From Winogradskyella sp. PG-2 (GTDB lineage Bacteria; Bacteroidota; Bacteroidia; Flavobacteriales; Flavobacteriaceae), in the NCBI RefSeq assembly GCF_000828715.1, contig NZ_AP014583.1, forward strand, positions 1,238,001 to 1,302,000: a stretch of DNA of 64,000 nt. The letters run 5' to 3'. Shown here piece after piece: positions 1 to 64,000 of the stretch; position 1 is the stretch's first letter; each line of letters starts with the position of its first letter. Made by a program: the position numbers and the translations under genes. The notes beneath the pieces were generated by a model. It saw only the letters and a list, made by a program, of their open reading frames with translations. It was not told where the DNA came from and made no database searches.

Positions 1-381
1 TTCTACACCTTCAAAATCACCTTTAACTCTTGCTACATATGTTAATATCATAACTAAACTCACGTAATAAAAGTAAACCAACTGCTTAGTGAAATTAAGC
101 TTATGGAGCTTAAATGGAGCGACTACAATCATAACATACGCCAAAAATCCTCCTAGCAATTTAATTGGTACCATTTCAATAGCATTTACATACACATTGG
201 TCGCTAAAAAGCCAAAATGAATAACGTAAAGTACGGCAAAAAGTTTAATAACATTCTGCAATTGAATGTTTTCTTGTAAAGGCTTAGCGTATGAAAATGC
301 GTATAAATAAAATGCGAAAAGAAAAATCAACAATGATAATCTCCCAGAATATCTTGCTGCGTATCTACAAGTGTTTTCCAT
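1..381 (-). CDS. Multi-pass membrane protein of unknown function, 3' end beyond window
   Basis: Leftward open frame running off the left edge, so the C-terminus is missing. From the first ATG (381) it reads MENTCRYAARYSGRL and then shows about four hydrophobic segments (LSLLIFLFAFYLYAF, KLFAVLYVIHFGFLA, LLGGFLAYVMIVVAPF, LVYFYYVSLVMILTYV), so it is an integral inner-membrane protein. The same frame stays open upstream to a stop at 481-483 and encodes one more membrane-like stretch (RLAAELIIFLAALFLYP), but without an ATG, GTG or TTG in that part. The real start may therefore lie upstream with a rare start codon, or the 5' end is damaged. I do not recognise the family. It lies just downstream of the small secreted protein and the aldehyde dehydrogenase, in the same direction. 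Confidence 0.5.
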   Translation of the reverse strand, partial: MENTCRYAARYSGRLSLLIFLFAFYLYAFSYAKPLQENIQLQNVIKLFAVLYVIHFGFLATNVYVNAIEMVPIKLLGGFLAYVMIVVAPFKLHKLNFTKQLVYFYYVSLVMILTYVARVKGDFEGVE

Positions 382-486
382 TTCGGGATACAAAAAGAGA
401 GCAGCTAAAAATATAATTAGTTCAGCAGCTAATCTAAGAATAAAGGATTTCGTTGTAATGTATATTATAAATTGAAACGGTTAAGT

Positions 487-998
487 TTATTCTTTAAAAG
501 GTGGAGGTGGACAAACAGGAAACACATAATTCTCGGGAATTTCTTTAAATGTGTCTCCTTCATAGAACCAAAGTACATGGCTCCACCATCTATCTATTGC
601 TGATGCTTCTGTGAATAAATAAGAGTGATCGACTTTATATACATCATTGGAAACATCAATGTTTATAATTGCAGCGAAATAATATTCAAAATTCTTATTA
701 TCAATTCTTTTGTAAGCAAACAAATTAAATCCATAATATGAATTATCAGCAGATGGCTCTATAAAGGTTCCAATAATTAAACCATCAGAATTATTTTCTA
801 AAGTATTTTTATAATCAAGCAATCTTGAATATGTCCAAGTATCCTTTGGAGGTTTCGCTTTTTTTAAATGCTCTATATTCCCATTTTTTAGACTTGAAGT
901 GTAAGCCTTACCCAACGAGTCAATTAATTTATAGTATCTTGAGAATAAACTGAGAAAACGAATAAAAACCAAAAAATAAAAACAACATTCTTACTCAA
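487..998 (-). CDS. Small secreted protein of unknown function, probable N-terminal frameshift
   Basis: The long open frame (487-972) has no ATG and no convincing N-terminus; its nominal first codon is TTG. In another frame, a TTG at 996-998, 10 bases after the aldehyde dehydrogenase stop, begins a clean signal peptide (MSKNVVFIFWFLFVFSVYSQ, ending in DTIN) that hits a stop at 924-926, exactly where the main frame continues with LIDSLGKAYTSS. One missing base near 924-935 would join them into a protein of about 168 residues with a signal peptide. A third reading from the ATG at 986-988 also gives a short hydrophobic start but soon stops. The mature part is rich in aromatic residues (DRWWSHVLWFYEGD) and ends in a proline run (CPPPPFKE). 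No family recognised. It probably shares a transcript with the dehydrogenase. Confidence 0.5.
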
Positions 999-1008
999 AA
1001 CTTATAAA

Positions 1009-2562
1009 TTACAGGTCAAACTTAATACCTTGTGCTAAAGGTAATTCATCGGAATAGTTGACTGTATTGGTTTGTCTTCTCATATAGACTTTCCAAGCAT
1101 CAGAACCAGACTCTCGTCCACCTCCTGTTTCTTTCTCGCCACCAAAAGCTCCACCAATTTCAGCACCAGATGTCCCAATATTTACATTAGCAATTCCACA
1201 ATCAGAACCAGCATAGGATAAGAACTTTTCAGCTTCTTTCATTTCATTAGTCATAATTGCAGATGATAATCCTTGCGCAACACCATTTTGTTTAGCGATT
1301 GCGTTTTCAACATCTCCAGAATATTTCATTAGATATAGAATCGGAGCAAATGTTTCGTGCTGTACGATTGCAAAATCGTTTTCTGCCCCTATAATTGCTG
1401 GTTTTACATAGCAACCAGATTCATAACCCTCTCCTTCTAATACTCCACCTTCAACCAATACATTTCCACCTTCAGCTTTTGCAGATTCTATAGCTGCTAA
1501 ATACGTATTTACAGCATCTTTATCAATCAAAGGACCAATATGATTGGTTTCATCTAATGGATTACCAATAGTTAATTGGCCGTAAGCACCAACAATCGCA
1601 TCGCGTACTTTATTATAAACTGATTCATGAATAATTAAACGACGTGTCGATGTGCAACGTTGACCACAAGTACCAACTGCACCAAAAACAGCACCAGGAA
1701 CTACAACTTTTAAATCTGCAGATGGTGTTATTATAATCGCATTGTTACCGCCTAATTCTAATAATGATTTTCCGAAACGCTCAGCAACCGTTGCTCCAAC
1801 AATACGTCCCATGCGTGTAGAACCTGTAGCAGATACTAAAGGTATTCTGTCATCAGTAGTCATGTACTCGCCAACTTTGTAATCACCATTCACTATACAA
1901 GAAATACCTTCTGGATAGTTATTCTCTTTTAAGATATCAGCTATAATATTTTGACAAGCCACAGAACATAAAGGTGCTTTTTCTGACGCTTTCCAAACAC
2001 AAACATCACCACAAATCCAAGCTAAAGCTGTATTCCAAGCCCAAACTGCTACTGGGAAGTTAAATGCTGAGATAATCCCAACTACACCTATAGGATGCCA
2101 TTGTTCCCTCATTACATGTCCAGGTCTTTCTGATGGAATAGTTTGCCCATTTAATTGTCTAGAAAGTCCAACTGCAAAATCACAGATATCAATCATCTCC
2201 TGTACTTCACCATAACCTTCTTGCAATGATTTACCCATTTCATAAGAGACTAGTTTTCCTAGAGGCTCTTTTAAATCTCTCAGTCTATTTCCAAACTGAC
2301 GAACCACTTCACCACGAACTGGTGCTGGCACATCTCTCCAAGATAAAAACGCTTTAGTGGCAGCATCCATTACCTTATCATAATCTGCACGTGTAGTCGT
2401 TTTTACTCTGCCAATCAGCTGTCCATCAACTGGAGAATATGATTCTATAATCTCACCATTAGAAAAATTATTTGATCCTGTTGAAGATCCTTCGTTTATA
2501 TCTTTAACACCTAACTGATTTAAAGCCTCTTTTATTCCGAAATCGGTAGCAATCGCTTCCAT
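1009..2562 (-). CDS. ALDH7-family aldehyde dehydrogenase (aminoadipate-semialdehyde / piperideine-6-carboxylate type)
   Basis: 517-residue NAD-dependent aldehyde dehydrogenase. The catalytic pair is visible: Glu269 in LELGGNN and the nucleophile Cys303 in GTCGQRCTSTRRL, the latter an ALDH7 (antiquitin/AmaB) signature, as is the C-terminal GGAFGGEKETGGGRESGSD stretch. ALDH7 members oxidise alpha-aminoadipate semialdehyde, in equilibrium with piperideine-6-carboxylate, in lysine/pipecolate breakdown; flavobacterial homologues are usually annotated this way. Cytoplasmic, no signal peptide, full family length. ATG at 2562 is the only good start. It is divergent from the asparaginase gene with a 121-base shared upstream region, and is followed closely by the small secreted protein. 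Substrate is inferred from the family, and no other lysine-degradation gene is present here. Confidence 0.9.
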   Translation of the reverse strand: MEAIATDFGIKEALNQLGVKDINEGSSTGSNNFSNGEIIESYSPVDGQLIGRVKTTTRADYDKVMDAATKAFLSWRDVPAPVRGEVVRQFGNRLRDLKEPLGKLVSYEMGKSLQEGYGEVQEMIDICDFAVGLSRQLNGQTIPSERPGHVMREQWHPIGVVGIISAFNFPVAVWAWNTALAWICGDVCVWKASEKAPLCSVACQNIIADILKENNYPEGISCIVNGDYKVGEYMTTDDRIPLVSATGSTRMGRIVGATVAERFGKSLLELGGNNAIIITPSADLKVVVPGAVFGAVGTCGQRCTSTRRLIIHESVYNKVRDAIVGAYGQLTIGNPLDETNHIGPLIDKDAVNTYLAAIESAKAEGGNVLVEGGVLEGEGYESGCYVKPAIIGAENDFAIVQHETFAPILYLMKYSGDVENAIAKQNGVAQGLSSAIMTNEMKEAEKFLSYAGSDCGIANVNIGTSGAEIGGAFGGEKETGGGRESGSDAWKVYMRRQTNTVNYSDELPLAQGIKFDL

Positions 2563-2627
2563 ATATGGTTATTTTTTGTGAATTATTAAATTTTGCCACG
2601 AAGTTACTAATAAATTGTCAGTTTTAC

Positions 2628-2658
2628 TTGAAGTGTGTATTCTAAAAATGTAACTTTA
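2628..2658 (+). promoter_or_regulatory. Putative Bacteroidota promoter for the asparaginase gene
   Basis: TTG at 2628-2630, 20 bases, then TAACTTTA at 2651-2658, one base off the Bacteroidota -7 consensus TAnnTTTG. It lies 25 bases before the ATG at 2684. Confidence 0.4.
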
Positions 2659-2683
2659 AAGCACTGATAAAATCTAACCCATC

Positions 2684-3763
2684 ATGAAAAAATTGATTCC
2701 TTTTTTTGTCGCTATATGTTTATGTTTTACATGCAAAAATGAAAACACTTCTGAAGAAACTGCAATAGCAGAAAACACATCGGAAGCAACTATTGAAAAA
2801 CCAGAATTTGCGATAATCATTCATGGTGGAGCTGGCACCATTCTAAAAAAGAATATGACACCAGAAAAAGAAGCAGCTTACAAAGCTAAATTGGAAGAAG
2901 CGATTAGAGTTGGATATGAGGTCTTAAAAAATGGTGGTACGAGTTTAGATGCAGTAACCAAAACCATAAACGTTATGGAAGATTCACCACTCTTTAATGC
3001 TGGTAAAGGAGCGGTGTTTACAAATGCTGAAACTAATGAATTAGATGCGTCAATTATGGATGGCAAAACCCTAAACGCTGGTGCTTCCGCTGGCACAACA
3101 ATTGTTAGAAATCCCATTGATTTAGCTAGAGCTGTAATGGATAAGTCTAAACATGTGATGCTTTCTGGGAAAGGTGCTGAAATCTTTGCTGAAGAACAAG
3201 GATTAACTTTGGTTGACCCCTCTTATTTTCATACAGATAGACGCCTAGAATCTTTAAAACGTGTTAAAGAGCGTGAAGCTAAAAAAGCAGGTAAAGTAGA
3301 TACTGAATCCGCCTATTTAGATTTCTACGATGCTGATATTAAGAATGCTAAATTCGGAACGGTTGGCTGTGCAGCACTCGATAAAAATGGAAATCTTGCC
3401 GCTGGCACCTCAACAGGTGGAATGACCAACAAACGCTATGGTCGCATTGGTGATGCACCAATTATAGGTTCTGGTACTTATGCTAATAATGCCACATGTG
3501 CAGTCTCTAGCACAGGTTGGGGAGAATATTTTATTAGAGCACAAGTAGCCCATGATATTTCTGCATTAATGGATTACAAAGGGTTAAACTTAAAAGACGC
3601 CTCTAAAATTGTATTAGATAAAGTCAAGGATTTAGGAGGTGATGGTGGTATAGTTGCTGTAGATAAAAATGGTAATATGGTAGCAGAGTTTAATACAGCA
3701 GGCATGTACAGAGCTACCATGAATGATAAAGGAGAATTAACTATTGGGATCTATGAGCAATAA
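2684..3763 (+). CDS. Isoaspartyl peptidase / L-asparaginase (Ntn hydrolase), lipoprotein
   Basis: 359-residue member of the plant-type asparaginase (T2) family. N-terminal lipoprotein signal with Cys17 in LCFTCKNE, so the mature enzyme is probably anchored in the envelope. The family start motif IIIHGGAGT (44-52), the NAGKGAVF motif (about 105-112) and the autoprocessing site are present: Thr226 in KFGTVGCAA would become the N-terminal nucleophile after self-cleavage. GTSTGGMTNKRYGRIGDAPIIG is the substrate pocket segment. The family hydrolyses beta-aspartyl dipeptides and asparagine. Divergent from the aldehyde dehydrogenase; 91 bases upstream of the DUF6090 chain in the same direction, so co-transcription is possible but not required. 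Confidence 0.92.
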   Translation: MKKLIPFFVAICLCFTCKNENTSEETAIAENTSEATIEKPEFAIIIHGGAGTILKKNMTPEKEAAYKAKLEEAIRVGYEVLKNGGTSLDAVTKTINVMEDSPLFNAGKGAVFTNAETNELDASIMDGKTLNAGASAGTTIVRNPIDLARAVMDKSKHVMLSGKGAEIFAEEQGLTLVDPSYFHTDRRLESLKRVKEREAKKAGKVDTESAYLDFYDADIKNAKFGTVGCAALDKNGNLAAGTSTGGMTNKRYGRIGDAPIIGSGTYANNATCAVSSTGWGEYFIRAQVAHDISALMDYKGLNLKDASKIVLDKVKDLGGDGGIVAVDKNGNMVAEFNTAGMYRATMNDKGELTIGIYEQ

Positions 3764-3829
3764 ACTGTAACAATTTAATACCTTTAAACACATATAGTTA
3801 ACCAACCTCAACTACAACCATCAACCTAA

Positions 3830-3855
3830 TTTACTTTCAACCTAAAGAAAGTAAA
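3830..3855 (+). promoter_or_regulatory. Perfect hairpin abutting the start codon of the first DUF6090 gene
   Basis: TTTACTTTC (3830-3838) pairs over nine bases with GAAAGTAAA (3847-3855), loop of eight. The last base of the stem is the A of the ATG at 3855, so the start region would be occluded if the RNA folds. There is no T run, so it is not a classical terminator. Confidence 0.45.
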
Positions 3856-4604
3856 TGATTAAATTTTTTCGCCGCATTAGGCAACAACTCCTTTCCGAAA
3901 AGAAATTTTCGAAATACCTCATCTATGCTATTGGCGAAATTATTCTTGTGGTAATTGGTATTCTCATTGCATTACAGATTAATAACTGGAATGAAAAACG
4001 GAAAACAAACATTCAACTAAAGTCTGCGCTTAAATCAGTATACAATGATATGGTTTCAGATAGTGTTATCTTATATCAAAGTTTACCATTGGTACATTTG
4101 CGAGATAGCACAATCGAAAGTTTAATAAAGCGTTCTTATGCCACAGAAACTAATCTCGACACTTTAGTTGCGATGATGCAAAATGAGTTTCCTCTAAGAT
4201 GGTATAATTCCCCAACATATAATAAAAACACCTTTACAAACCTAAAGAATACAGGAGCATTCGATATTTTACCTAATGATATTAAACTGTCTTTATCTGA
4301 ATATTATACCACTGTGGAATCTTATGAAACTCTGAACAAGACATTGTTAAATCAATATCGTACACAATTAGATGATTTTGTAAAACACTACAATATAATT
4401 GGTCGTTTTTATAACAGTAATTATAACAATAGTTATATATACAAAACTAGCTGGACCAATGTTGATGGCGCTGATTTTGCACCAAGAGTGGCTGTAATTT
4501 TAGCAGCGTATAACGTGTTATTCGGATACACTAAAGAAGAATTAGAAACCAATCTTATGAATTGTAGAGAAATTTTACCACAACTGAAACCATATATTGA
4601 TTAA
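3855..4604 (+). CDS. DUF6090 family membrane-anchored protein, copy 1
   Basis: 249 residues. The N-terminal 50 residues carry the family signature: MIKFFRRIRQ, a basic amphipathic start, then GEIILVVIGILIALQINNWNE, a single membrane helix at about residues 22-42 that ends in the invariant QINNWNE. The remaining 200 residues are mostly predicted helical and poorly conserved, probably on the periplasmic side. DUF6090 is a flavobacterial family with no known function. This is the first of four paralogues in 6 kb; the N-termini are almost identical while the C-terminal parts differ strongly. It is followed after 61 bases by the Asp-box protein. The hairpin at its start may govern expression of the chain. 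Confidence 0.88.
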   Translation: MIKFFRRIRQQLLSEKKFSKYLIYAIGEIILVVIGILIALQINNWNEKRKTNIQLKSALKSVYNDMVSDSVILYQSLPLVHLRDSTIESLIKRSYATETNLDTLVAMMQNEFPLRWYNSPTYNKNTFTNLKNTGAFDILPNDIKLSLSEYYTTVESYETLNKTLLNQYRTQLDDFVKHYNIIGRFYNSNYNNSYIYKTSWTNVDGADFAPRVAVILAAYNVLFGYTKEELETNLMNCREILPQLKPYID

Positions 4605-4665
4605 CATACAATAATTAAATTCTTTAACCAAAAATTAAATAAAACTACTAATCCATACCAAACAC

Positions 4666-7600
4666 ATGAAAATACTAAAAATTCTATTTATATGCATGCT
4701 TTTGCTCCCAATAAGTAACTATGCTCAAAAAAGAAAAAAGAAACCAACTGAGCCAACTATTAAACTTACAGACTCTCTTTTTCATGGCTTAAAATGGCGA
4801 AATATAGGACCTTTTAGAGGTGGTAGAAGTGTTACTTCTACTGGAGTCATCGGACGACCTCATACCTACTATATGGGTTCTACTGGTGGTGGTGTTTTTA
4901 AAACGACTGACGACGGTATTACATGGAAAAACATTTCTGATGGTTTCTTTAAAACAGGATCTATTGGTGCCATTGCAGTATCTGAAAGCGATGCCAATGT
5001 TGTAGTGGTTGGTATGGGAGAACATGCCGCTCGTGGTGTAATGACATCCATGGGAGATGGTGTGTACAAATCGATGGATGCCGGAAAAACATGGACACAT
5101 ATAGGATTAGAGAAAACCTATCATATTTCTGATGTGATTATACATCCTACTAATCCCAATACTATATATGTAACAGCACAAGGAGCACAATATGCACCTT
5201 CTAATGAAAGAGGTGTTTATAGAACAATGGATGGAGGTGCAACTTGGGAGAAATTACTTTATGTAAACACAACAACTGGAGCATCTTCTTTATCAATGGA
5301 CATGACTAACCCTCGCATATTATATGCTTCTATGTGGCAGCATCGTCGTTATCCTTGGATAATGGAATCTGGTGGTGAAAATTCAGGATTGTATAAGTCT
5401 ACAGATGGCGGAGATACTTGGGATAAAATGGAAGGAGGTTTACCAGACGCTTTTGGTAAATCGGGTATTTCTGTCTCTAGAGCAAATCCTGAACGTGTAT
5501 TTTCAGTTATAGAAGCAGAAGGTGAAAAAGGTGGAGTATACCGTTCTGATAATGCTGGTAAAACCTGGAAACAAGTCAATAAGAATCGCGTTAATATTGC
5601 GCGCTCATGGTATTACATGGAGATTTTTGCTGATCCACAAAATGAAAATGTAGTGTATGTATTAAATGCTCCTGTTATGAAATCTATTGATGGTGGAAGA
5701 AGCTTTTTTAATATTCCTGTGCCTCATGGAGATAATCATCATTTATGGATTAATCCGCACGATAATACAAATCTCATTAACTCTAATGATGGAGGAGCCA
5801 ATATCTCCTTTAATAGCGGAAAAAGTTGGAGCACACAACAAAACCAACCAACCTCTCAATTCTATCGTGTTATTACAGATAATTTAGTGCCATACAATGT
5901 CTATGGAGGTCAACAAGACAATTCAGCAATAGGTATTGCAAGCCGAACAAATGATGGAGGTATCGATTGGAAAGATTGGTATTCGGTTGCTGGAGGAGAA
6001 AGTGCTTTTATTGCTTTTGATCCAGATAATCCAGAAACTGTTTATGGTGGAACTTACCAAGGTAATATTAGCAAGTGGACCAAATCTTCTAGAGAACAAA
6101 AATCAATTAAGGAATATCCTGAATTGGGTCTAAGCATTGCTCCTAAAGATTCTAAATACCGTTATAACTGGAATGCTCCTATCATCACATCTCCTCACAA
6201 TAGAGCAACAGTTTATCATGCCGGAAATGTGGTTTTTAAAACCATGGATGGAGGAACAACTTGGAAAGCTATAAGCCTTGATCTTACAAAGAATGAAACA
6301 GAAAAACATGGTCCTGGTGGTGGACCATATACCAACGAAGCTGCCGGAGGAGAAAACTACAATACACTCACTGCCTTAGTAGAATCTCAACACCAAGAAG
6401 GAGTACTCTATGCTGGTAGTGATGATGGGCTTTTACATATTACAAAAGATGGAGGTGCAAGCTGGCAAAATATAACACCAAATGGCATTAAAGATGGCAT
6501 CATTAATAGTATAGATATCTCAGAACACGATCCGGCAACAGCCTATGTCGTTGTAATGCGCTATAAATCTTTAGACCTCAATTCTTATATTTTTAAAACC
6601 AATGACTATGGGCAATCATGGACTAAAACTGTAAACGGTCTTAATGATCCCAATGGATTTACGAGAGTGGTTAGAGCAGATAAAAAACGAAAAGGACTGT
6701 TATACGCAGGTACGGAAACAGGACTATATGTTTCTAATGATGATGGCACGCATTGGCAACATTTAAACTTAAATTTACCAACAGTTGCTATTAATGATTT
6801 AGTAATACAAGATAATGATTTGGTCGCAGCAACATCTGGTCGTGGTTTTTGGATTTTAGATGACTTAGGAGTACTCCAAAATATGAGTACAACCAAAAAC
6901 ACAGTTCAGCTATTTAAGCCAAAAGACACTTATCGTATTTTTGGTGGAACATCTAAAGCAACAGGACAAGGTCTTAATCCTCAGAGTGGAGTTACCTTAG
7001 ATTATTATTTAGATAAAGATGTAGATACGCTCGATTTAAAGCTAGACATTTTGGATGGCTCAAAAGTTATCAGAACCTATACCAATAAAAAGCCAAAGGG
7101 TTTTAAATCATGGCCAGGAGGACCAGCTAAACCTCAAGTTCTGCCATCTAAAAAAGGCTATAATCGATTCACTTGGAATTTTAATAGAGACCCATTACCT
7201 GCTATTAATAAAGTTTTCGTTTTTGGCGGACTCTCAGGCTCTAGTGTTGCTCCTGGAGATTACACCTTAAGATTAACATTAGATGGAGAAGCTGTTGAGA
7301 CTCAAGCCACCATTCTTCCTAATCCGGCTATCGATTCAAACTCTACTGATTTTGCTGAACAACAAAATATGCTAGTTACTATTGAGAACACCATTAAAGA
7401 TATGCATGAGTCTGTTAACCAAATGCGATCCGCAAAAACGCAACTAAACACATATGCTAAACTGTTAAAAGATAATGACAACGCTAAAGCGCTTAAAGAA
7501 AAAGGTGAAGCTCTCATAAAGCGCATTAATAGTTGGGAAGAAAACTTAATACAAGCGAAGCAAAAGACCTTTCAGGATGTTATCAATTTTAATAACAAAC

Positions 7601-7812
7601 TCAATGCACAGCTCATTCAACTACTTAGTTACATAGACCAAGCAGATCCAAAAGTGACGCAAGGTGCTAAAGAACGTTTTAATGATTTAATGCAAGATTG
7701 GCAAGTTTATAAAAATGAACGTGATGCTATTATAACTACTGAAATGGAGGCCTATAATACACTCTATAAATCATTAAATATACCAGCACTTATTCTTAAA
7801 AATAAGGAGTAA
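4666..7812 (+). CDS. Secreted Asp-box/VPS10-like beta-propeller protein (sortilin-like, BNR repeats), 1048 aa
   Basis: Signal peptide MKILKILFICMLLLPISNYAQ, then a long run of Asp-box hairpins of the S/TxDxGxTW type: TTDDGITW, SMDAGKTW, TMDGGATW, STDGGDTW, SDNAGKTW, TMDGGTTW, TKDGGASW, TNDYGQSW and SNDDGTHW, about ten in all, forming one or two large propellers of the sortilin (VPS10)/exo-xyloglucanase fold. Homologues are annotated as VPS10 domain-containing proteins or glycosyl hydrolases, but Asp-boxes do not prove glycosidase activity. About residues 700-860 look like beta-rich accessory domains; 880-1030 is helical, possibly coiled coil. It sits inside the DUF6090 chain: its TAA overlaps the ATG of DUF6090 copy 2 by one base, so they are very likely translated together. 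A shorter paralogue is at 44448-47291. Confidence 0.88.
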   Translation: MKILKILFICMLLLPISNYAQKRKKKPTEPTIKLTDSLFHGLKWRNIGPFRGGRSVTSTGVIGRPHTYYMGSTGGGVFKTTDDGITWKNISDGFFKTGSIGAIAVSESDANVVVVGMGEHAARGVMTSMGDGVYKSMDAGKTWTHIGLEKTYHISDVIIHPTNPNTIYVTAQGAQYAPSNERGVYRTMDGGATWEKLLYVNTTTGASSLSMDMTNPRILYASMWQHRRYPWIMESGGENSGLYKSTDGGDTWDKMEGGLPDAFGKSGISVSRANPERVFSVIEAEGEKGGVYRSDNAGKTWKQVNKNRVNIARSWYYMEIFADPQNENVVYVLNAPVMKSIDGGRSFFNIPVPHGDNHHLWINPHDNTNLINSNDGGANISFNSGKSWSTQQNQPTSQFYRVITDNLVPYNVYGGQQDNSAIGIASRTNDGGIDWKDWYSVAGGESAFIAFDPDNPETVYGGTYQGNISKWTKSSREQKSIKEYPELGLSIAPKDSKYRYNWNAPIITSPHNRATVYHAGNVVFKTMDGGTTWKAISLDLTKNETEKHGPGGGPYTNEAAGGENYNTLTALVESQHQEGVLYAGSDDGLLHITKDGGASWQNITPNGIKDGIINSIDISEHDPATAYVVVMRYKSLDLNSYIFKTNDYGQSWTKTVNGLNDPNGFTRVVRADKKRKGLLYAGTETGLYVSNDDGTHWQHLNLNLPTVAINDLVIQDNDLVAATSGRGFWILDDLGVLQNMSTTKNTVQLFKPKDTYRIFGGTSKATGQGLNPQSGVTLDYYLDKDVDTLDLKLDILDGSKVIRTYTNKKPKGFKSWPGGPAKPQVLPSKKGYNRFTWNFNRDPLPAINKVFVFGGLSGSSVAPGDYTLRLTLDGEAVETQATILPNPAIDSNSTDFAEQQNMLVTIENTIKDMHESVNQMRSAKTQLNTYAKLLKDNDNAKALKEKGEALIKRINSWEENLIQAKQKTFQDVINFNNKLNAQLIQLLSYIDQADPKVTQGAKERFNDLMQDWQVYKNERDAIITTEMEAYNTLYKSLNIPALILKNKE

Positions 7813-8570
7813 TGATTAAACTCTTCCGTCGCATTCGTCAAAAGCTAATTATGGAAAATAAGACATCCAAATACTTCAAATACGCCATTGGTGAAATTAT
7901 CTTGGTAGTAATTGGGATTCTGATTGCATTGCAAATTAATAATTGGAACCAAGAAAGAATAAATCAACAAAAAGCAATTGTTTACTTAAATAGTTTAATA
8001 GAAGACATAGAGTCTGATGTTATTAATTATAACGGCAACATTACTAATTACCAAACAAGCCTTAATAACAACAAAAGACTTCTAATTAACGATGATTATA
8101 AATTATTAGAAGGAGATTCTATTATAAAGCTTGTTTCTGGCTATTATGAAGTTGATAGAACATCTAGCCAAACTTACGAGAAAATTAAAAATGCAGGCCT
8201 CGCAGAATCTTTAGGCTCCGAAGAAGTTAACAAAGTAATTAATGATTACTATAATGCCCAAAAGAGTTATTATCAAACTATGTTGCGTTGGGATAAAGAT
8301 TTTAGTGACAAGGATGTAAATTTTTGGACCTATAACACTAATTACGAATCTAGTTCTATTAGAAATTATAATACAAACGCACTACCCTTTTTAAATAGTG
8401 CTGCCAAACGAAAAGAAGATTTAATAAACCTTATTGAGTCTACACAAGGCAGAAATCATTTGCGTAATGCAATAATTAGAAAAGAACATACACTATACAG
8501 GGCGAACGAGTTTGTCGTTACTGCAGAAAACCTAATTAATTTAATAACTAAAGAACTTAATAGTAAATGA
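7812..8570 (+). CDS. DUF6090 family membrane-anchored protein, copy 2
   Basis: 252 residues: MIKLFRRIRQKL, then KYAIGEIILVVIGILIALQINNWNQ as the single membrane helix (about 23-43), then a helical, Asn/Tyr-rich C-terminal domain unlike that of copy 1. The ATG overlaps the stop of the Asp-box gene by one base (TAATG) and the stop overlaps copy 3 by four bases (ATGA), which indicates translational coupling. Function unknown; topology (short cytoplasmic basic tail, one helix, large periplasmic helical domain) is inferred from the sequence. Confidence 0.88.
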   Translation: MIKLFRRIRQKLIMENKTSKYFKYAIGEIILVVIGILIALQINNWNQERINQQKAIVYLNSLIEDIESDVINYNGNITNYQTSLNNNKRLLINDDYKLLEGDSIIKLVSGYYEVDRTSSQTYEKIKNAGLAESLGSEEVNKVINDYYNAQKSYYQTMLRWDKDFSDKDVNFWTYNTNYESSSIRNYNTNALPFLNSAAKRKEDLINLIESTQGRNHLRNAIIRKEHTLYRANEFVVTAENLINLITKELNSK

Positions 8571-9334
8571 TTAAATTCTTTCGCAAAATACGCTACAACC
8601 TTATGGAACAAAACAAAACAGGCAAATACTTTAAATACGCCATTGGAGAAATTATCTTAGTGGTAATTGGGATTCTCATAGCACTACAGATTAACAATTG
8701 GAATGAGCAACGTAAAAACTCAAAACAAGAGCTTATACTTCTAAAACAACTGCAAACTGACATAAGTACCAACAGAGATAATGTTATCGAATTAAATGAA
8801 CGCCTTAATATTAATAAAGTTGGTGTTGATAGTCTTATTTTAAGACTAGATAAAAAGCAAAATGATTTAAAATTTATGCTTTTTCTATCTCAAACTATGA
8901 GAAAAAGTGATTTCAATAAAGCGAGTTCTGGCTATAATATTATGCAAAATGGCAAAGTATCTCTTATCTCTAATGAGAATATTCTAAAATCTGTACTTAA
9001 TATTTACGAAAATGATTTGCCAGATATAATAGATAGACAAGGTGTTATGAATAATCGTATTGACCAAATCCAAAATCAATTTATCAACAAATTGTTTGCA
9101 CTTGCATCAAATAATTGGAACGTTAAATTTAATAATTATGATGTCGTTGCTACAGAACTTTTTGAACCTTTAGATTTCGATACGCTTTCACAAAATATTG
9201 AATTTAAAAATACGCTTATACAACTTAGAAAGTTAATAGAAGCACGATTAGCCTATCTTAAAATTACAGAAAATAAACTAATGAAAACTATAGAACTTCT
9301 AGACTCTAAAACAAAATTAAATCTACATGATTAA
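8567..9334 (+). CDS. DUF6090 family membrane-anchored protein, copy 3
   Basis: 255 residues: MIKFFRKIRYNLMEQNKTGKYFKYAIGEI followed by the membrane helix and QINNWNE (about residues 24-47). The C-terminal domain is rich in Asn, Asp and Lys, probably helical, with no catalytic motif visible. It overlaps copy 2 by four bases and copy 4 by eight bases, one of the tightest joins in the window. Its N-terminal 150 bases are close to those of copies 2 and 4 at the DNA level, which suggests duplication or gene conversion restricted to the membrane segment. Confidence 0.88.
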   Translation: MIKFFRKIRYNLMEQNKTGKYFKYAIGEIILVVIGILIALQINNWNEQRKNSKQELILLKQLQTDISTNRDNVIELNERLNINKVGVDSLILRLDKKQNDLKFMLFLSQTMRKSDFNKASSGYNIMQNGKVSLISNENILKSVLNIYENDLPDIIDRQGVMNNRIDQIQNQFINKLFALASNNWNVKFNNYDVVATELFEPLDFDTLSQNIEFKNTLIQLRKLIEARLAYLKITENKLMKTIELLDSKTKLNLHD

Positions 9335-10073
9335 GTTCTTTCGTAAAATACGTTACAACCAAATGGAAGAAAACAAAATGGGTAAATACCTCAAATACGC
9401 TATTGGCGAGATTATCCTAGTCGTTATTGGTATTCTCATTGCACTACAGATTAATAATCGGAATGAAAACAACAAAGCACTTAAAAAAGAGCAAGCGTTT
9501 TTACAGGAAATTAACTTTGATTTTAAGTCTAATAAAACACAATTAGATTCTATTATTAGTTTCAATAAAGTGAGTTTTCATGCTAGTATAAGACTTTTAG
9601 AAATTATGGGAACCTTTGACTTAAAAAACCCCAAAAGAAATGAAGCAAATGCTCATTTTGCAGATAGCATGAAATATTATAACCGTTTAGCATGGAGAAA
9701 TAAATCGTTTAACCCTAAAAATGGTGCAGTAGAAGCGCTTTTAAATTCTTCATCATTCGATCTTATTAAAAACGATACTTTAAGACGTAATTTAATTTCT
9801 TGGAAAGATGTTTTGGGAGATTATTTAGAAGAAGAGCAATTTGCAGTTAATTTTCTAACTAATGAGTATGGTCCTTGGGTAAGAGCAAGTTTTGATCCAG
9901 ACCTCGATGACGACCCAGAAAACACAAAAGCGTTCTTTAGTAAAAGACATAGGAATTTTATAAACCAAAGAGCAGGAGATTTATATAACAATTTAACCAC
10001 AGTAAAAGAGGAAGGTGTTGTTGCTATGATTAATGATATTATTAGATTAACTGAACCTTTGAATAATAACTAA
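9327..10073 (+). CDS. DUF6090 family membrane-anchored protein, copy 4
   Basis: 248 residues: MIKFFRKIRYNQMEENKMGKYLKYAIGEI, membrane helix, then QINNRNE, so the otherwise invariant Trp of QINNWNE is Arg here. The periplasmic part contains conserved-looking FNPKNGAVEALLNSSSFDLIKND, a motif also recognisable in copy 1 (YNKNTFTNLKNTGAFDILPND), so these two share C-terminal ancestry. It overlaps copy 3 by eight bases and ends the chain; about 210 bases without a gene follow before the macroglobulin. Confidence 0.87.
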   Translation: MIKFFRKIRYNQMEENKMGKYLKYAIGEIILVVIGILIALQINNRNENNKALKKEQAFLQEINFDFKSNKTQLDSIISFNKVSFHASIRLLEIMGTFDLKNPKRNEANAHFADSMKYYNRLAWRNKSFNPKNGAVEALLNSSSFDLIKNDTLRRNLISWKDVLGDYLEEEQFAVNFLTNEYGPWVRASFDPDLDDDPENTKAFFSKRHRNFINQRAGDLYNNLTTVKEEGVVAMINDIIRLTEPLNNN

Positions 10074-10281
10074 AACTTACAGAAATACGGTAAAATAAAA
10101 CTCAATTTTCTTAGCCAAAACAATACTAATTTACAGCACTAAGTTTAGCATAATCCTTAACTTTAAGAACAATTTAACAACAGCCTAAAGTCTAAACACT
10201 AAAAATTTAGCGTACCTATTTAACAAGAATGCACCTACCTTTCTTTTTCACTGAAGTTTTATTTTAATACCATCATCAACT

Positions 10282-13200
10282 ATGCACATCAAAAAACAAC
10301 TTGCCTTTCTAGCTCTAATTGTAATCGCAGTATCGTGTAAAAAGAAGCCTGTAGAAACCGATAATATTTTTAAGTACAGAGATTATATTAGTTATACCAC
10401 ATCTGGAGTGGTTTCGGTAACAGCGCCTATTAAAATTAATCTCGCTGAGGAAGTAGAAGGTTGGGAGACAGAGCAAGAATTAGATACGGATTTAATTAAA
10501 ACACAACCTCATATCCAAGGCACATTAAAAGCACTCAACAAACACACACTACTGTTTACACCAGATGAAGCTTTAGAACCTGCAACAGCTTATGGAGTTA
10601 CTGTAAAACTGGGTAATATTTATAAAACGATCCTTCAAGAATTTAAGAACTACACCTTTGAGTTTAAAACCATCACTCCGAGTTTTAGTATCATGACTAA
10701 TAATTTGCAGTCCTATAGTAAAGAATGGCAGTATGTATTAGGTCAATTACGCTCATCAGACGTTATTACTTTAGAAGATGCTAAACAATTAGTATCAGCA
10801 AAACAGAACAAAAAAGACCTCAACTTAGTTTGGTTAGAAGTGCCAGAACCTTCCAAATATTTTGAGTTTAGAATCGATAGTATTAAACGTAAAATAGAAG
10901 ACAGTAAAATTGATGTCTTTTGGAATGGTAAAGCCATAAAAGCCGAAAATAAAGGAGAGAACTTCATCAACATTCCTGGGAAAAACAACTTTAGTATTGT
11001 TGAGACTAATGTGATTCAAAATCCTGAGCAATACTTAGCAATTAACTTTTCAGATCCTTTAAAAAAGCAACAAAATTTTGCGGGTTTAGTGACTATTCAG
11101 AATGTGAAAAACCCAAAATATATCGTTGATGGTAATGTGTTGAAAGTATATACAGACGTCAAATTAGTCGGAGATATTAGAGTCGATGTCTTTACAGGTA
11201 TCAAAAACACAGACGGTTTCAAACTTAAAAACGCCTTCGCTCAAACCTTAACCTTCGAGGAATTAAAACCACAAGTACGTTTAGTAAGCAACGGTTCTAT
11301 TTTACCAAATTCAAAAGATTTAAAATTCAATTTTGAAGCTGTAAATCTAAGTAAGGTCGATGTTAGAGTCATTAAAATATTTGAAGACAATGTACTTCAG
11401 TTTTTACAAGAAAATAACATGAATAGTAACTACGAAAACTCAATAAAACAAGTTGGTCGACGTATTGCAAAAGAGACAATTACATTAATACAAGATAAAA
11501 GTCAGAATACCGCGAAATGGAAAGCCTACAGTATTGATTTATCTAAATATATACAAGCAGATCCTGGTGCGATTTACAGAGTAGAAGTTGGTTTTAAACG
11601 CAACTATTCCTTATACGATTGTTCATCAAAATCAAAAACTACAAACGTTGATGAGGATGAGTATTATGATGATTACTATGACGACTATTACGAGGAAGAT
11701 TTTTACGCCTCAGAGGATATTTCTGAAGAAGAGCAAGAATTAAGAGAAGAGCGTTATTGGGATAATCTCACCTACAGGTACAGAAATACGAATTACCGTT
11801 ATAGAGATAGAAACAATGCCTGCACAGATTCTTATTTTAATTATGGTAACAGAACCGTATCTCTAAATTTAATTGGTTCTAATCTTGGTGTGATTGCAAA
11901 ACAAGGCAACGATAATACGTACTTCTTTGCGGTCACCAATATTCTATCTACAGATCCTGAAGCAAGTGCAAAAGTCACTTTATATAATTATCAGCAACAA
12001 GAACTCGTAAATGGTAATACAAACAATGATGGTATTATAGAACTAGATACTAAAAAACGAGCTGCCTTTGCTATCGTATCTAAAGGAAAGAACGTAAGTT
12101 ATGTAAAGCTATTTGATGGTAATTCTTTATCACTAAGTAAATTCGATGTCTCAGGAAATAGATTACAACGTGGACTCAAAGGGTATATCTATGGCGAACG
12201 TGGTGTATGGAGACCAGGCGATAGTTTGTTCTTAACCTTTATGTTAAATCATAAAGCCAATAAACTACCAAAACGACATCCTGTAAAACTAGAAATTACT
12301 GATCCTGTTGGGAAGTTGGTATATAGAAAGGTATCTATTGATAACATTAATAATTTCTATGACTTTAAAGTACCAACGTCATCCGATTATAAAACAGGAA
12401 ACTATAATGCTAAGGTATCTGTTGGTGGAGCAAACTTTTCTAAAAATTTAAAGATCGAAACGGTTAAACCCAACCGATTAAAAATTAAAATAGATTTTAA
12501 AGACAACATCTTAAAAAATAAAGAAGCCTTAGAAGGTGACTTAAATGTAGCATGGTTGCATGGTGCACCTGCAAAGAATTTAAAAGCTGAAGTAAAAGCG
12601 AAATTCTCAACAGCTTACACCAGTTTTAAAGGGTATAAAAACTATGTATTTAATGACCCAACTAAAAATTTTAGCACTGAAGAAACCAATGTATTTGAAG
12701 GCTATTTAGATACAAATGGAAACGCTAAAATTGATGCAGAATTAAATATTGGAAGTAATGCTCCTGGTATGCTGAATGGACAATTTTTAGTCAGAGCCTT
12801 TGAAAATGGTGGTGACTTTTCGCTCGATGCATTCACAATGCCATATGCTCCATATGAGAGTTTCGTAGGCTTACAATCACCTAAAGGCAACAATTATGGA
12901 TCTTTCTTTACGGATGAAAATCACACCTTTGACATTGCAACAGTTACTGCTGAAGGGAAACCAATTCAACGTAAAAATTTAGAAGTAAAAGTCTATAAAA
13001 TTGAATGGCGTTGGTGGTGGAATTCCTCTTACGATAACTTATCGAGTTACGTATCGAGCAATTACCATAGACCTGTTCAGCAGTATTCTATCAATACAGA
13101 TGCTAAAGGAAAAGCAAGTTTTAAAGTTAATATTCCTGAAAATGATCGTGGTCGTTATTTAATCAGAATAGTAGATCCTGAAAGTGGTCATGCAACTGGT

Positions 13201-15870
13201 CGTACTGCGTATTTCTATAAAAACTGGTGGTCCAATTCAGCATCTGGCGATAAAGAAGCGGCTAAAATGTTGGTGTTCTCAACAGATAAAGACAACTATA
13301 ATGTTGGTGATACAGCAAAACTAACCTTCCCTTCTGGTAGCGAAGGCAGAGCTTTAGTAAGTATTGAAAATGGTACTGAGGTCTTACAACACCAATGGGT
13401 AAAAACGAAGCCAGGTGAAACCACAATTGATATTGTGGTGACAAAAGAGATGGCGCCAAATGTGTTTATTAATATTTCATTATTACAGCCACATGCTATT
13501 ACTTCTAATGATTTGCCAATTCGTTTATATGGAGTCATTCCTATGATGGTCGAAAATCCGGCAACAAAATTAGAACCACAAATTAGCATGCCAGATAAAA
13601 TTCAACCAGAGCAATCTTACGAAATCAAAGTCTCTGAAAAGAATAACAAAGCGATGACTTACACCATTGCTGTAGTTGAAGAAGGGCTTTTAGATTTAAC
13701 GCGTTTTAAAACACCTAACGCTTGGAATAGTTTCTACGCTCGTGAAGCTTTAGGAGTAAAAACCTGGGATATTTTCGATGATGTCATTGGAGCTTATTCT
13801 GGCAGTATAGATCAAGTATATGCAATTGGTGGAGATGGAGCTGCAGCTAAAGGCAAAAACAAAAAAGCAAATCGCTTTAAACCAGTGGTAACCTATATAG
13901 GACCTTTCGTTTTAAGTGAAGGAAAAACAAAAACACACCAACTAAAAATGCCAAACTATGTTGGTGCAGTAAGAACAATGGTTGTTGCAGGAAATAGTAA
14001 TACTGAAGCTTATGGAAGTACTGAGAAATCAGTACAAGTTAAAAAGCCACTAATGGTTTTAGCGACTTTACCACGTAAGTTAAGTCCTGGTGAAAAAGTA
14101 ACTCTCCCTGTAACGGTTTTTGCCATGGAAAAGAAAGTGAAAGACGTTAAACTTACGATAAACCTAAGTGATGGTATTACCGTAAAAGGGAACAAAACGC
14201 AATCACTTCAATTTAGTAAACCGGACGAGAAAATGGTCTATTTTAAATTGGATGTTACTAAAGCAAAAGGTATTAATACTATTGAAGTCGTTGCGACAGG
14301 AAATGGCGAGAAATCAACTTACAAAGTCGAGATTGATATTGAAAACCCTAACCCAATGACGTCTCGAGTTATCGACCAAGAGCTTCAAGCAAATAGCAAT
14401 CAAACTATAGATATTACAACTTTTGGTGTACCAGGAAGCAACTCAGCAACTGTAGAGTTTTCAACCTTACCTCCTATGGATTTCACAAAACGAATGGAGT
14501 ATTTAATTCGTTATCCTCATGGTTGTGTTGAGCAAACCACATCTGGTGTTTTCCCTCAATTATTCTTAACAGATATTTTTGATTTAACACCTCAAAAGAA
14601 AAAACAAGTACAGCGTAATATTGAAAGTGGTATTAGACGCTTAGGACGTTTTCAAAATGCTAGTGGTGGCTTAGGCTATTGGATGGGTGAAAGCTCTAAC
14701 AATGATTGGGGAACAAGTTATGCTGGTCATTTTATGATTGAAGCTGAGAAGAAAGGTTTTGTATTACCATTAACCTTTAAGAGTAATTGGATTGCATACC
14801 AAAGACAAGCGGCTCGTAATTGGAGACCAAGTTATAGACATTATCATAGTGATTTTGCACAAGCCTATCGTCTATATACATTGGCTTTGGCTGGTAGTCC
14901 GGATTTGGCGAGTATGAACCGTTTGAGAGAATTCGAGGAAATCTCTAATGACGCTAAATGGAGATTAGCTGCTGCCTATGTATTAGCTGGTCAAAAAGAG
15001 GCTAGTGATGCTATTTCTAAATTATCGAATATTGATTTTGAATCAGACAAAATAGATAATTATACTTATGGTTCCGTTTACCGAAATAGAGCAATGGCTT
15101 TAGAAACCATGTTGATTACTAATCATCCTAAGAAAACAGATTTGGCAAAATCGATTGCAAAATCCTTAGCAAGTGACCGTTGGATGAGTACACAAACTAC
15201 AGCCTATAATTTATTAGCGCTAGGAAAAATGATAAGTCAGAATGGTGGTAAAGAATTAAAGCTCACCTATAAAATCAATGGTAATACTGAAACGATAGAT
15301 ACTCGAAATGGAATTGCACAACGTAATATTCCTATCAATGAAGGAGTGAATCAGATGACGATTACAAATGCAAAAGACAATTTGGTCTATGTACGTGTTT
15401 TAAATTCTGGGAAATTAAAATTAGGCGAAGAGATAGCCGAACAACGCGGTTTCTCAATCTCTACAGTCTATAAAGATTTACAAGGCAATAAAATAGATGT
15501 CACCAAGCTACAACAAGGACAAGATTTTGTAGCGACAGTAAGTATTTCTAACCTAACTAGAGATTACGTTAATGATGTGGCTTTGACTCAGATTTTCCCA
15601 TCAGGTTGGGATATTGTAAATACACGTTTTACAGATTTTGGAGATACAACAGTAAGCAATGCTAGGTATACAGATATTAGAGATGATCGCGTAAACTTCT
15701 ATTTTAATATGAGTAGAAAAGGAAAACATGGTGCCAAAACATTTACTGTAATGTTAAATGCATCTTATTTAGGGACCTATTACCTGCCTGGAGCACAAGC
15801 TGAAGCCATGTACGATAATGATGATTATCTCGTAAGGAACAAAGGGAAATGGGTAATCGTTGAAAAATAA
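10282..15870 (+). CDS. Bacterial alpha-2-macroglobulin, thioester type, lipoprotein (YfhM-like)
   Basis: 1862 residues, one of the longest genes here. Lipoprotein signal with Cys19 in VIAVSCKKKP, so it is membrane-anchored facing the periplasm. It follows the macroglobulin plan: several MG domains, MG2-like region around residue 620-720 (GYIYGERGVWRPGDSLFLTF is the typical entry), and the thioester domain with GCVEQT, where Cys1415 and Gln1418 would form the internal thioester that traps attacking proteases. E. coli YfaS lacks this motif while YfhM has it. An unusual acidic, Tyr-rich segment (about residues 456-480: DEDEYYDDYYDDYYEED) interrupts the N-terminal third. In many bacteria such genes pair with PBP1C; here the PBP1C gene lies 4.8 kb downstream, with four genes between. 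Confidence 0.93.
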   Translation: MHIKKQLAFLALIVIAVSCKKKPVETDNIFKYRDYISYTTSGVVSVTAPIKINLAEEVEGWETEQELDTDLIKTQPHIQGTLKALNKHTLLFTPDEALEPATAYGVTVKLGNIYKTILQEFKNYTFEFKTITPSFSIMTNNLQSYSKEWQYVLGQLRSSDVITLEDAKQLVSAKQNKKDLNLVWLEVPEPSKYFEFRIDSIKRKIEDSKIDVFWNGKAIKAENKGENFINIPGKNNFSIVETNVIQNPEQYLAINFSDPLKKQQNFAGLVTIQNVKNPKYIVDGNVLKVYTDVKLVGDIRVDVFTGIKNTDGFKLKNAFAQTLTFEELKPQVRLVSNGSILPNSKDLKFNFEAVNLSKVDVRVIKIFEDNVLQFLQENNMNSNYENSIKQVGRRIAKETITLIQDKSQNTAKWKAYSIDLSKYIQADPGAIYRVEVGFKRNYSLYDCSSKSKTTNVDEDEYYDDYYDDYYEEDFYASEDISEEEQELREERYWDNLTYRYRNTNYRYRDRNNACTDSYFNYGNRTVSLNLIGSNLGVIAKQGNDNTYFFAVTNILSTDPEASAKVTLYNYQQQELVNGNTNNDGIIELDTKKRAAFAIVSKGKNVSYVKLFDGNSLSLSKFDVSGNRLQRGLKGYIYGERGVWRPGDSLFLTFMLNHKANKLPKRHPVKLEITDPVGKLVYRKVSIDNINNFYDFKVPTSSDYKTGNYNAKVSVGGANFSKNLKIETVKPNRLKIKIDFKDNILKNKEALEGDLNVAWLHGAPAKNLKAEVKAKFSTAYTSFKGYKNYVFNDPTKNFSTEETNVFEGYLDTNGNAKIDAELNIGSNAPGMLNGQFLVRAFENGGDFSLDAFTMPYAPYESFVGLQSPKGNNYGSFFTDENHTFDIATVTAEGKPIQRKNLEVKVYKIEWRWWWNSSYDNLSSYVSSNYHRPVQQYSINTDAKGKASFKVNIPENDRGRYLIRIVDPESGHATGRTAYFYKNWWSNSASGDKEAAKMLVFSTDKDNYNVGDTAKLTFPSGSEGRALVSIENGTEVLQHQWVKTKPGETTIDIVVTKEMAPNVFINISLLQPHAITSNDLPIRLYGVIPMMVENPATKLEPQISMPDKIQPEQSYEIKVSEKNNKAMTYTIAVVEEGLLDLTRFKTPNAWNSFYAREALGVKTWDIFDDVIGAYSGSIDQVYAIGGDGAAAKGKNKKANRFKPVVTYIGPFVLSEGKTKTHQLKMPNYVGAVRTMVVAGNSNTEAYGSTEKSVQVKKPLMVLATLPRKLSPGEKVTLPVTVFAMEKKVKDVKLTINLSDGITVKGNKTQSLQFSKPDEKMVYFKLDVTKAKGINTIEVVATGNGEKSTYKVEIDIENPNPMTSRVIDQELQANSNQTIDITTFGVPGSNSATVEFSTLPPMDFTKRMEYLIRYPHGCVEQTTSGVFPQLFLTDIFDLTPQKKKQVQRNIESGIRRLGRFQNASGGLGYWMGESSNNDWGTSYAGHFMIEAEKKGFVLPLTFKSNWIAYQRQAARNWRPSYRHYHSDFAQAYRLYTLALAGSPDLASMNRLREFEEISNDAKWRLAAAYVLAGQKEASDAISKLSNIDFESDKIDNYTYGSVYRNRAMALETMLITNHPKKTDLAKSIAKSLASDRWMSTQTTAYNLLALGKMISQNGGKELKLTYKINGNTETIDTRNGIAQRNIPINEGVNQMTITNAKDNLVYVRVLNSGKLKLGEEIAEQRGFSISTVYKDLQGNKIDVTKLQQGQDFVATVSISNLTRDYVNDVALTQIFPSGWDIVNTRFTDFGDTTVSNARYTDIRDDRVNFYFNMSRKGKHGAKTFTVMLNASYLGTYYLPGAQAEAMYDNDDYLVRNKGKWVIVEK

Positions 15871-15965
15871 AAAACACTAAACATAAACTAAAACTTGTCG
15901 GTCGACAGTCAAGGAAGCTAAGAGAAAACAAACCGCTAAAATGTTTAACTTAAAAACAAGAAATT

Positions 15966-16817
15966 ATGAACTATTTAAAAATGATTTTAGCGATCGCATT
16001 GGTATTCAATATGGCAATTGCAACAGCTCAAGAAGAAGCGTACGTAGCAGCAGAAAGTGGATTATCTCTTAGAGATCAACCAGATGTTAGTGGAAAAATG
16101 TTAACGAAACTATCCTATGGTGAAGCCATTGGTGTATTAGAAGAAACGGATAAAAATTTAGTAATACTAGATGGAGGTGAGAAAATTAGCGGGAAATGGG
16201 TGAAAGTTGAGACTCGAAATCATATTGGTTACGTTTTTAATGGGTATTTATCATCCAATAAAATTGCAAAAACGATACGATTAAATCTAGATAATATAAA
16301 GGTTGATATCCAAAATTTAGCGACAAGTGATTATAAAAGAACACATGATTTAAAAGATGAAGATAAGGCGACAATTAATGTAGATATTAGTGATTCTGCT
16401 GAAGGAAAAAACATTGTTCTTTTAGATAATGGCTATAAGCAAGTACGTTTATTTCAGAGCTATGCAAACAACTTTTCCTATATGAGCTCTAATGTTAAAT
16501 GCAATTCTAATGAATGGAAACAGTTTAATACAGAGTGGAAGCCATTGAAGCAATTAAAGTCTAATACTTTTGAAACATTAGCCTATACTGAAAAAGACTG
16601 GATCGATTTTATTGACATAGCTATCAAGGATTTAAAAGATGACGTTGAAAATAAATGTGGTGAAGACTGGTTAAATTATGTAAAAACCATAAAGAACATA
16701 AAAGATTATCCTGTCAGTATTACAACAGAGCGTATTTTTATTAAATTTATAATGACAGATTTTGAAGATAATATCACCGAGAAAATAATTGAATTTGAAA
16801 TTCCTGAAGGTTCTTAA
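15966..16817 (+). CDS. Secreted protein with N-terminal bacterial SH3 domain
   Basis: 283 residues. Signal peptide MNYLKMILAIALVFNMAIATAQ, then residues about 24-98 form a bacterial SH3 fold: YVAAESGLSLRDQPDVSGKMLTKLSYGEAIGVL is the classic opening and GKWVKVETRNHIGYVFNGYLS the closing strand. Such domains bind peptidoglycan or other envelope ligands. The remaining 180 residues show no recognised domain. It follows the macroglobulin by 95 bases and is followed after only three bases by the monooxygenase-like gene, so these two form an operon. Confidence 0.8.
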   Translation: MNYLKMILAIALVFNMAIATAQEEAYVAAESGLSLRDQPDVSGKMLTKLSYGEAIGVLEETDKNLVILDGGEKISGKWVKVETRNHIGYVFNGYLSSNKIAKTIRLNLDNIKVDIQNLATSDYKRTHDLKDEDKATINVDISDSAEGKNIVLLDNGYKQVRLFQSYANNFSYMSSNVKCNSNEWKQFNTEWKPLKQLKSNTFETLAYTEKDWIDFIDIAIKDLKDDVENKCGEDWLNYVKTIKNIKDYPVSITTERIFIKFIMTDFEDNITEKIIEFEIPEGS

Positions 16818-16820
16818 AAA

Positions 16821-17138
16821 ATGAAAAACTTTAAACCATACTTTGCTGTAATATTTACATCAACTCAAACACAACATACCGAAGGTTATGCTGAAATGGC
16901 TAACAAAATGGAAACCTTAGCAAAACAACAAGAAGGTTACATTGGTATTGATAGTGCTAAAAACGATGTAGGTATTACAGTGAGTTATTGGGAAAGTTTA
17001 GAGGCTATTAAAAATTGGAAAGCAAATTCTGAGCACTTATTTGCTCAACAAAAAGGACGAGAGCAATGGTACAATTGGTACAATTGGTACAATGTACGCA
17101 TTTGTAAAGTAGAACGTGAACATGAATTTAAACTATAG
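16821..17138 (+). CDS. Antibiotic biosynthesis monooxygenase (ABM)-like ferredoxin-fold protein
   Basis: 105 residues, cytoplasmic. MANKMETLAKQQEGYIGIDS and ITVSYWESLEAIKNWKANSEH match the ABM dimeric alpha/beta barrel pattern; members are small cofactor-free monooxygenases or heme-degrading proteins, and most flavobacterial copies have no proven substrate. A tandem in-frame repeat turns the usual single aromatic step before VRICKVER into WYNWYNWYN (see the repeat at 17067). This probably lengthens one helix or strand and may be a recent expansion. Three bases after the SH3 gene. Confidence 0.8.
   Translation: MKNFKPYFAVIFTSTQTQHTEGYAEMANKMETLAKQQEGYIGIDSAKNDVGITVSYWESLEAIKNWKANSEHLFAQQKGREQWYNWYNWYNVRICKVEREHEFKL
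17067..17093 (+). repeat. Three perfect 9-base tandem repeats inside the ABM gene
   Basis: TGGTACAAT occurs three times head to tail, encoding Trp-Tyr-Asn three times. The unit is a multiple of three, so copy-number changes keep the frame. Confidence 0.95.
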
Positions 17139-17152
17139 AATACACTAGAAAT

Positions 17153-17863
17153 CTATTTCAAATACTCATCTAAATTAGATTTAATTATTTGAGACCAAAG
17201 TTTGTAACCCTCTCTATTTAAATGTAATTGATCTTCAATAAATAATTCAGTTCTAGGAAGTTGGTCTTTATTCAAAAACTCTTGGCTTGTGGATATAAAA
17301 TAAAGATTGTCCTTACTTTCACAATAGGCTTTCATTAAATTATTCGCTTTAACCGTTTTATTCCAAATATTCCATCTGCTTTGTGTCGGCGTAATTTCTA
17401 TTAAAAAAATAGGTGTGTCTGGTACTATTTTTTCAACTTGCTTAGTGAAGTATTTAAATAAACGATTTACTTGTTTCGGATTAACTCTAGTTTTGGGTTC
17501 GTCCCAAATTCCAGTAAGATCATTAGCAACAAAACATACAATTGCCTTTGCGTTTTTATGAGAAGTTACTAAACGTTCTGTAAAATGTATTAAATCATAA
17601 AAATGAGCTCCTCCATAACCTCTTTTTACAGAATTATATGGTGCCATATCTTTATGAATAGAATCCCATAAACGAATACTAGAACTTCCTATATATAGAA
17701 TGTAATCGTCTTGAAAAGTCTCTATTTTATCAAGTTTTTCAAGATCCTTAACCTGAAATTCAAAAGTTTTTGCAGTATTAGCATACTTTTTTAATGGAGA
17801 ACACGATGTTATTAAGTACAACATACATCCCATAAAAGTGAATTTTGTGAATATATTCCTCAT
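17153..17863 (-). CDS. SGNH/GDSL-family hydrolase, lipoprotein
   Basis: 236 residues. Lipoprotein signal with Cys21 in LITSCSPL. SGNH blocks are all visible: ILYIGSSSIRLWDS (block I, catalytic Ser61), GYGGAHFYD (block II Gly), CFVANDLTGIW (block III Asn) and DQLHLNREGY (block V, Asp211 and His214). The family contains esterases, lipases and polysaccharide deacetylases; the GSSSIRxW form is common in lipoprotein acylhydrolases of unknown substrate. Convergent with the ABM gene, 14 bases apart. Downstream (leftward) of the adhesin gene with a gap of 60 bases. Confidence 0.87.
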   Translation of the reverse strand: MRNIFTKFTFMGCMLYLITSCSPLKKYANTAKTFEFQVKDLEKLDKIETFQDDYILYIGSSSIRLWDSIHKDMAPYNSVKRGYGGAHFYDLIHFTERLVTSHKNAKAIVCFVANDLTGIWDEPKTRVNPKQVNRLFKYFTKQVEKIVPDTPIFLIEITPTQSRWNIWNKTVKANNLMKAYCESKDNLYFISTSQEFLNKDQLPRTELFIEDQLHLNREGYKLWSQIIKSNLDEYLK

Positions 17864-17923
17864 TAACTTTAATCTTAAATTTTAGTTATTTTGCATTCTT
17901 TTAATGAGACTAAATATAAGTTT

Positions 17924-20563
17924 TTAACGCTTTAAAGTAAAATGCCCTTTAAATTCTTGTGTATCTAAGACAATACGATACCAGTAATCCGAAGTTGGCA
18001 AATCGACACCATTAAAAGTACCATCCCAGAAAACATTGCTATTAACTGCAGAGAACAACAATTTACCATAACGATCAAAAATATAGACTTCTGAAGAGGT
18101 GAAAAATTGAGAGACATTTAAAACAAAGAAATCATTATCACCATCAGCATTCGGAGTTATAAACTTTTGAATATAAAAATGGAAATGTTCTTGGGTAACT
18201 ACAGCATCACAATCATTTGACTTCACATAAATTGTGTATAGTCCACTTGGAAGACCAATAAATACATTACTAAACTGGTAATTTAAACCATCTATTGAAT
18301 ATTGATAATTACCATTATTAGCCAGATTTACAATTATAGAGCTCCCTTGAGTTATGATATTGTCTATTATCGGATTCTCAATTTCTGAAACAATAAAAGT
18401 TATTATTTCTGTAAGACAACCATCCGTAACCTCAACTACATAAGTACCTTGACTATCAACTGTAATAGATTGAGATATCTCACCAGAATCCCAAATATAT
18501 TCAGGATTCATGATTGAAGAGGTAGCAATTAATTCTATATCATCCCCTTCGCAAAAAGTTAAAATTTCATCTCTAAATTCTAGAGGTTGAGTTCCTGTAA
18601 TTTCCCACGCACAAGAGTCTACATTAAAAAATGTAGATTCCCAACATTCTAAATCACTAGGTTCTTCTGGTTGAGTTCCTGTGATTTCCCAACTACATGT
18701 TGTGCTATTAAAATTTGTGATTTCCCAACAATTGAGTTCTGTAGGTTCTTCTGGTTGAGTTCCTGTAACATCCCAAGAACAGGTAACATTATTGAATGTA
18801 GTCGATTCCCAACATTCTAATCCTGTTGGGGCAGATGGTTGTATCCCTGTGATTTCCCAACTACAAGTTGTAGTATTAAAAATTGCGGTTTCCCAACATT
18901 CTAGATCTACAGGTGCAACAGGTTGTACTCCCGTAACATCCCAACTGCATGTAACATTATCAAAAGTCGTAGTTTCCCAACATTCTAATGTTGGTTGTAT
19001 AGGTTGAGATCCTGTTATTTCCCAAACGCAAGTTGTATCATTAAATGCTGCGGTTTCCCAACACTCCAATCCTGTTGGTGCAGTTGGTTGTATACCTGTG
19101 ACTTCCCATAAGCATGTTGTAGAATTAAAAGTTGTAGTTTCCCAACACTCTAAATCTACAGGTGCAACAGGTTGTACTCCCATAACGTCCCAACTACAGG
19201 TTGTCGTATTAAAAGTTGCTGTTTCCCAACACTCTAATGTTGGTTGCATAGGTTGAGTTCCTGTTATTTCCCAAACACAGGTTGTATTATTAAATGATGT
19301 GGTTTCCCAACACTCTAAATCACTTGGTGCTGCTGGTTGAGTTCCTGTTACAGACCAGCTACATGATGTGTCATTAAAAGTTGCGGTTTCCCAACACTCT
19401 AATGTTGGTTGCATAGGTTGAGTTCCTGTTATTTCCCAAACACAGGTTGTATTATTAAATGATGTGGTTTCCCAACACTCTAAATCAGTTGGTGCTGCTG
19501 GTTGAGTTCCAGTTACAGACCAGCTACATGATGTGTCATTAAAAGTTGCGGTTTCCCAACATTCTGTTGTTGGCATTGTAGGAGCTAACTCAACATTAAC
19601 CTGAAACATGTCCGAAATTGTATTACACGACGCATTATTTACGTTGACTATGGATTCAGCAACTTTTGTCCTGTAAAAAGTCATGGTAGTTATCCCTGTA
19701 AGTGCAATATTTATATTTGTTTCTCCTATAATATCTGTCCAAGTAATTCCATCTGTACTTTCTTGCCATTGATAAAAATGATTACTAAACACTGTAAAAT
19801 CTGGAGTTGCAGTAAGCACTGTAGAATATGGTGTTTGACTACTACAAATCGAAATACTTGCATTACTCATTCCATCACTTACCGAAATATAGTCTCCACA
19901 ACTTTTAAAAACAATATCATCAATTGCTAAATCATTACCACAAGGGTTTGTGCTTGGAGCATTATTTATCATTTTTAAAATAATGGATGTTTGACCAGGC
20001 GATGTTTGAAAAACTAATGCATATTGCTCCCAAGTCGTAGTCGCTGAACTAAATATATTTCCTGTTGCTCCACTGGCTAATAAATTAGTATTTGTATTAT
20101 CCCATATTTCAAACTGAACATTTACAGGTACTCCATTTCCACCACAACCAGAACTCGGTAATATATTAATTAACCAAGACGAAAATTCATAAGTTGTATT
20201 TTCACACAAACCACTTACTGATGTTGTATAGAATTCTTCTGCGATAGAATTAGCATTTACGATTAATGCCTTACCATTGGTGTCGCCTGGAGTATGATCA
20301 CTAGGCAAGGTCCATCCATATGAAAATGTGTTTCTTCCTACTGTATATTGTCCATCTTGTGGGCCAGAATTTCCAATAAAATTATAAGTTGTAGTTCCTG
20401 CTGGTAATGGTGGCCCATAGTTTGTGCCTGTTCCAAAGGTTTCTGTAAAAATGGGGTCACCAGAATTTCCTTGGCAAAATCCTAATTGCGCATGCAACTC
20501 TTTTGAAAGCAAAGAAATACAGAAAATTATGAGTACTTTAAGATCTAAGAAACTATTTCGCAC
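17924..20563 (-). CDS. T9SS type B surface protein with 12 CWE repeats (gliding-motility-associated C-terminal domain)
   Basis: I place the start at the GTG at 20563, which gives a normal signal peptide (LKVLIIFCISLLSKELHAQ). The frame extends to an ATG at 20644, but that overlaps the divergent PBP1C start and adds a hydrophilic leader. N-terminal 200 residues form a beta-sandwich typical of surface proteins (FTETFGTG ... LAIDDIVFKSCGD). Then 12 units of 27-28 residues follow, each CWE-x5-F-x4-C-x-W-x3-G-x-QP with two cysteines. Ig-like segments follow, and the end is a T9SS type B domain: FITPNADGDNDFF, IFDRYGKLL, WDGTFNG, YWYRI, GHFTLKR. It should be exported by the type IX system and displayed or released; adhesin is the likely role. 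Confidence 0.87.
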   Translation of the reverse strand: MRNSFLDLKVLIIFCISLLSKELHAQLGFCQGNSGDPIFTETFGTGTNYGPPLPAGTTTYNFIGNSGPQDGQYTVGRNTFSYGWTLPSDHTPGDTNGKALIVNANSIAEEFYTTSVSGLCENTTYEFSSWLINILPSSGCGGNGVPVNVQFEIWDNTNTNLLASGATGNIFSSATTTWEQYALVFQTSPGQTSIILKMINNAPSTNPCGNDLAIDDIVFKSCGDYISVSDGMSNASISICSSQTPYSTVLTATPDFTVFSNHFYQWQESTDGITWTDIIGETNINIALTGITTMTFYRTKVAESIVNVNNASCNTISDMFQVNVELAPTMPTTECWETATFNDTSCSWSVTGTQPAAPTDLECWETTSFNNTTCVWEITGTQPMQPTLECWETATFNDTSCSWSVTGTQPAAPSDLECWETTSFNNTTCVWEITGTQPMQPTLECWETATFNTTTCSWDVMGVQPVAPVDLECWETTTFNSTTCLWEVTGIQPTAPTGLECWETAAFNDTTCVWEITGSQPIQPTLECWETTTFDNVTCSWDVTGVQPVAPVDLECWETAIFNTTTCSWEITGIQPSAPTGLECWESTTFNNVTCSWDVTGTQPEEPTELNCWEITNFNSTTCSWEITGTQPEEPSDLECWESTFFNVDSCAWEITGTQPLEFRDEILTFCEGDDIELIATSSIMNPEYIWDSGEISQSITVDSQGTYVVEVTDGCLTEIITFIVSEIENPIIDNIITQGSSIIVNLANNGNYQYSIDGLNYQFSNVFIGLPSGLYTIYVKSNDCDAVVTQEHFHFYIQKFITPNADGDNDFFVLNVSQFFTSSEVYIFDRYGKLLFSAVNSNVFWDGTFNGVDLPTSDYWYRIVLDTQEFKGHFTLKR
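18584..19567 (-). repeat. 12-unit, 81-84 base coding repeat array in the T9SS adhesin
   Basis: Twelve units encoding the CWE...QP module. Two adjacent two-unit blocks, 19209-19373 and 19374-19538, are 165 bases each and differ at only three positions, which shows a recent tandem duplication. Other units are more diverged. Confidence 0.93.
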
Positions 20564-20600
20564 GTTTAAATATATAGATAAGTTTGTGTAATAATTTTCA

Positions 20601-20615
20601 CTTTTCGACGAAAAG
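20601..20615. promoter_or_regulatory. Palindrome between the adhesin and PBP1C genes
   Basis: CTTTTCGACGAAAAG: seven-base inverted repeat around one central base, in the divergent upstream region. It could be an operator; no -7 box of the usual form was found beside it. Confidence 0.35.
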
Positions 20616-20642
20616 AACAAAAAACCCTCTTTTGTATAGTAC

Positions 20643-22995
20643 ATGTATAGGTTAATACGGCATTTTAAGCGGAATAAAATAAAAACTGTAGTGGTATTTG
20701 TACTACTTATAGCTTATTATTTCTGTTTACCTAAACACTTATTCAAAGATCCTACAGCGACTGTTATTACAAGTAACTCTAATGAACTTCTAGGAGCATT
20801 AATTGCAGATGATGGGCAATGGAGGTTTCCAGTAAGTGATAGCGTTCCTAATAAATTTAAGGTTTGTATTCTTCAATTTGAAGATGAATATTTTTATAAT
20901 CATCCTGGCTTTAATCCTATTTCAATTTTTAAAGCTTTAAAAGAAAATATAAGTTCTGGTTCGGTAAAACGTGGTGGTAGTACTATTACACAACAAGTCA
21001 TTAGGTTATCTCGAAAAGGACAATCTAGAACATATTTTGAAAAATTTAAAGAAATTATTCTGGCCACAAGGTTAGAGTTTAGGTTTTCAAAAGATGACAT
21101 TTTAAAACTTTATGCTAGCCATGCTCCTTTTGGTGGTAATGTTGTTGGTATTGATGCTGCGTCTTGGAGATACTTTAATCGAAATGCTTCAAATCTGTCT
21201 TGGTCAGAAAGTGCAACTTTGGCTGTTTTACCAAATGCACCAAGTCTTATTTATCCTGGTAAAAACCAAAAAAGACTTTTAGACAAACGCAACCGTTTAT
21301 TAAAAAAATTGCATGAAAATGGTACAATTGATGAGCTAACCTATAAATTATCAATCGCAGAACGATTACCTCAAAAGCCTTATTCATTGCCGCAAATTGC
21401 ACCTCATCTACTCCAAAAAGTAGCCAGAAAGCATAGAGGTGAACGTATTAAAACAACCGTAAAAACTTCGCTTCAAGAACAAAGTAATACGATTGTAAAA
21501 CAACATTATAATCTTTTAAGACAAAATGAGATTTACAATATTTCGGTATTAATATTAGATGTGAATACGAGAGAGATATTAACCTATATTGGTAATTCAC
21601 CCACGGATAATGCACACCAAAAAAGTGTAGATATTATTGACAAACCTAGAAGTACAGGTAGTATTTTAAAGCCTTTTTTATATGCTTCAATGCTCGATGC
21701 TGGTGATTTATTACCAAATACTTTAGTTGCCGATATCCCAACCCATTTTGGAAGTTACCAACCCGAAAATTTCAATAAATCTTATGACGGAGCTGTCTTT
21801 GCAAACGAAGCATTATCGCGTTCACTAAACGTACCTGCTGTACGTATGCTTCAAGGCTTTGGACTCGACAGATTCTATCACTATTTAAAACAATTAGAAC
21901 TCAAAGATTTAAAATATAATGCCAATCATTATGGTTTGTCCTTAGTTCTTGGTGGTGCAGAAAGTAACCTTTGGGATTTATGTAAAAGTTATGGAGCAAT
22001 GGCTTCAACACTAAATCATTTTAATGAAAATTCTAGTCAATATTTTACGAATGAATTTGTACAGCCTCATTACGAGTATGAATCATCTGTTGACTTTGGT
22101 AAACTAACTAATGAGAAAATCGTTTTTGATGCAGCTTCCATTTATCTCACTTTTGAGAGTATGAAGCAAGTCAACCGACCAGAAAATGATGAAAGCTGGG
22201 AATTCTATGATTCTTCGCAAGACATTGCTTGGAAAACTGGCACTAGTTTTGGCTTTAGAGATGCTTGGGCCATTGGGACAACTAAAGATTATGTGGTCGG
22301 AGTTTGGGTTGGCAATGCAGATGGAGAAGGGCGACCTGGTTTAGTTGGTGTACAAACTGCTGCACCCCTTTTATTTGATGTATTTGATGTGCTTCCTAAA
22401 AGCGACTGGTTCACCAAACCTTATGATGAAATGCTGGAAGCAAATATTTGTAAAAAAAAGCGGCTATAGAGCGTCTTCAATATGTGATGATGTAGAAATG
22501 CGTTATATTCAGATCAGTGGGCAAAAAACAGAACCTTGTCCTTATCATCAATTAGTTCATTTAGATGCTTTGGAGCATTTTCAGGTGAATTCATCTTGCG
22601 AATCTGTTTCAAATATTAATAATAAATCCTGGTTTATTCTACCTCCTTTACAAGCCCATTATTTTAAAACTAAAAATCCATTTTACAAGGTAGTTCCTCC
22701 CTATAGAGATGACTGTATAGAAGCACCACGGATTTCTATGGAATTTATTTATCCTAATCAACAAAGTACCATTTTCTTACCTAAGGATTTTAATGGCAAC
22801 ACTAATGATTTAGTCCTAAAAGTAGCACACTCTAAACCAGAGTTAGAACTCTATTGGTATATTGACAACCAATTTGTTGGTAGTACAAAAGATATTCATG
22901 ATATAGCTGTTTTACCAGCTTCAGGAGATCATGTCATCACTGTTATAGATGAACTTGGTAATGAGTTAAAACATAAAATTACTATTTCAGAGTAA
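20643..22995 (+). pseudogene. pbpC: Penicillin-binding protein 1C, split by a one-base frameshift
   Basis: Bifunctional peptidoglycan polymerase. The first frame (20643-22469) has an N-terminal membrane helix (14-30), the GT51 transglycosylase with Glu80 in FEDEYFYNHPG and RGGSTITQQ (110-118), and the transpeptidase with Ser340/Lys343 in STGSILKP, SRSLN, and Lys531 in WKTGTS. It then runs through eight A's (22452-22459) into ICKKKRL and stops. The other frame continues as KKSGYRASSICDD and encodes the whole PBP1C C-terminal domain to 22995. With seven A's the two join without loss. Both catalytic domains are upstream of the break, so the truncated 608-residue product could still work. Sequencing error, true mutation and slippage are all possible. 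PBP1C often partners alpha-2-macroglobulin. Confidence 0.9.
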
Positions 22996-23016
22996 TCACA
23001 TTCGTCTTCAAATTCT

Positions 23017-23024
23017 TATTTTTG
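23017..23024 (+). promoter_or_regulatory. -7 box for the small membrane protein
   Basis: TATTTTTG matches TAnnTTTG, 31 bases before the ATG at 23056. No strong -33 TTG at the usual distance. Confidence 0.35.
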
Positions 23025-23055
23025 TACTTATTATTTAACTAATCAAATTTTAAAA

Positions 23056-23487
23056 ATGATTCAATTTTTACATTCTTATTGGGCTTATTTAGTTTTAGTC
23101 GTTTTGATTTTAGCAACAGTAAATGCCCTTATTAAATTTTTTGGAGATAAAGAATTTGATGCTAAAGATTTTAGAATCTCATTGTTTGCATTAATTACAA
23201 TGCATATTCAATTGTTACTAGGTATTATCTTATTCTTTACAAAAGATTATTTTACAACCATTAACGAAATGGGAGGTATGGGAGAAGTTATGAAAAATGC
23301 TGTAATGCGATCTAATATTATTGAACATCCTTTAACAATGATTATTGCTGTGGCTTTGGTCACAATTGGTTACTCTAAACACAAAAAGAAACTAGTTTCT
23401 AAACCAAAATTTAAAATATTGGCTATTTTCTATACACTGGCTTTGGTATTAGTACTAGCAAAAATTCCATGGAACTTATGGTTCTAG
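23056..23487 (+). CDS. Four-helix membrane protein (flavobacterial, often labelled cytochrome b-like)
   Basis: 143 residues with four membrane helices at about 7-24, 43-63, 93-107 and 123-138. His residues near membrane ends (MHIQLLLG, IEHPLTM) could bind heme, and homologues in flavobacteria are often named cytochrome B, but I see no diagnostic motif. The C-terminus IPWNLWF is characteristic of this small family. Single gene between the PBP1C gene and a bidirectional terminator. Confidence 0.6.
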   Translation: MIQFLHSYWAYLVLVVLILATVNALIKFFGDKEFDAKDFRISLFALITMHIQLLLGIILFFTKDYFTTINEMGGMGEVMKNAVMRSNIIEHPLTMIIAVALVTIGYSKHKKKLVSKPKFKILAIFYTLALVLVLAKIPWNLWF

Positions 23488-23492
23488 AAAAC

Positions 23493-23523
23493 AAAAAGGC
23501 GCAAATTAAATTTGCGCCTTTTT
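23493..23523. terminator. Bidirectional intrinsic terminator
   Basis: AAAAAGGCGCAAATT pairs with its complement AATTTGCGCCTTTTT around a short loop. A and T runs on both sides suit termination of both the membrane-protein gene and the convergent endonuclease gene. Confidence 0.9.
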
Positions 23524-23543
23524 CGTATATTTCTTTTAAGATT

Positions 23544-24623
23544 TTAACCTTTAGTTTTTTTAGTTTCTGATTCAGCTTCTTTTATAAGGTATACATAAAC
23601 CGGAAAATGATCACTAAATCCTCCTGTAAAGCCTCCATCTGCAAAACTTCTAAATGGATAACCTTCATAACGTCCTCTTTTATTAAACATATAAGATGGA
23701 TTATAAATACCCGCTTTGTAAAACCTATATGACGAATAATCTTTTTCAAGTAAAGGTTGAGTCATAATTATTTGATCAAATAAACTCAATGCATCTCTAT
23801 ATGCAGTAGTTCCCCATCCTTTATCAGTAAACATAGTTTCATATGGATTATAAAGTCCTTTTAAAGGTACATCCTTTTTGCTTTTCTTAGCTTTTAAAAC
23901 TTTTTTTACGCTTTCATTGGTTGGGTCATCATTTAAATCACCCATTGTAAAAATCTTAGCATAAGGGTCTATAGATTGTAAGGAATCTATTATGCGTTTA
24001 TTTAATCGTGCAGCACCAACTCTTTTAGATCGACTTCGAGCTTCGCCACCACTTCTAGAAGGCCAGTGATTAACTAATACATGTATTAAATCACCATCTA
24101 ATTCCCCTTTTACTAGTAATTGATCTCTTGTAAAAACACGTTTTCTTGTTAGATCATCGTAAATTAATAATTCGTGTGAACTAGAATCTAATGGTTTAAA
24201 CAATGCTTTTTGATATAGAAGTGCAACATCTATACTTCTTCTATCTGGCCCATCAAAATGTATAATGCCATAATCTTTACCTAATAATAATGGGTCATTC
24301 ACTAAATCCTCTAATACATCTCTATTTTCAATTTCACATACACCGATTACAGCAGGTGAGTTGTTGGCTTGATCTGCACCAATATTAGCGATTACACGAG
24401 CCATATTCTTAATTTTCTTCTTATATACCTCAGAACGATTAGCCTTCATTTCCATAATTGGACTAGCCTCATCAAATTTCAGTGGATCATTGATAGTATC
24501 GAATAAATTTTCTAAATTGTAGAATGCAACTGTATGTATTTTAAATTTTTTGTCTTGTTGCGCCAAAGCACCAGAAAAAGATACAATTGCAAGTAATAAT
24601 AGGAGCGGTTTAAATATTTTCAT
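23544..24623 (-). CDS. Secreted endonuclease/exonuclease/phosphatase-family protein
   Basis: 359 residues with signal peptide MKIFKPLLLLLAIVSFSGALAQ. The EEP (DNase I-like) motifs are in order: FYNLENLFD (35-43), VCEIENRDVL with the metal-binding Glu (about 95-104), NHWPSRSGG with the catalytic His, MGDLNDDP with Asp/Asn, and FSDHFPVYV with the final Asp-His pair. The family cleaves phosphodiester bonds in DNA, RNA or phospholipids. Secretion, and the divergent TonB receptor 138 bases away, suggest a role in using extracellular nucleic acid or phosphoesters, which is inference. Confidence 0.88.
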   Translation of the reverse strand: MKIFKPLLLLLAIVSFSGALAQQDKKFKIHTVAFYNLENLFDTINDPLKFDEASPIMEMKANRSEVYKKKIKNMARVIANIGADQANNSPAVIGVCEIENRDVLEDLVNDPLLLGKDYGIIHFDGPDRRSIDVALLYQKALFKPLDSSSHELLIYDDLTRKRVFTRDQLLVKGELDGDLIHVLVNHWPSRSGGEARSRSKRVGAARLNKRIIDSLQSIDPYAKIFTMGDLNDDPTNESVKKVLKAKKSKKDVPLKGLYNPYETMFTDKGWGTTAYRDALSLFDQIIMTQPLLEKDYSSYRFYKAGIYNPSYMFNKRGRYEGYPFRSFADGGFTGGFSDHFPVYVYLIKEAESETKKTKG

Positions 24624-24668
24624 AGTTGATATATTATCTAATTGTTATATCATAATCAAATTGCTTGC

Positions 24669-24676
24669 CAAAAGTA
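24669..24676 (-). promoter_or_regulatory. -7 box toward the endonuclease gene
   Basis: Minus strand TACTTTTG matches TAnnTTTG, about 45 bases before the endonuclease ATG. It is back to back with the TonB-receptor box at 24697. Confidence 0.4.
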
Positions 24677-24696
24677 TGTAATTATTATAAATAACG

Positions 24697-24704
24697 TACA
24701 TTTG
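24697..24704 (+). promoter_or_regulatory. -7 box toward the TonB receptor gene
   Basis: TACATTTG, a full match to TAnnTTTG, 57 bases before the ATG at 24762. The -33 element is weak. Confidence 0.45.
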
Positions 24705-24761
24705 CAAGCCCTAAATCACTAATATTTAATCAACAATAACAATCAATATTTATAATTAGGC

Positions 24762-27623
24762 ATGAAAAAAAGTTTTTTACTCTTTCTATTCGGAATTGCC
24801 TTTTCATTAACAAGTTTTGCTCAGCAAACCACTGTTAAGGGAAGTGTTTTGGATGGAACTACAGGAGAACCAATTCCTGATGTGACAATTACTATTGAAG
24901 AAACCGGACAAACTTTAAAAACCGATGCAAAAGGTGAATTTAGTTTTTCACAAAATGTGCCTCTTGGAGAGCAGGTTTTAAAGGTTGAAAAGGTAGGCTT
25001 TGTTACAAAACGTTATCCAATTATTGTAAACGAAGGTAAGACTGTTGATATCAGCGGTATGACTCTAGATTACGATCAAAGTGATAAAAAAGATCTATTT
25101 ATTATTTCAATTTCTGATGACAACTTAAATAGTGAAGATGATGGTTTAACCGATAATATTTCTGGTTTACTACAAGCTTCTAGAGATGTATTTCTTAGTG
25201 CAGCCGCATATGATTTTAGTGCGACATTCTTTAGACCAAGAGGTTTAGATAACGCCAATGGTAAGGTACTTATCAATGGTATAGAAATGAACAAACAATT
25301 TAGTGGTAGACCACAATGGGCAAATTGGGGAGGTTTAAATGATGTACAACGGAACCAAGAATTCTCAATGGGTATGTCTGCTAATGATTATAATTTTGGA
25401 GATTTAGCAGGTACTAACAATATTGTGATGCGCGCATCTAAATATAGAAGAGGAGGTCGTGTATCTTATGCTTCTGCAAACAGAAGTTATACCAACAGGG
25501 TTATGGCAAGCTATAGTTCTGGTTTACTAGAAGGAGGTTGGTCTTATTCAGTTTTAGGATCTCGTCGTTTTGGGGATGAAGGTTATGTCGATGGAACGCT
25601 TTACGATGCTAATTCATTTTTCGTTGCGGTTGAAAAACAACTTAACGAAAAGCACAGCTTAAACTTTACAGGAATTTATGCACAGAATAGACGTGGTCGT
25701 TCTACAGCAATAACTCAAGAAGTATTTGACCTTAAAGGACGAAAATACAATCCATTTTGGGGTAAAATTGATGGTGAACAACGTAACTCTAGAATGAGAG
25801 AAACCAATGAGCCAATTTTAATGTTAAATCACTTTTGGGACATTTCATCAAAAGTAAAATTAAACACTAACGTGGCATATCAATTTGGTGAAATCGCAAA
25901 TTCTAGAATAGATAACGGAGGTACTCGTTTAGTAACAATTGGCGGTGAAAGTATTTATCTAGGTGGAGCAAGAAACCCTACACCTGAATATTACCAAAAT
26001 TTACCAAGTTATCATTTACAAGATGCTAATCCTACCGCTTATGACTATCAGTTAGCATTCACAGCACAAGAGGCATTTGTTAATGATGGTCAATTAAATT
26101 GGAATAACTTATACGAAGCTAATGCATCACTTAACGCTCAAGGAGGCAACTCTCTATACGCTGTACAGTCTGATGTTATAAAAGATCAACAGTTATCAAT
26201 TAATTCTATTATTGACGTAGAACTTGCAGATAACATTAAATTTAATGGTGCACTTAATTATAGAAGTCTCAAGAGTGAAAACTTTGCCAGAATAGAAGAT
26301 TTATTAGGTGGTTCAGGTTATTTAGATGTAGATTTCTTTGCAGAAGAAACACCTAATACTGTAGGTGGCGATTTAGAAGATGTAGCTCAGAGTGATTTAC
26401 AAAACCCAAACCGTATCGTAGGTGAAGGTGATCGCTATAAATACAATTTTGAGATGAATGCTGATGTTATTAGCGCATTTGCTCAAGCTCAGTTTAAGTA
26501 TAACAAAGTAGATTTTTATGTTGGTGCTAATGTTTCTCAAACGAGTTATCAAAGAAATGGTATTTATGAAAATGGTAACTTTCAAGGAGGAGGAAACAAC
26601 GGTTCACTTGGAAAGAGTGATAAATTAGATTTCTCTAACTATGGATTAAAAGGTGGCTTTACTTATAAAGTAACAGGAAAGCACTTAATAGATGTTAATG
26701 CTAGTTATTTTACTAAAGCACCTACCTTAAGAAACTCTTTTAGTAATTCTAGACAAACCAATGCGACAGTAATTGGTATAGAAAGTGAAAAAGTTCAATC
26801 CTTAGACGTTAGTTATATTTTTAGATCTCCAATTGTAAAAGCTAGACTTACTGGATTTTATTCTGGTTTTAAAAACGGAACTGATATAGGGTTTTATTTT
26901 ACTGAAGACTTAGCTGGATTAGGAGTAGATGAAGGTGATGCATTTGTGCAAGAAATTTTAACAAATGTTGAAAGAAGAAATATTGGCGTTGAGTTTGGTA
27001 TTGAAGCTCAAGTAACACCAACAATTAAGTTAAAAGGTGCTGCTTCAGTTGGTCAATATACATTTCAGAATAATCCAAACTTATATTTAACTAGTGCAGA
27101 TATAGATGGTGCTTTAACCTTTGGTGATGGAACTACACAAATTAAAGATTACCATGTAGCAAGTGGTCCGGAACGCGCTTTCCAAGTTGGTTTTGAATAT
27201 AGAGATCCTGATTATTGGAATATTGGTGTAACAAGTAATTTCTTCTCTAACGCCTATTTAGATATGAGTAACCTAGCTAGATCAGCAAACTTTACATCTG
27301 ACTACGATGGTAACACTTTTAATGATTACGATCCTATTGTTGCTAAAGAATTATTAAAGCAAGAACAATTTGATGACTATATGTTAGTCAATGTTATTGG
27401 AGGTAAGTCATGGAAAATTGACGACTACTTCGTTGGTTTCTTTGCTACTATAAATAATATTTTTAATGAAGATTACAGAACAGGTGGATTTGAGCAATCT
27501 CGTTTAGCAAATTTCCGAAGATTGCAAGAAGACAAATCTAGAGACAATGGACCTGTATTTGGCCCTAGGTATTTCTTTGGAAATGGTACAACGTACTACT
27601 TAAACGTATATGTAAGATTTTAA
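24762..27623 (+). CDS. TonB-dependent outer-membrane receptor with carboxypeptidase-regulatory-like N-terminal domain
   Basis: 953 residues. Signal peptide MKKSFLLFLFGIAFSLTSFAQ, then a CarboxypepD_reg-like beta-sandwich (about 24-105: TVKGSVLDGTTGEPIPDVTI), a plug-like region (about 125-230, FRPRGLDNANGKVLINGIEMN) and a long beta-barrel ending in the aromatic terminus YYLNVYVRF expected for BAM-inserted porins. It imports a large or scarce substrate at the expense of proton motive force. It is followed after six bases by a DUF5689 lipoprotein, which takes the place that SusD has in glycan loci, and faces the secreted endonuclease. The substrate is not deducible from sequence alone. Confidence 0.9.
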   Translation: MKKSFLLFLFGIAFSLTSFAQQTTVKGSVLDGTTGEPIPDVTITIEETGQTLKTDAKGEFSFSQNVPLGEQVLKVEKVGFVTKRYPIIVNEGKTVDISGMTLDYDQSDKKDLFIISISDDNLNSEDDGLTDNISGLLQASRDVFLSAAAYDFSATFFRPRGLDNANGKVLINGIEMNKQFSGRPQWANWGGLNDVQRNQEFSMGMSANDYNFGDLAGTNNIVMRASKYRRGGRVSYASANRSYTNRVMASYSSGLLEGGWSYSVLGSRRFGDEGYVDGTLYDANSFFVAVEKQLNEKHSLNFTGIYAQNRRGRSTAITQEVFDLKGRKYNPFWGKIDGEQRNSRMRETNEPILMLNHFWDISSKVKLNTNVAYQFGEIANSRIDNGGTRLVTIGGESIYLGGARNPTPEYYQNLPSYHLQDANPTAYDYQLAFTAQEAFVNDGQLNWNNLYEANASLNAQGGNSLYAVQSDVIKDQQLSINSIIDVELADNIKFNGALNYRSLKSENFARIEDLLGGSGYLDVDFFAEETPNTVGGDLEDVAQSDLQNPNRIVGEGDRYKYNFEMNADVISAFAQAQFKYNKVDFYVGANVSQTSYQRNGIYENGNFQGGGNNGSLGKSDKLDFSNYGLKGGFTYKVTGKHLIDVNASYFTKAPTLRNSFSNSRQTNATVIGIESEKVQSLDVSYIFRSPIVKARLTGFYSGFKNGTDIGFYFTEDLAGLGVDEGDAFVQEILTNVERRNIGVEFGIEAQVTPTIKLKGAASVGQYTFQNNPNLYLTSADIDGALTFGDGTTQIKDYHVASGPERAFQVGFEYRDPDYWNIGVTSNFFSNAYLDMSNLARSANFTSDYDGNTFNDYDPIVAKELLKQEQFDDYMLVNVIGGKSWKIDDYFVGFFATINNIFNEDYRTGGFEQSRLANFRRLQEDKSRDNGPVFGPRYFFGNGTTYYLNVYVRF

Positions 27624-27656
27624 AAAGCTATGTTAGAACAAAATAAAAATAAAAAA

Positions 27657-29078
27657 ATGAAAACTTTAAAAATTAACAAATTAATACTATTACTAATCGG
27701 TTTAGTAGTATTTAATAGCTGTGTAGAAGATGACGACTTTAACACACCTAACACATCAGTTGTAGAACCAGTCCTTGATGGATCTGAAATTACAATAGCC
27801 TCTATAGCTGGTCGCTTAGCACAAGAACAAGATAATGGAGGTACTTTAGATTATACCGATGAAGACTCTGTAATTACTTTCGATTTTAGTGCAACAAATG
27901 AGTATATGGTTGGTTACGTAATCTCTTCAGATGAAGGAGGAAATTACTTTGAAGAAATAATTCTTCAAGATAAAGCTGAAAATCCAACAATAGGGATTAA
28001 AGTCTTAATTGATGTTAATCCATTATTTATAAGATATGAAGTAGGTAGAAAAGTATTTATTAAGCTTAACGGATTAGCTGTTGGGATTACTAATGGTGTC
28101 TTAACTGTCGGAGCATTAAATGGGAATGAAGTTGATAAAATCCCTTCTGCATCAGAAAATGAATTTATTCTTAGGTCAGCTGCAATTGCAACCATGGTAC
28201 CAATGCCACTTGCCTTTGCAGATTTTTCAGATGATAAAACTAATTTATTAGTAGAATTACAAGATGTTCAATTTAACAGAAACCAAGCTACTGGTGACAA
28301 TCCATTTAGCTATGCCTCTGAAGGCTCTGATGAATTTGATGGTGAACGTACTTTAGAAAGTTGTACAGCAGCATCTTCTGTAATATTTAGTACAAGTACT
28401 TTTGCTGATTTTAAAAGTTTAACATTGCCATCTGGTAGAGGTAATATGACTGCTATATTAACCAAAGACTTTTTTGGAGAAACTTTTAATATTGTGGTCA
28501 ACTCTCCTGAAGATATCAACTTTGATAATGCAGAACGTTGTGACCCTGATTTCTTGGAATGTACTGGAGCCTCTGGTGGAGGTGCTGCCATATATGAAGA
28601 AAACTTTGAAGGATTCGCTGGTTACGCAGCTGAAGGTTGGACTAACGTTAATGTTAGTGGCGGAGGTACGGACTGGATTATAGGAAACTTTAGTGGTTCT
28701 AGTTATGCTCAAATTTCTGGGTTTAATAGTGGTGATGATGAAATAAATGTTTGGTTAGTGACTCCCACAATAAATATGGACAGCTCTACTGGTGAAGAAT
28801 TATCATTTGATGTTCAATCTAATTTTGATAACGGTACTATTTTATCTGTTTATGTTTCTTCTGATTTCACAGGAGATCCTGCTACTGCTACATGGCAAAT
28901 ACTTGATGCTTCAATACCTACTGGACCAAGTGGTGGATTTGGTAGCTTTGAAGGTGTTGGGCCAATAAACATTTCTTGTATTGATGGAGATGTTAACTTT
29001 GCTTTCTTCTACGAAGGTTCTGACCCAAGTGCTACAACTAGATATCATATCGATAATATTGAAGTTACAGGCAACTAA
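27657..29078 (+). CDS. DUF5689 surface lipoprotein, partner of the TonB receptor
   Basis: An upstream ATG at 27630 exists, but the ATG at 27657 gives the proper lipoprotein signal (MKTLKINKLILLLIGLVVFNSC). About 473 residues. The N-terminal half matches DUF5689 (DGSEITIASIAGRL, YVISSDEGGNYFEEIILQD, RYEVGRKVFIKLNGLAVG), an OB-like beta domain. The C-terminal 170 residues (YEENFEGFAGYAAEGWTN ... YHIDNIEVTGN) are a choice-of-anchor J/MAM-like jelly roll. DUF5689 proteins commonly sit next to TonB receptors and secreted nucleases or phosphatases in this phylum, so a substrate-binding role at the cell surface is likely. Confidence 0.82.
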   Translation: MKTLKINKLILLLIGLVVFNSCVEDDDFNTPNTSVVEPVLDGSEITIASIAGRLAQEQDNGGTLDYTDEDSVITFDFSATNEYMVGYVISSDEGGNYFEEIILQDKAENPTIGIKVLIDVNPLFIRYEVGRKVFIKLNGLAVGITNGVLTVGALNGNEVDKIPSASENEFILRSAAIATMVPMPLAFADFSDDKTNLLVELQDVQFNRNQATGDNPFSYASEGSDEFDGERTLESCTAASSVIFSTSTFADFKSLTLPSGRGNMTAILTKDFFGETFNIVVNSPEDINFDNAERCDPDFLECTGASGGGAAIYEENFEGFAGYAAEGWTNVNVSGGGTDWIIGNFSGSSYAQISGFNSGDDEINVWLVTPTINMDSSTGEELSFDVQSNFDNGTILSVYVSSDFTGDPATATWQILDASIPTGPSGGFGSFEGVGPINISCIDGDVNFAFFYEGSDPSATTRYHIDNIEVTGN

Positions 29079-29092
29079 TATATTTTATACTT

Positions 29093-29132
29093 AAAAAAAG
29101 CCACATCTTTGTATTAAAGGTGTGGCTTTTTT
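29093..29132 (+). terminator. Intrinsic terminator after the DUF5689 gene
   Basis: Stem AAAGCCACATCTTT / AAAGGTGTGGCTTTT with one wobble pair, followed by a T run. It closes the TonB receptor operon just before the next gene at 29144. Confidence 0.85.
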
Positions 29133-29143
29133 AATTTAATACT

Positions 29144-29509
29144 ATGTTAGATAAATTCTATATTTCCGTCTTTAATCATTATAAAAAAAACTTAGGCAAG
29201 AAGAGTCTTAAGTTGGCATTGCTATATATTAACTTTTTAGAGCTATCAATTATATTGGCTTTAGGAGCATTTTTTATGGCATTTGCTTCACAAATGAAAT
29301 TATTAATAATGTCTTCAACAAAATTCTGGATACTTTTTACTTTAGTGGCTTTGTTTGTTGTTTTTAAAAATTGGATGCATTACAATGGTAAAAAGAGAAC
29401 TGTTTTAAATGCTAAACTTAAAGGGAATAAAACATCTATTTACATATTATGGCTTCTACCTTTTGGGTGTCTTTTTATTGCCTTTATTTTGCTTCAAGTA
29501 TTAAACTAA
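29144..29509 (+). CDS. Small membrane protein, three predicted helices, unknown function
   Basis: 121 residues. Basic N-terminus (FNHYKKNLGKKSLKL), helices at about 25-47, 59-78 and 96-120, with a Lys/Arg-rich loop between the second and third (YNGKKRTVLNAKLKG). No family recognised. It is separated from upstream and downstream genes by terminators, so it is probably a single-gene unit, though the promoter is not obvious between the upstream terminator and its start. Confidence 0.65.
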   Translation: MLDKFYISVFNHYKKNLGKKSLKLALLYINFLELSIILALGAFFMAFASQMKLLIMSSTKFWILFTLVALFVVFKNWMHYNGKKRTVLNAKLKGNKTSIYILWLLPFGCLFIAFILLQVLN

Positions 29510-29540
29510 AAAAGCACTATCGATTAAGACAGTGCTTTAA
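29508..29540 (+). terminator. Intrinsic terminator of the small membrane-protein gene
   Basis: AAAGCACT (29511-29518) pairs with AGTGCTTT (29531-29538), 12-base loop. The hairpin begins immediately after the TAA. The T run is short. Confidence 0.65.
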
Positions 29541-29608
29541 AATAAATTCTTATAATTATCTAAACTTTGCTTTTCGCTTATTAAGATAGATTTTATCTAA
29601 TTAAATTT

Positions 29609-30016
29609 TTACTCTTTAGTATTTTCTTCACTAAAATCGTCTACGATTTTTACATCTTTTACCTTATAAACATCAGCAACTTTAGTTACAGTTTCTTCTA
29701 AAGATTTTGGTGTTACTTTTGCTTCATCGTATTCTACCATTGCTAAACGCTTATCAAAATCTACTTTTGCAGTTTTAACTCCTTCCATTTTAGCCATTTT
29801 TTTCTCAATGGTTTTAGCACAACCCATAGCACAAGTCATACCGTCAATACTAAATTCTACTTTAGCATATGTAGCATTAGGGTCTAAACTTTCTGGAACA
29901 TCTTTTTTAGTGACTTCTACATCAACAGTTTTAACTTCTGGTTCAGTATCATTTTTACAAGAGGTAAATACTAATGCCACAATAGCAACAATACATAAAT
30001 TTTTAAGGGTCTTCAT
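29609..30016 (-). CDS. Heavy-metal-associated (HMA) domain lipoprotein
   Basis: 135 residues. Lipoprotein signal with Cys20 (ALVFTSCKND). Residues about 50-118 are an HMA fold (KVEFSIDGMTCAMGCAKTIEKKM ... VDFDKRLAMVEYDEAKVTPKSL). The metal-binding loop is MTCAMGC, with Cys62 and Cys66, one residue longer than the usual CxxC; this CxxxC form is common in Bacteroidota HMA lipoproteins. It likely binds copper or another soft metal in the periplasm. Divergent from the EamA transporter, with 96 bases between the two starts. Confidence 0.88.
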   Translation of the reverse strand: MKTLKNLCIVAIVALVFTSCKNDTEPEVKTVDVEVTKKDVPESLDPNATYAKVEFSIDGMTCAMGCAKTIEKKMAKMEGVKTAKVDFDKRLAMVEYDEAKVTPKSLEETVTKVADVYKVKDVKIVDDFSEENTKE

Positions 30017-30112
30017 AAATTTAAATTATTGGATTTTGGCTAAAACTAATAAATATTGATGTTTCTTAAACAAGAATTAACGATTTTTGTGATTCTTTTA
30101 TATTGCTTTTGT

Positions 30113-30991
30113 ATGAAAAACACTAACGTTAAGTGGATGTACCTTTTAGTATTATCTGTAATTTGGGGCAGTTCATTTATCTTGATTAAGAAGTCCCTTT
30201 TAGGGCTTACAGCTTATCAACTTGGTGCTTTAAGATCTATCATAACTGGTATTATTCTTCTCGCTTTTGGTTATCATACATTAAAAAATATATCCAAATC
30301 AAAATGGATCTGGCTTATCATTTCTGGGCTTTTAGGTTCTTTTATTCCATCATTCTTTTTTGCAATTGCTGAAACTGAAATTGATAGTGCAGTTGCATCA
30401 ATACTAAATTCTTTAGTCCCTTTAAACACCATTCTATTAGGTTTTGCTGTCTTTAAAATAACATCTACTAAGCGTCAAGTTTTAGGTGTAATAATCGGTT
30501 TTATAGGTACTGCCATTCTTATATTAAAAGGCTCTGAATTAAATCCCAATCAAAATTATTTATATGCTGGTTATGTGATTGCTTCTACACTCATGTACGC
30601 AGCTAACGTTAACATTATAAAACGTTATTTACAAGATGTAAAACCGTTGGCCATTGCTGCTGGGAACTATGTATTTATAATATTACCTGCTATCATTATA
30701 CTTCTTTTTACAGACTTCTTTACTGCGGAGCGTTTTAGTAATCCAAATTTTACTAACGCTATGATTTATATTACTGTTTTATCAGTTCTAGGTACAGCAA
30801 TAGCAAAAGTGATTTTCTTTAAACTTGTACAGATATCGACGCCTGTTTTTGCCTCTTCGGTAACTTATGTTATGCCAATTGTAGCATTAATTTGGGGAGT
30901 CTTAGATGATGAAGCTTTTAGTCTTATTCAAGGTTTAGCTGCCATTCTTATTTTAGTGGGTGTTTATCTGGTACATAAACGTAAGGCATAA
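30113..30991 (+). CDS. EamA/DMT-family permease
   Basis: The frame is open from an ATG at 30056, but the ATG at 30113 (MKNTNVKWMYLLVLSVIWGSSFILIKK) is the normal start: the WGSSF motif of the first helix is then about residue 18, as in other DMT proteins. 292 residues, ten membrane helices in two EamA repeats, the second beginning near YAGYVIASTLMYAANVNIIKR. The family exports amino acids, metabolites or drugs; the substrate is unknown. Confidence 0.88.
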   Translation: MKNTNVKWMYLLVLSVIWGSSFILIKKSLLGLTAYQLGALRSIITGIILLAFGYHTLKNISKSKWIWLIISGLLGSFIPSFFFAIAETEIDSAVASILNSLVPLNTILLGFAVFKITSTKRQVLGVIIGFIGTAILILKGSELNPNQNYLYAGYVIASTLMYAANVNIIKRYLQDVKPLAIAAGNYVFIILPAIIILLFTDFFTAERFSNPNFTNAMIYITVLSVLGTAIAKVIFFKLVQISTPVFASSVTYVMPIVALIWGVLDDEAFSLIQGLAAILILVGVYLVHKRKA

Positions 30992-31019
30992 AAAAACCGA
31001 AGCTCTCACTTCGGTTTTT
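30992..31019. terminator. Bidirectional intrinsic terminator
   Basis: AAAAACCGAAG and CTTCGGTTTTT form an 11-base stem around CTCTCA. Serves the EamA gene and the convergent M16 peptidase operon. Confidence 0.92.
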
Positions 31020-31042
31020 CTAATTATTTAGAATACTTACTT

Positions 31043-33109
31043 TTAGTCAAAATCAGCATCAGTTACACCTTCGTTGATTTTAACTTCCTTCAATTTAAAT
31101 ACAACAGACTGACCCATCATAGTGGCATCTCTTGTCTCAGGAAATTTTAAACCATTAAATTCTTTATAATCTTTTAATAAAGCTTCTTCACTTTGTGTTT
31201 GCCCTCCCATTGATGTGGTCTGTACTTCTTTAACTTTAAGTCCTGTCTCTACATCGTAATAAAGCAAAAATGATACAACTTCACCGCCAACTTCAATTAC
31301 ATAGGCATCTCTTCCATCAATTTTTTCTATACCAGTTATTTTTGCTAAATCAGAATCTACCAAATTGATCTCCATAAATAGTCCAGCGTTGGCCTTCATA
31401 TCATTAGTCATATTTTCCGGTAAAGGTTGTTTATTTGCTGTAGCTCCATCTTGTTTCATTATCATCGACATCATCTTGTTTCCACCCATGTAAATACTTC
31501 GAGCAGTCTTACCGTCCACACGTTTTTCTTCAGACACTACTGCTCCCATAGGAGTTGTAGCTTCATATTGTGTCATTACAGATTTTAAAGTGCTCATTTT
31601 ATCTTTTACACCTACCTCAGTTAAATACTTATTCAAAATAGTCTTTAATGTAACACCTTCTGGTAATGAGACTGATAACTCAGGTCGCTCTGCACCATTT
31701 GCTTCTTTATCAAAAAATTTGACTGGTAGTTTATTACCGTTCCATTCTATTTTTTCTACATTTTCTAAAACATCTGCGGCTTTACCAACCAATACGATTC
31801 TCATCTTATCATCATCAAGATACTTGTTGGCGATTTTATTGATATCCTCAACAGAAACCGCATCAATATTGGCAATATAATTTTTATAAAAATCTTTAGG
31901 TAAATTATTGATTTTAATATTTAGAGCACGTCTAAGCGCAACTGCTTTATCTTCAGATTCTAGTATAAAATTTCCTAAAAATTTTGCTTTTGCTGTCTCT
32001 AATTTCTCAGCGTCAACTGGTTCTGTTTTTATTCTTTTAATTTCTTTTAAAGTTTCTACAACAGCACTATCCGTAACTTCATTTCTCACTTTTGTGGTTG
32101 CTCTAAATGAAGAGTTATAATATCTACCTGTTCCTAATGATGATCTTGCACCATAAGTATAACCATTGGCTTCTCTTAAATTCATGTTTAGATAAGATCC
32201 AAAAGCTCCACCTAAAATATAATTTGTAACTAAAGCTCCGTGGTAATCCTTATCATTCATTTTTAATGGTGATACACTCATTACAGCTAATTCAGTTTGA
32301 ACAGCGTTAGGAACATCTACAAAATTAATTTCTGTAGTTGACACATCACTAAAGCTAGGATAATCTGGTGTTGCTACACTACCAGACTCCCATTTACCCA
32401 TATATTTTTTAAGTAATTTCTTTGCCTCTTTTGCAGTGATATCACCCGAAAATAAAATGTAAGCTTTTGACGGCTTAAATCTAGAATCGTAAAACTTTTG
32501 CACGTCTTCTAAATTTACATTCTTAACCGTTTCTTTTGTAACAATCTCGCCAGCTGCATGATTTTTTCCGTACAACAAAGCACTTCTTACATTACCGGCA
32601 ATTGCTGCTGCACTATTTTCGCCAGATTTTATACCTTCTATTAATTGATCTTTTTCAAAGTCTAATTCTTTTTGTGTAAACTTTGGTTCTAATGCCGCTT
32701 CGGCAAAAAGGCTAAATACCTCTTCCTTATATTTAGAAAGACAAAATCCAAATCCACCATTAGGACTTACATTAACATTAGCACCTAAGAAATCTACCTT
32801 TTCACTAAAGTCATCTTTAGAGGTTCTTTGGGTTTCTTTACCCATTAAAGCACTAGTTAAAGACTGTACTCCTGCTTTATCGCCTTCAAATACTGGTGGG
32901 TTATTTAAATTTAAACTCCAGTTAACTGATGGTAATTTAGAATCAGTTACTACTAATACTGTTAATCCATTTTTAAGTGTAAATTCTGTTGCTTCACCTA
33001 AATTTACTTCTGGTGTAGGACCTGAAGCAGGAATCTTTGATCTATCAATTTGAGCAGTTACGACAAAACTCGCAACTAACATAAATGTGAATATTATATA
33101 TTTTTTCAT
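31043..33109 (-). CDS. M16-family metallopeptidase-like protein, non-catalytic subunit with C-terminal extension
   Basis: 688 residues, signal peptide MKKYIIFTFMLVASFVVTAQ. Residues about 30-450 have the M16 two-domain pattern, but the place where HxxEH should occur reads NNPPVFEGDKAGVQSLTSAL, with no His or Glu ligands, so this is the inactive partner in a two-subunit M16 peptidase, as seen in other bacterial pairs. It keeps the substrate-binding RxxxY-like segment (LREANGYTYGARSSLG). The last 230 residues are an extra domain (MGAVVSEEKRVDGKTARSIYMGGNKMMSMIMKQD...) of lipoprotein-carrier-like beta type. Starts 23 bases after the catalytic subunit. Confidence 0.88.
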   Translation of the reverse strand: MKKYIIFTFMLVASFVVTAQIDRSKIPASGPTPEVNLGEATEFTLKNGLTVLVVTDSKLPSVNWSLNLNNPPVFEGDKAGVQSLTSALMGKETQRTSKDDFSEKVDFLGANVNVSPNGGFGFCLSKYKEEVFSLFAEAALEPKFTQKELDFEKDQLIEGIKSGENSAAAIAGNVRSALLYGKNHAAGEIVTKETVKNVNLEDVQKFYDSRFKPSKAYILFSGDITAKEAKKLLKKYMGKWESGSVATPDYPSFSDVSTTEINFVDVPNAVQTELAVMSVSPLKMNDKDYHGALVTNYILGGAFGSYLNMNLREANGYTYGARSSLGTGRYYNSSFRATTKVRNEVTDSAVVETLKEIKRIKTEPVDAEKLETAKAKFLGNFILESEDKAVALRRALNIKINNLPKDFYKNYIANIDAVSVEDINKIANKYLDDDKMRIVLVGKAADVLENVEKIEWNGNKLPVKFFDKEANGAERPELSVSLPEGVTLKTILNKYLTEVGVKDKMSTLKSVMTQYEATTPMGAVVSEEKRVDGKTARSIYMGGNKMMSMIMKQDGATANKQPLPENMTNDMKANAGLFMEINLVDSDLAKITGIEKIDGRDAYVIEVGGEVVSFLLYYDVETGLKVKEVQTTSMGGQTQSEEALLKDYKEFNGLKFPETRDATMMGQSVVFKLKEVKINEGVTDADFD

Positions 33110-33132
33110 GTTTCTTAACTTATTTTTTAATT

Positions 33133-34464
33133 CTAGTTTTCTGGTTCAGATCCTGCTAAATACTTAATCTCAACACGTTGGTTTGGATTTAAATATTGCT
33201 TAGCAACACGCATAATATCTTCTCGAGTAATACTTCTGTAAACATCTAACTCTTTATTAATACGACTCGCATCACCTTGTAACATTTGGTATGTAGCAAG
33301 TGATGATGCAATACCTTCTACACGAGAATTAGCATTAACAAAACGTGTTTCAAACTGATTTTGTAGTTTCTGATATTCTTTTTCAGAAATTAATTCTGTT
33401 TGTAATTTTTTAATCTCTTCATCTATAGTAGACTTTAGATTATCCCAATTAGGTTCACCTTTAATTAGCGCTCCCATAGTATAAGTTCCGTAATCTTGAT
33501 TTGCTTGATTGAATGCTAAAACTTGCACTGCAACTTGGTCTTTATCTACCATTCTCTTATACATTCGAGAGCTGTTCCCTCCAGTTAATATAGAAGATAT
33601 ATAATCTAAAACATAAGCATCTTTTTCTACAGATTTTGGTGTTATATATGAAAAGATATAAGCTGGAATTTGAATATTAGAATCATATTCAGTAGCATAT
33701 CTTGTTTCAGTTATAGCAGGTTCTAATATTGCAGTTCTTACGTTTGTCTCTGCCCTATTTTTTATAGGGCCAAAATAATCGGCAATCATTTTCTTTGTAT
33801 CGTCAATATTAATATCGCCTGCTACTACTAAAGTTGCATTGTTCGGATTATAATATTGGTCATTAAAAGCAATAAATTCACTTAATTCAGCTGCATTTAA
33901 ATCATCCATAGATCCAATAACTGATCTTCCATAAGGATGTACTTTAAATAAGTGTTTATCTACACCTGTTCTATAAATGATTTTTCCATAAGGAGAATTA
34001 TCTATTCTTTGGCGTTTTTCCTCTTTTACAACTTCATTTTGAGTATCTACACCAATTTTTTCAATTTTTGGGTGTAACATACGCTCACTCTCCATCCAGA
34101 GGCCTATCTCTAGTTTGTTAGACGGAAATGTTTCATAATAATACGTTCTGTCTTGTGATGTATTAGCGTTATTTCTACCACCATTAGCAGAAACGACGTT
34201 AAACCATTCACCTCTTTCAATATTCTCTGTGCCTTCAAATAATAGATGTTCAAAGAAATGAGCAAACCCTGTTCTTCCTTTTACTTCATCTTTTGCACCT
34301 ACTTGATACATTACACCAACAGTAACTAAAGGTGCAGCATTTTCTTGATGTAAGATTACATGTAAACCGTTGTCTAAATCGTACTCCTCAAATTCTACCT
34401 TCTGCGCATTGGAATGAAACCCAACAAGCAACAAAAGTACCAGAGTAAATAAGCTTTTTTTCAT
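33133..34464 (-). CDS. M16-family zinc metallopeptidase, catalytic subunit
   Basis: 443 residues, signal peptide MKKSLFTLVLLLLVGFHSNAQ, so periplasmic. The inverted zinc motif is intact: His69, Glu72 and His73 in FAHFFEHLLFEG, with the third ligand near Glu149 in NEVVKEEKRQR. It belongs to the short (about 50 kDa) M16B type that works with a second, inactive subunit, which is the next gene. It degrades peptides in the periplasm; the natural substrate is unknown. Confidence 0.92.
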   Translation of the reverse strand: MKKSLFTLVLLLLVGFHSNAQKVEFEEYDLDNGLHVILHQENAAPLVTVGVMYQVGAKDEVKGRTGFAHFFEHLLFEGTENIERGEWFNVVSANGGRNNANTSQDRTYYYETFPSNKLEIGLWMESERMLHPKIEKIGVDTQNEVVKEEKRQRIDNSPYGKIIYRTGVDKHLFKVHPYGRSVIGSMDDLNAAELSEFIAFNDQYYNPNNATLVVAGDINIDDTKKMIADYFGPIKNRAETNVRTAILEPAITETRYATEYDSNIQIPAYIFSYITPKSVEKDAYVLDYISSILTGGNSSRMYKRMVDKDQVAVQVLAFNQANQDYGTYTMGALIKGEPNWDNLKSTIDEEIKKLQTELISEKEYQKLQNQFETRFVNANSRVEGIASSLATYQMLQGDASRINKELDVYRSITREDIMRVAKQYLNPNQRVEIKYLAGSEPEN

Positions 34465-34539
34465 TATTAAGTGTGTTTAAAATTTTAAATTGTATAAGTA
34501 TATGTCTTAACTAAATGTAGATTGTTACATTAAGCATCA

Positions 34540-34560
34540 CAAAAATAAGGAATGATTCCT
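34540..34560 (-). promoter_or_regulatory. Leftward -7 box with adjoining palindrome, M16 operon
   Basis: Minus strand TATTTTTG (34540-34547) fits TAnnTTTG. Directly upstream of it AGGAATGATTCCT (34548-34560) is a six-base inverted repeat around one base, placed where an operator would block sigma binding. Confidence 0.45.
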
Positions 34561-34603
34561 CTTTTTTAACATAATAAAATGTGAAAACTCTATTAAAAAT
34601 AAC

Positions 34604-34637
34604 TTTAGTTTTGGTGATAGTCATAAACAAAACTAAA
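34604..34637. promoter_or_regulatory. Hairpin-forming inverted repeat upstream of rplU
   Basis: TTTAGTTTTG (34604-34613) pairs perfectly with CAAAACTAAA (34628-34637) around 14 bases. It lies upstream of the rplU promoter, so it is not in the rplU leader. No function can be assigned. Confidence 0.4.
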
Positions 34638-34673
34638 AAGTCCTTTAAAAAGCAGTCGAAAACGCTCGAAACG

Positions 34674-34704
34674 TTTGTGAATTAAGAATTTAGGAGTATA
34701 TTTG
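34674..34704 (+). promoter_or_regulatory. Strong Bacteroidota promoter for rplU-rpmA
   Basis: TTTG at 34674-34677, 19 bases, then TATATTTG at 34697-34704: consensus boxes at consensus spacing. Predicted transcription start near 34711, giving a leader of about 55 bases. Confidence 0.8.
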
Positions 34705-34765
34705 CATCCGCTTTCTGAGAAGAAAGTGATTTATTTAATAAACAAATTAATAAAAACGTTACGCT

Positions 34766-35422
34766 ATGTACGCAATTGTAGAGATAGCAGGGCATCAATT
34801 TAAAGTTGAAAAAGACCAAAAAGTTTTTGTTAACCGTTTGTCTACTGAAGAAGGTAAGAAAGTTTCTTTCGATAATGTTCTTTTAATAGGTGATGGTAAC
34901 AAAACCACTTTAGGCGCCCCAGCTATAGACGGAGCACAAGTTAGTGCGAAAGTCTTGAAGCACCTTAAGGGTGATAAAGTAATCGTTTTCAAAAAGAAAA
35001 GACGTAAAGGTTACCGTGTTAAAAATGGGCACAGACAATCTTTAACTGAAATCGTAATTGAAAGTATTACTGCTTCTGGAGCTAAGAAAGCTGCTCCTAA
35101 AAAAGAAACCAAGAAAGCTGAACCTAAAGCTGAAAAAGCTGCACCAAAAAAAGCTGCACCTGAAAAGGCAACTGGTAAAGCTGATGATTTAAAGAAAATT
35201 GAAGGTATTGGGCCAAAAATTGCGTCTACTTTAGTAGAAGCAGGTGTTGCTACTTTTGCTGATTTAGCTAAAACTAAGCCAGCTGAAATTTCTGAAATCA
35301 TTGCTGATGTTCGTGGTAACCACGTTACTGACACATGGCCAAAGCAAGCTAAATTAGCTGCTGATGGTAAGTGGGACGAGCTTAAAAAATGGCAAGACGA
35401 ATTAGATGGTGGTAAAGCATAA
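34766..35422 (+). CDS. rplU: 50S ribosomal protein L21 with C-terminal helix-hairpin-helix extension
   Basis: Residues 1-105 are ordinary L21 (MYAIVEIAGHQFKVEKDQKVFVNRL ... KKKRRKGYRVKNGHRQSLTEI), which binds 23S rRNA. Normal L21 ends here. The gene continues with a Lys/Ala/Pro-rich linker (about 106-140) and a helix-hairpin-helix domain (about 141-218: DDLKKIEGIGPKIASTLVEAGVATFADLAKTKPAEI...), whose KIEGIGPKIA hairpin is a nucleic-acid-binding type. The extension recurs in flavobacterial L21 sequences, so it is lineage-typical rather than a local fusion accident. Followed by rpmA after 43 bases. Confidence 0.95.
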   Translation: MYAIVEIAGHQFKVEKDQKVFVNRLSTEEGKKVSFDNVLLIGDGNKTTLGAPAIDGAQVSAKVLKHLKGDKVIVFKKKRRKGYRVKNGHRQSLTEIVIESITASGAKKAAPKKETKKAEPKAEKAAPKKAAPEKATGKADDLKKIEGIGPKIASTLVEAGVATFADLAKTKPAEISEIIADVRGNHVTDTWPKQAKLAADGKWDELKKWQDELDGGKA

Positions 35423-35465
35423 TTGCAAAATCACTTTAAGTATAACAATATAAAACCTTAAGATC

Positions 35466-35726
35466 ATGGCTCATAAAAAAGGAGTTGGTAGTTCGAAGAA
35501 TGGTAGAGAATCAGAATCGAAACGTTTAGGCGTTAAAATTTTTGGTGGACAAGCTGCTGTTGCTGGAAACATTATCATAAGACAACGAGGTAATACGCAC
35601 CATGCAGGTGAAAACGTATACCAAGGAAAAGACCATACTTTACATGCTAAAGTTGATGGTTTAGTAAAGTTTACTAAGAAAAAAGACAACAGGTCTTACG
35701 TTTCTATTGAGCCTTTTGAGGCTTAG
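35466..35726 (+). CDS. rpmA: 50S ribosomal protein L27
   Basis: 86 residues, full length. Begins [24 protein letters not shown], with the conserved N-terminal AHKKG that reaches the peptidyl-transferase centre, so there is no Firmicute-type cleavable leader. [22 protein letters not shown] is the family core. The rplU-rpmA pair is conserved across bacteria. Confidence 0.98.
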
Positions 35727-35750
35727 GATATTATTTCTTATCAGAGTATT

Positions 35751-35782
35751 AAACCCTTTCTGTTTACAGAGAGGGTTTTTTA
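35751..35782. terminator. Bidirectional intrinsic terminator
   Basis: AAACCCTTTCTG pairs with CAGAGAGGGTTT (one wobble) around TTTA, followed by a T run. It ends rplU-rpmA and, in the other direction, the M28-MutS-like operon. Confidence 0.9.
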
Positions 35783-35784
35783 TT

Positions 35785-37557
35785 TTAAACAATTTCCATC
35801 TTCTTCAACAGGAAACTAGCATTCATATTCTGGCAAACCCCTTGCTTTAATTTGTAATCAAAAAAGAGTTCGTCGTTAATGATTTCTGCATCGAAGTAAT
35901 AATTTTTCACATCTTCTAATTCTGCTTCAATTTCTGTAAGACTTAAGTCGTGAGTAGCTATAATTCCTGTAGCATTTAGTTTTACTAATTTCTCAACAAA
36001 CTTCCTTGAACCAATAGCCTTGTCTGTGCTGTTTGTGCCCTTTAGAATTTCATCTAAAATCACAAAATAGTTCGTGTCATTTTCAATAGTATCAACTACA
36101 AACTTAAGACGTGTTAGTTCACTAAAGAAATATGAACTGTCGTCCGTTAAAGAATCTGTAGTGCGCATACTAGTGATTAACTTAATTGGCTTGTACTTAC
36201 TTTCTTTAGCGCAAACAGGTAGTCCAACATTGGCCATAACAATATGTAAAGCTACGGTTCTTAAAAACGTGCTCTTCCCAGCCATATTTGCACCAGTTAC
36301 AATAAAAAATTGTTGATCTTGTAGTTCTAAATCACTATCAATACGCTTTTCAATATTTAATAATGGATGTCCTAATTCTTCTGTAGAAATGGTCGTTAGT
36401 TTATCTGTAATGATAGGGTAAGTAAATTTTTGATGATTAAAAGCATAGTTTCCAAAACTATTATATGCATCAAAAAAAGTGACCACTTCAAACCAGTCTT
36501 CAACTTTATCGGCATATTTAGTTATCCATTGTTCTATATGATAGGTTTGTCTAATATCCCAAAGTAGTAGTCCATTTCCAAAGATGGCAGATATCAAGTT
36601 ATTTCTATTATCTAAGGCATCTAAAGCTTTTGAGAATTTAGAGAAAATTTGAGAAGCTTTTAAATTCTCTGATCTAATTTTTTGTTGCTGCATCTTCAAT
36701 AATGAAGATTCAAATTCTTGTCCCTCTATACGTTCTAACAATAACGCATATTGTCTAAAAGTATCTTTTGCTCTTTCTGTATGCTGAGCAATACTATTAA
36801 TACGCTTTAAATACATAGCTGTAATACCTAGACCCAACAATAACCAATACCCAATAAATGCAATAGAAATAACTTCTGTGATCCCTAAAACCAAAATTAT
36901 TCCTGAGACTAAACTAAACGCTATAGTGAACCAATATCGAATAGAACTTAAAAAAGGACTATAACTTTTAAGCCATTTTATAATCGACTTTGCAGAATGT
37001 TCTACTTCTACACCTTGAGCAACACCTGAATAATATTGTCGCCATTGAGGTAATAATGCTAATTCTTTAATAGCCTCTTGCCTAGTTTCAATTTCTAAAA
37101 TATCATTGGCCAATAAATATTCCGTTAGTTTATTTTTGCCTTCTTTTATTGTAGTTCTGTCTATAAACTGAAAGAAAGACCCTTTGCCAAATAAATCAAT
37201 ATCTAGACTATAAAAATGTTTTGGATTTTGAAACTCTGAACCATCAGCTCGGTCATGAAAATTACCAGATCCGATTCTAAGTTCATTTTCATTGATAGTT
37301 ACTAGTCTTTTATGAAGTGCTCTTTTTGCTTTTAAATCTGTATACTTAGACAGTAGGAATAAAAAAATTGCAACACCTACAATACCTATTAGTATAGCTA
37401 TTTTCCATTCTTTAAAACTTAAGTATATACCAAAAGCGGTAACTAAGAAAACAATAAGTCTAAGCGTACTCAACAAACTCATCTGTTTGAAAATACGCTT
37501 TGCTTGGGTTTTATGTATATCTAATTGAGATTTATAAAACGACTCTTGGTCTTGCAT
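35785..37557 (-). CDS. Membrane-embedded MutS-like ATPase
   Basis: 590 residues. C-terminal MutS domain V is intact: Walker A GANMAGKST (422-430), then SMRTTDSLTDDSSYFFSEL and Walker B YFVILDEILKGTNSTDK, then the ATHDL switch. It lacks the N-terminal mismatch-recognition domain of MutS and the Smr domain of MutS2. Instead it has membrane helices at about 31-47, 53-70 and two at about 209-250. This membrane MutS-like type is widespread in Bacteroidota and has no established function; a role in mismatch repair is doubtful. Four bases downstream of the M28 peptidase gene, same operon. Confidence 0.85.
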   Translation of the reverse strand: MQDQESFYKSQLDIHKTQAKRIFKQMSLLSTLRLIVFLVTAFGIYLSFKEWKIAILIGIVGVAIFLFLLSKYTDLKAKRALHKRLVTINENELRIGSGNFHDRADGSEFQNPKHFYSLDIDLFGKGSFFQFIDRTTIKEGKNKLTEYLLANDILEIETRQEAIKELALLPQWRQYYSGVAQGVEVEHSAKSIIKWLKSYSPFLSSIRYWFTIAFSLVSGIILVLGITEVISIAFIGYWLLLGLGITAMYLKRINSIAQHTERAKDTFRQYALLLERIEGQEFESSLLKMQQQKIRSENLKASQIFSKFSKALDALDNRNNLISAIFGNGLLLWDIRQTYHIEQWITKYADKVEDWFEVVTFFDAYNSFGNYAFNHQKFTYPIITDKLTTISTEELGHPLLNIEKRIDSDLELQDQQFFIVTGANMAGKSTFLRTVALHIVMANVGLPVCAKESKYKPIKLITSMRTTDSLTDDSSYFFSELTRLKFVVDTIENDTNYFVILDEILKGTNSTDKAIGSRKFVEKLVKLNATGIIATHDLSLTEIEAELEDVKNYYFDAEIINDELFFDYKLKQGVCQNMNASFLLKKMEIV

Positions 37558-37561
37558 TTAT

Positions 37562-38470
37562 TTAGTTTAAGATTATACTTGAAGCGTCAACAGCTTCAAA
37601 AATAGATAAAATAATCTTTACTGAATTCTTATAAAATTGTGGAGTAATATCTTCGAAAACATCTGTTGGAGCATGATAAGCCGCATGGTCTTCGTTTCCA
37701 AAATATAAAAATGGAATCTTTGCTTTATGAAAAGGTCCATGGTCTGAAGCTAATGTCCAATCTTGTTTATCATCACTGCCATCATGGCCTTCTAATAATT
37801 TTGAAGACGTTGGATTTTTAAAATCATCAACTACCTTTTTTAATACGTTATTATAGCGCGAACCAACAACATATAATTCGTCTTTAGAGCTACGACTAAT
37901 CATATCCATATTTATATTAAGTACGATTTTACTATTATCAAATGTTTCAACAAAATTTTTCGCTCCTCTAAGTCCTAATTCTTCCGCATCAAAAGCAGCT
38001 AATATTACCGAGTGTTTAGGTGGATTATTTGTAAGATATTCAGCAAAACTAAATAATGCTGAAACACCTGAAGCATCATCATCTGCTCCGTTATAAATAT
38101 TTTTGCCTGAAACACCTAAATGGTCATGATGCGCACTAATAACTACATATTTTTCTGGGAATTCTGCCCCTTTTATTTCTACTAATATATTATTAGCATT
38201 TAATTTACAGCTTCCCGTATCAAGTGTAAATGGGTGTTCATATTTTCCGTTAAGACCTTTTACATTTAAACTTTTAAATTGTTGAATGATATATGCTCTA
38301 GCAGAATCATTCCCCTTTTCACCTGTTTTACGGCCTTCAAATTTATCTGAACTTAGAATCTCTATGCGCTCTAAAAGTTTGTCTCCGTCAAATTCCTCTA
38401 TTTTATTTTGTGCACGACTTTGTATTATAAAAAGTATGAGACCAATAAGGGAAGTTATTCTATTTTTCAT
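37562..38470 (-). CDS. Secreted M28-family aminopeptidase
   Basis: 302 residues, signal peptide MKNRITSLIGLILFIIQSRAQ. The two-zinc site is complete: AHHDHLG (His114, Asp116), NGADDDASG (about 127-135), the general base and ligand pair in DAEELG (163-164), Asp189 in NMDMIS and the last His in HAAYHAPTD. M28 enzymes remove N-terminal amino acids. First gene of a two-gene operon with the MutS-like gene; the short upstream region lies directly after the sdh terminator. Confidence 0.92.
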   Translation of the reverse strand: MKNRITSLIGLILFIIQSRAQNKIEEFDGDKLLERIEILSSDKFEGRKTGEKGNDSARAYIIQQFKSLNVKGLNGKYEHPFTLDTGSCKLNANNILVEIKGAEFPEKYVVISAHHDHLGVSGKNIYNGADDDASGVSALFSFAEYLTNNPPKHSVILAAFDAEELGLRGAKNFVETFDNSKIVLNINMDMISRSSKDELYVVGSRYNNVLKKVVDDFKNPTSSKLLEGHDGSDDKQDWTLASDHGPFHKAKIPFLYFGNEDHAAYHAPTDVFEDITPQFYKNSVKIILSIFEAVDASSIILN

Positions 38471-38502
38471 TTTAGGGATATTAATATCAAATAAAAGAAA
38501 AA

Positions 38503-38529
38503 ATCCTAAGACAAAATTTATCTTAGGAT
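38503..38529 (-). terminator. Intrinsic terminator of the sdh operon
   Basis: ATCCTAAGA (38503-38511) and TCTTAGGAT (38521-38529) form a nine-base stem; on the minus strand the stem is followed by a T-rich run. It lies 30 bases after the sdhB stop. Confidence 0.85.
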
Positions 38530-38559
38530 AAGCATTTTATGTTTTATTTTCTCAGATAG

Positions 38560-39306
38560 TTAACCTTTTAGGCTTGCAGATAAATACTCACGATTCATAC
38601 GCGCAATATTCTCTAAAGAAATACCTTTAGGACATTCTACCTCACATGCTCCAGTATTAGTACAGTTACCAAATCCTTCTTCATCCATTTGTTTAACCAT
38701 ATTTAAAACACGATCTGTTGCCTCTACTTGTCCCTGTGGTAATAAGGCAAACTGAGAGACTTTAGCTCCTACAAATAACATTGCTGAAGAGTTTTTACAT
38801 GAAGCAACACATGCACCACATCCAATACAAGTAGCAGCAGCAAATGCATTATCTGCATCTTCTTTATTAATAGGAATGGCGTTTGCATCTATAGTATTTC
38901 CTGATGTATTAACAGAAATAAAACCACCAGCATGTTGTATACGATCAAAAGCAGTTCTATCTACAACTAAATCTTTTATTACAGGAAATGCTTTTGCTCT
39001 CCAAGGTTCAATAACAATTGTTTCGCCATCCTTAAAGGTACGCATGTGCAACTGACAAGTCGTTATTAAACGATCTGGCCCATGTGCTTCACCATTGATA
39101 TATAATGAACAAGATCCACAGATTCCTTCTCGACAATCATGGTCAAAAGAAACCGGTTCTTCACCTTTTTCTATTAGCTCGTTATTTAATATATCTAACA
39201 TTTCAAGAAAAGACATATCTGGCGAGACATTACTGATTGGGTAATCCACCATTTTTCCTTTATCGTTAGCATTTTTCTGTCTCCAGATTTTTAGATTAAG
39301 ATTCAT
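38560..39306 (-). CDS. sdhB: Succinate dehydrogenase iron-sulfur subunit
   Basis: 248 residues. Plant-type [2Fe-2S] ligands Cys58, Cys63, Cys66 and Cys84 ([11 protein letters not shown] ... TTCQ), then the [4Fe-4S] motif [12 protein letters not shown] and the [3Fe-4S] region [14 protein letters not shown]. It passes electrons from the flavoprotein to the quinone site of the membrane anchor. The wide spacing and [10 protein letters not shown] form are typical of the Bacteroidota/epsilon-type SDH-FRD. Eight bases after sdhA. Confidence 0.97.
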
Positions 39307-39314
39307 AGCTTTTC

Positions 39315-41312
39315 TTATTTATAACTTCTTTCTTTCACTTTAATATTCTCGTATGCTAATTCTTCTTTGTGAAGTACTGCATCCTTTGGCTCTCCTTTAT
39401 ATTCCCATGCAGAAACATACTGGAATTCTTTTTTACGCATCGCTTCCCCTTCAGCCGTTTGATATTCTTCTCGGAAGTGTCCACCTGCAGATTCTTCGCG
39501 CTGTAAAGCATCCTTAGCGAATAACTCTCCAAGTTCTAAGAAATCAGCTACTCGAGCCGCTTTTGCTAGCTCCTCATTAAACTCATTTTGAGAGCCAGGT
39601 ACTCTAACATCTTTCCAAAACTCTGCTCTTAACTCTGAAATCTCAGTAATTGCAGACTTTAAGTCTTGAGCATTTCTAGCCATTCCACACTTATTCCACA
39701 TAATTTTACCTAAACGCTTGTGAAAGTAATCAACAGAATGTGTTCCATTATTATTAATTAAGTGATCAATGTTTTTTCTAACCTCAGCCTCTGCTTCTTC
39801 AAACTCCTTGGTATCTGTTGAAATAGGACCTGTTCTAATATCATCAGATAAATAGTCACCTATTGTATAAGGTAATACAAAATATCCATCTGCTAAACCT
39901 TGCATTAATGCCGAAGCACCAAGTCTATTTGCGCCATGATCAGAGAAGTTAGCTTCACCTATACAATATAACCCAGGAACTGTAGTCATTAAATTATAAT
40001 CTACCCAAACTCCACCCATTGTATAATGAACTGCTGGATAAATCATCATAGGGGTTTCATAAGGATTCTCATCTACAATTTTTTCATACATCTGGAAAAG
40101 GTTCCCATATTTAGTTTTAACAACTTCTTGACCTAATTTTTTTACTAAACTTGTATCATTCTCGTCTAACCCTTTCACATGCGCAGCCTCTTTACCATAA
40201 CGCACAATTGCAGCAGCAAAATCTAAATATACAGCTTCTCCTGTCGCATTAACACCAAAACCAGCATCACTTCGCTCTTTGGCAGCACGAGATGCGACAT
40301 CACGTGGTACTAAATTACCAAATGCAGGATAACGACGTTCTAAATAATAATCGCGATCTTCTTCAGCAAGATCTGTTGGCTTTAAGGTTTTATTTCTAAT
40401 AGCTTCAACATCTTTTAAATATTTTGGCACCCAAATACGTCCATCGTTACGTAAAGACTCGGACATTAAGGTTAACTTAGACTGGTGATCTCCAGAAACT
40501 GGTATACATGTTGGGTGAATCTGTGTGTAACAAGGATTTGCAAAGTAAGCACCACGCTTGTGTGCTTTCCAAGCTGCTGTTACATTAGATCCCATAGCAT
40601 TTGTAGATAAGAAAAATACATTACCATAACCACCTGTACCTAAAACAACAGCGTGAGCAGAATGTCTTTCAATTTCTCCAGTAATTAAGTTACGAGTTAT
40701 TATACCTCTTGCTTTTCCATCAACTTTTACAACGTCTAACATTTCGTGTCGGTTGTACATCTTTATTTTACCACGACCAATCTGACGATTCATAGCAGAA
40801 TAAGCTCCTAATAATAATTGCTGACCGGTTTGTCCTGCAGCATAAAAGGTTCGTGATACTAATACTCCACCAAACGAACGGTTATCTAATAATCCACCAT
40901 ACTCACGAGCAAAAGGAACGCCTTGCGCTACACATTGATCGATAATATTTGTAGACACCTCTGCTAAACGATAAACGTTAGCTTCTCTAGATCGGTAATC
41001 ACCTCCCTTTACAGTATCGTAAAACAATCTATAGGTTGAATCACCATCCCCTTGATAATTTTTTGCAGCATTAATTCCTCCTTGAGCCGCAATAGAGTGA
41101 GCTCGTCTTGGTGAATCTTGAAAACAAAATGCTTTTACATTATAACCTAACTCTGCTAGAGTCGCAGCAGCTGATCCACCTGCTAATCCTGTACCAACAA
41201 CAATAACATCTATGTTACGTTTGTTTGCTGGATTTACTAAGTCAATGTGATTTTTATAATTAGTCCATTTGTCTGAAATTGGACCTTCTGGTATTTTAGA
41301 ATCTAAAGCCAT
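39315..41312 (-). CDS. sdhA: Succinate dehydrogenase flavoprotein subunit
   Basis: 665 residues. FAD-binding Rossmann motif [21 protein letters not shown] (36-56). Covalent FAD attachment at His72 in [14 protein letters not shown]. Catalytic and dicarboxylate-binding segments are present ([55 protein letters not shown]). It oxidises succinate to fumarate in the TCA cycle. Full length, 13 bases after sdhC. Confidence 0.97.
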
Positions 41313-41325
41313 ATTAGATATAATT

Positions 41326-42000
41326 TTAATGTCCTGTTAAATGATGAAATAATGCAATGAAAATGAACCCTAAAGGAATACCAATCGCATATATTTTACT
41401 AAACTTCTTCAATCCATCGGTGTATTTATTGTTAGCACCAACTGATTGAAATGCTGAACTAAAACCATGTAATAAGTGTAATGCTAAGAATATGAATGCC
41501 ACAACATAAGCTCCTACACGCAATGGGCTATGGAATTTTTCAACTAATTCGTGAAAATATCTATACTCACCATTGTGCATACCTGTCATATCACCAACAA
41601 TATACTTTGTGTTTATTTCTGGAATCCAAAAATCTATAAAGTGAAGCACCATAAAAGCTAAAATTGCCAAACCACTCCAAATCATGTTTCTACTCATCCA
41701 TGATGAATTAGCAGCTCCATTATTTTTAACATAACTTATTTGTCTTGATCTATTATTCTTGATTTCAAGTACAAAGCCCATAACAAAGTGAAAAATCACT
41801 CCTAAAATTAATAGAGGTTGTAATAAATACTGCACTGCCCAAAAAGTTCCCATAAAGTGAGACGCTTCGTTAAACGCATCAGAACTAAAAACCGAGAGTA
41901 TGTTAATTGCAAAATGTTGTAATAAAAAAACCATTAGGAAGAGTGCCGAAAGCGCCATGGCAAACTTTCTTCCAATCGACGAATTTAGAATTCCGCTCAT
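41326..42000 (-). CDS. sdhC: Succinate dehydrogenase cytochrome b558 membrane anchor
   Basis: I start it at the ATG at 42000 ([21 protein letters not shown]), giving 224 residues. An upstream ATG at 42057 is in frame, but it would lie inside the promoter at 42027-42057. Five membrane helices with conserved His residues ([35 protein letters not shown]), as expected for a type B di-heme b558 subunit that replaces separate SdhC and SdhD. First gene of sdhC-sdhA-sdhB. Confidence 0.95.
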
Positions 42001-42026
42001 TGTATTGTAGTTAGTTATTTGTACGA

Positions 42027-42057
42027 CAAAGATACTGCGCAAACGTTGTAATGGCAA
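42027..42057 (-). promoter_or_regulatory. Bacteroidota promoter of the sdh operon
   Basis: On the minus strand TTG (42055-42057), 20 bases, TATCTTTG (42027-42034). Predicted transcription start near 42020, leaving a leader of about 20 bases to the ATG at 42000. Confidence 0.75.
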
Positions 42058-42097
42058 CTACACTTAATTATAATTATTTATTTAGAATGATTTTAAT

Positions 42098-43319
42098 CTA
42101 AAAGTTGAATCTTGGATTGACTATAGAATTATAAATAGAACCAAACTGATAACTAAAACCAACACTTACAGAGTAGTTATAACCAGATTGTAACTGCTGC
42201 TGCTGCAACAATAACTCTTCTAAAGAGACGTCTCCAGCAGGTAAATTAATTTGGTCTCTTGTTATTCTATAGTTGCCTCCAATATTAAAGTTAAAGCCTT
42301 TAAAAACACGAACGTTAGCACCTAAATAAAATCCAAAAGACTTCAAAGTACCATCGTGCAAAAATTGATTGAAAGATGCTTCACCATTAATATTTCCCCA
42401 TTCTTGTCTCACACTTCCGCCTAATAAGAATGAATGCTGAAATAACAATTCGTCATCTTCAGCAAAAACTGAACGCTCTATATAATCATTAAAATATAAC
42501 CCATTTCTATAAGACAAGATAAGTTGCTTTTTTGCAGATTCTGAATACTTAAAAAAGTTGTACTCAATTGCTGGTCTTAATCGCCAAAACAAATCATAAT
42601 TACTATATGTTGACGTTCCAATATTTCCATTAATACCATAAGACTAATGGTCGTTAATACTCAAAACATCACTTACTCTTATAGATTTACTGTTATTAAC
42701 TGCTACGATATCATCACCATCAAACGTAAATGTAGATTTGTTTTCATTAAAATTAATTCTAAACGAAAACTTGTTTTTATCAGTGACACTTCTAGCCGAT
42801 AAATTAAATCCTAAGTTGCTTGATTTATTAGTTTCTTACCCATTAAAAAATCCATTGGCACCAACCCTAAACACCCAATAGTTCCAAGGATCTTTTTCTT
42901 CAATTTTTTCTTCTTCATTTTCAGGTGTTGGTACATTAACAGTGACTTCAGTTGTAGTTCCTTTTGCAATCCAGAACCTTACTAAACCTAGCTTTATGTT
43001 TTTTAACATCATCTCTTGTCATATTAGAATCCGTAGAAAAACTAAGTTTATAATTAATGGTTTCAAAATCGTTTTTACCAATAAAATCGACATCATAACT
43101 TCTTCCTCCACTAGCATTTCGTTGTGTCACAAAAAATAAATGTACATCACTAAGATCTTGATCTCTTACAAACTGAACATTCCCTAAATTCTGTCGCATA
43201 AAGTCGTCATCACAGACATTACAATCTAAAAATATTTTGAGTTGCTCTGTGGTATCTTCTTGAGCGAATGAATTAAGAAAAAAGAAAAGCGAGAGTACTG
43301 CAGTAAAATACTTTAACAT
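42098..43319 (-). pseudogene. Decayed outer-membrane beta-barrel-type protein (one frameshift, two nonsense codons)
   Basis: Start ATG 43319 with signal peptide MLKYFTAVLSLFFFLNSFAQ, then a domain KIFLDCNVCDDDFMRQNLGNVQFVRD. Near a run of six T's (42999-43004; A's in the mRNA) the frame shifts: the other frame reads NIKLGLVRFWIAKGTTTEVTV and continues as an acidic linker and a beta-rich porin-like domain to the stop at 42098. That frame carries two internal stops, TAA at 42836-42838 and TAG at 42644-42646, both explainable as C-to-T changes in Gln codons. The intact protein would have been about 405 residues. The end alternates polar and hydrophobic residues and finishes IVNPRFNF, as in outer-membrane barrels. 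Three lesions make it a real pseudogene rather than one sequencing slip. Confidence 0.85.
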
Positions 43320-43645
43320 GATTGATTGATGGTTTAATTAACAGCTGGTATTATAAAACGAAAAAACGCATTATATTATAATTGCTGCAATTATTATGCC
43401 ACCAAATCTAGGTTTTAGTATTGGTCTTTATGTCAAAAAACTGTAAAAGAAGTGCAAAAGTAAACCGTTGTTAAGCTTCCTTATTTTACAAAATTAATTT
43501 ACAGAAACTCAAATTTATCATTCGAATTGCTCAAGTAATTAAAGCTATCTTTTCAACAAACCAAAAGTCAATCTTAACAAAATCATTGCCATTCTATGGG
43601 TTCTATTGCTTTAGTTGCTATATTAGTTATCTAAATATAATTCTT
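43320..43645. other. Gene-free stretch between the pseudogene and the sulfotransferase
   Basis: AT-rich, about 325 bases. Only a leftward -7-like box (CAAAAGTA at 43455-43462, TACTTTTG on the minus strand) stands out, possibly the old promoter of the pseudogene. An in-frame extension of the sulfotransferase to 43586 exists but looks non-coding. Confidence 0.5.
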
Positions 43646-44425
43646 ATGAGTAATTACCAAAAACGATTAATGAATTCATTCTTGGCAAAACCTATTAAGG
43701 AATTACAAGCGTTAAAACATTATTTAGCTTTAAATAATTATTCTTCGAAAACTGTAAAAGAACATCAAACGATTTACTGTATATCACCGTACAAAACAGG
43801 AACAACATTCTTAGCTGCAGCATATAATAAGGAAATTGCTCAGCATGAGCCGATGCAATATTTATCGCTAAAGTTTTTTGAGAAAAAATTTGATACTTTT
43901 TTTATTAAACGATTAAATACTCTAAATCTAAAGCTAGAATGTTCTGGTTTCTTTAGCGCATATATAAAAGAATTAACTCAGCATAAATTGGCCAAAAATT
44001 TTGAATATATTGTTATTACAAGAAAACCTTCTTCATGGATTAATTCGGTTGTTAATTACTGGGCTAAATTAGATTATTTACAAAATGACTATATCAACAC
44101 CTACTATTGGAAAAGAAAAGTAGGAGTAGATTTATTGAATTTTAAACATAAATCCGAATCCGAAAAACATATTATTCTAGACCAGCTTGCCTCGTTCTAT
44201 TTTGATTTTACAAGACAAAGTGGTCAATTAAAGAATATAACTTATGTAAATCTTCATGACGTTGTGGACTACGTAAAAATTTTAGATACAAAAATTAACG
44301 AAAAAGCTCAAGTTCGGAATGATAAAAGACGTATAAATACAGAAAAGTATTATACTTATGAAAATGACAAATTAGACGAAGAGTACGCTCAATTAATTTT
44401 AGAATTAAAGTCTAAAAAAACGTGA
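43646..44425 (+). CDS. PAPS-dependent sulfotransferase-family protein
   Basis: The frame opens at 43586, but the ATG at 43646 (MSNYQKRLMNSFLAKPIKEL) gives a natural start; the earlier part reads as Cys/Tyr-rich non-coding sequence. 259 residues. IYCISPYKTGTTFLAAAYN is the 5'-phosphosulfate loop (PxKTGTT type) and YIVITRKPSSWINSVVNYW is the 3'-phosphate-binding motif, in the right order and spacing. Substrate unknown; bacterial members sulfate lipids, sugars or phenolics. Lone gene between a pseudogene and a convergent gene, which suggests an accessory locus. Confidence 0.75.
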   Translation: MSNYQKRLMNSFLAKPIKELQALKHYLALNNYSSKTVKEHQTIYCISPYKTGTTFLAAAYNKEIAQHEPMQYLSLKFFEKKFDTFFIKRLNTLNLKLECSGFFSAYIKELTQHKLAKNFEYIVITRKPSSWINSVVNYWAKLDYLQNDYINTYYWKRKVGVDLLNFKHKSESEKHIILDQLASFYFDFTRQSGQLKNITYVNLHDVVDYVKILDTKINEKAQVRNDKRRINTEKYYTYENDKLDEEYAQLILELKSKKT

Positions 44426-44447
44426 GTATTCTCTATATACAAACGGA

Positions 44448-47291
44448 CTATTTTATCTCAAGCTTAGTCTTAACATCTTCAATCTGTATGGTGTAGATGC
44501 CTTTTGGTAAGTAATACTTTCCATTACTTTTTTCAATGATATCTATATTTGTATTTTCTTTTAATAAAGCTTTGCGTCCTTTTTTAGTGATGTCTAAATT
44601 ATAATCCACATAGTTAAAACCTTTATCCGCATCAACTTTCATACTATTCAATTCAGTGCCATTTTCAGACAGAATTTTAATTGTTTTTTGCCCTTTAGAA
44701 TTACTATAAAACTGAATTGTTTTTTCTGGATCATATGCCTCTAACCATTGACTCCAAGAACTTCCCCAACGACTAGAATATCTTGTAGATGATACATCAA
44801 AAATTGTAATTGCTTTTTCTTTCATGTCGGCATTCATCTTTTGTAATGGAGCTATATTCGCTTTATAAATGCTTCGCCCATGAGTAGCTAATAATAAATC
44901 TTTTGCTTCAGGTTGAATAACAATATCATGTACAGCGACATTTGGCACTCCGTTTGAAAAGATTTCCCAAGATTCACCTTGATTGAAAGAGACATAGGCA
45001 CCATTATCAGTTCCTAAATACAATATATTTTCTGAAGATGAGTCCTCACAAATCACATTTACTGGAGAAGCTGGTATATTACTACTAATAGATTTCCAAG
45101 TCTGTCCGTAGTCATCACTCATGTAGGCATATACCTTAAAATCATCCCATCGGTAACCATTCAATGTCACATAAACACGTTCTTTTTTATGCTTAGAAGC
45201 TATTACTCTGCTTACCCATAAATCTTTTGGAAATGAATTTGAAATAGTTGCCCAGCTACCTCCTGCATTTTTAGTAACATTTACTAATCCATCATCACTA
45301 CCAGTGTAAATTAATCCAAACTGAAATGGACTTTCACTAATAGATGCCAAAGTGCCATAAGCTACATTTCCTTTTTTTCCTCCTTGAGTTAAATCCTCAC
45401 TAATAGCCTCCCAATCATTACCTTGATTCATAGAACGCATTAATTTATTGCCTCCTAAGTACAATATATCTTGATTGTGAGGTGACAGCAAAATTGGTGT
45501 TTGCCAATTAAAACGATAAGGGTTTTCACCTAAAGTGTGTTTAGGTTGTATATAGGTTTGTTCTCTTGTTTCGGTATTTAATCGAAAGTAATTTCCGAAT
45601 TGAAATCCTGTGTAAACAACATTAGAATTGCGATTATCTATTTCTATTTGCATACCGTCACCTCCCATTATAGATTTCCATGGATACTGACCTCTTTGAT
45701 GCCAACCTTTATCTTCTCTAGCATTATTAGCACCTTTCCAAACACCATTATCTTGTAATCCACCATAAACGTTATACGGCTTTTCATTATCTACATTAAT
45801 CGCATAAAACTGACCTACAGAAGGTGAGTTGTTTTTAATCCAGTTCTCACCATCATCATAGGTAATGTTAACTCCACCATCATTTCCGTCAATTAAATGA
45901 TTTGGATTTTTAGGATTTATCCAAAGGGAATGGTGATCTGCATGTACATTTTCTGCACTTATTGATGCCCAAGATTTTCCTCCGTCTTTCGACTTTACAA
46001 TAGGTACACCATAGATATAAATTGCATTTTCATCCGAAGGCGATACATGGATATGCCCAAAGTAGTAACCGTAACTAAAATAAATACCATCCAAATAAGC
46101 ATCATGTGTTTTACTCCAAGATTTTCCTCCATCTGTACTTTTGTATACCTCTGCACCAACAACTGGTGTATCAAATAACATTGAGTTAGCATCTTCTAAA
46201 TACTTAGCTAAATCAATAGGTTTTACATTCCCAGAACGTACCATTTGCTTTACATTCTCTGCTCTATATTTTTCTTGAAAACCATTTGTTTTTAAGAACC
46301 TATTTAGCTTCTTATCTTCTAGTGCAAGGAAATCTGCATTAGACATGGTTTTAAAATCATTTTTATCTAAACCTCGTCGCTCTTCTTTTTTCTTATCATC
46401 TGGTCTTCTAAATTGACTGTCGTGTATAGCATAAACAATATTATCATTGTAAACCGCAACACCTATTCGACCAACTCCTTCACCTATTGGAAAACCACTT
46501 CCTTTAGTTGAAATTTTAGTCCAAGTTTCACCTGCATCAGTACTTTTATAGATTCTTGAGTTGTTTCCATTTCCTGAAAAATTCCATGCCTTTCTATCTT
46601 TAGTCCAAGAACTAGCATACATCACATTATAATTAGATGGGCTATGTTGCAAATCAATAATACCACTCATATTATCTACAAACAATGTTTGTTTCCAAGT
46701 CTTACCTCCATCAGTAGTTTTATAAATACCACGTTCATCATTAGGTGAGTATAAATGGCCTGTAACTCCAACAGTTACCACATCTGCATTATCAGGATGA
46801 ATCAAAATCGGTGCAAAGTGATGTGCATCCATTAGTCCAACATTATCCCAAGTTTTTCCGTTATCTGTAGATTTTAAAATTCCGATACCAGCATAGGAGG
46901 ATCTCGATGCATTATTCTCGCCAGTACCTACGTAAATCGTTCTGGTTGGCCAATGCACAGCAATATCGCCAACATTCTGTGTGTCCGAGCTATCTAAAAC
47001 TGGAGTAAACGTAGTGCCATTATTTGTAGTATGCCAAACACCACCAGAGGCATAACCAACATAAAACTCTGAAGGCATATCCGGATTTACATCCACATCT
47101 ACCACACGACCACTCATAATCGTTGGTCCAATATTTTTAAAAGGTACATTTTTAACCAATGAAGATTGTGTAAGCGCATTTTTTTGTATCAAGGCTTGTT
47201 TAATAGTTTCAGCAGGAGTTGAAGATTGTTGTGCAATAGCAAAAAATGAACTTATAAAAAGTAAAAATGTAAGTGTTTTTGAAAATGACAT
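44448..47291 (-). CDS. Secreted Asp-box/VPS10-like beta-propeller protein, 947 aa
   Basis: Signal peptide MSFSKTLTFLLFISSFFAIAQ. About eleven Asp-box motifs: STDNGKTW, TTDGGKTW, STDAGETW, STDGGKSW, SKDGGKSW, YDDGENW, KNAGGSW, SDDYGQTW, FNQGESW and others, building the same sortilin-like propellers as the protein at 4666-7812, with matching landmarks (NPSEFYVGYASGGVWHTTNNG, HADHHSLWINPKNPNHLIDGNDGG, NVYGGLQDNG). It has an insert at about residues 305-385 (KKEERRGLDKNDFKTMSNADF...) not seen in the paralogue, and lacks that protein's helical C-terminus. Function unknown; a carbohydrate or protein-binding or hydrolytic role is possible. Single gene. Confidence 0.88.
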   Translation of the reverse strand: MSFSKTLTFLLFISSFFAIAQQSSTPAETIKQALIQKNALTQSSLVKNVPFKNIGPTIMSGRVVDVDVNPDMPSEFYVGYASGGVWHTTNNGTTFTPVLDSSDTQNVGDIAVHWPTRTIYVGTGENNASRSSYAGIGILKSTDNGKTWDNVGLMDAHHFAPILIHPDNADVVTVGVTGHLYSPNDERGIYKTTDGGKTWKQTLFVDNMSGIIDLQHSPSNYNVMYASSWTKDRKAWNFSGNGNNSRIYKSTDAGETWTKISTKGSGFPIGEGVGRIGVAVYNDNIVYAIHDSQFRRPDDKKKEERRGLDKNDFKTMSNADFLALEDKKLNRFLKTNGFQEKYRAENVKQMVRSGNVKPIDLAKYLEDANSMLFDTPVVGAEVYKSTDGGKSWSKTHDAYLDGIYFSYGYYFGHIHVSPSDENAIYIYGVPIVKSKDGGKSWASISAENVHADHHSLWINPKNPNHLIDGNDGGVNITYDDGENWIKNNSPSVGQFYAINVDNEKPYNVYGGLQDNGVWKGANNAREDKGWHQRGQYPWKSIMGGDGMQIEIDNRNSNVVYTGFQFGNYFRLNTETREQTYIQPKHTLGENPYRFNWQTPILLSPHNQDILYLGGNKLMRSMNQGNDWEAISEDLTQGGKKGNVAYGTLASISESPFQFGLIYTGSDDGLVNVTKNAGGSWATISNSFPKDLWVSRVIASKHKKERVYVTLNGYRWDDFKVYAYMSDDYGQTWKSISSNIPASPVNVICEDSSSENILYLGTDNGAYVSFNQGESWEIFSNGVPNVAVHDIVIQPEAKDLLLATHGRSIYKANIAPLQKMNADMKEKAITIFDVSSTRYSSRWGSSWSQWLEAYDPEKTIQFYSNSKGQKTIKILSENGTELNSMKVDADKGFNYVDYNLDITKKGRKALLKENTNIDIIEKSNGKYYLPKGIYTIQIEDVKTKLEIK

Positions 47292-47482
47292 ATTGGTTGG
47301 TTTTAGTGGTATAATTTAATCATTTCAAACAGAACCATCAAACACCTATGTTAATTTTTAACACACATAGTAATTATCATTTTGACAATTTTTACACTAT
47401 TAAAATATCTATTCATCTATTTTTTAACATTTTTTTATATAAATTCATTACATTTATCCCAATTAACTAATAAATTTATATT

Positions 47483-47785
47483 ATGATGGAAGAGTATTTA
47501 CCCTTAATTATTCAACTCGTGAGTGGAGCTGTCGGTGGAAATGTTGCTGGCAAGCTTATGAAAAATTTTAACTTAGGAACCCTTTGGAATTCTGTTGCAG
47601 GTATTCTTGGTGGTGGTCTCGGTGGACAAGTTCTAGGCATGGTTCTAGGAGGAGGCGCAGAAGCTGCAGCAGCATCATCTGGAATGGATCTTAGTAGTAT
47701 CTTAGGCAGTGTTGCCGGAGGTGGAGTTGGAGGTGGTATTGTTATGGCTGTTATCGGAATGATAAAAAAAGCTATGGCTAAATAA
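47483..47785 (+). CDS. Glycine-zipper small membrane protein
   Basis: 100 residues made of Gly/Ala-rich segments: VSGAVGGNVAGKLM, SVAGILGGGLGGQVLGMVLGGG and LGSVAGGGVGGGIVMAVIGMI, ending KKAMAK. The repeated GxxxG spacing is a glycine zipper that lets membrane helices pack closely. No enzyme motif. Flavobacterial homologues are common and uncharacterised. Own terminator downstream at 47809. Confidence 0.7.
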   Translation: MMEEYLPLIIQLVSGAVGGNVAGKLMKNFNLGTLWNSVAGILGGGLGGQVLGMVLGGGAEAAAASSGMDLSSILGSVAGGGVGGGIVMAVIGMIKKAMAK

Positions 47786-47808
47786 CTTTTTACCTATCAA
47801 TATTAATT

Positions 47809-47838
47809 AGGCAATCTTATTTAAGATTGCCTTTTTTT
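47809..47838 (+). terminator. Intrinsic terminator
   Basis: AGGCAATCTTA pairs with TAAGATTGCCT around two bases, then seven T's. Confidence 0.93.
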
Positions 47839-47854
47839 ATGCTTATCAAATTGG

Positions 47855-47862
47855 TATTTTTG
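47855..47862 (+). promoter_or_regulatory. -7 box upstream of aminopeptidase P
   Basis: TATTTTTG, full TAnnTTTG match, 50 bases before the ATG at 47913. The transcript would begin just before the REP-like palindrome. Confidence 0.4.
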
Positions 47863-47876
47863 GATACACCAATGAA

Positions 47877-47896
47877 ATTCCCACTTTCGTGGGAAT
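47877..47896. repeat. REP-like palindrome of the ATTCCC-N8-GGGAAT form
   Basis: Eight-base perfect stem (ATTCCCAC / GTGGGAAT) with loop TTTC, in the leader of the aminopeptidase gene. The shape equals the dRS3-type repeat known from Neisseria (ATTCCC-N8-GGGAAT). Single copy in this window. Confidence 0.55.
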
Positions 47897-47912
47897 GAAA
47901 ATTAAAATTTAC

Positions 47913-49202
47913 ATGAAATACGATCTAATCAACAATCAGCTCTTTATCAAAAACCGTAAAAACTTTATGGCTCAGATGAAGCCAAGCAGTTTAGCTGTGT
48001 TTAACTCTAATGATATTTATCCTATAAGTGCAGATAGTACTATGCCGTTTCAACAGCATCGCGATATCTTTTATTTAAGTGGTGTAGATCAAGAAGAGAG
48101 TATTTTAGTGCTATTCCCAGATTGCCCAAAAGAAAAGCACAGAGAGATTTTATTCTTAAAAGAAACCAACGAGCACATCGCCATTTGGGAAGGTGAAAAA
48201 CTAACCAAAGAAGTAGCCTTAAAAACAAGCGGAATTAAAACTGTGTATTGGTTACAGGATATGGAAAAGGTGATGTTCGAAATCATGACCCAATGCGATA
48301 CGGTTTATATTAATACCAACGAGCATTATAGAGCCAACGTAGAAACCGAAACTCGCGAAGACCGTTTTACGAAATGGTTAACCAACAAATATCCTGCGCA
48401 TTCTGTAGCGAAGAGCAATCCTATTTTACAACGCTTACGTTCTGTAAAAGATCAAATAGAATTAGACCTCATCCAAAAAGCCTGTGATATCACAGAAAAA
48501 GGTTTTAGGCGTGTGCTTAATTTTGTAAAACCAGAGGTTTGGGAATACAATATCGAAGCAGAATTTATGCACGAATTCCTCAACAACCGTTCTAAAGGAT
48601 TTGCTTATACTCCAATTGTGGGCTCAGGAAACAATGCCAATGTTTTACACTATATAGAGAACAACCAACAATGTAAAGCTGGTGATTTAATTCTTATTGA
48701 TGCTGGTGCAGAATATGCTAATTATGCGAGTGATATGACACGTACTATTCCTGTTTCTGGTCGTTATAACGAAAGACAAAAATCGGTTTATAATGCGGTA
48801 AACAGAGTGAAGAACGAAGCGACCAAAATGCTAGTGCCTGGAACACTTTGGGAACAATACCATATTGAAGTTGGTAAACTAATGACCTCAGAATTATTAG
48901 GCCTAGGTCTTATTGACAAAGCCGATGTACAAAACGAAAACCCAGATTGGCCAGCTTATAAAAAATACTTTATGCATGGTACCTCTCACAATATGGGATT
49001 AGACACACACGATTATGGTTTACTACACGAAACTATGCAAGCTAATATGGTCTTTACTGTAGAACCTGGTATTTATATCCCAGACGAAGGTTTTGGTATT
49101 CGTTTAGAAGATGATGTGGTGATACAAGAGTCTGGTGAACCGTTTAATTTAATGCGCAATATCCCAATTGACATTGAGGAGATTGAGGATTTGATGAATT
49201 AG
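47913..49202 (+). CDS. pepP: Xaa-Pro aminopeptidase (aminopeptidase P, M24B)
   Basis: 429 residues from the ATG at 47913 (MKYDLINNQLFIKNRKNF). A GTG at 47889 is in frame but sits in the REP-like hairpin, so it is unlikely. N-terminal AMP_N domain (about 1-140), then the pita-bread catalytic domain with the five metal ligands in LIDAGAEY, SDMTRTIP, MHGTSHNMGLDTHD, TVEPGIY and RLEDDVVI. It removes an N-terminal residue before proline. Cytoplasmic. Convergent with and overlapping the methylase gene by four bases. Confidence 0.95.
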   Translation: MKYDLINNQLFIKNRKNFMAQMKPSSLAVFNSNDIYPISADSTMPFQQHRDIFYLSGVDQEESILVLFPDCPKEKHREILFLKETNEHIAIWEGEKLTKEVALKTSGIKTVYWLQDMEKVMFEIMTQCDTVYINTNEHYRANVETETREDRFTKWLTNKYPAHSVAKSNPILQRLRSVKDQIELDLIQKACDITEKGFRRVLNFVKPEVWEYNIEAEFMHEFLNNRSKGFAYTPIVGSGNNANVLHYIENNQQCKAGDLILIDAGAEYANYASDMTRTIPVSGRYNERQKSVYNAVNRVKNEATKMLVPGTLWEQYHIEVGKLMTSELLGLGLIDKADVQNENPDWPAYKKYFMHGTSHNMGLDTHDYGLLHETMQANMVFTVEPGIYIPDEGFGIRLEDDVVIQESGEPFNLMRNIPIDIEEIEDLMN

Positions 49203-49903
49203 ATTCTGTAAACAAACAACCGCTCCAAAGCCACCTTAGTCGATAAATTCTCAGCATGCCAAGAAAAGGTCGTTTTGGCATCTTTTTCCCAAATACATTT
49301 AAAATCATCTGGAGCATTATATTCGCTTATAAAAACGTGGTGACCAGCTTTGCTTTGTTGTCTGCACCACTCCCAAAATTGGTCGTGGTCAAAACCATGG
49401 CGATATTTAGTTGTAGAAGCATAAGGAGGATCACAATAGATAATGCTATTTTTAGGAATATCTAACTCGAGATAAGATTTACAAAACAATTGCAAACCTT
49501 CTAATTTTGGTACTTGCTTGGTAATGTTTCGATAATGCTCACCCCAATAATCGCGCTTACCTTCTTTATCACGTCTGTAACCTGCAAACCACTTACCACC
49601 AAAAGAATTAAAACCAACATAACCCACTAAATGCTTTGGGTATTTATTTGGATTATATTTTATGTGTTTGTACTCTTCTTCGCTAACCAATTCTGGTGGA
49701 TCCCAATTGTCGTAAATTAAGGCTTGCCACATGGCCATGAGTTCTTGGTGTTGATCGTTAGCAATGCGAATACCATCGACTTTGTCAATCATATTCATGC
49801 CACCAGCAAAAGGTTCGAGGTAGGCTTGGTTGGGTTGTCTATCCTTTAGAATAACGGGTAATAAATCTTTGGCAAAACGTGCCTTGCTTCCCATGTACTT
49901 CAT
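49199..49903 (-). CDS. Dam-type (D12 class) adenine-N6 DNA methyltransferase, orphan
   Basis: 234 residues. SAM-binding motif LEPFAGGMNM (29-38) and catalytic DPPY (158-161, IIYCDPPYAS) in the alpha class order; N-terminal MKYMGSKARF resembles the GSK segment that opens Dam-like enzymes. It methylates adenine in DNA; target sequence unknown. No restriction endonuclease, integrase or phage gene is nearby, so it is an orphan methylase, perhaps of phage origin. It begins one base after the end of brnQ and its stop overlaps pepP by four bases. Confidence 0.9.
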   Translation of the reverse strand: MKYMGSKARFAKDLLPVILKDRQPNQAYLEPFAGGMNMIDKVDGIRIANDQHQELMAMWQALIYDNWDPPELVSEEEYKHIKYNPNKYPKHLVGYVGFNSFGGKWFAGYRRDKEGKRDYWGEHYRNITKQVPKLEGLQLFCKSYLELDIPKNSIIYCDPPYASTTKYRHGFDHDQFWEWCRQQSKAGHHVFISEYNAPDDFKCIWEKDAKTTFSWHAENLSTKVALERLFVYRI

Positions 49904-51205
49904 CTATACATTACTTTTGGGTTGTACAAGATAGGTCACAACAAAAGTGGCTAAAGCTGGTAAAACCCAACCCAAACTTTGTTTGGCTAATGGAATATAG
50001 TCAGTGATACTTTTTAAGCTCTCAGAAGGACTAATAAATCCAATCACATCAGGTGTACTAAAAATAAAGGTGACGATAACCACAGCTCTAAATACTAATG
50101 GTGTTGCAATACGACCTGGCATTACATTTAGAAGAATAAGCATTATGGTTATTGGATAAATGAATAACAATATTGGATAGGCAATAACAATAATAGAATG
50201 GAAATCTAACTGTCCAACTCCGACTCCTGCAATACAAGCAATAATAGCTGTAATCACATAAGCGTTTTGAGATTTATTAAACAAGCCTCTAAAATAATCT
50301 GCTGTACCTGCAACGATACCAACAGCTGTTGTAAAACACGCTAAAGAAATTAGTACACTTAAAACCGTGTTTCCAAAATTACCTAATGCTGCAATGCTAA
50401 TGCCTCGCAATAAATTGGCGCGTTGCATATCTGTGCTAAGCTCTGAATTGACTTCAATCTGAGAACCATAATAAGCACCAACTGCAATGAGTCCTGCATA
50501 AATGATAAAGAGTCCAGAACCAGCTATAAATCCTGATTGTCGTATGAGTTTACGTTTAGAGTCGAACTGACTCACTTTCATATTTTTAAACTTTAAGGAG
50601 ACAATAATCACAGCTCCAACGACTACAGCACCAATAGCATCAAAGGTTTGATAGCCTTCTAAAATTCCGGTAACAATTGGTGTTTCAAATGTTGAGGTTC
50701 CAGTTGCAAATGAAGACGACGATAAGGCAATTCCAATGACTGCCAAAAGTATAATGACAATACAAGGTGTTAAATACTTACCAAGAAGATTTAAAATTTT
50801 TGAGCGGTTTAACACAAACACCAAAACCAATGTAAAGTAAATAGCGCTAGTTAATAATGGGCTTGTACCAAAGGCTGGATGAATCGCAATTTCGTGCGTT
50901 GCAGATGCCGTTCTTGGAGACGGAATCGCAACTGAAATAATATAAACGATAATACAATAGATGGAGCTAAACCAAGGTGAGACTTTCTTTCCAAAATCGT
51001 ACATGGTGCCTTGAAGTTTGGCATGTGCTAGTATTCCAATAATTGGAATGAGCACAGCAGTAATCATAAATCCTAAGGAAACCCATAGCCAATTTTCACC
51101 TGCATTGTAACCTAGTAATGGTGGTAGCAACAAGTTTCCTGCGCCGAAAAAAAGTGAGAATAAAGCAAAACTTGTGACTAATAATTCTTTACGTTGAATG
51201 TTCAC
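49904..51205 (-). CDS. brnQ: Branched-chain amino acid transporter, LIVCS family
   Basis: 433 residues with about twelve membrane helices. The start MNIQRKELLVTSFALFSLFFGAGNLLLPPLLG contains the family signature FALFSxFFGAGNLxxPP. ISVAIPSPRTASATHEIAI is the conserved second-helix/loop region. It imports Leu, Ile and Val with Na+ or H+. It starts one base before the previous gene's stop region and is directly followed by the methylase, giving a packed three-gene run from the serine hydrolase. Confidence 0.93.
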   Translation of the reverse strand: MNIQRKELLVTSFALFSLFFGAGNLLLPPLLGYNAGENWLWVSLGFMITAVLIPIIGILAHAKLQGTMYDFGKKVSPWFSSIYCIIVYIISVAIPSPRTASATHEIAIHPAFGTSPLLTSAIYFTLVLVFVLNRSKILNLLGKYLTPCIVIILLAVIGIALSSSSFATGTSTFETPIVTGILEGYQTFDAIGAVVVGAVIIVSLKFKNMKVSQFDSKRKLIRQSGFIAGSGLFIIYAGLIAVGAYYGSQIEVNSELSTDMQRANLLRGISIAALGNFGNTVLSVLISLACFTTAVGIVAGTADYFRGLFNKSQNAYVITAIIACIAGVGVGQLDFHSIIVIAYPILLFIYPITIMLILLNVMPGRIATPLVFRAVVIVTFIFSTPDVIGFISPSESLKSITDYIPLAKQSLGWVLPALATFVVTYLVQPKSNV

Positions 51206-52756
51206 TTAGTTGGTCTTTATAAGTTCTAAATCATGGAAATCGAAACTAAAGTCAGTAATTGGAGCAATGTATTTCATACTAGCTGAAACTGCTTCTCCTT
51301 TTTCATTAAAAGTAAATTGTACATAGACATCAGCATCAAAACTTCTATTGTTCCACTTCGTTACATAAGTCGTAGCGTTATACGGTAGTAGTTCACCAAA
51401 TAGGGCCGGAGAACGTTTACACTTTATGCTATAGGTTTTACCATCATGAGATATCATAACATCACCAAACCAATCGTCTGTATAGGTTCCAACAATGTGT
51501 TCCGGTTTTGGAAACGTTGTATTCCCTTTCATTTTTGAAGTCTTCAAATAAACAGCTGATTTTATACTATCGTTAAACTTTAGATAATCTGCATTTCGCG
51601 CTCCATATCTTTTCAACCAACCTCTATTCTCATAACCTAAATACGAATCTTTAATCGTGTTTGTAATCGTATTAAAAGCCGAACCATTCATTTGATTCGT
51701 CAAGACTACAATTGCTAAATCTAAAGCTGGAATCATCGTAAACTGAGTTACGGTTCCTAATAATCCACCTGTATGATACACTTGTTTATGCCCTCCTTTA
51801 ACGTCAGTTAAAAACCAACCCAAACCGTAACCTCTAAAATTAGAATTATACCAGTCACCAGGACGAACCGTCAATGGAGTTTGTAGTTGCCATAACTCAT
51901 GAAACAATCTTGCATCTAATAAACGTTCTCCACTTTCCGTCACAGCATCATTCATTAAGAACTTTGCCCAAGTCATCATATCATGTACATTACTCACAAT
52001 ACCTCCTGCTGCATTTGCGGTTTCACTCCAATCATGTGGAATCTGAATCACCTTACCTTCTACTCTGGTATGCGCATCGATGATATTCGATTTATCTGTC
52101 ACACGATTATATGATGCTTTAGAATTTTTCATACCAACAGGTTTCATAATCTTAGTTTCAGTAAAGTCTTCCCAAGACAATCCACTAACACGTTTTAAAA
52201 CTTCGCCAGCAATAATAAACATGTTATTATTGTATGCGAATTTGCTTCTAAAAGAAGTTTCAGGTTCTAAGTATTTTACATTATTAATGACATCATCGAC
52301 ATCAAAGTCATTACCTTCTGGAAAAAACATTAAGTCACCGGCACCTAATCCCATTCCGCTTCTATGCGTTACCAAATCTCTAACTGTAAAATGTTTCGTT
52401 ACCCAAGAATCGTGTAACTGAAATTCTGGAATATATTTGCGTACTGGATCATCCCATTCTAATTTTCCAGCATCGACCATCATAGCTAAAGCAAAACAAG
52501 TAAAGCCTTTACTATTAGAAGCTACGCCAACTAAGGTGTTATCATTCATGTCTTTTTTAGTGGTCAATGAACGGAGTCCGTGACCTTTAGCATAAACTTC
52601 TTTTCCGTCTTTAAATATACCTACAGAAATACCAGGCACATCAAAAGTGGTTAAGGTTTCTTTTATAAGTTTATCAAGTTCTGCGTCTTCGATTTGAGCA
52701 TTTGTTGAAACTGCACTTATCGTAAAAACAAGAATTAATAGTCGCTTTAAAAACAT
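51206..52756 (-). CDS. Secreted class C beta-lactamase-fold serine hydrolase with DUF3471-like C-terminus
   Basis: 516 residues, signal peptide MFLKRLLILVFTISAVSTNA. Serine-enzyme motifs: Ser80-x-x-Lys83 (ASNSKGF), Tyr175-x-Asn177 (AYNNN) and HTGG (about 325) replacing KTG. This is the esterase/peptidase branch of the class C fold, not necessarily a lactamase. Residues about 400-516 (HIVGTYTDDWFGDVMISHDGKTYSIKC...) are a lipocalin-like DUF3471-type domain common in these proteins. First gene of a tight run with brnQ and the methylase. Confidence 0.9.
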   Translation of the reverse strand: MFLKRLLILVFTISAVSTNAQIEDAELDKLIKETLTTFDVPGISVGIFKDGKEVYAKGHGLRSLTTKKDMNDNTLVGVASNSKGFTCFALAMMVDAGKLEWDDPVRKYIPEFQLHDSWVTKHFTVRDLVTHRSGMGLGAGDLMFFPEGNDFDVDDVINNVKYLEPETSFRSKFAYNNNMFIIAGEVLKRVSGLSWEDFTETKIMKPVGMKNSKASYNRVTDKSNIIDAHTRVEGKVIQIPHDWSETANAAGGIVSNVHDMMTWAKFLMNDAVTESGERLLDARLFHELWQLQTPLTVRPGDWYNSNFRGYGLGWFLTDVKGGHKQVYHTGGLLGTVTQFTMIPALDLAIVVLTNQMNGSAFNTITNTIKDSYLGYENRGWLKRYGARNADYLKFNDSIKSAVYLKTSKMKGNTTFPKPEHIVGTYTDDWFGDVMISHDGKTYSIKCKRSPALFGELLPYNATTYVTKWNNRSFDADVYVQFTFNEKGEAVSASMKYIAPITDFSFDFHDLELIKTN

Positions 52757-52784
52757 GTGAATAATAATTTATAATGAGTAGCTT

Positions 52785-52792
52785 CAAATATA
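52785..52792 (-). promoter_or_regulatory. -7 box of the serine hydrolase gene
   Basis: Minus strand TATATTTG, full match to TAnnTTTG, 28 bases before the ATG at 52756. Confidence 0.45.
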
Positions 52793-52836
52793 ATAAATGT
52801 TAGTGATGATTAAACCTTAGAATTAGTTTCAAAATT

Positions 52837-52844
52837 TATCTTTG
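52837..52844 (+). promoter_or_regulatory. -7 box four bases before the alpha/beta hydrolase ATG (leaderless geometry)
   Basis: TATCTTTG ends at 52844 and the ATG begins at 52849, so transcription would start at or next to the start codon. Confidence 0.5.
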
Positions 52845-52848
52845 TGCT

Positions 52849-53625
52849 ATGCAATTAGAATACAAGAACATAAACATTAATTATACGATTTCAGGAAAGG
52901 GATCTACAATCATTTTACTTCATGGCTTTCTTGAGACTTTAGATATGTGGAAAAACTTAGTTACTGAATTATCCCAAAACCATCAAGTCATTTGTATTGA
53001 TTTATTAGGTCATGGTAAAACTGATTGCATAGGTTATATTCATACTATGGAGGATATGGCTGATGCCGTTTTAGTTGTTCTGGAACATCTAAAAATTAAA
53101 AAAGCAAAATGTATTGGACATTCTATGGGAGGATATGTTTCATTAGCACTGGCAGAAAAACAACCTCAGCTTTTTGAAGGTTTGTGCTTAATGAATTCAA
53201 CATTTGAAGCTGATGACAATGAAAGGAAAGACCAAAGAAGCCGAGCTATTAAAATGGCTCACACTAATTATGAAAATTTAGTTCGTATGTCTTTTGCAAA
53301 TCTATTTGCACCAGAAAGTAAAATAAGATTTAAGAAAGAATTTGAAGCTGCCCTAAAAATAGCACTACAAATACCATTACAAGGTTATATTGCGGCTCAA
53401 GAAGGGATGAAGCTAAGACCAAATCGTTTCGAAATTTTTAAAAATCTTAAAGGGAAAAAGCTCATCATTACTGGTGAAAAAGATTCACTGATTAGTTCTG
53501 AAAAAATTGCAATTCAAATTAAAAACTCTATGATAATTCACAAAGAACTCTCCGAAGGGCATATGAGTTATATTGAAAATATATCAGAATTAACTTACAT
53601 TTTAAAACATTTTATCGAAAAATAA
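52849..53625 (+). CDS. Alpha/beta-fold hydrolase
   Basis: 258 residues, cytoplasmic. Oxyanion-hole HGFLETLDMW (about 25-34), nucleophile Ser92 in IGHSMGGYVSLA, acid Asp in ITGEKDSLIS (about 211) and His in EGHMSYIEN (about 238). The fold and lengths fit small carboxylesterases such as YbfF/MenH-like enzymes, but the substrate cannot be told from sequence. Single gene preceded by a near-leaderless promoter. Confidence 0.9.
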   Translation: MQLEYKNININYTISGKGSTIILLHGFLETLDMWKNLVTELSQNHQVICIDLLGHGKTDCIGYIHTMEDMADAVLVVLEHLKIKKAKCIGHSMGGYVSLALAEKQPQLFEGLCLMNSTFEADDNERKDQRSRAIKMAHTNYENLVRMSFANLFAPESKIRFKKEFEAALKIALQIPLQGYIAAQEGMKLRPNRFEIFKNLKGKKLIITGEKDSLISSEKIAIQIKNSMIIHKELSEGHMSYIENISELTYILKHFIEK

Positions 53626-53705
53626 TTCACTTAAACGTTTTTAGCCTCTTTTTTTTCTAAGTTTACTTTTCTAACTAAAAAAGACAATATAAAAACAAAT
53701 CTACC

Positions 53706-53948
53706 ATGACACTTACTAAACTTTACTGCAACTTATTTGGTCACAATTATCAAGTAACAAAGAAAGTAACTAAACATGTAAAAGAATATACTTGTAAATG
53801 TTGTAAAAAGCAATTGACAACAGATAGTAATGGCAGATTAATTGAACTTACACCAAAATATCAAGATATAAATTCAGCTTTAGAGCGCATATACAATAGT
53901 CGTATGTTACGTTCAAAGAAAAAAACATTCAGTTCGTCGATTTATTAA
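53706..53948 (+). CDS. Tiny Cys/His (zinc-ribbon-like) protein, copy 1
   Basis: 80 residues, very basic. LYCNLFGHNYQV with Cys8 and His13, then Cys30 and Cys33 in YTCKCCKK: C-x4-H-x16-C-x2-C, four candidate zinc ligands. After it come TDSNGRLIELTPKYQDINSALERIYNSRM, a conserved polar/helical tail shared with copy 2. The CxxFGH opening resembles small phage-type zinc proteins (DUF1660-like), a tentative link. It may bind nucleic acid; function unknown. Paralogues at 54032 and 58292. Confidence 0.75.
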   Translation: MTLTKLYCNLFGHNYQVTKKVTKHVKEYTCKCCKKQLTTDSNGRLIELTPKYQDINSALERIYNSRMLRSKKKTFSSSIY

Positions 53949-53970
53949 TTGTTAACAAGTTGTTAACAAG
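53949..53970. repeat. Tandem palindromic 11-base repeats between the two tiny Cys/His genes
   Basis: TTGTTAACAAG occurs twice head to tail immediately after the stop of copy 1. Each contains the perfect palindrome TTGTTAACAA; the centres are 11 bases (one helical turn) apart. It looks like a tandem operator ahead of copy 2. Confidence 0.7.
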
Positions 53971-54031
53971 TCAATTTCATATATTTAAGTCCCTGTTTAG
54001 ACTTAATCCCTATTAGACGACTAGCTAAAAA

Positions 54032-54262
54032 ATGAAAAACGTTTACTGCTCACTATTTGGTCACGACTATAAAGTCTCCAAAAACATCACTTACCATGTA
54101 AGAGAATACAAGTGCAAAAATTGCAAATCTGAAATGACAATTGATGGTAATGGAAAGTTTATTCCATTGACACCAAAATTCAAAGAAATTAATTCCGTTT
54201 TAAATCGTGTTCACAACAAACGATTAGAGAAAGGTCAAAAGATTTTGATGATTAACCCTTAA
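54032..54262 (+). CDS. Tiny Cys/His (zinc-ribbon-like) protein, copy 2
   Basis: 76 residues. VYCSLFGHDYKV with Cys6 and His11, then Cys28 and Cys31 in YKCKNCKS; the spacing is identical to copy 1. The tail IDGNGKFIPLTPKFKEINSVLNRVHNKRL is clearly homologous to copy 1. Its end overlaps the convergent thiL gene by 11 bases. Function unknown. Confidence 0.75.
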   Translation: MKNVYCSLFGHDYKVSKNITYHVREYKCKNCKSEMTIDGNGKFIPLTPKFKEINSVLNRVHNKRLEKGQKILMINP

Positions 54263-55298
54263 GTGCATTCCAACCCTTTGCAATTATAGGAATTTTAGTT
54301 TCTCCTCTTGTTACAAGATACATGCCTCTGTCTTCATCTGTCATATAACCAATTACTGTAAGATTTGGGTTTCCTTTAATCTTAGGAAAATCTTCTTGAG
54401 AAATGGTCATCAATAATTCATAATCTTCTCCACCACTTAACGCAATAGTTGTACTATCTATATTGAATTCTTCACAAGTAGAAATTACTTGCGGATCTAA
54501 AGGTATTTTATCCTCATAAACATCTACACCAACTTTACTTTGTTTACATAAATGAATAACTTCAGAGGACAAACCATCGCTAATATCAATCATACTCGTT
54601 GGTTTTACTTTGAGTTCTTTTAATAACTCAATAATATCTTTACGAGCTTCTGGTTTTAATTGACGCTCTACAATGTATGAGTACATTGATAAATCTGGTT
54701 GATTATTAGGATTAACCTTAAAGACTTCTTTTTCGCGTTCTAAAACCTGTAATCCCATGTAAGCACCACCAATATCACCTGTTACTACTAATAAGTCATT
54801 TGGCTTTGCTCCAGACCTTAAGACTTCATCTCCTTTTTCAATATCGCCAATGGCAGTTACGGAAATAATTAATCCAGATGTTGAAGACGTAGTATCTCCG
54901 CCTACAACATCAACATTATATAATTTTGCGGCAGTTGCAATACCTGCATACAACTCCTCTAAAGCTTCTAAAGGAAAACGATTAGAAACCGCTATAGAAA
55001 CTGTAACCTGAGTTGCCAGGGCATTCATAGCATAAATATCAGATAAATTAACCACTACAGCTTTATAACCTAAATGTTTAAGTGGTACATAACTCAAATC
55101 AAAATGTACACCTTCTACTAATAAGTCAGTAGACACCAAGACTTGTTTTTTGCCATAATTCAATACAGCTGCATCATCACCAATGCTTTTAACAGTAGAC
55201 TTCTGTGTAACTTTAAAATGTTGAGTTAGGTGTTCAATTAACTTAAATTCACCTAATTCACTCAGCTGTGTACGTTGAGGATTTTTATCTTCTATCAT
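54252..55298 (-). CDS. thiL: Thiamine-monophosphate kinase
   Basis: 348 residues. Makes thiamine diphosphate from thiamine phosphate with ATP. AIR-synthase-like fold with SIGDDAAVLNYG (ATP/Mg loop), STDLLVEGVHFDL, NLSDIYAMNA and VVGGDTTSS, and the C-terminal SGGEDYELL and WNAL ends of the family. Slightly longer N-terminus than E. coli. The ATG at 55298 lies four bases after a -7 box. Convergent with copy 2 of the tiny Cys/His family. Confidence 0.96.
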   Translation of the reverse strand: MIEDKNPQRTQLSELGEFKLIEHLTQHFKVTQKSTVKSIGDDAAVLNYGKKQVLVSTDLLVEGVHFDLSYVPLKHLGYKAVVVNLSDIYAMNALATQVTVSIAVSNRFPLEALEELYAGIATAAKLYNVDVVGGDTTSSTSGLIISVTAIGDIEKGDEVLRSGAKPNDLLVVTGDIGGAYMGLQVLEREKEVFKVNPNNQPDLSMYSYIVERQLKPEARKDIIELLKELKVKPTSMIDISDGLSSEVIHLCKQSKVGVDVYEDKIPLDPQVISTCEEFNIDSTTIALSGGEDYELLMTISQEDFPKIKGNPNLTVIGYMTDEDRGMYLVTRGETKIPIIAKGWNALKG

Positions 55299-55302
55299 GT
55301 TG

Positions 55303-55331
55303 CAAAAATATTCCCTTTTATCAAATACAAA
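55303..55331 (-). promoter_or_regulatory. thiL promoter with leaderless geometry
   Basis: Minus strand TTTG (55328-55331), 17 bases, TATTTTTG (55303-55310), four bases before the ATG. Transcription should begin at the start codon. Confidence 0.6.
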
Positions 55332-55406
55332 GGTAATATCTACGTTAATTATAACAGGATTTTATAACAGAAATAAAATTTACTGTAAATTGCTAAAAAA
55401 AAGCTT

Positions 55407-56852
55407 ATGAAGTTCAATGCCCTAAACAAAGCACTTCTCATTTGCATATCTGTTCTTTTAGTTTGTAGCTGTAACGACGAACGCCTTCCTGAAGCTAACA
55501 CAGATATAGATGGTGATACTGTTTTAAATGCTTTTGACAATTGTCCTAATAACACCAACCTTGATCAATTAGATTCCGATAATGATGGTGAAGGAAATGC
55601 TTGTGATTCTGATGATGATAATGATGGTATTTTAGACGAGAATGATAATTGTCCATTAGTTCCAAACCCAAATCAAGAAGATGGAGATAATGATGGCATA
55701 GGTGATGTTTGTGATGACAATACTATCGTTCCTCAATTTCCTTGTGTTAATGGTTTTGCTAATGGTTACCCTTGTGATGGTTTCGATTTAATGAGTGAAA
55801 TTCCTATTGAGATACTTGGCGGTCCTGGTGCAGAAGGTAATGATTCATGGGGCTGGACAGATCCTGAAACAGGAAATGAGTATGCCTTAATCGGAGCAAC
55901 AACAAGTGCTGCATTTGTGGATATAACTGATTCTTCAGATCCAATCTTTTTAGGTAGACTGCCAACAGCTACCGAAAATAGTTTGTGGAGAGACATTAAA
56001 GTTTACAATAATCACGCCTTTATAGTAAGTGAGGCTGATGGTCATGGCATGCAAGTCTTTGACTTAACAAGATTAAGAAACGTCGCTAACCCACCTGAAA
56101 CCTTTACTGCAGATGCTACCTATAATGGTTTTGGGAGTGCTCATAATATTGTTATTAATGAAAACAGTGGCTTTGCCTATGCTGTTGGATCTGACACCTT
56201 TAATGGTGGGCCTCATTTTGTAAATATTCAAAACCCAACCAATCCAGTTGCAGCTGGTGGTTATGCTGATGATGCTTATTCTCATGATGCTCAAGTAGTA
56301 ACTTACAATGGACCAGATTTAGATCATACTGGTAAAGAAATCCTAATCGGTAGTAACGAAGACCAAGTAGTTATTGTAGATGTTACTGACAAAAATGCTC
56401 CTGTTCGAATTTCTACAATAGATTACAGTAATATTGGGTATACACACCAAGGTTGGTTTACAGAGAACATGGAGTACTTTTTACTTGGTGATGAAGTAGA
56501 TGAAATTGATTTTGGAGTGAATTCAAGAACAATTGTTTTCGATTTTATCGATTTAGACAACCCTGTTTTCCATATGGAATATCTTGGACCAACTGGTGCT
56601 ATTGATCATAATGGATACGTTGTGGGTAACACATTTTATATCGCAAATTACACTGCTGGAATTCGCGCTGTAGATATTTCTAGTATTGGTTCAGGAACTA
56701 TGATAGAGACTGGTTCTTTTGATACATACATTCCAGATAATAGTACTAGTTTTCATGGTGCTTGGAATATTTATCCCTTTTTTGAAAGCGGAAATATCAT
56801 TGTTAGTGATATAGAAGGTGGAATGCTGATTATTAAACTAAGTAATGATTAG
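55407..56852 (+). CDS. Choice-of-anchor B lipoprotein with thrombospondin type 3 repeats
   Basis: 481 residues. Lipoprotein signal with Cys in LLVCSCNDE. Residues about 30-100 hold thrombospondin type 3 calcium-binding repeats ([54 protein letters not shown]). Residues about 110-480 are the choice-of-anchor B domain, a LVIVD-type propeller ([54 protein letters not shown] end). Probably surface-exposed and calcium-stabilised. The next gene starts four bases after its stop, so they form an operon. Confidence 0.85.
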
Positions 56853-56855
56853 GAT

Positions 56856-58193
56856 ATGAGATGGATTAACAAGTATAGTTTAGTCTTTTTTGTATGTCTT
56901 ATGACATGTCAATCAAATGATGATAATTCAACTGATGGGCAGTTTAGAGGTATTGTAGATTGGTCTCAAACTATTGGAGGTACTGATGAAGATTTTGGCT
57001 TATCAATCATAGAAACTACAAGTGGTAATATTGGAATATTAGGTCATACAAAAAGTAGCGATGGAGATATTATCGATAAATCGCTACCCGGAAATGACTA
57101 CTGGTTTACAACTTTGGATATTAATGGAAATATCATTTTAAATAAAACTTATGGTGGTTCAGGTGATGACAGAGGACAAGCATTAGTACAAACAAATGAT
57201 GGTGGTTTTGCTATGGCTGGCTATAGTATGAGTAGTGATGGGGATGTAAGTAATAATGAAGGCTTTCACGATAATTGGCTTATAAAAACAGACATACAAG
57301 GTAATCTAATTTGGGAAAAGAGCTTTGGATTTTCAGGACACGATCATGCCTATGCTTTAACTCAAACTAATGATAATGGATTCTTTATGGCTGGTTTTTT
57401 AGACGTCACAGCATCAGGTGGTCTAGGTAATACTAATAAAAACCTTAATACTACAGCTAAACATGGCATTGGTGAATTTTGGTGCCATAAATTAGATAGC
57501 CAAGGAAACATTCAGTGGCAACGCTTTTTTGGTGGATCTGCAAATGATAGAGCTTTTGATGTTTTACAAACAAATGATGGAGGTTATCTATTAACTGGGT
57601 ATTCTGAAAGTGGTGATTTTGACATCACAGATAGTAAAGGATCATACGATTATTGGGTGCTAAAACTCAACTCTTCTGGAGATTTGTTGTGGCAAAAATC
57701 TTTTGGGGGCTCGGGTATTGATCAAGCACGTAAGCTTATTAAAACAGATGACAACAGCTATATTATTGTTGGTAATTCATTTAGCGATGATATTGATATT
57801 GCATCAAATTATGGTGGCTCAGATTACTGGATTATAAAGATTGATGATTTGGGTGATATTATCTGGAAGAAGAATTATGGTGGTTCAAACTTTGATTATG
57901 CTACAAGTATAAAGAAAAGTAAAGATGGCTTTGTGCTCTGTGGTTATTCTAAAAGTAATGATACACATTTAAATGTCAATTATGGTGATAATGATTTTTG
58001 GGTCATAAAAATAAATGAGGATGGAGATTTATTGTGGCAAAAAAACTTTGGAGGCAGTGGATTAGATTTAGCTTATGATTTAATTGAAACATTAGATGGG
58101 CATATTTATGTAATTGGAGATACTGAAAGTAGTGATTATGATATTGAAGAGAACAAGGGAAGTAAGGATTTATTAGTGGTAAAAATCAAATAA
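56856..58193 (+). CDS. Surface lipoprotein with WQK-FGGSG beta-propeller-like repeats
   Basis: 445 residues. Lipoprotein signal with Cys in VCLMTCQSND. From residue 35 to the end about seven to eight repeats of roughly 50 residues: W-x-K-xFGGSxxDxAxxIxxTxDGGYxxxGxSxSxDGD-x-GxxDYWVIKLDxxG. Such repeats form large propellers and are frequent on flavobacterial surface proteins, often with a T9SS tail; here there is no T9SS domain and the lipid anchor replaces it. Function unknown, possibly cargo binding. Operon with the preceding lipoprotein. Confidence 0.78.
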   Translation: MRWINKYSLVFFVCLMTCQSNDDNSTDGQFRGIVDWSQTIGGTDEDFGLSIIETTSGNIGILGHTKSSDGDIIDKSLPGNDYWFTTLDINGNIILNKTYGGSGDDRGQALVQTNDGGFAMAGYSMSSDGDVSNNEGFHDNWLIKTDIQGNLIWEKSFGFSGHDHAYALTQTNDNGFFMAGFLDVTASGGLGNTNKNLNTTAKHGIGEFWCHKLDSQGNIQWQRFFGGSANDRAFDVLQTNDGGYLLTGYSESGDFDITDSKGSYDYWVLKLNSSGDLLWQKSFGGSGIDQARKLIKTDDNSYIIVGNSFSDDIDIASNYGGSDYWIIKIDDLGDIIWKKNYGGSNFDYATSIKKSKDGFVLCGYSKSNDTHLNVNYGDNDFWVIKINEDGDLLWQKNFGGSGLDLAYDLIETLDGHIYVIGDTESSDYDIEENKGSKDLLVVKIK

Positions 58194-58209
58194 TGCTAAT
58201 TTATTATAG

Positions 58210-58237
58210 TGCATTTCGTCGAAAAATAATGCATTTC
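58210..58237 (+). promoter_or_regulatory. Direct repeat TGCATTTC, two helical turns apart, upstream of copy 3
   Basis: TGCATTTC at 58210-58217 and 58230-58237, start to start 20 bases. This spacing suits a regulator that binds two direct half-sites on one face of DNA. The regulator is not known. Confidence 0.35.
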
Positions 58238-58291
58238 AACTTGTTTTAATTCATTTTTAATTAGATTGTTGTCCTTAAACCTACTAATAAA

Positions 58292-58528
58292 ATGAATTCT
58301 ACAATCCATAAATCATTACCATGCTCTGTTTTTGGTCATAATTATATAAAATCAAAAACCAACACAGACAACACCTCACAGCTTACATGCTCTCACTGTG
58401 ATATTATAGTAAATACAGACACTAAAGGTGATTTTGAATATTACAGTATTTCAAATAAAAATATTCACGAAACACTCCGACGCTTGTACCATATAAAACT
58501 TCGTTCGTACAAGCTTGCTTTTACCTAA
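58292..58528 (+). CDS. Tiny Cys/His (zinc-ribbon-like) protein, copy 3
   Basis: 78 residues. LPCSVFGHNYIK with Cys11 and His16, then Cys33 and Cys36 in LTCSHCDII, the same C-x4-H-x16-C-x2-C spacing as the two copies 4 kb upstream, although the remaining sequence is diverged. Tail NKNIHETLRRLYHIKLRS corresponds to NSALERIYNSRM of copy 1. Upstream of the suf operon, same direction, 116 bases from sufA, with its own upstream repeats. Function unknown. Confidence 0.7.
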   Translation: MNSTIHKSLPCSVFGHNYIKSKTNTDNTSQLTCSHCDIIVNTDTKGDFEYYSISNKNIHETLRRLYHIKLRSYKLAFT

Positions 58529-58605
58529 ATTTTTACATTACTAAAAACTATCAAATCATATCCTAATATAATGTTAGGTTATATGGTAAAAAGAGACTTA
58601 TATCG

Positions 58606-58634
58606 TATCTTTGCAAGATATTTAGAATATATCT
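58606..58634 (+). promoter_or_regulatory. suf promoter -7 box with inverted repeat over the start site
   Basis: TATCTTTG (58606-58613) fits TAnnTTTG. Immediately after it AGATAT-N7-ATATCT (58616-58634) covers the predicted transcription start, as an operator for an iron or Fe-S responsive repressor would. Confidence 0.5.
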
Positions 58635-58644
58635 ATATAAGAAT

Positions 58645-58974
58645 ATGATAAAAGTTTCTGATACAGCTAAAAAGAAAGTCGTTGAACTAATGACTGATGA
58701 TGGCTTCAACCCAACAACTGACTACGTTAGAGTTGGAGTAAAAAGTGGTGGATGCTCTGGTTTGTCTTATGACTTAAAATTTGACAACTCAAAAGCTGAA
58801 GAAGACAAAGTTTTTGAAGATAATGATGTGAAAATCATAGTTGATAAAAAGAGTTTCTTATACCTAATTGGTACAACATTAGAATATTCTGGTGGATTAA
58901 ACGGAACAGGTTTCGTTTTCAACAATCCAAATGCCAACCGAACTTGTGGTTGTGGTGAATCATTTTCACTTTAA
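58645..58974 (+). CDS. sufA: A-type iron-sulfur carrier, SufA/IscA/HesB family
   Basis: 109 residues. Three conserved cysteines: Cys37 in SGGCSGLSY, Cys101 and Cys103 in TCGCGESF, which hold a transferable Fe-S cluster. Cytoplasmic. First gene of the suf operon, 15 bases before sufB. Small A-type proteins may be named erpA, iscA or sufA; position in the operon favours sufA. Confidence 0.93.
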   Translation: MIKVSDTAKKKVVELMTDDGFNPTTDYVRVGVKSGGCSGLSYDLKFDNSKAEEDKVFEDNDVKIIVDKKSFLYLIGTTLEYSGGLNGTGFVFNNPNANRTCGCGESFSL

Positions 58975-58989
58975 AAAATTAAAACGAGC

Positions 58990-60438
58990 ATGTCAAAATA
59001 TACTGAAGACGATTTAAGGGAAGAATTAAAAACCAAAGAATACGAATACGGTTTTTTTACAGATATAGAATCTGAGACTTTTCCTGTTGGATTAAATGAA
59101 GATATCGTTAGAGCTATTTCTAAGAAAAAAGAAGAGCCCGAATGGATGACGGAATGGAGATTAGATGCCTTTAAGGTCTGGAAAGAAATGGCTGAACCAG
59201 ATTGGGCAAATGTAAATTACGAAAAACCAGATTTTCAATCTATAGCTTATTATTCAGCACCTGTTGCAGTTGATCCAAACAAAACATTGGACGATGTAGA
59301 TCCAGATTTATTAGCCATGTATAAGAAATTAGGAATTTCTGTAGATGAGCAAAAGAAGATGAACAATATTGCTATGGATATTGTTGTAGATTCTGTTTCT
59401 GTTGCAACTACGTTCAAAAAAACATTAGCTGAAAAGGGTATTATTTTTATGCCTATTTCTGAAGCTATACAGGAACATCCAGAATTAGTAAAAAAATATA
59501 TTGGCACAATTGTACCCACAAAAGACAACTTCTATGCAGCTTTAAACTCTGCGGTATTTAGTGATGGTTCATTCTGTTACATTCCAAAAGGTGTAAAATG
59601 CCCAATGGAATTATCAACTTACTTTAGAATTAATCAAGGTGGTACTGGTCAGTTTGAAAGAACTTTAGTAATTGCTGATGAAGGAAGTTATGTCTCTTAT
59701 CTAGAAGGTTGTACAGCACCAAGTCGAGATGAAAATCAATTACACGCGGCTGTTGTTGAATTAATTGCTCGAGATGATGCTGAAATAAAATATTCAACCG
59801 TACAAAACTGGTATCCTGGTAATACAGAAGGTAAAGGTGGTGTCTATAATTTCGTTACAAAAAGAGGGCTTTGTGAAAAAAACGCAAAAATATCTTGGAC
59901 ACAAGTTGAGACGGGTTCTGCCGTAACATGGAAATACCCAAGTTGTATTTTAAAAGGTGATAATTCAGTTGGTGAATTTTATTCAATTGCTGTTACCAAT
60001 AATTATCAGCAAGCCGATACTGGCACAAAAATGATTCACTTAGGTAAGAGTACAAAATCAACTATTATTTCTAAAGGAATTTCAGCTGGTAAATCTCAAA
60101 ACTCATATCGTGGATTAGTGCAAATTAATTCGCGTGCAGACAATGCTCGTAACTTTTCACAATGTGATAGTTTACTAATGGGTAATGAATGTGGAGCACA
60201 TACCTTCCCTTACATTGAAGCTAAAAATAAATCAGCACAAATAGAACACGAAGCTACAACAAGTAAAATTGGTGAAGATCAGATCTTCTATTGCAATCAA
60301 AGAGGTATAGATACCGAAAAAGCAATTGCCCTTATAGTTAATGGATTTAGCAAAGAAGTCCTAAACAAATTACCAATGGAATTTGCTGTAGAGGCTCAAA
60401 AACTATTAGAAATTAGCCTTGAAGGTTCTGTCGGATAA
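58990..60438 (+). CDS. sufB: Fe-S cluster assembly scaffold SufB
   Basis: 482 residues, full length for the family. Beta-helical core with [47 protein letters not shown] and [17 protein letters not shown]. Forms the SufBC2D complex that builds Fe-S clusters with sulfur from SufS. 15 bases after sufA. Confidence 0.97.
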
Positions 60439-60449
60439 ACACATTAATA

Positions 60450-60857
60450 ATGAAAAAAGTACATCTTATAATCATTTTAACTTTAGTTGTTTTTGCTTGC
60501 AAAAATGAAACTAAGTCAGAGGTAAATTTAGAGGAAAATCGTGCTAAATCTTATGATGCAAATGATGGTTTTGTAACCATGAAAGGTGAGTTTGTTTATT
60601 ATGCTGATGCTGCTGTTTTTCAAACTGCAACTGAAATCTATGGAGTCGTTATTGACGAAAACATGCACCAATTAGACGAGCAAGTAAAAGCATTCAAAAA
60701 AGAAGATACTGATATGGTTCCTGTGACTGTTAGAGTGAGAAAATTTGAAAAAGCTGAGGGTGAAGAAGGCTGGCAACACCTTGTTGAAATAAAAGAAATA
60801 TTAAAAATAGAAGCATCAGATCCGAACAAAGGAGACGTTATAAAACTAGGAAATTAA
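60450..60857 (+). CDS. Lipoprotein of unknown function embedded in the suf operon
   Basis: 135 residues. Lipoprotein signal with Cys in [10 protein letters not shown]. The mature part ([44 protein letters not shown]...) looks like a small beta-barrel domain similar in feel to NlpE-type lipoproteins, but I cannot assign a family. It lies 11 bases after sufB and five before sufC, so it must be co-expressed with the cluster machinery although it would be on the other side of the inner membrane. Possible copper or redox sensing is speculation. Confidence 0.8.
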
Positions 60858-60862
60858 AGACA

Positions 60863-61615
60863 ATGTTAAAAATAAATAACTTACACGCAAGTGTAGAAGA
60901 TAAAGGGATTCTAAAAGGAATTAATCTAGAGGTTAAAGCTGGAGAAGTACATGCTATAATGGGACCTAATGGTTCTGGTAAAAGTACATTAGCTTCAGTA
61001 ATTGCTGGTAAAGAAGAATATGAAGTTACTGAAGGTAATATTCTTCTTAACAATGAAGATATCGAAGAATTAGCGGCAGAGGAACGTGCTCATAAAGGTG
61101 TGTTTTTATCATTTCAATATCCTGTAGAAATTCCTGGAGTTAGTGTGACTAACTTTATGAAAACTGCTATTAACGAAACTCGTAAAGCCAAGGGTTTAGA
61201 AGATATGCCAGCTAATGAAATGCTGAAGTTAATTCGCGAGAAATCTGAAATGTTAGAGATTGACCGCAAATTCTTATCACGTTCTTTAAATGAAGGATTT
61301 TCTGGAGGAGAGAAGAAACGAAATGAAATTTTTCAGATGGCTATGTTAGAGCCAAAACTGGCCATCTTAGATGAAACAGATTCTGGTTTAGATATCGATG
61401 CTCTTCGTATTGTAGCTAATGGAGTTAATAAATTAAAATCTAAGGATAATGCTGTGATTGTTATTACGCATTATCAACGTTTATTAGATTATATAGTGCC
61501 TGATTATGTTCATGTTTTACACAATGGTAAAATTGTGAAATCAGGAACTGCAGAATTAGCTCATGAATTAGAAGCTAAAGGCTACGATTGGATTAAGGAA
61601 GAAGTAAACGCTTAA
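60863..61615 (+). CDS. sufC: Fe-S assembly ATPase SufC
   Basis: 250 residues. ABC ATPase: Walker [10 protein letters not shown] (34-42), signature [11 protein letters not shown], Walker [13 protein letters not shown], His switch ITHYQRLL. The FSGGEKKR form with KKR is specific for SufC. Soluble; drives conformational change of SufB and SufD. Five bases after the embedded lipoprotein gene. Confidence 0.98.
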
Positions 61616-61627
61616 CACATAAGCAGA

Positions 61628-62941
61628 ATGGAATTAAAAGAAAAGTTAGTGTCGTCATTTATGGCGTTTGAAAATAGTGTTGATGTCGATTCTCCTATAC
61701 ACGATATTCGTACAGAAGCTATAAAGACTTTTGAAACTGAAGGTTTCCCTACTAAACGACAAGAGGCTTGGAAATACACGTCGTTGAATTCTGTTTTAAA
61801 ACACGACTACAGCGTTTTTCCAAAACACGAAAATGCTCTAGAGTATAAGGATGTAAAGAAGTATTTTATACATGAAATTGATTGTTATAAAATCATTTTT
61901 ATTGACGGGAAATATTCTTCTCACCTATCACAAACAACTCATGATGGGATCGATGTTTGCTTAATGTCTTCAGCATTATCAAAGCCAAAATATAGATTGA
62001 TTATTGAAAACTATTTCAATAAAATTGCACCTAAAGATGGTTTATCATCTTTGAATACAGCGTTTTCTGCTGAAGGTGCATACATTCATATTCCAAAGAA
62101 TAAGTTGGCTGCGAAACCAATACAAATTATTCATTTTTCTACTGGTAATGAAGCTGCATTAATGTTGCAGCCAAGAAACTTGGTGGTGGTTGATGAGAAT
62201 TCTCATGTTCAGATTATAGAACGTCATCAAAGCTTAACTGATAATCCTGTTTTAACAAACAGTGTTACTGAAATTTTTGCAAATAAGCGCGCTATTGTAG
62301 ACTACTATAAGATTCAAAACGATAATGAAAATGCTACGTTAGTTGATAATACGTTTGTAAATCAAAGGCAAGAAAGCATAGCAAAAGTACACACCTTTTC
62401 TTTTGGTGGTAAATTAATACGTAATAACCTCAACTTTTATCAAAATGGAGAACGTATCGATTCTACAATGAAAGGTATTACCATCATTGGAAATAAACAA
62501 CATGTAGATCATAATACTCTAGTTCATCATATTGAGCCAAACTGTGAAAGTCATCAAGATTACAAAGGCATTTTTGATGATAAATCGACTGGTGTTTTTA
62601 ATGGTAAAGTTTTAGTAGAAAAGGAAGCTCAAAAAACAAATGCATTTCAAGCTAATAATAATATTTTGATTAGCGACAAAGCTAGTATTAATACTAAACC
62701 ACAGTTAGAGATTTTTGCAGATGATGTAAAATGTTCGCATGGTTGTACCATTGGTCAATTAGATGAAAGTGCAATGTTTTATTTGCGTTCTCGTGGTATT
62801 CCAGAAAAAGAAGCAAGAGCTTTGTTAATGTTTGCGTTTAGTAATAACGTTTTAGACTCTGTAAATATTCCTGCAATTAAAAACAGAATTACCAAGATTA
62901 TTGCCAATAAATTAGGTGTTAATATTGGGTTTGACTTATAA
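61628..62941 (+). CDS. sufD: Fe-S assembly protein SufD
   Basis: 437 residues. SufB paralogue: RQEAWKYTSLN at the N-terminus (residues about 43-53) and KCSHGCTIGQLDESAMFYLRSRGIPEKEAR at the C-terminus are SufD hallmarks. Partner of SufB and SufC, needed for iron entry. 12 bases after sufC, directly joined to sufS. Confidence 0.97.
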   Translation: MELKEKLVSSFMAFENSVDVDSPIHDIRTEAIKTFETEGFPTKRQEAWKYTSLNSVLKHDYSVFPKHENALEYKDVKKYFIHEIDCYKIIFIDGKYSSHLSQTTHDGIDVCLMSSALSKPKYRLIIENYFNKIAPKDGLSSLNTAFSAEGAYIHIPKNKLAAKPIQIIHFSTGNEAALMLQPRNLVVVDENSHVQIIERHQSLTDNPVLTNSVTEIFANKRAIVDYYKIQNDNENATLVDNTFVNQRQESIAKVHTFSFGGKLIRNNLNFYQNGERIDSTMKGITIIGNKQHVDHNTLVHHIEPNCESHQDYKGIFDDKSTGVFNGKVLVEKEAQKTNAFQANNNILISDKASINTKPQLEIFADDVKCSHGCTIGQLDESAMFYLRSRGIPEKEARALLMFAFSNNVLDSVNIPAIKNRITKIIANKLGVNIGFDL

Positions 62942-64000
62942 ATGAGTTTACCACAAAATCATATCGATTTTAATGTAAAGACTATAAGAAAAGACTTCCC
63001 TATACTTCAACGTGAAGTGAATGGAAAGCCTTTAATCTATTTTGATAACGCAGCAACTTCGCAAACACCTCAACAGGTTATCGATTTAATTGTAGATTAC
63101 TATAGTAATTACAACGCAAACATTCATAGAGGAGTTCATAGTCTAAGTCAAGAAGCTACAGATGCTTATGAGCAAGCACGCATAAAAATTCAAAAACATT
63201 TTAATGCTGAGCATCCTCACGAAATTATATATACCTCTGGAACAACTCATGGTATTAATTTAATAGCAAATGGGTTTTCTTCATTACTAAAAAAAGGTGA
63301 CGAAATTATAGTCTCTGCATTAGAACACCATAGCAATATTGTGCCTTGGCAAATGTTGTGTGAACGTACTGGAGCTATTTTGAAAGTGATCCCAATGAAT
63401 CAGAACGGAGAGTTAGTACTTTCTGTATTTGATTCTATTTTAAACACATATACAAAACTCGTTTTTGTTAATCATATCTCAAACGCTTTAGGTACTATAA
63501 ACCCTATTGAATACATCATAAAAGAAGCGCATAAGGTTGGGGCAGCGGTTTTAGTTGATGGAGCACAATCTTGCCCTCACATAAAACCAGATGTTAAAGC
63601 ATTAGATGTCGATTTCTATGTATGCTCTGCACATAAAATTTGTGGTCCAACTGGTGTTGGTATGCTTTATGGTAAAGAAGAATGGCTAAAAAAATTGCCA
63701 CCTTATCAAGGTGGTGGAGAAATGATTGCTGAAGTTTCATTTGAAAAAACAACATACGCAGATTTACCTCATAAATTTGAAGCAGGTACACCTAACATCT
63801 GCGGAGGTATTGCTTTCGGTGCTGCATTAGATTATATGAATTCTATTGGTTTTGACGCTATTGCTAAATACGAAAATGAGCTTTTACAGTATGCTACAGA
63901 ACAACTACTTCTAATTGAAGGTCTTAAAATATATGGAACTGCAAAAGAGAAGACCTCTGTAATTTCTTTTAATGTTGGCAACATTCATCCCTATGATATT
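62942..64000 (+). CDS. sufS: Cysteine desulfurase SufS, 3' end beyond window
   Basis: ATG at 62942 follows the sufD stop without a gap. At least 353 residues are visible and the frame is still open at the right edge. MSLPQNHIDFNVKTIRKDFPILQREVNGKPLIYFDNAATSQ is the typical start; ALEHHSNIVPW, DGAQSCPHIKPDV and the PLP-binding Lys232 in CSAHKICGPTG are in place. It supplies persulfide sulfur for cluster assembly. The active-site cysteine loop lies beyond or near the edge and is not seen. Confidence 0.97.
   Translation, partial: MSLPQNHIDFNVKTIRKDFPILQREVNGKPLIYFDNAATSQTPQQVIDLIVDYYSNYNANIHRGVHSLSQEATDAYEQARIKIQKHFNAEHPHEIIYTSGTTHGINLIANGFSSLLKKGDEIIVSALEHHSNIVPWQMLCERTGAILKVIPMNQNGELVLSVFDSILNTYTKLVFVNHISNALGTINPIEYIIKEAHKVGAAVLVDGAQSCPHIKPDVKALDVDFYVCSAHKICGPTGVGMLYGKEEWLKKLPPYQGGGEMIAEVSFEKTTYADLPHKFEAGTPNICGGIAFGAALDYMNSIGFDAIAKYENELLQYATEQLLLIEGLKIYGTAKEKTSVISFNVGNIHPYDI

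Follow-up and report, generated by a model that had tools for sequence, protein, structure and literature searches.

DUF6090 genes of Winogradskyella: a variable hotspot island with a constant membrane anchor and differing ectodomains

What might a chain of small membrane proteins do, when its members have almost the same anchor, differ in their outer domains, and enclose the gene of a large propeller protein? The question is raised by a locus of Winogradskyella sp. PG-2, lying in the window, i.e. the whole stretch of 64,000 nucleotides analysed here (C1:1238001-1302000; positions below count from its first base unless prefixed C1). No paper in the open-access literature searched names DUF6090, and Pfam assigns it no role. 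Our preferred answer, to which we give a probability of about 40%, is that the DUF6090 set is a periplasm-facing recognition repertoire, held in a hotspot island with module exchange.

The chain and its hotspot

The chain begins with DUF6090 copy 1 (3855..4604, anchor 3855-3992; PF19578, 35.3 bits), followed by the gene (4666..7812) of a presumably secreted Sortilin-Vps10/BNR propeller protein of 1048 residues (PF15902, 111.4 bits, cut-off 33). Copy 2 (7812..8570, anchor 7812-7949; 33.4 bits) overlaps the propeller stop by one base (TAATG), copy 3 (8567..9334, anchor 8567-8704; 29.3 bits) overlaps copy 2 by four (ATGA), and copy 4 (9327..10073, anchor 9327-9464; 36.9 bits) overlaps copy 3 by eight (ATGATTAA). 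All five ORFs lie on the forward strand and the four copies (29.3-36.9 bits) exceed the curated PF19578 cut-off of 23.5 bits, so that the initial annotation, which described four DUF6090 genes with a propeller gene inside and overlaps of 1, 4 and 8 bases in the last four genes, is confirmed by ORF coordinates, sequence and domain matches. It had also called the propeller locked into the chain, which holds for the 3' side only; 61 bases separate it from the first DUF6090 gene.

The chain is framed on the left by an aldehyde dehydrogenase gene (1009..2562, reverse strand; 74-96% identity in 30 of the 32 congeneric regions, where reached) and bordered by an asparaginase gene (2684..3763, forward strand; PF01112), with an orthologue of at least 73% identity in 32 of 67 congeners. 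The right border is a bacterial alpha-2-macroglobulin gene (10282..15870, forward strand), and the motif upstream of it recurs in most sites, both empty (10 of 13) and occupied (13 of 15). These counts come from the site between the asparaginase and alpha-2-macroglobulin genes in 33 genomes (our own and 32 congeners), which is empty in 13, occupied in 15, and otherwise arranged in 5; in one of them (G195) the right border is less sure, as its presumed macroglobulin gene (72%) stands at the edge of the stretch compared and has no common motif upstream. Occupied sites carry from 1 to 14 DUF6090 genes each, one of them (G171) ending at a contig end. The window chain is thus a genomic hotspot island with a changeable DUF6090 set. 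Three of the four window ectodomain types recur at the hotspot at more than 50% identity, in 4 of the 14 occupied congeners: orthologous ectodomains are found for copy 1 in G152, for copy 3 in G152 and G178, and for copy 4, at the same locus, in G158 and G211. The ectodomain type of copy 4 (9327 type) reaches at least 79% identity in 2 of 67 congeners and 42-46% in 3 more.

DUF6090 is not confined to this site, and 22 of the 26 copies in the PG-2 genome lie outside the window chain. Among 190 DUF6090 ORFs, 92 stand behind another DUF6090, 16 behind other genes, 79 are free-standing and 3 are at edges; the family has no fixed partner gene. A recurrent operon partner was sought by eye among the 16 coupled upstream genes and rejected, since the genes that recur are just two: one TerB-like, of about 110 aa (3 of 16), and one of 139/144 aa (2 of 16).

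Anchors, ectodomains and the leader

The modular build proposed in the initial annotation, a constant anchor with a variable outer domain, is real. Across 94 DUF6090 genes, 19 of the 45 anchor columns hold one residue in at least 90% of the sequences and 9 are invariant at printed precision, in a set that was picked by a motif restricting ten of those columns to residue classes; 10 ORFs lacking it are left out, as are some whose anchor or ectodomain was too short. Mutual comparison of the four window ectodomains gave no match better than E 0.31. Conservation of the anchor next to mutually unmatched ectodomains makes the pattern more than chance. Some anchors carry 7-residue inserts.

The contrast of a near-identical membrane segment with differing outer domains stands in sequence; in the two copies that were modelled, it does not extend to the predicted structure. 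AlphaFold2 models of copy 1 (pLDDT 90.9, pTM 0.74) and copy 4 (pLDDT 85.1, pTM 0.70) have the same predicted helical architecture with unrelated ectodomain sequences. Foldseek found no match for the copy 4 model at E up to 0.001 in PDB or BFVD; the copy 1 model was compared by VIA-align only. By VIA-align neither model rises above the helical-bundle background, so no fold family was assigned, and the generic helical-bundle fold predicted here supports no function.

Our sequence comparisons indicate that anchor and ectodomain evolve apart, with evidence that the two modules have been recombined. Where ectodomains are unrelated (pairs drawn from 251 motif-matching genes, not independent of each other), anchors at least 0.9 identical occur in 6 of 1004 within-genome pairs and in 0 of 26813 between-genome pairs, and identity drops after about nt 135-150. 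Anchors of adjacent genes are more alike (0.731) than those at other loci of the same genome (0.696; p = 3e-5 as a guide only, as the pairs are not independent). In a controlled comparison (n=72), mean anchor identity was 0.702 to home genes, 0.678 to the orthologue and 0.665 to other foreign genes, with the home mean higher in 46 of 72, which suggests that the average excess of home likeness is modest. This comparison is preferred to a count in which 55 of 64 anchors were closer to a home paralogue, a count that set one orthologue against the best of many paralogues. Within-genome anchor likeness was observed at 52.8 of 94, against a null of 42.5 +/- 3.3; codon usage and common residues account for part of it.

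Decoupling differs between two ectodomain types. In 43 proteins of the copy 1 type (3855 type) anchor identity shows no dependence on that of the ectodomain (Spearman -0.14, -0.06), and in 91 proteins of the 9327 type the two are weakly correlated (0.24, 0.33), which counts against decoupling. Between copy 1 and its G152 orthologue the anchor has a synonymous divergence (dS) of 1.67 and the ectodomain one of 0.49, and no other locus pair has a clear excess of anchor dS; the ectodomain has the higher dS in three of the five other pairs (copy 3 vs G152, copy 4 vs G158 and vs G211), and dS is saturated in the anchor of copy 3 vs G178 and in the ectodomain of copy 1 vs G148.

Upstream of copy 1 lies a leader (3782..3854, forward strand) common to the first genes of the islands. 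None of the 13 empty sites has it, against 12 of the 15 occupied ones; in only 6 of these 15 does it directly precede the first DUF6090, and in the other 9 it does not. Within the leader starts a perfect 10-bp inverted repeat with an 8-base loop (3829..3856, forward strand), which extends into the start codon of copy 1; it was read from the sequence and from a listing of 60 of 93 free-standing starts. A 97-base leader query has matches in 31 of 68 genomes; in the 30 of 35 matches inspected, the first ORF of at least 90 aa behind the leader is DUF6090 in 20 (about 200 bases off in 3), cyclase-like in 6 and TerB-like in 4. The anchor of copy 1 is closer to first-position genes with unrelated ectodomains in G183 and G157 (0.83) than to its G152 orthologue with an 86% identical ectodomain (0.73). 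Leader-first anchors are on average 0.796 identical among genomes and 0.678 identical to internal genes (6 genomes, 13 pairs, not independent). The first-position leader and anchor keep their place while the ectodomain behind them differs.

The start ATGATTAA holds stop codons in both other frames, which explains the gene overlaps. Overlaps of 8, 4 and 1 bases were counted in 18, 13 and 4 of 50 pairs, and in 18, 25 and 4 of 92 pairs of a second set.

Possible function and the propeller protein

What the computations establish is family membership, a hotspot with empty sites, decoupled modules, a positional anchor and a common predicted architecture. From these features we infer a topology, a coupling of translation, a mode of exchange and a role, as follows. 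Each DUF6090 protein would sit in the inner membrane with a short basic cytoplasmic N-terminus, one membrane helix and a C-terminal periplasmic four-helix bundle. New members would join at the start ATGATTAA, where any upstream reading frame ends, so that translation would be coupled. Homologous exchange between alike 5' ends would swap anchors and ectodomains and cause genes to be gained or lost, the first-position leader and anchor remaining as an entry and expression module. Each ectodomain would block or titrate one particular factor from outside, either a competitor's toxin or an entry protein of a phage, and the constant anchor would fix the location or dock on a core membrane partner. 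The immunity-like role suggested in the initial annotation is a possible one that would agree with how the hotspot and the cassettes behave; no toxin-immunity relation and no cognate toxin are known for DUF6090. Some results bear against this reading. PADLOC gave no match for the four window DUF6090 proteins, which counts against a link to toxins or phage defence, and ectodomain dN/dS is 0.05-0.23 (five computable locus pairs; dS >1 in three), which looks like purifying selection, whereas an arms race would be expected to leave diversifying selection.

A possible but rather unlikely alternative is a sensor repertoire, in which the four-helix-bundle ectodomains would bind ligands and the constant helix with its cytoplasmic stub would signal to one common partner. 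As in 4HB chemoreceptor ligand-binding domains, the membrane helix is predicted to be continuous with a periplasmic four-helix bundle; unlike them, DUF6090 has a single predicted membrane pass and no cytoplasmic signalling domain, and Z is not above the helical-bundle background.

Expansion could also be mostly selfish or neutral, the 5' module recombining and readily coupling to host operons while the cell gains little. The many sites, free gain and loss, the 13 of 33 empty sites and carriage in cassettes (see below) fit such an expansion, which we nonetheless hold to be improbable: selection for function is indicated both by the low ectodomain dN/dS at the locus and by ectodomain residues that do not vary in 38 sequences with identities down to 50%.

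The initial annotation further suggested that the DUF6090 proteins perhaps act with the propeller, with linkage of Asp-box/VPS10 genes to DUF6090 in other genomes as the check. Linkage holds among close relatives: all 8 congeneric propeller orthologues of at least 70% identity stand next to a DUF6090, spread over four or more neighbourhoods, and DUF6090 is found in none of five inspected regions of propeller paralogues. Of 353 propeller relatives from a named collection the 80 best were compared: DUF6090 lies within 10 kb in 21 and within 250 bases in 14, and 59 have none in the up to 10 kb covered, some loci being cut by contig ends. At the hotspot, the propeller occurs at 6 of the 15 occupied sites, and the other 9 hold DUF6090 without it. 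An obligate partnership is ruled out by the empty and propeller-free sites. The propeller is optional hotspot cargo, though preferring DUF6090 neighbours, and that the DUF6090 proteins are its dedicated partners or anchors at the cell surface is very improbable, in view of the propeller-free sites, the 59 unlinked relatives and the 22 own copies elsewhere.

Integron-like cassettes and known systems

Elsewhere in the PG-2 genome, integron-like cassettes carry 15 of the 26 DUF6090 copies, each with an attC-like site downstream. The genome has 104 attC-like sites; the sites of the three main stretches all lie on one strand, and a recombinase gene ends two of these stretches. Folding of 34 sites leaves 96.5% of cells paired, with two-sided change in 11 of 17 pairs (0 of 500 shuffles). 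Cassette starts and ends are complementary in the sense of own start to own end: 31 of 74 neighbouring-site pairs match exactly, 8/8 (97 of the 104 sites, neighbours at most 2.6 kb apart; 32 of 86 at 4 kb), against a permuted mean of 2.0 and a maximum of 7 in 5000; 37 of 74 reach 7 or more, so not every pair fits. A first, hand-picked set of 42 sites gave 23 of 33. The recombinase at the end of one array (C1:2442413-2443540) has 19 residues facing 61 of IntI4 (2a3v) between aligned blocks, and by this alignment lacks the IntI-specific insert; the two array recombinases score 199.5 and 184.6 bits, with a cut-off of 265. All 68 genus genomes (own included) have attC-like sites, with 1 to at least 49 scored sites per genome. 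No immunity family is among the 25 listed of 41 Pfam families matched by 45 other cassette-array ORFs, which likewise counts against a toxin or phage-defence link, and a search of the open-access literature found nothing linking Winogradskyella with an integron.

The window chain itself was rejected as a set of integron cassettes by the attC-like search, whose single match in the 64-kb window (17.4 bits, E 0.026) lies inside the propeller gene. At E up to 10, TIGR02249 matches the genome nine times, never within the window. A wider scheme that we regard as doubtful would join both settings into a two-tier recognition system: a reservoir of DUF6090 cassettes served by a non-IntI recombinase, and expression islands recombining a fixed leader and anchor onto new ectodomains, giving strain-specific, membrane-tethered periplasmic binders against competitors or phages.

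Chromosomal integrons, as described in PMC9668308 and PMC8618304, resemble the own-genome arrays in attC-like covarying stems, the excess of own-start/own-end complementarity, sites on one strand, and a recombinase at the end of two stretches; they differ in that the aligned recombinase is without the IntI-specific insert, and the window chain is no integron. Genus-wide attC-like sites with such a recombinase bear on the reach of integron-type capture. They possibly also bear on the formation of rAID arrays, which PMC12247911 gives as not yet clear. As in rAID arrays, the DUF6090 genes of the chain are co-oriented, short and low in G+C (0.28-0.31 for the four), and the cassette arrays with their 15 DUF6090 genes show intergenic motifs that repeat and are flanked at an end by a tyrosine recombinase. 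Unlike rAID arrays, the window chain has no recombinase match, no intergenic repeat and overlapping genes, and DUF6090 members have one common anchor, with a single predicted architecture for the two that were modelled.

DUF6090 moves from a set of hypothetical proteins to a testable repertoire, in which sites can be empty, ectodomains move and the anchor is positional. Should the ectodomains bind foreign factors, it would be a new and easily mined defence family in marine Bacteroidota. In layout it may resemble expression-site or module-shuffling systems such as pilE/pilS, vlsE and hsdS, where a constant 5' part stays at one position and the downstream part is changed by recombination. Unlike in those systems, the other DUF6090 members are full-length genes and the exchange suggested by sequence is between species; like them, DUF6090 has a constant 5' part at one position and a changing downstream part.

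The DUF6090 gene chain

The five genes reported by the initial annotation, four small DUF6090 genes (copies 1-4, starting at window positions 3855, 7812, 8567 and 9327) and a propeller gene (4666-7812), all on the plus strand, were found again in ORFs and sequence, with the last four overlapping by 1, 4 and 8 bases. Each of the four small proteins scores above the PF19578 cut-off; the large one, of 1048 residues, matches the Sortilin-Vps10/BNR propeller profile. The outer domains differ as claimed: behind the near-constant N-terminal membrane segment (anchor), the four ectodomains have no match to one another (best E 0.31). The Winogradskyella sp. PG-2 genome (one contig, C1, 3.81 Mb) has 26 PF19578 matches, 24 above the family cut-off; a PF19578 match was obtained for 91 of 149 genomes representing the bacterial family (one per genus) and for 41 of 247 drawn from the phylum. 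An open-access literature search found no paper naming DUF6090.

The commonest DUF6090 start is ATGATTAA(A), with ATGATTAAA read at 44 of 87 starts. Of its two other frames, one contains the stop TGA and the other TAA, so an upstream gene read in either of them terminates with a 4-base (ATGA) or 8-base (ATGATTAA) overlap; an overlap of 1 base arises from TAATG. Overlaps of 8, 4 and 1 occur in 18, 13 and 4 of 50 adjacent DUF6090 pairs from the window and propeller loci, and in 18, 25 and 4 of 92 pairs from 40 other loci of the family and the own genome, a pattern suggesting that overlapping genes are translationally coupled. A perfect 10-bp inverted repeat (window 3829-3856) ends in the start codon of copy 1 and could possibly serve translation control.

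Probable module exchange at a variable site

The proposed build of constant anchor and variable outer domain holds, and sequence comparisons argue that the two are exchangeable modules, anchor similarity being decoupled from ectodomain relatedness. In a set of 94 genes, the ectodomain's closest relative lay in another genome for 80 of the 90 with a match; for anchors it was a gene of the same genome in 52.8 of 94 cases, against 11.5 with shuffled labels and 42.5 ± 3.3 under a codon-usage null (highest of 200 values, 50.5). Among 251 genes from 55 genomes, taking only pairs with unrelated ectodomains, anchor identity reached at least 85% in 30/1004 within-genome versus 32/26813 between-genome pairs, and at least 90% in 6/1004 versus 0/26813; identity drops past about nt 135-150. 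Anchor likeness is highest in adjacent genes (0.731), with 0.702 at 1.3-4 kb and 0.676 beyond 4 kb, as compared with 0.696 for other loci of the same genome and 0.667 for other genomes. Naming ectodomain types by the start of the window copy, the 3855 type (43 proteins) has mean anchor identity of 0.75-0.80 at any ectodomain identity, and the 9327 type (91 proteins) a weak anchor-ectodomain correlation (0.24 and 0.33).

The chain lies between genes for asparaginase (left border) and alpha-2-macroglobulin (right border). An asparaginase orthologue (at least 73% identity) was located in 32 of 67 congeners and the downstream regions were then labelled; own genome included, 13 of 33 sites are empty, asparaginase being followed directly by alpha-2-macroglobulin, 15 hold DUF6090 genes between both borders, and five are arranged otherwise. 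Occupied sites carry 1, 3, 4, 5 or 14 DUF6090 genes (at least 2 in one whose contig ends within the site), a propeller gene in six and a cyclase-like gene in five. Upstream of the macroglobulin gene, a motif recurs at 10/13 empty and 13/15 occupied sites; a leader behind asparaginase is present at 12/15 occupied versus 0/13 empty sites (11/15 versus 0/13 by a simpler pattern). One congener, G152, has a neighbouring dehydrogenase 96% identical, yet shares only two window ectodomain types (84% and 78%), and its site has no propeller. The 8567 type also recurs at the site in G178 (72%) and the 9327 type in G158 and G211 (79% and 85%); the 7812 type did not recur there above 50% identity in the congeners compared.

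The leader, about 70-90 bases before copy 1, was matched in 31 of 68 genomes, and the next ORF in 30 inspected copies was DUF6090 (20), cyclase-like (6) or TerB-like (4). Of the 13 genomes whose site is empty, 12 have no leader match anywhere; the other, G187, has one elsewhere in its genome. Leader and anchor of copy 1 are 81% identical over 229 bases to a DUF6090 gene at C1:2.26 Mb, among kynurenine-pathway genes as judged by eye, and the likeness stops where the anchor ends. The copy 1 anchor scores 0.83 against genes that occupy the first position in two congeners (G183 and G157) and whose ectodomains are unrelated; against the G152 gene with the orthologous ectodomain, which lies at an internal position, it scores only 0.73. 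Compared between genomes, leader-first anchors have a mean of 0.796 (13 pairs, six genomes), versus 0.670 and 0.678 to internal anchors of the same and other genomes. G152 also has a leader plus first anchor bases (locus L182, minus strand, about 17115-16980) followed by another, intact DUF6090 gene, the remnant that recombination between anchors would be expected to leave. We put the probability of this structural-evolution account, a hotspot with module exchange and a positional anchor, at about 0.85.

A TerB-like gene (labelled by eye; about 110 aa, WTKTELQ.YI.LLCANAD) recurs beside DUF6090 genes and behind the leader (loci L147, L169, L173, L130, L223, L232, L236 and L238).

Possible roles of the ectodomains

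AlphaFold2 models of copy 1 (pLDDT 90.9, pTM 0.74) and copy 4 (85.1, 0.70) share a short N-terminal helix, a single helix (residues 18 to 94/95) running through the membrane segment and on outward, then short helices, one long helix and a final helical portion; structure comparisons of the models gave no match above helical-bundle background. At 35% identity the 251 ectodomains cluster into 153 types, 110 of them single, and 40 of the 43 multi-member types occur in more than one genome. Ectodomain dN/dS is 0.05-0.23 in five computable pairs (dS >1 in three). Given this spread and low dN/dS, each type seems to be an old, conserved module, and variety seems to reflect differences between strains in the types they carry rather than fast divergence inside any one type.

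We tentatively regard the ectodomains as a recognition or immunity repertoire against variable outside factors, at rather less than even odds, because there are many types, gained and lost at a fixed site and stored in cassettes (described below), with no fixed partner. Purifying selection and the continuous helix would fit sensors as well, a reading we think unlikely; selfish expansion of the family is more improbable still.

Least probable is that DUF6090 proteins act as partners of the propeller, as the initial annotation had tentatively suggested. Among propeller orthologues sought at 70% identity or more in 60 genomes (own included), all eight congeneric ones have a DUF6090 gene no more than about 140 bases away, and at least four different neighbourhoods are represented. 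The propeller's preference for such neighbours is real; its dependence on them is not. Among the best 80 of 353 propeller relatives in a named collection, 21 have DUF6090 within up to 10 kb and 14 within 250 bases, as read from listed coordinates with some loci incomplete, and five inspected regions of propeller paralogues contained no DUF6090. The own genome has five propeller genes (C1:1242666, 1588040, 2777321, 3358134 and 3379183), and DUF6090 adjoins only that of the window.

Integron-like arrays in the same genome

A covariance model built from 34 sites (E up to 0.01) found 104 attC-like sites in the own genome, 90 of them in three stretches (C1:2341-2443, 2520-2581 and 3263-3282 kb), there all on one strand; their stems covary, and all 68 genomes of the genus have such sites, from one upward. 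An attC-like site follows 15 of the 26 DUF6090 copies, at a distance of up to 46 bases in 14 cases and of 245 in one; these copies lie in arrays made up mostly of single genes with attC-like sites between. Within the window chain, the same model found no site between genes. Another 45 cassette ORFs are mixed cargo, including beta-lactamase-fold hydrolases, GNATs, a type III restriction system and Fic.

Some cassette genes occur in duplicate in different arrays, their proteins being 100% identical (L027-L029, L031, L035): a GNAT (2418773 and 2564609), a small lipoprotein-like gene (2419471 and 2566417; 209 aa shared) and a 277-aa gene (2428405 and 3280755). A 345-aa DUF6090 is present twice at 99.7%. 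Three ORFs (L027 5053-6006 and 10370-11092; L031 3-515) begin with a recurrent short repeat read as MRRASLRHTQWAL, which probably gives rise to false N-termini in databases.

Two array ends carry tyrosine recombinase genes. The recombinase that was aligned scores highest as XerA-like (NF040815, 242.8 bits, cut-off 220; the second scores 199.2) and differs from IntI4 in being without the IntI insert, with 19 residues opposite 61. In integron cassettes, the start complements the cassette's own end; the arrays described here are alike in this, the first eight cassette bases exactly complementing their own end in 31 of 74 neighbouring-site pairs (permuted mean 2.0, maximum 7).
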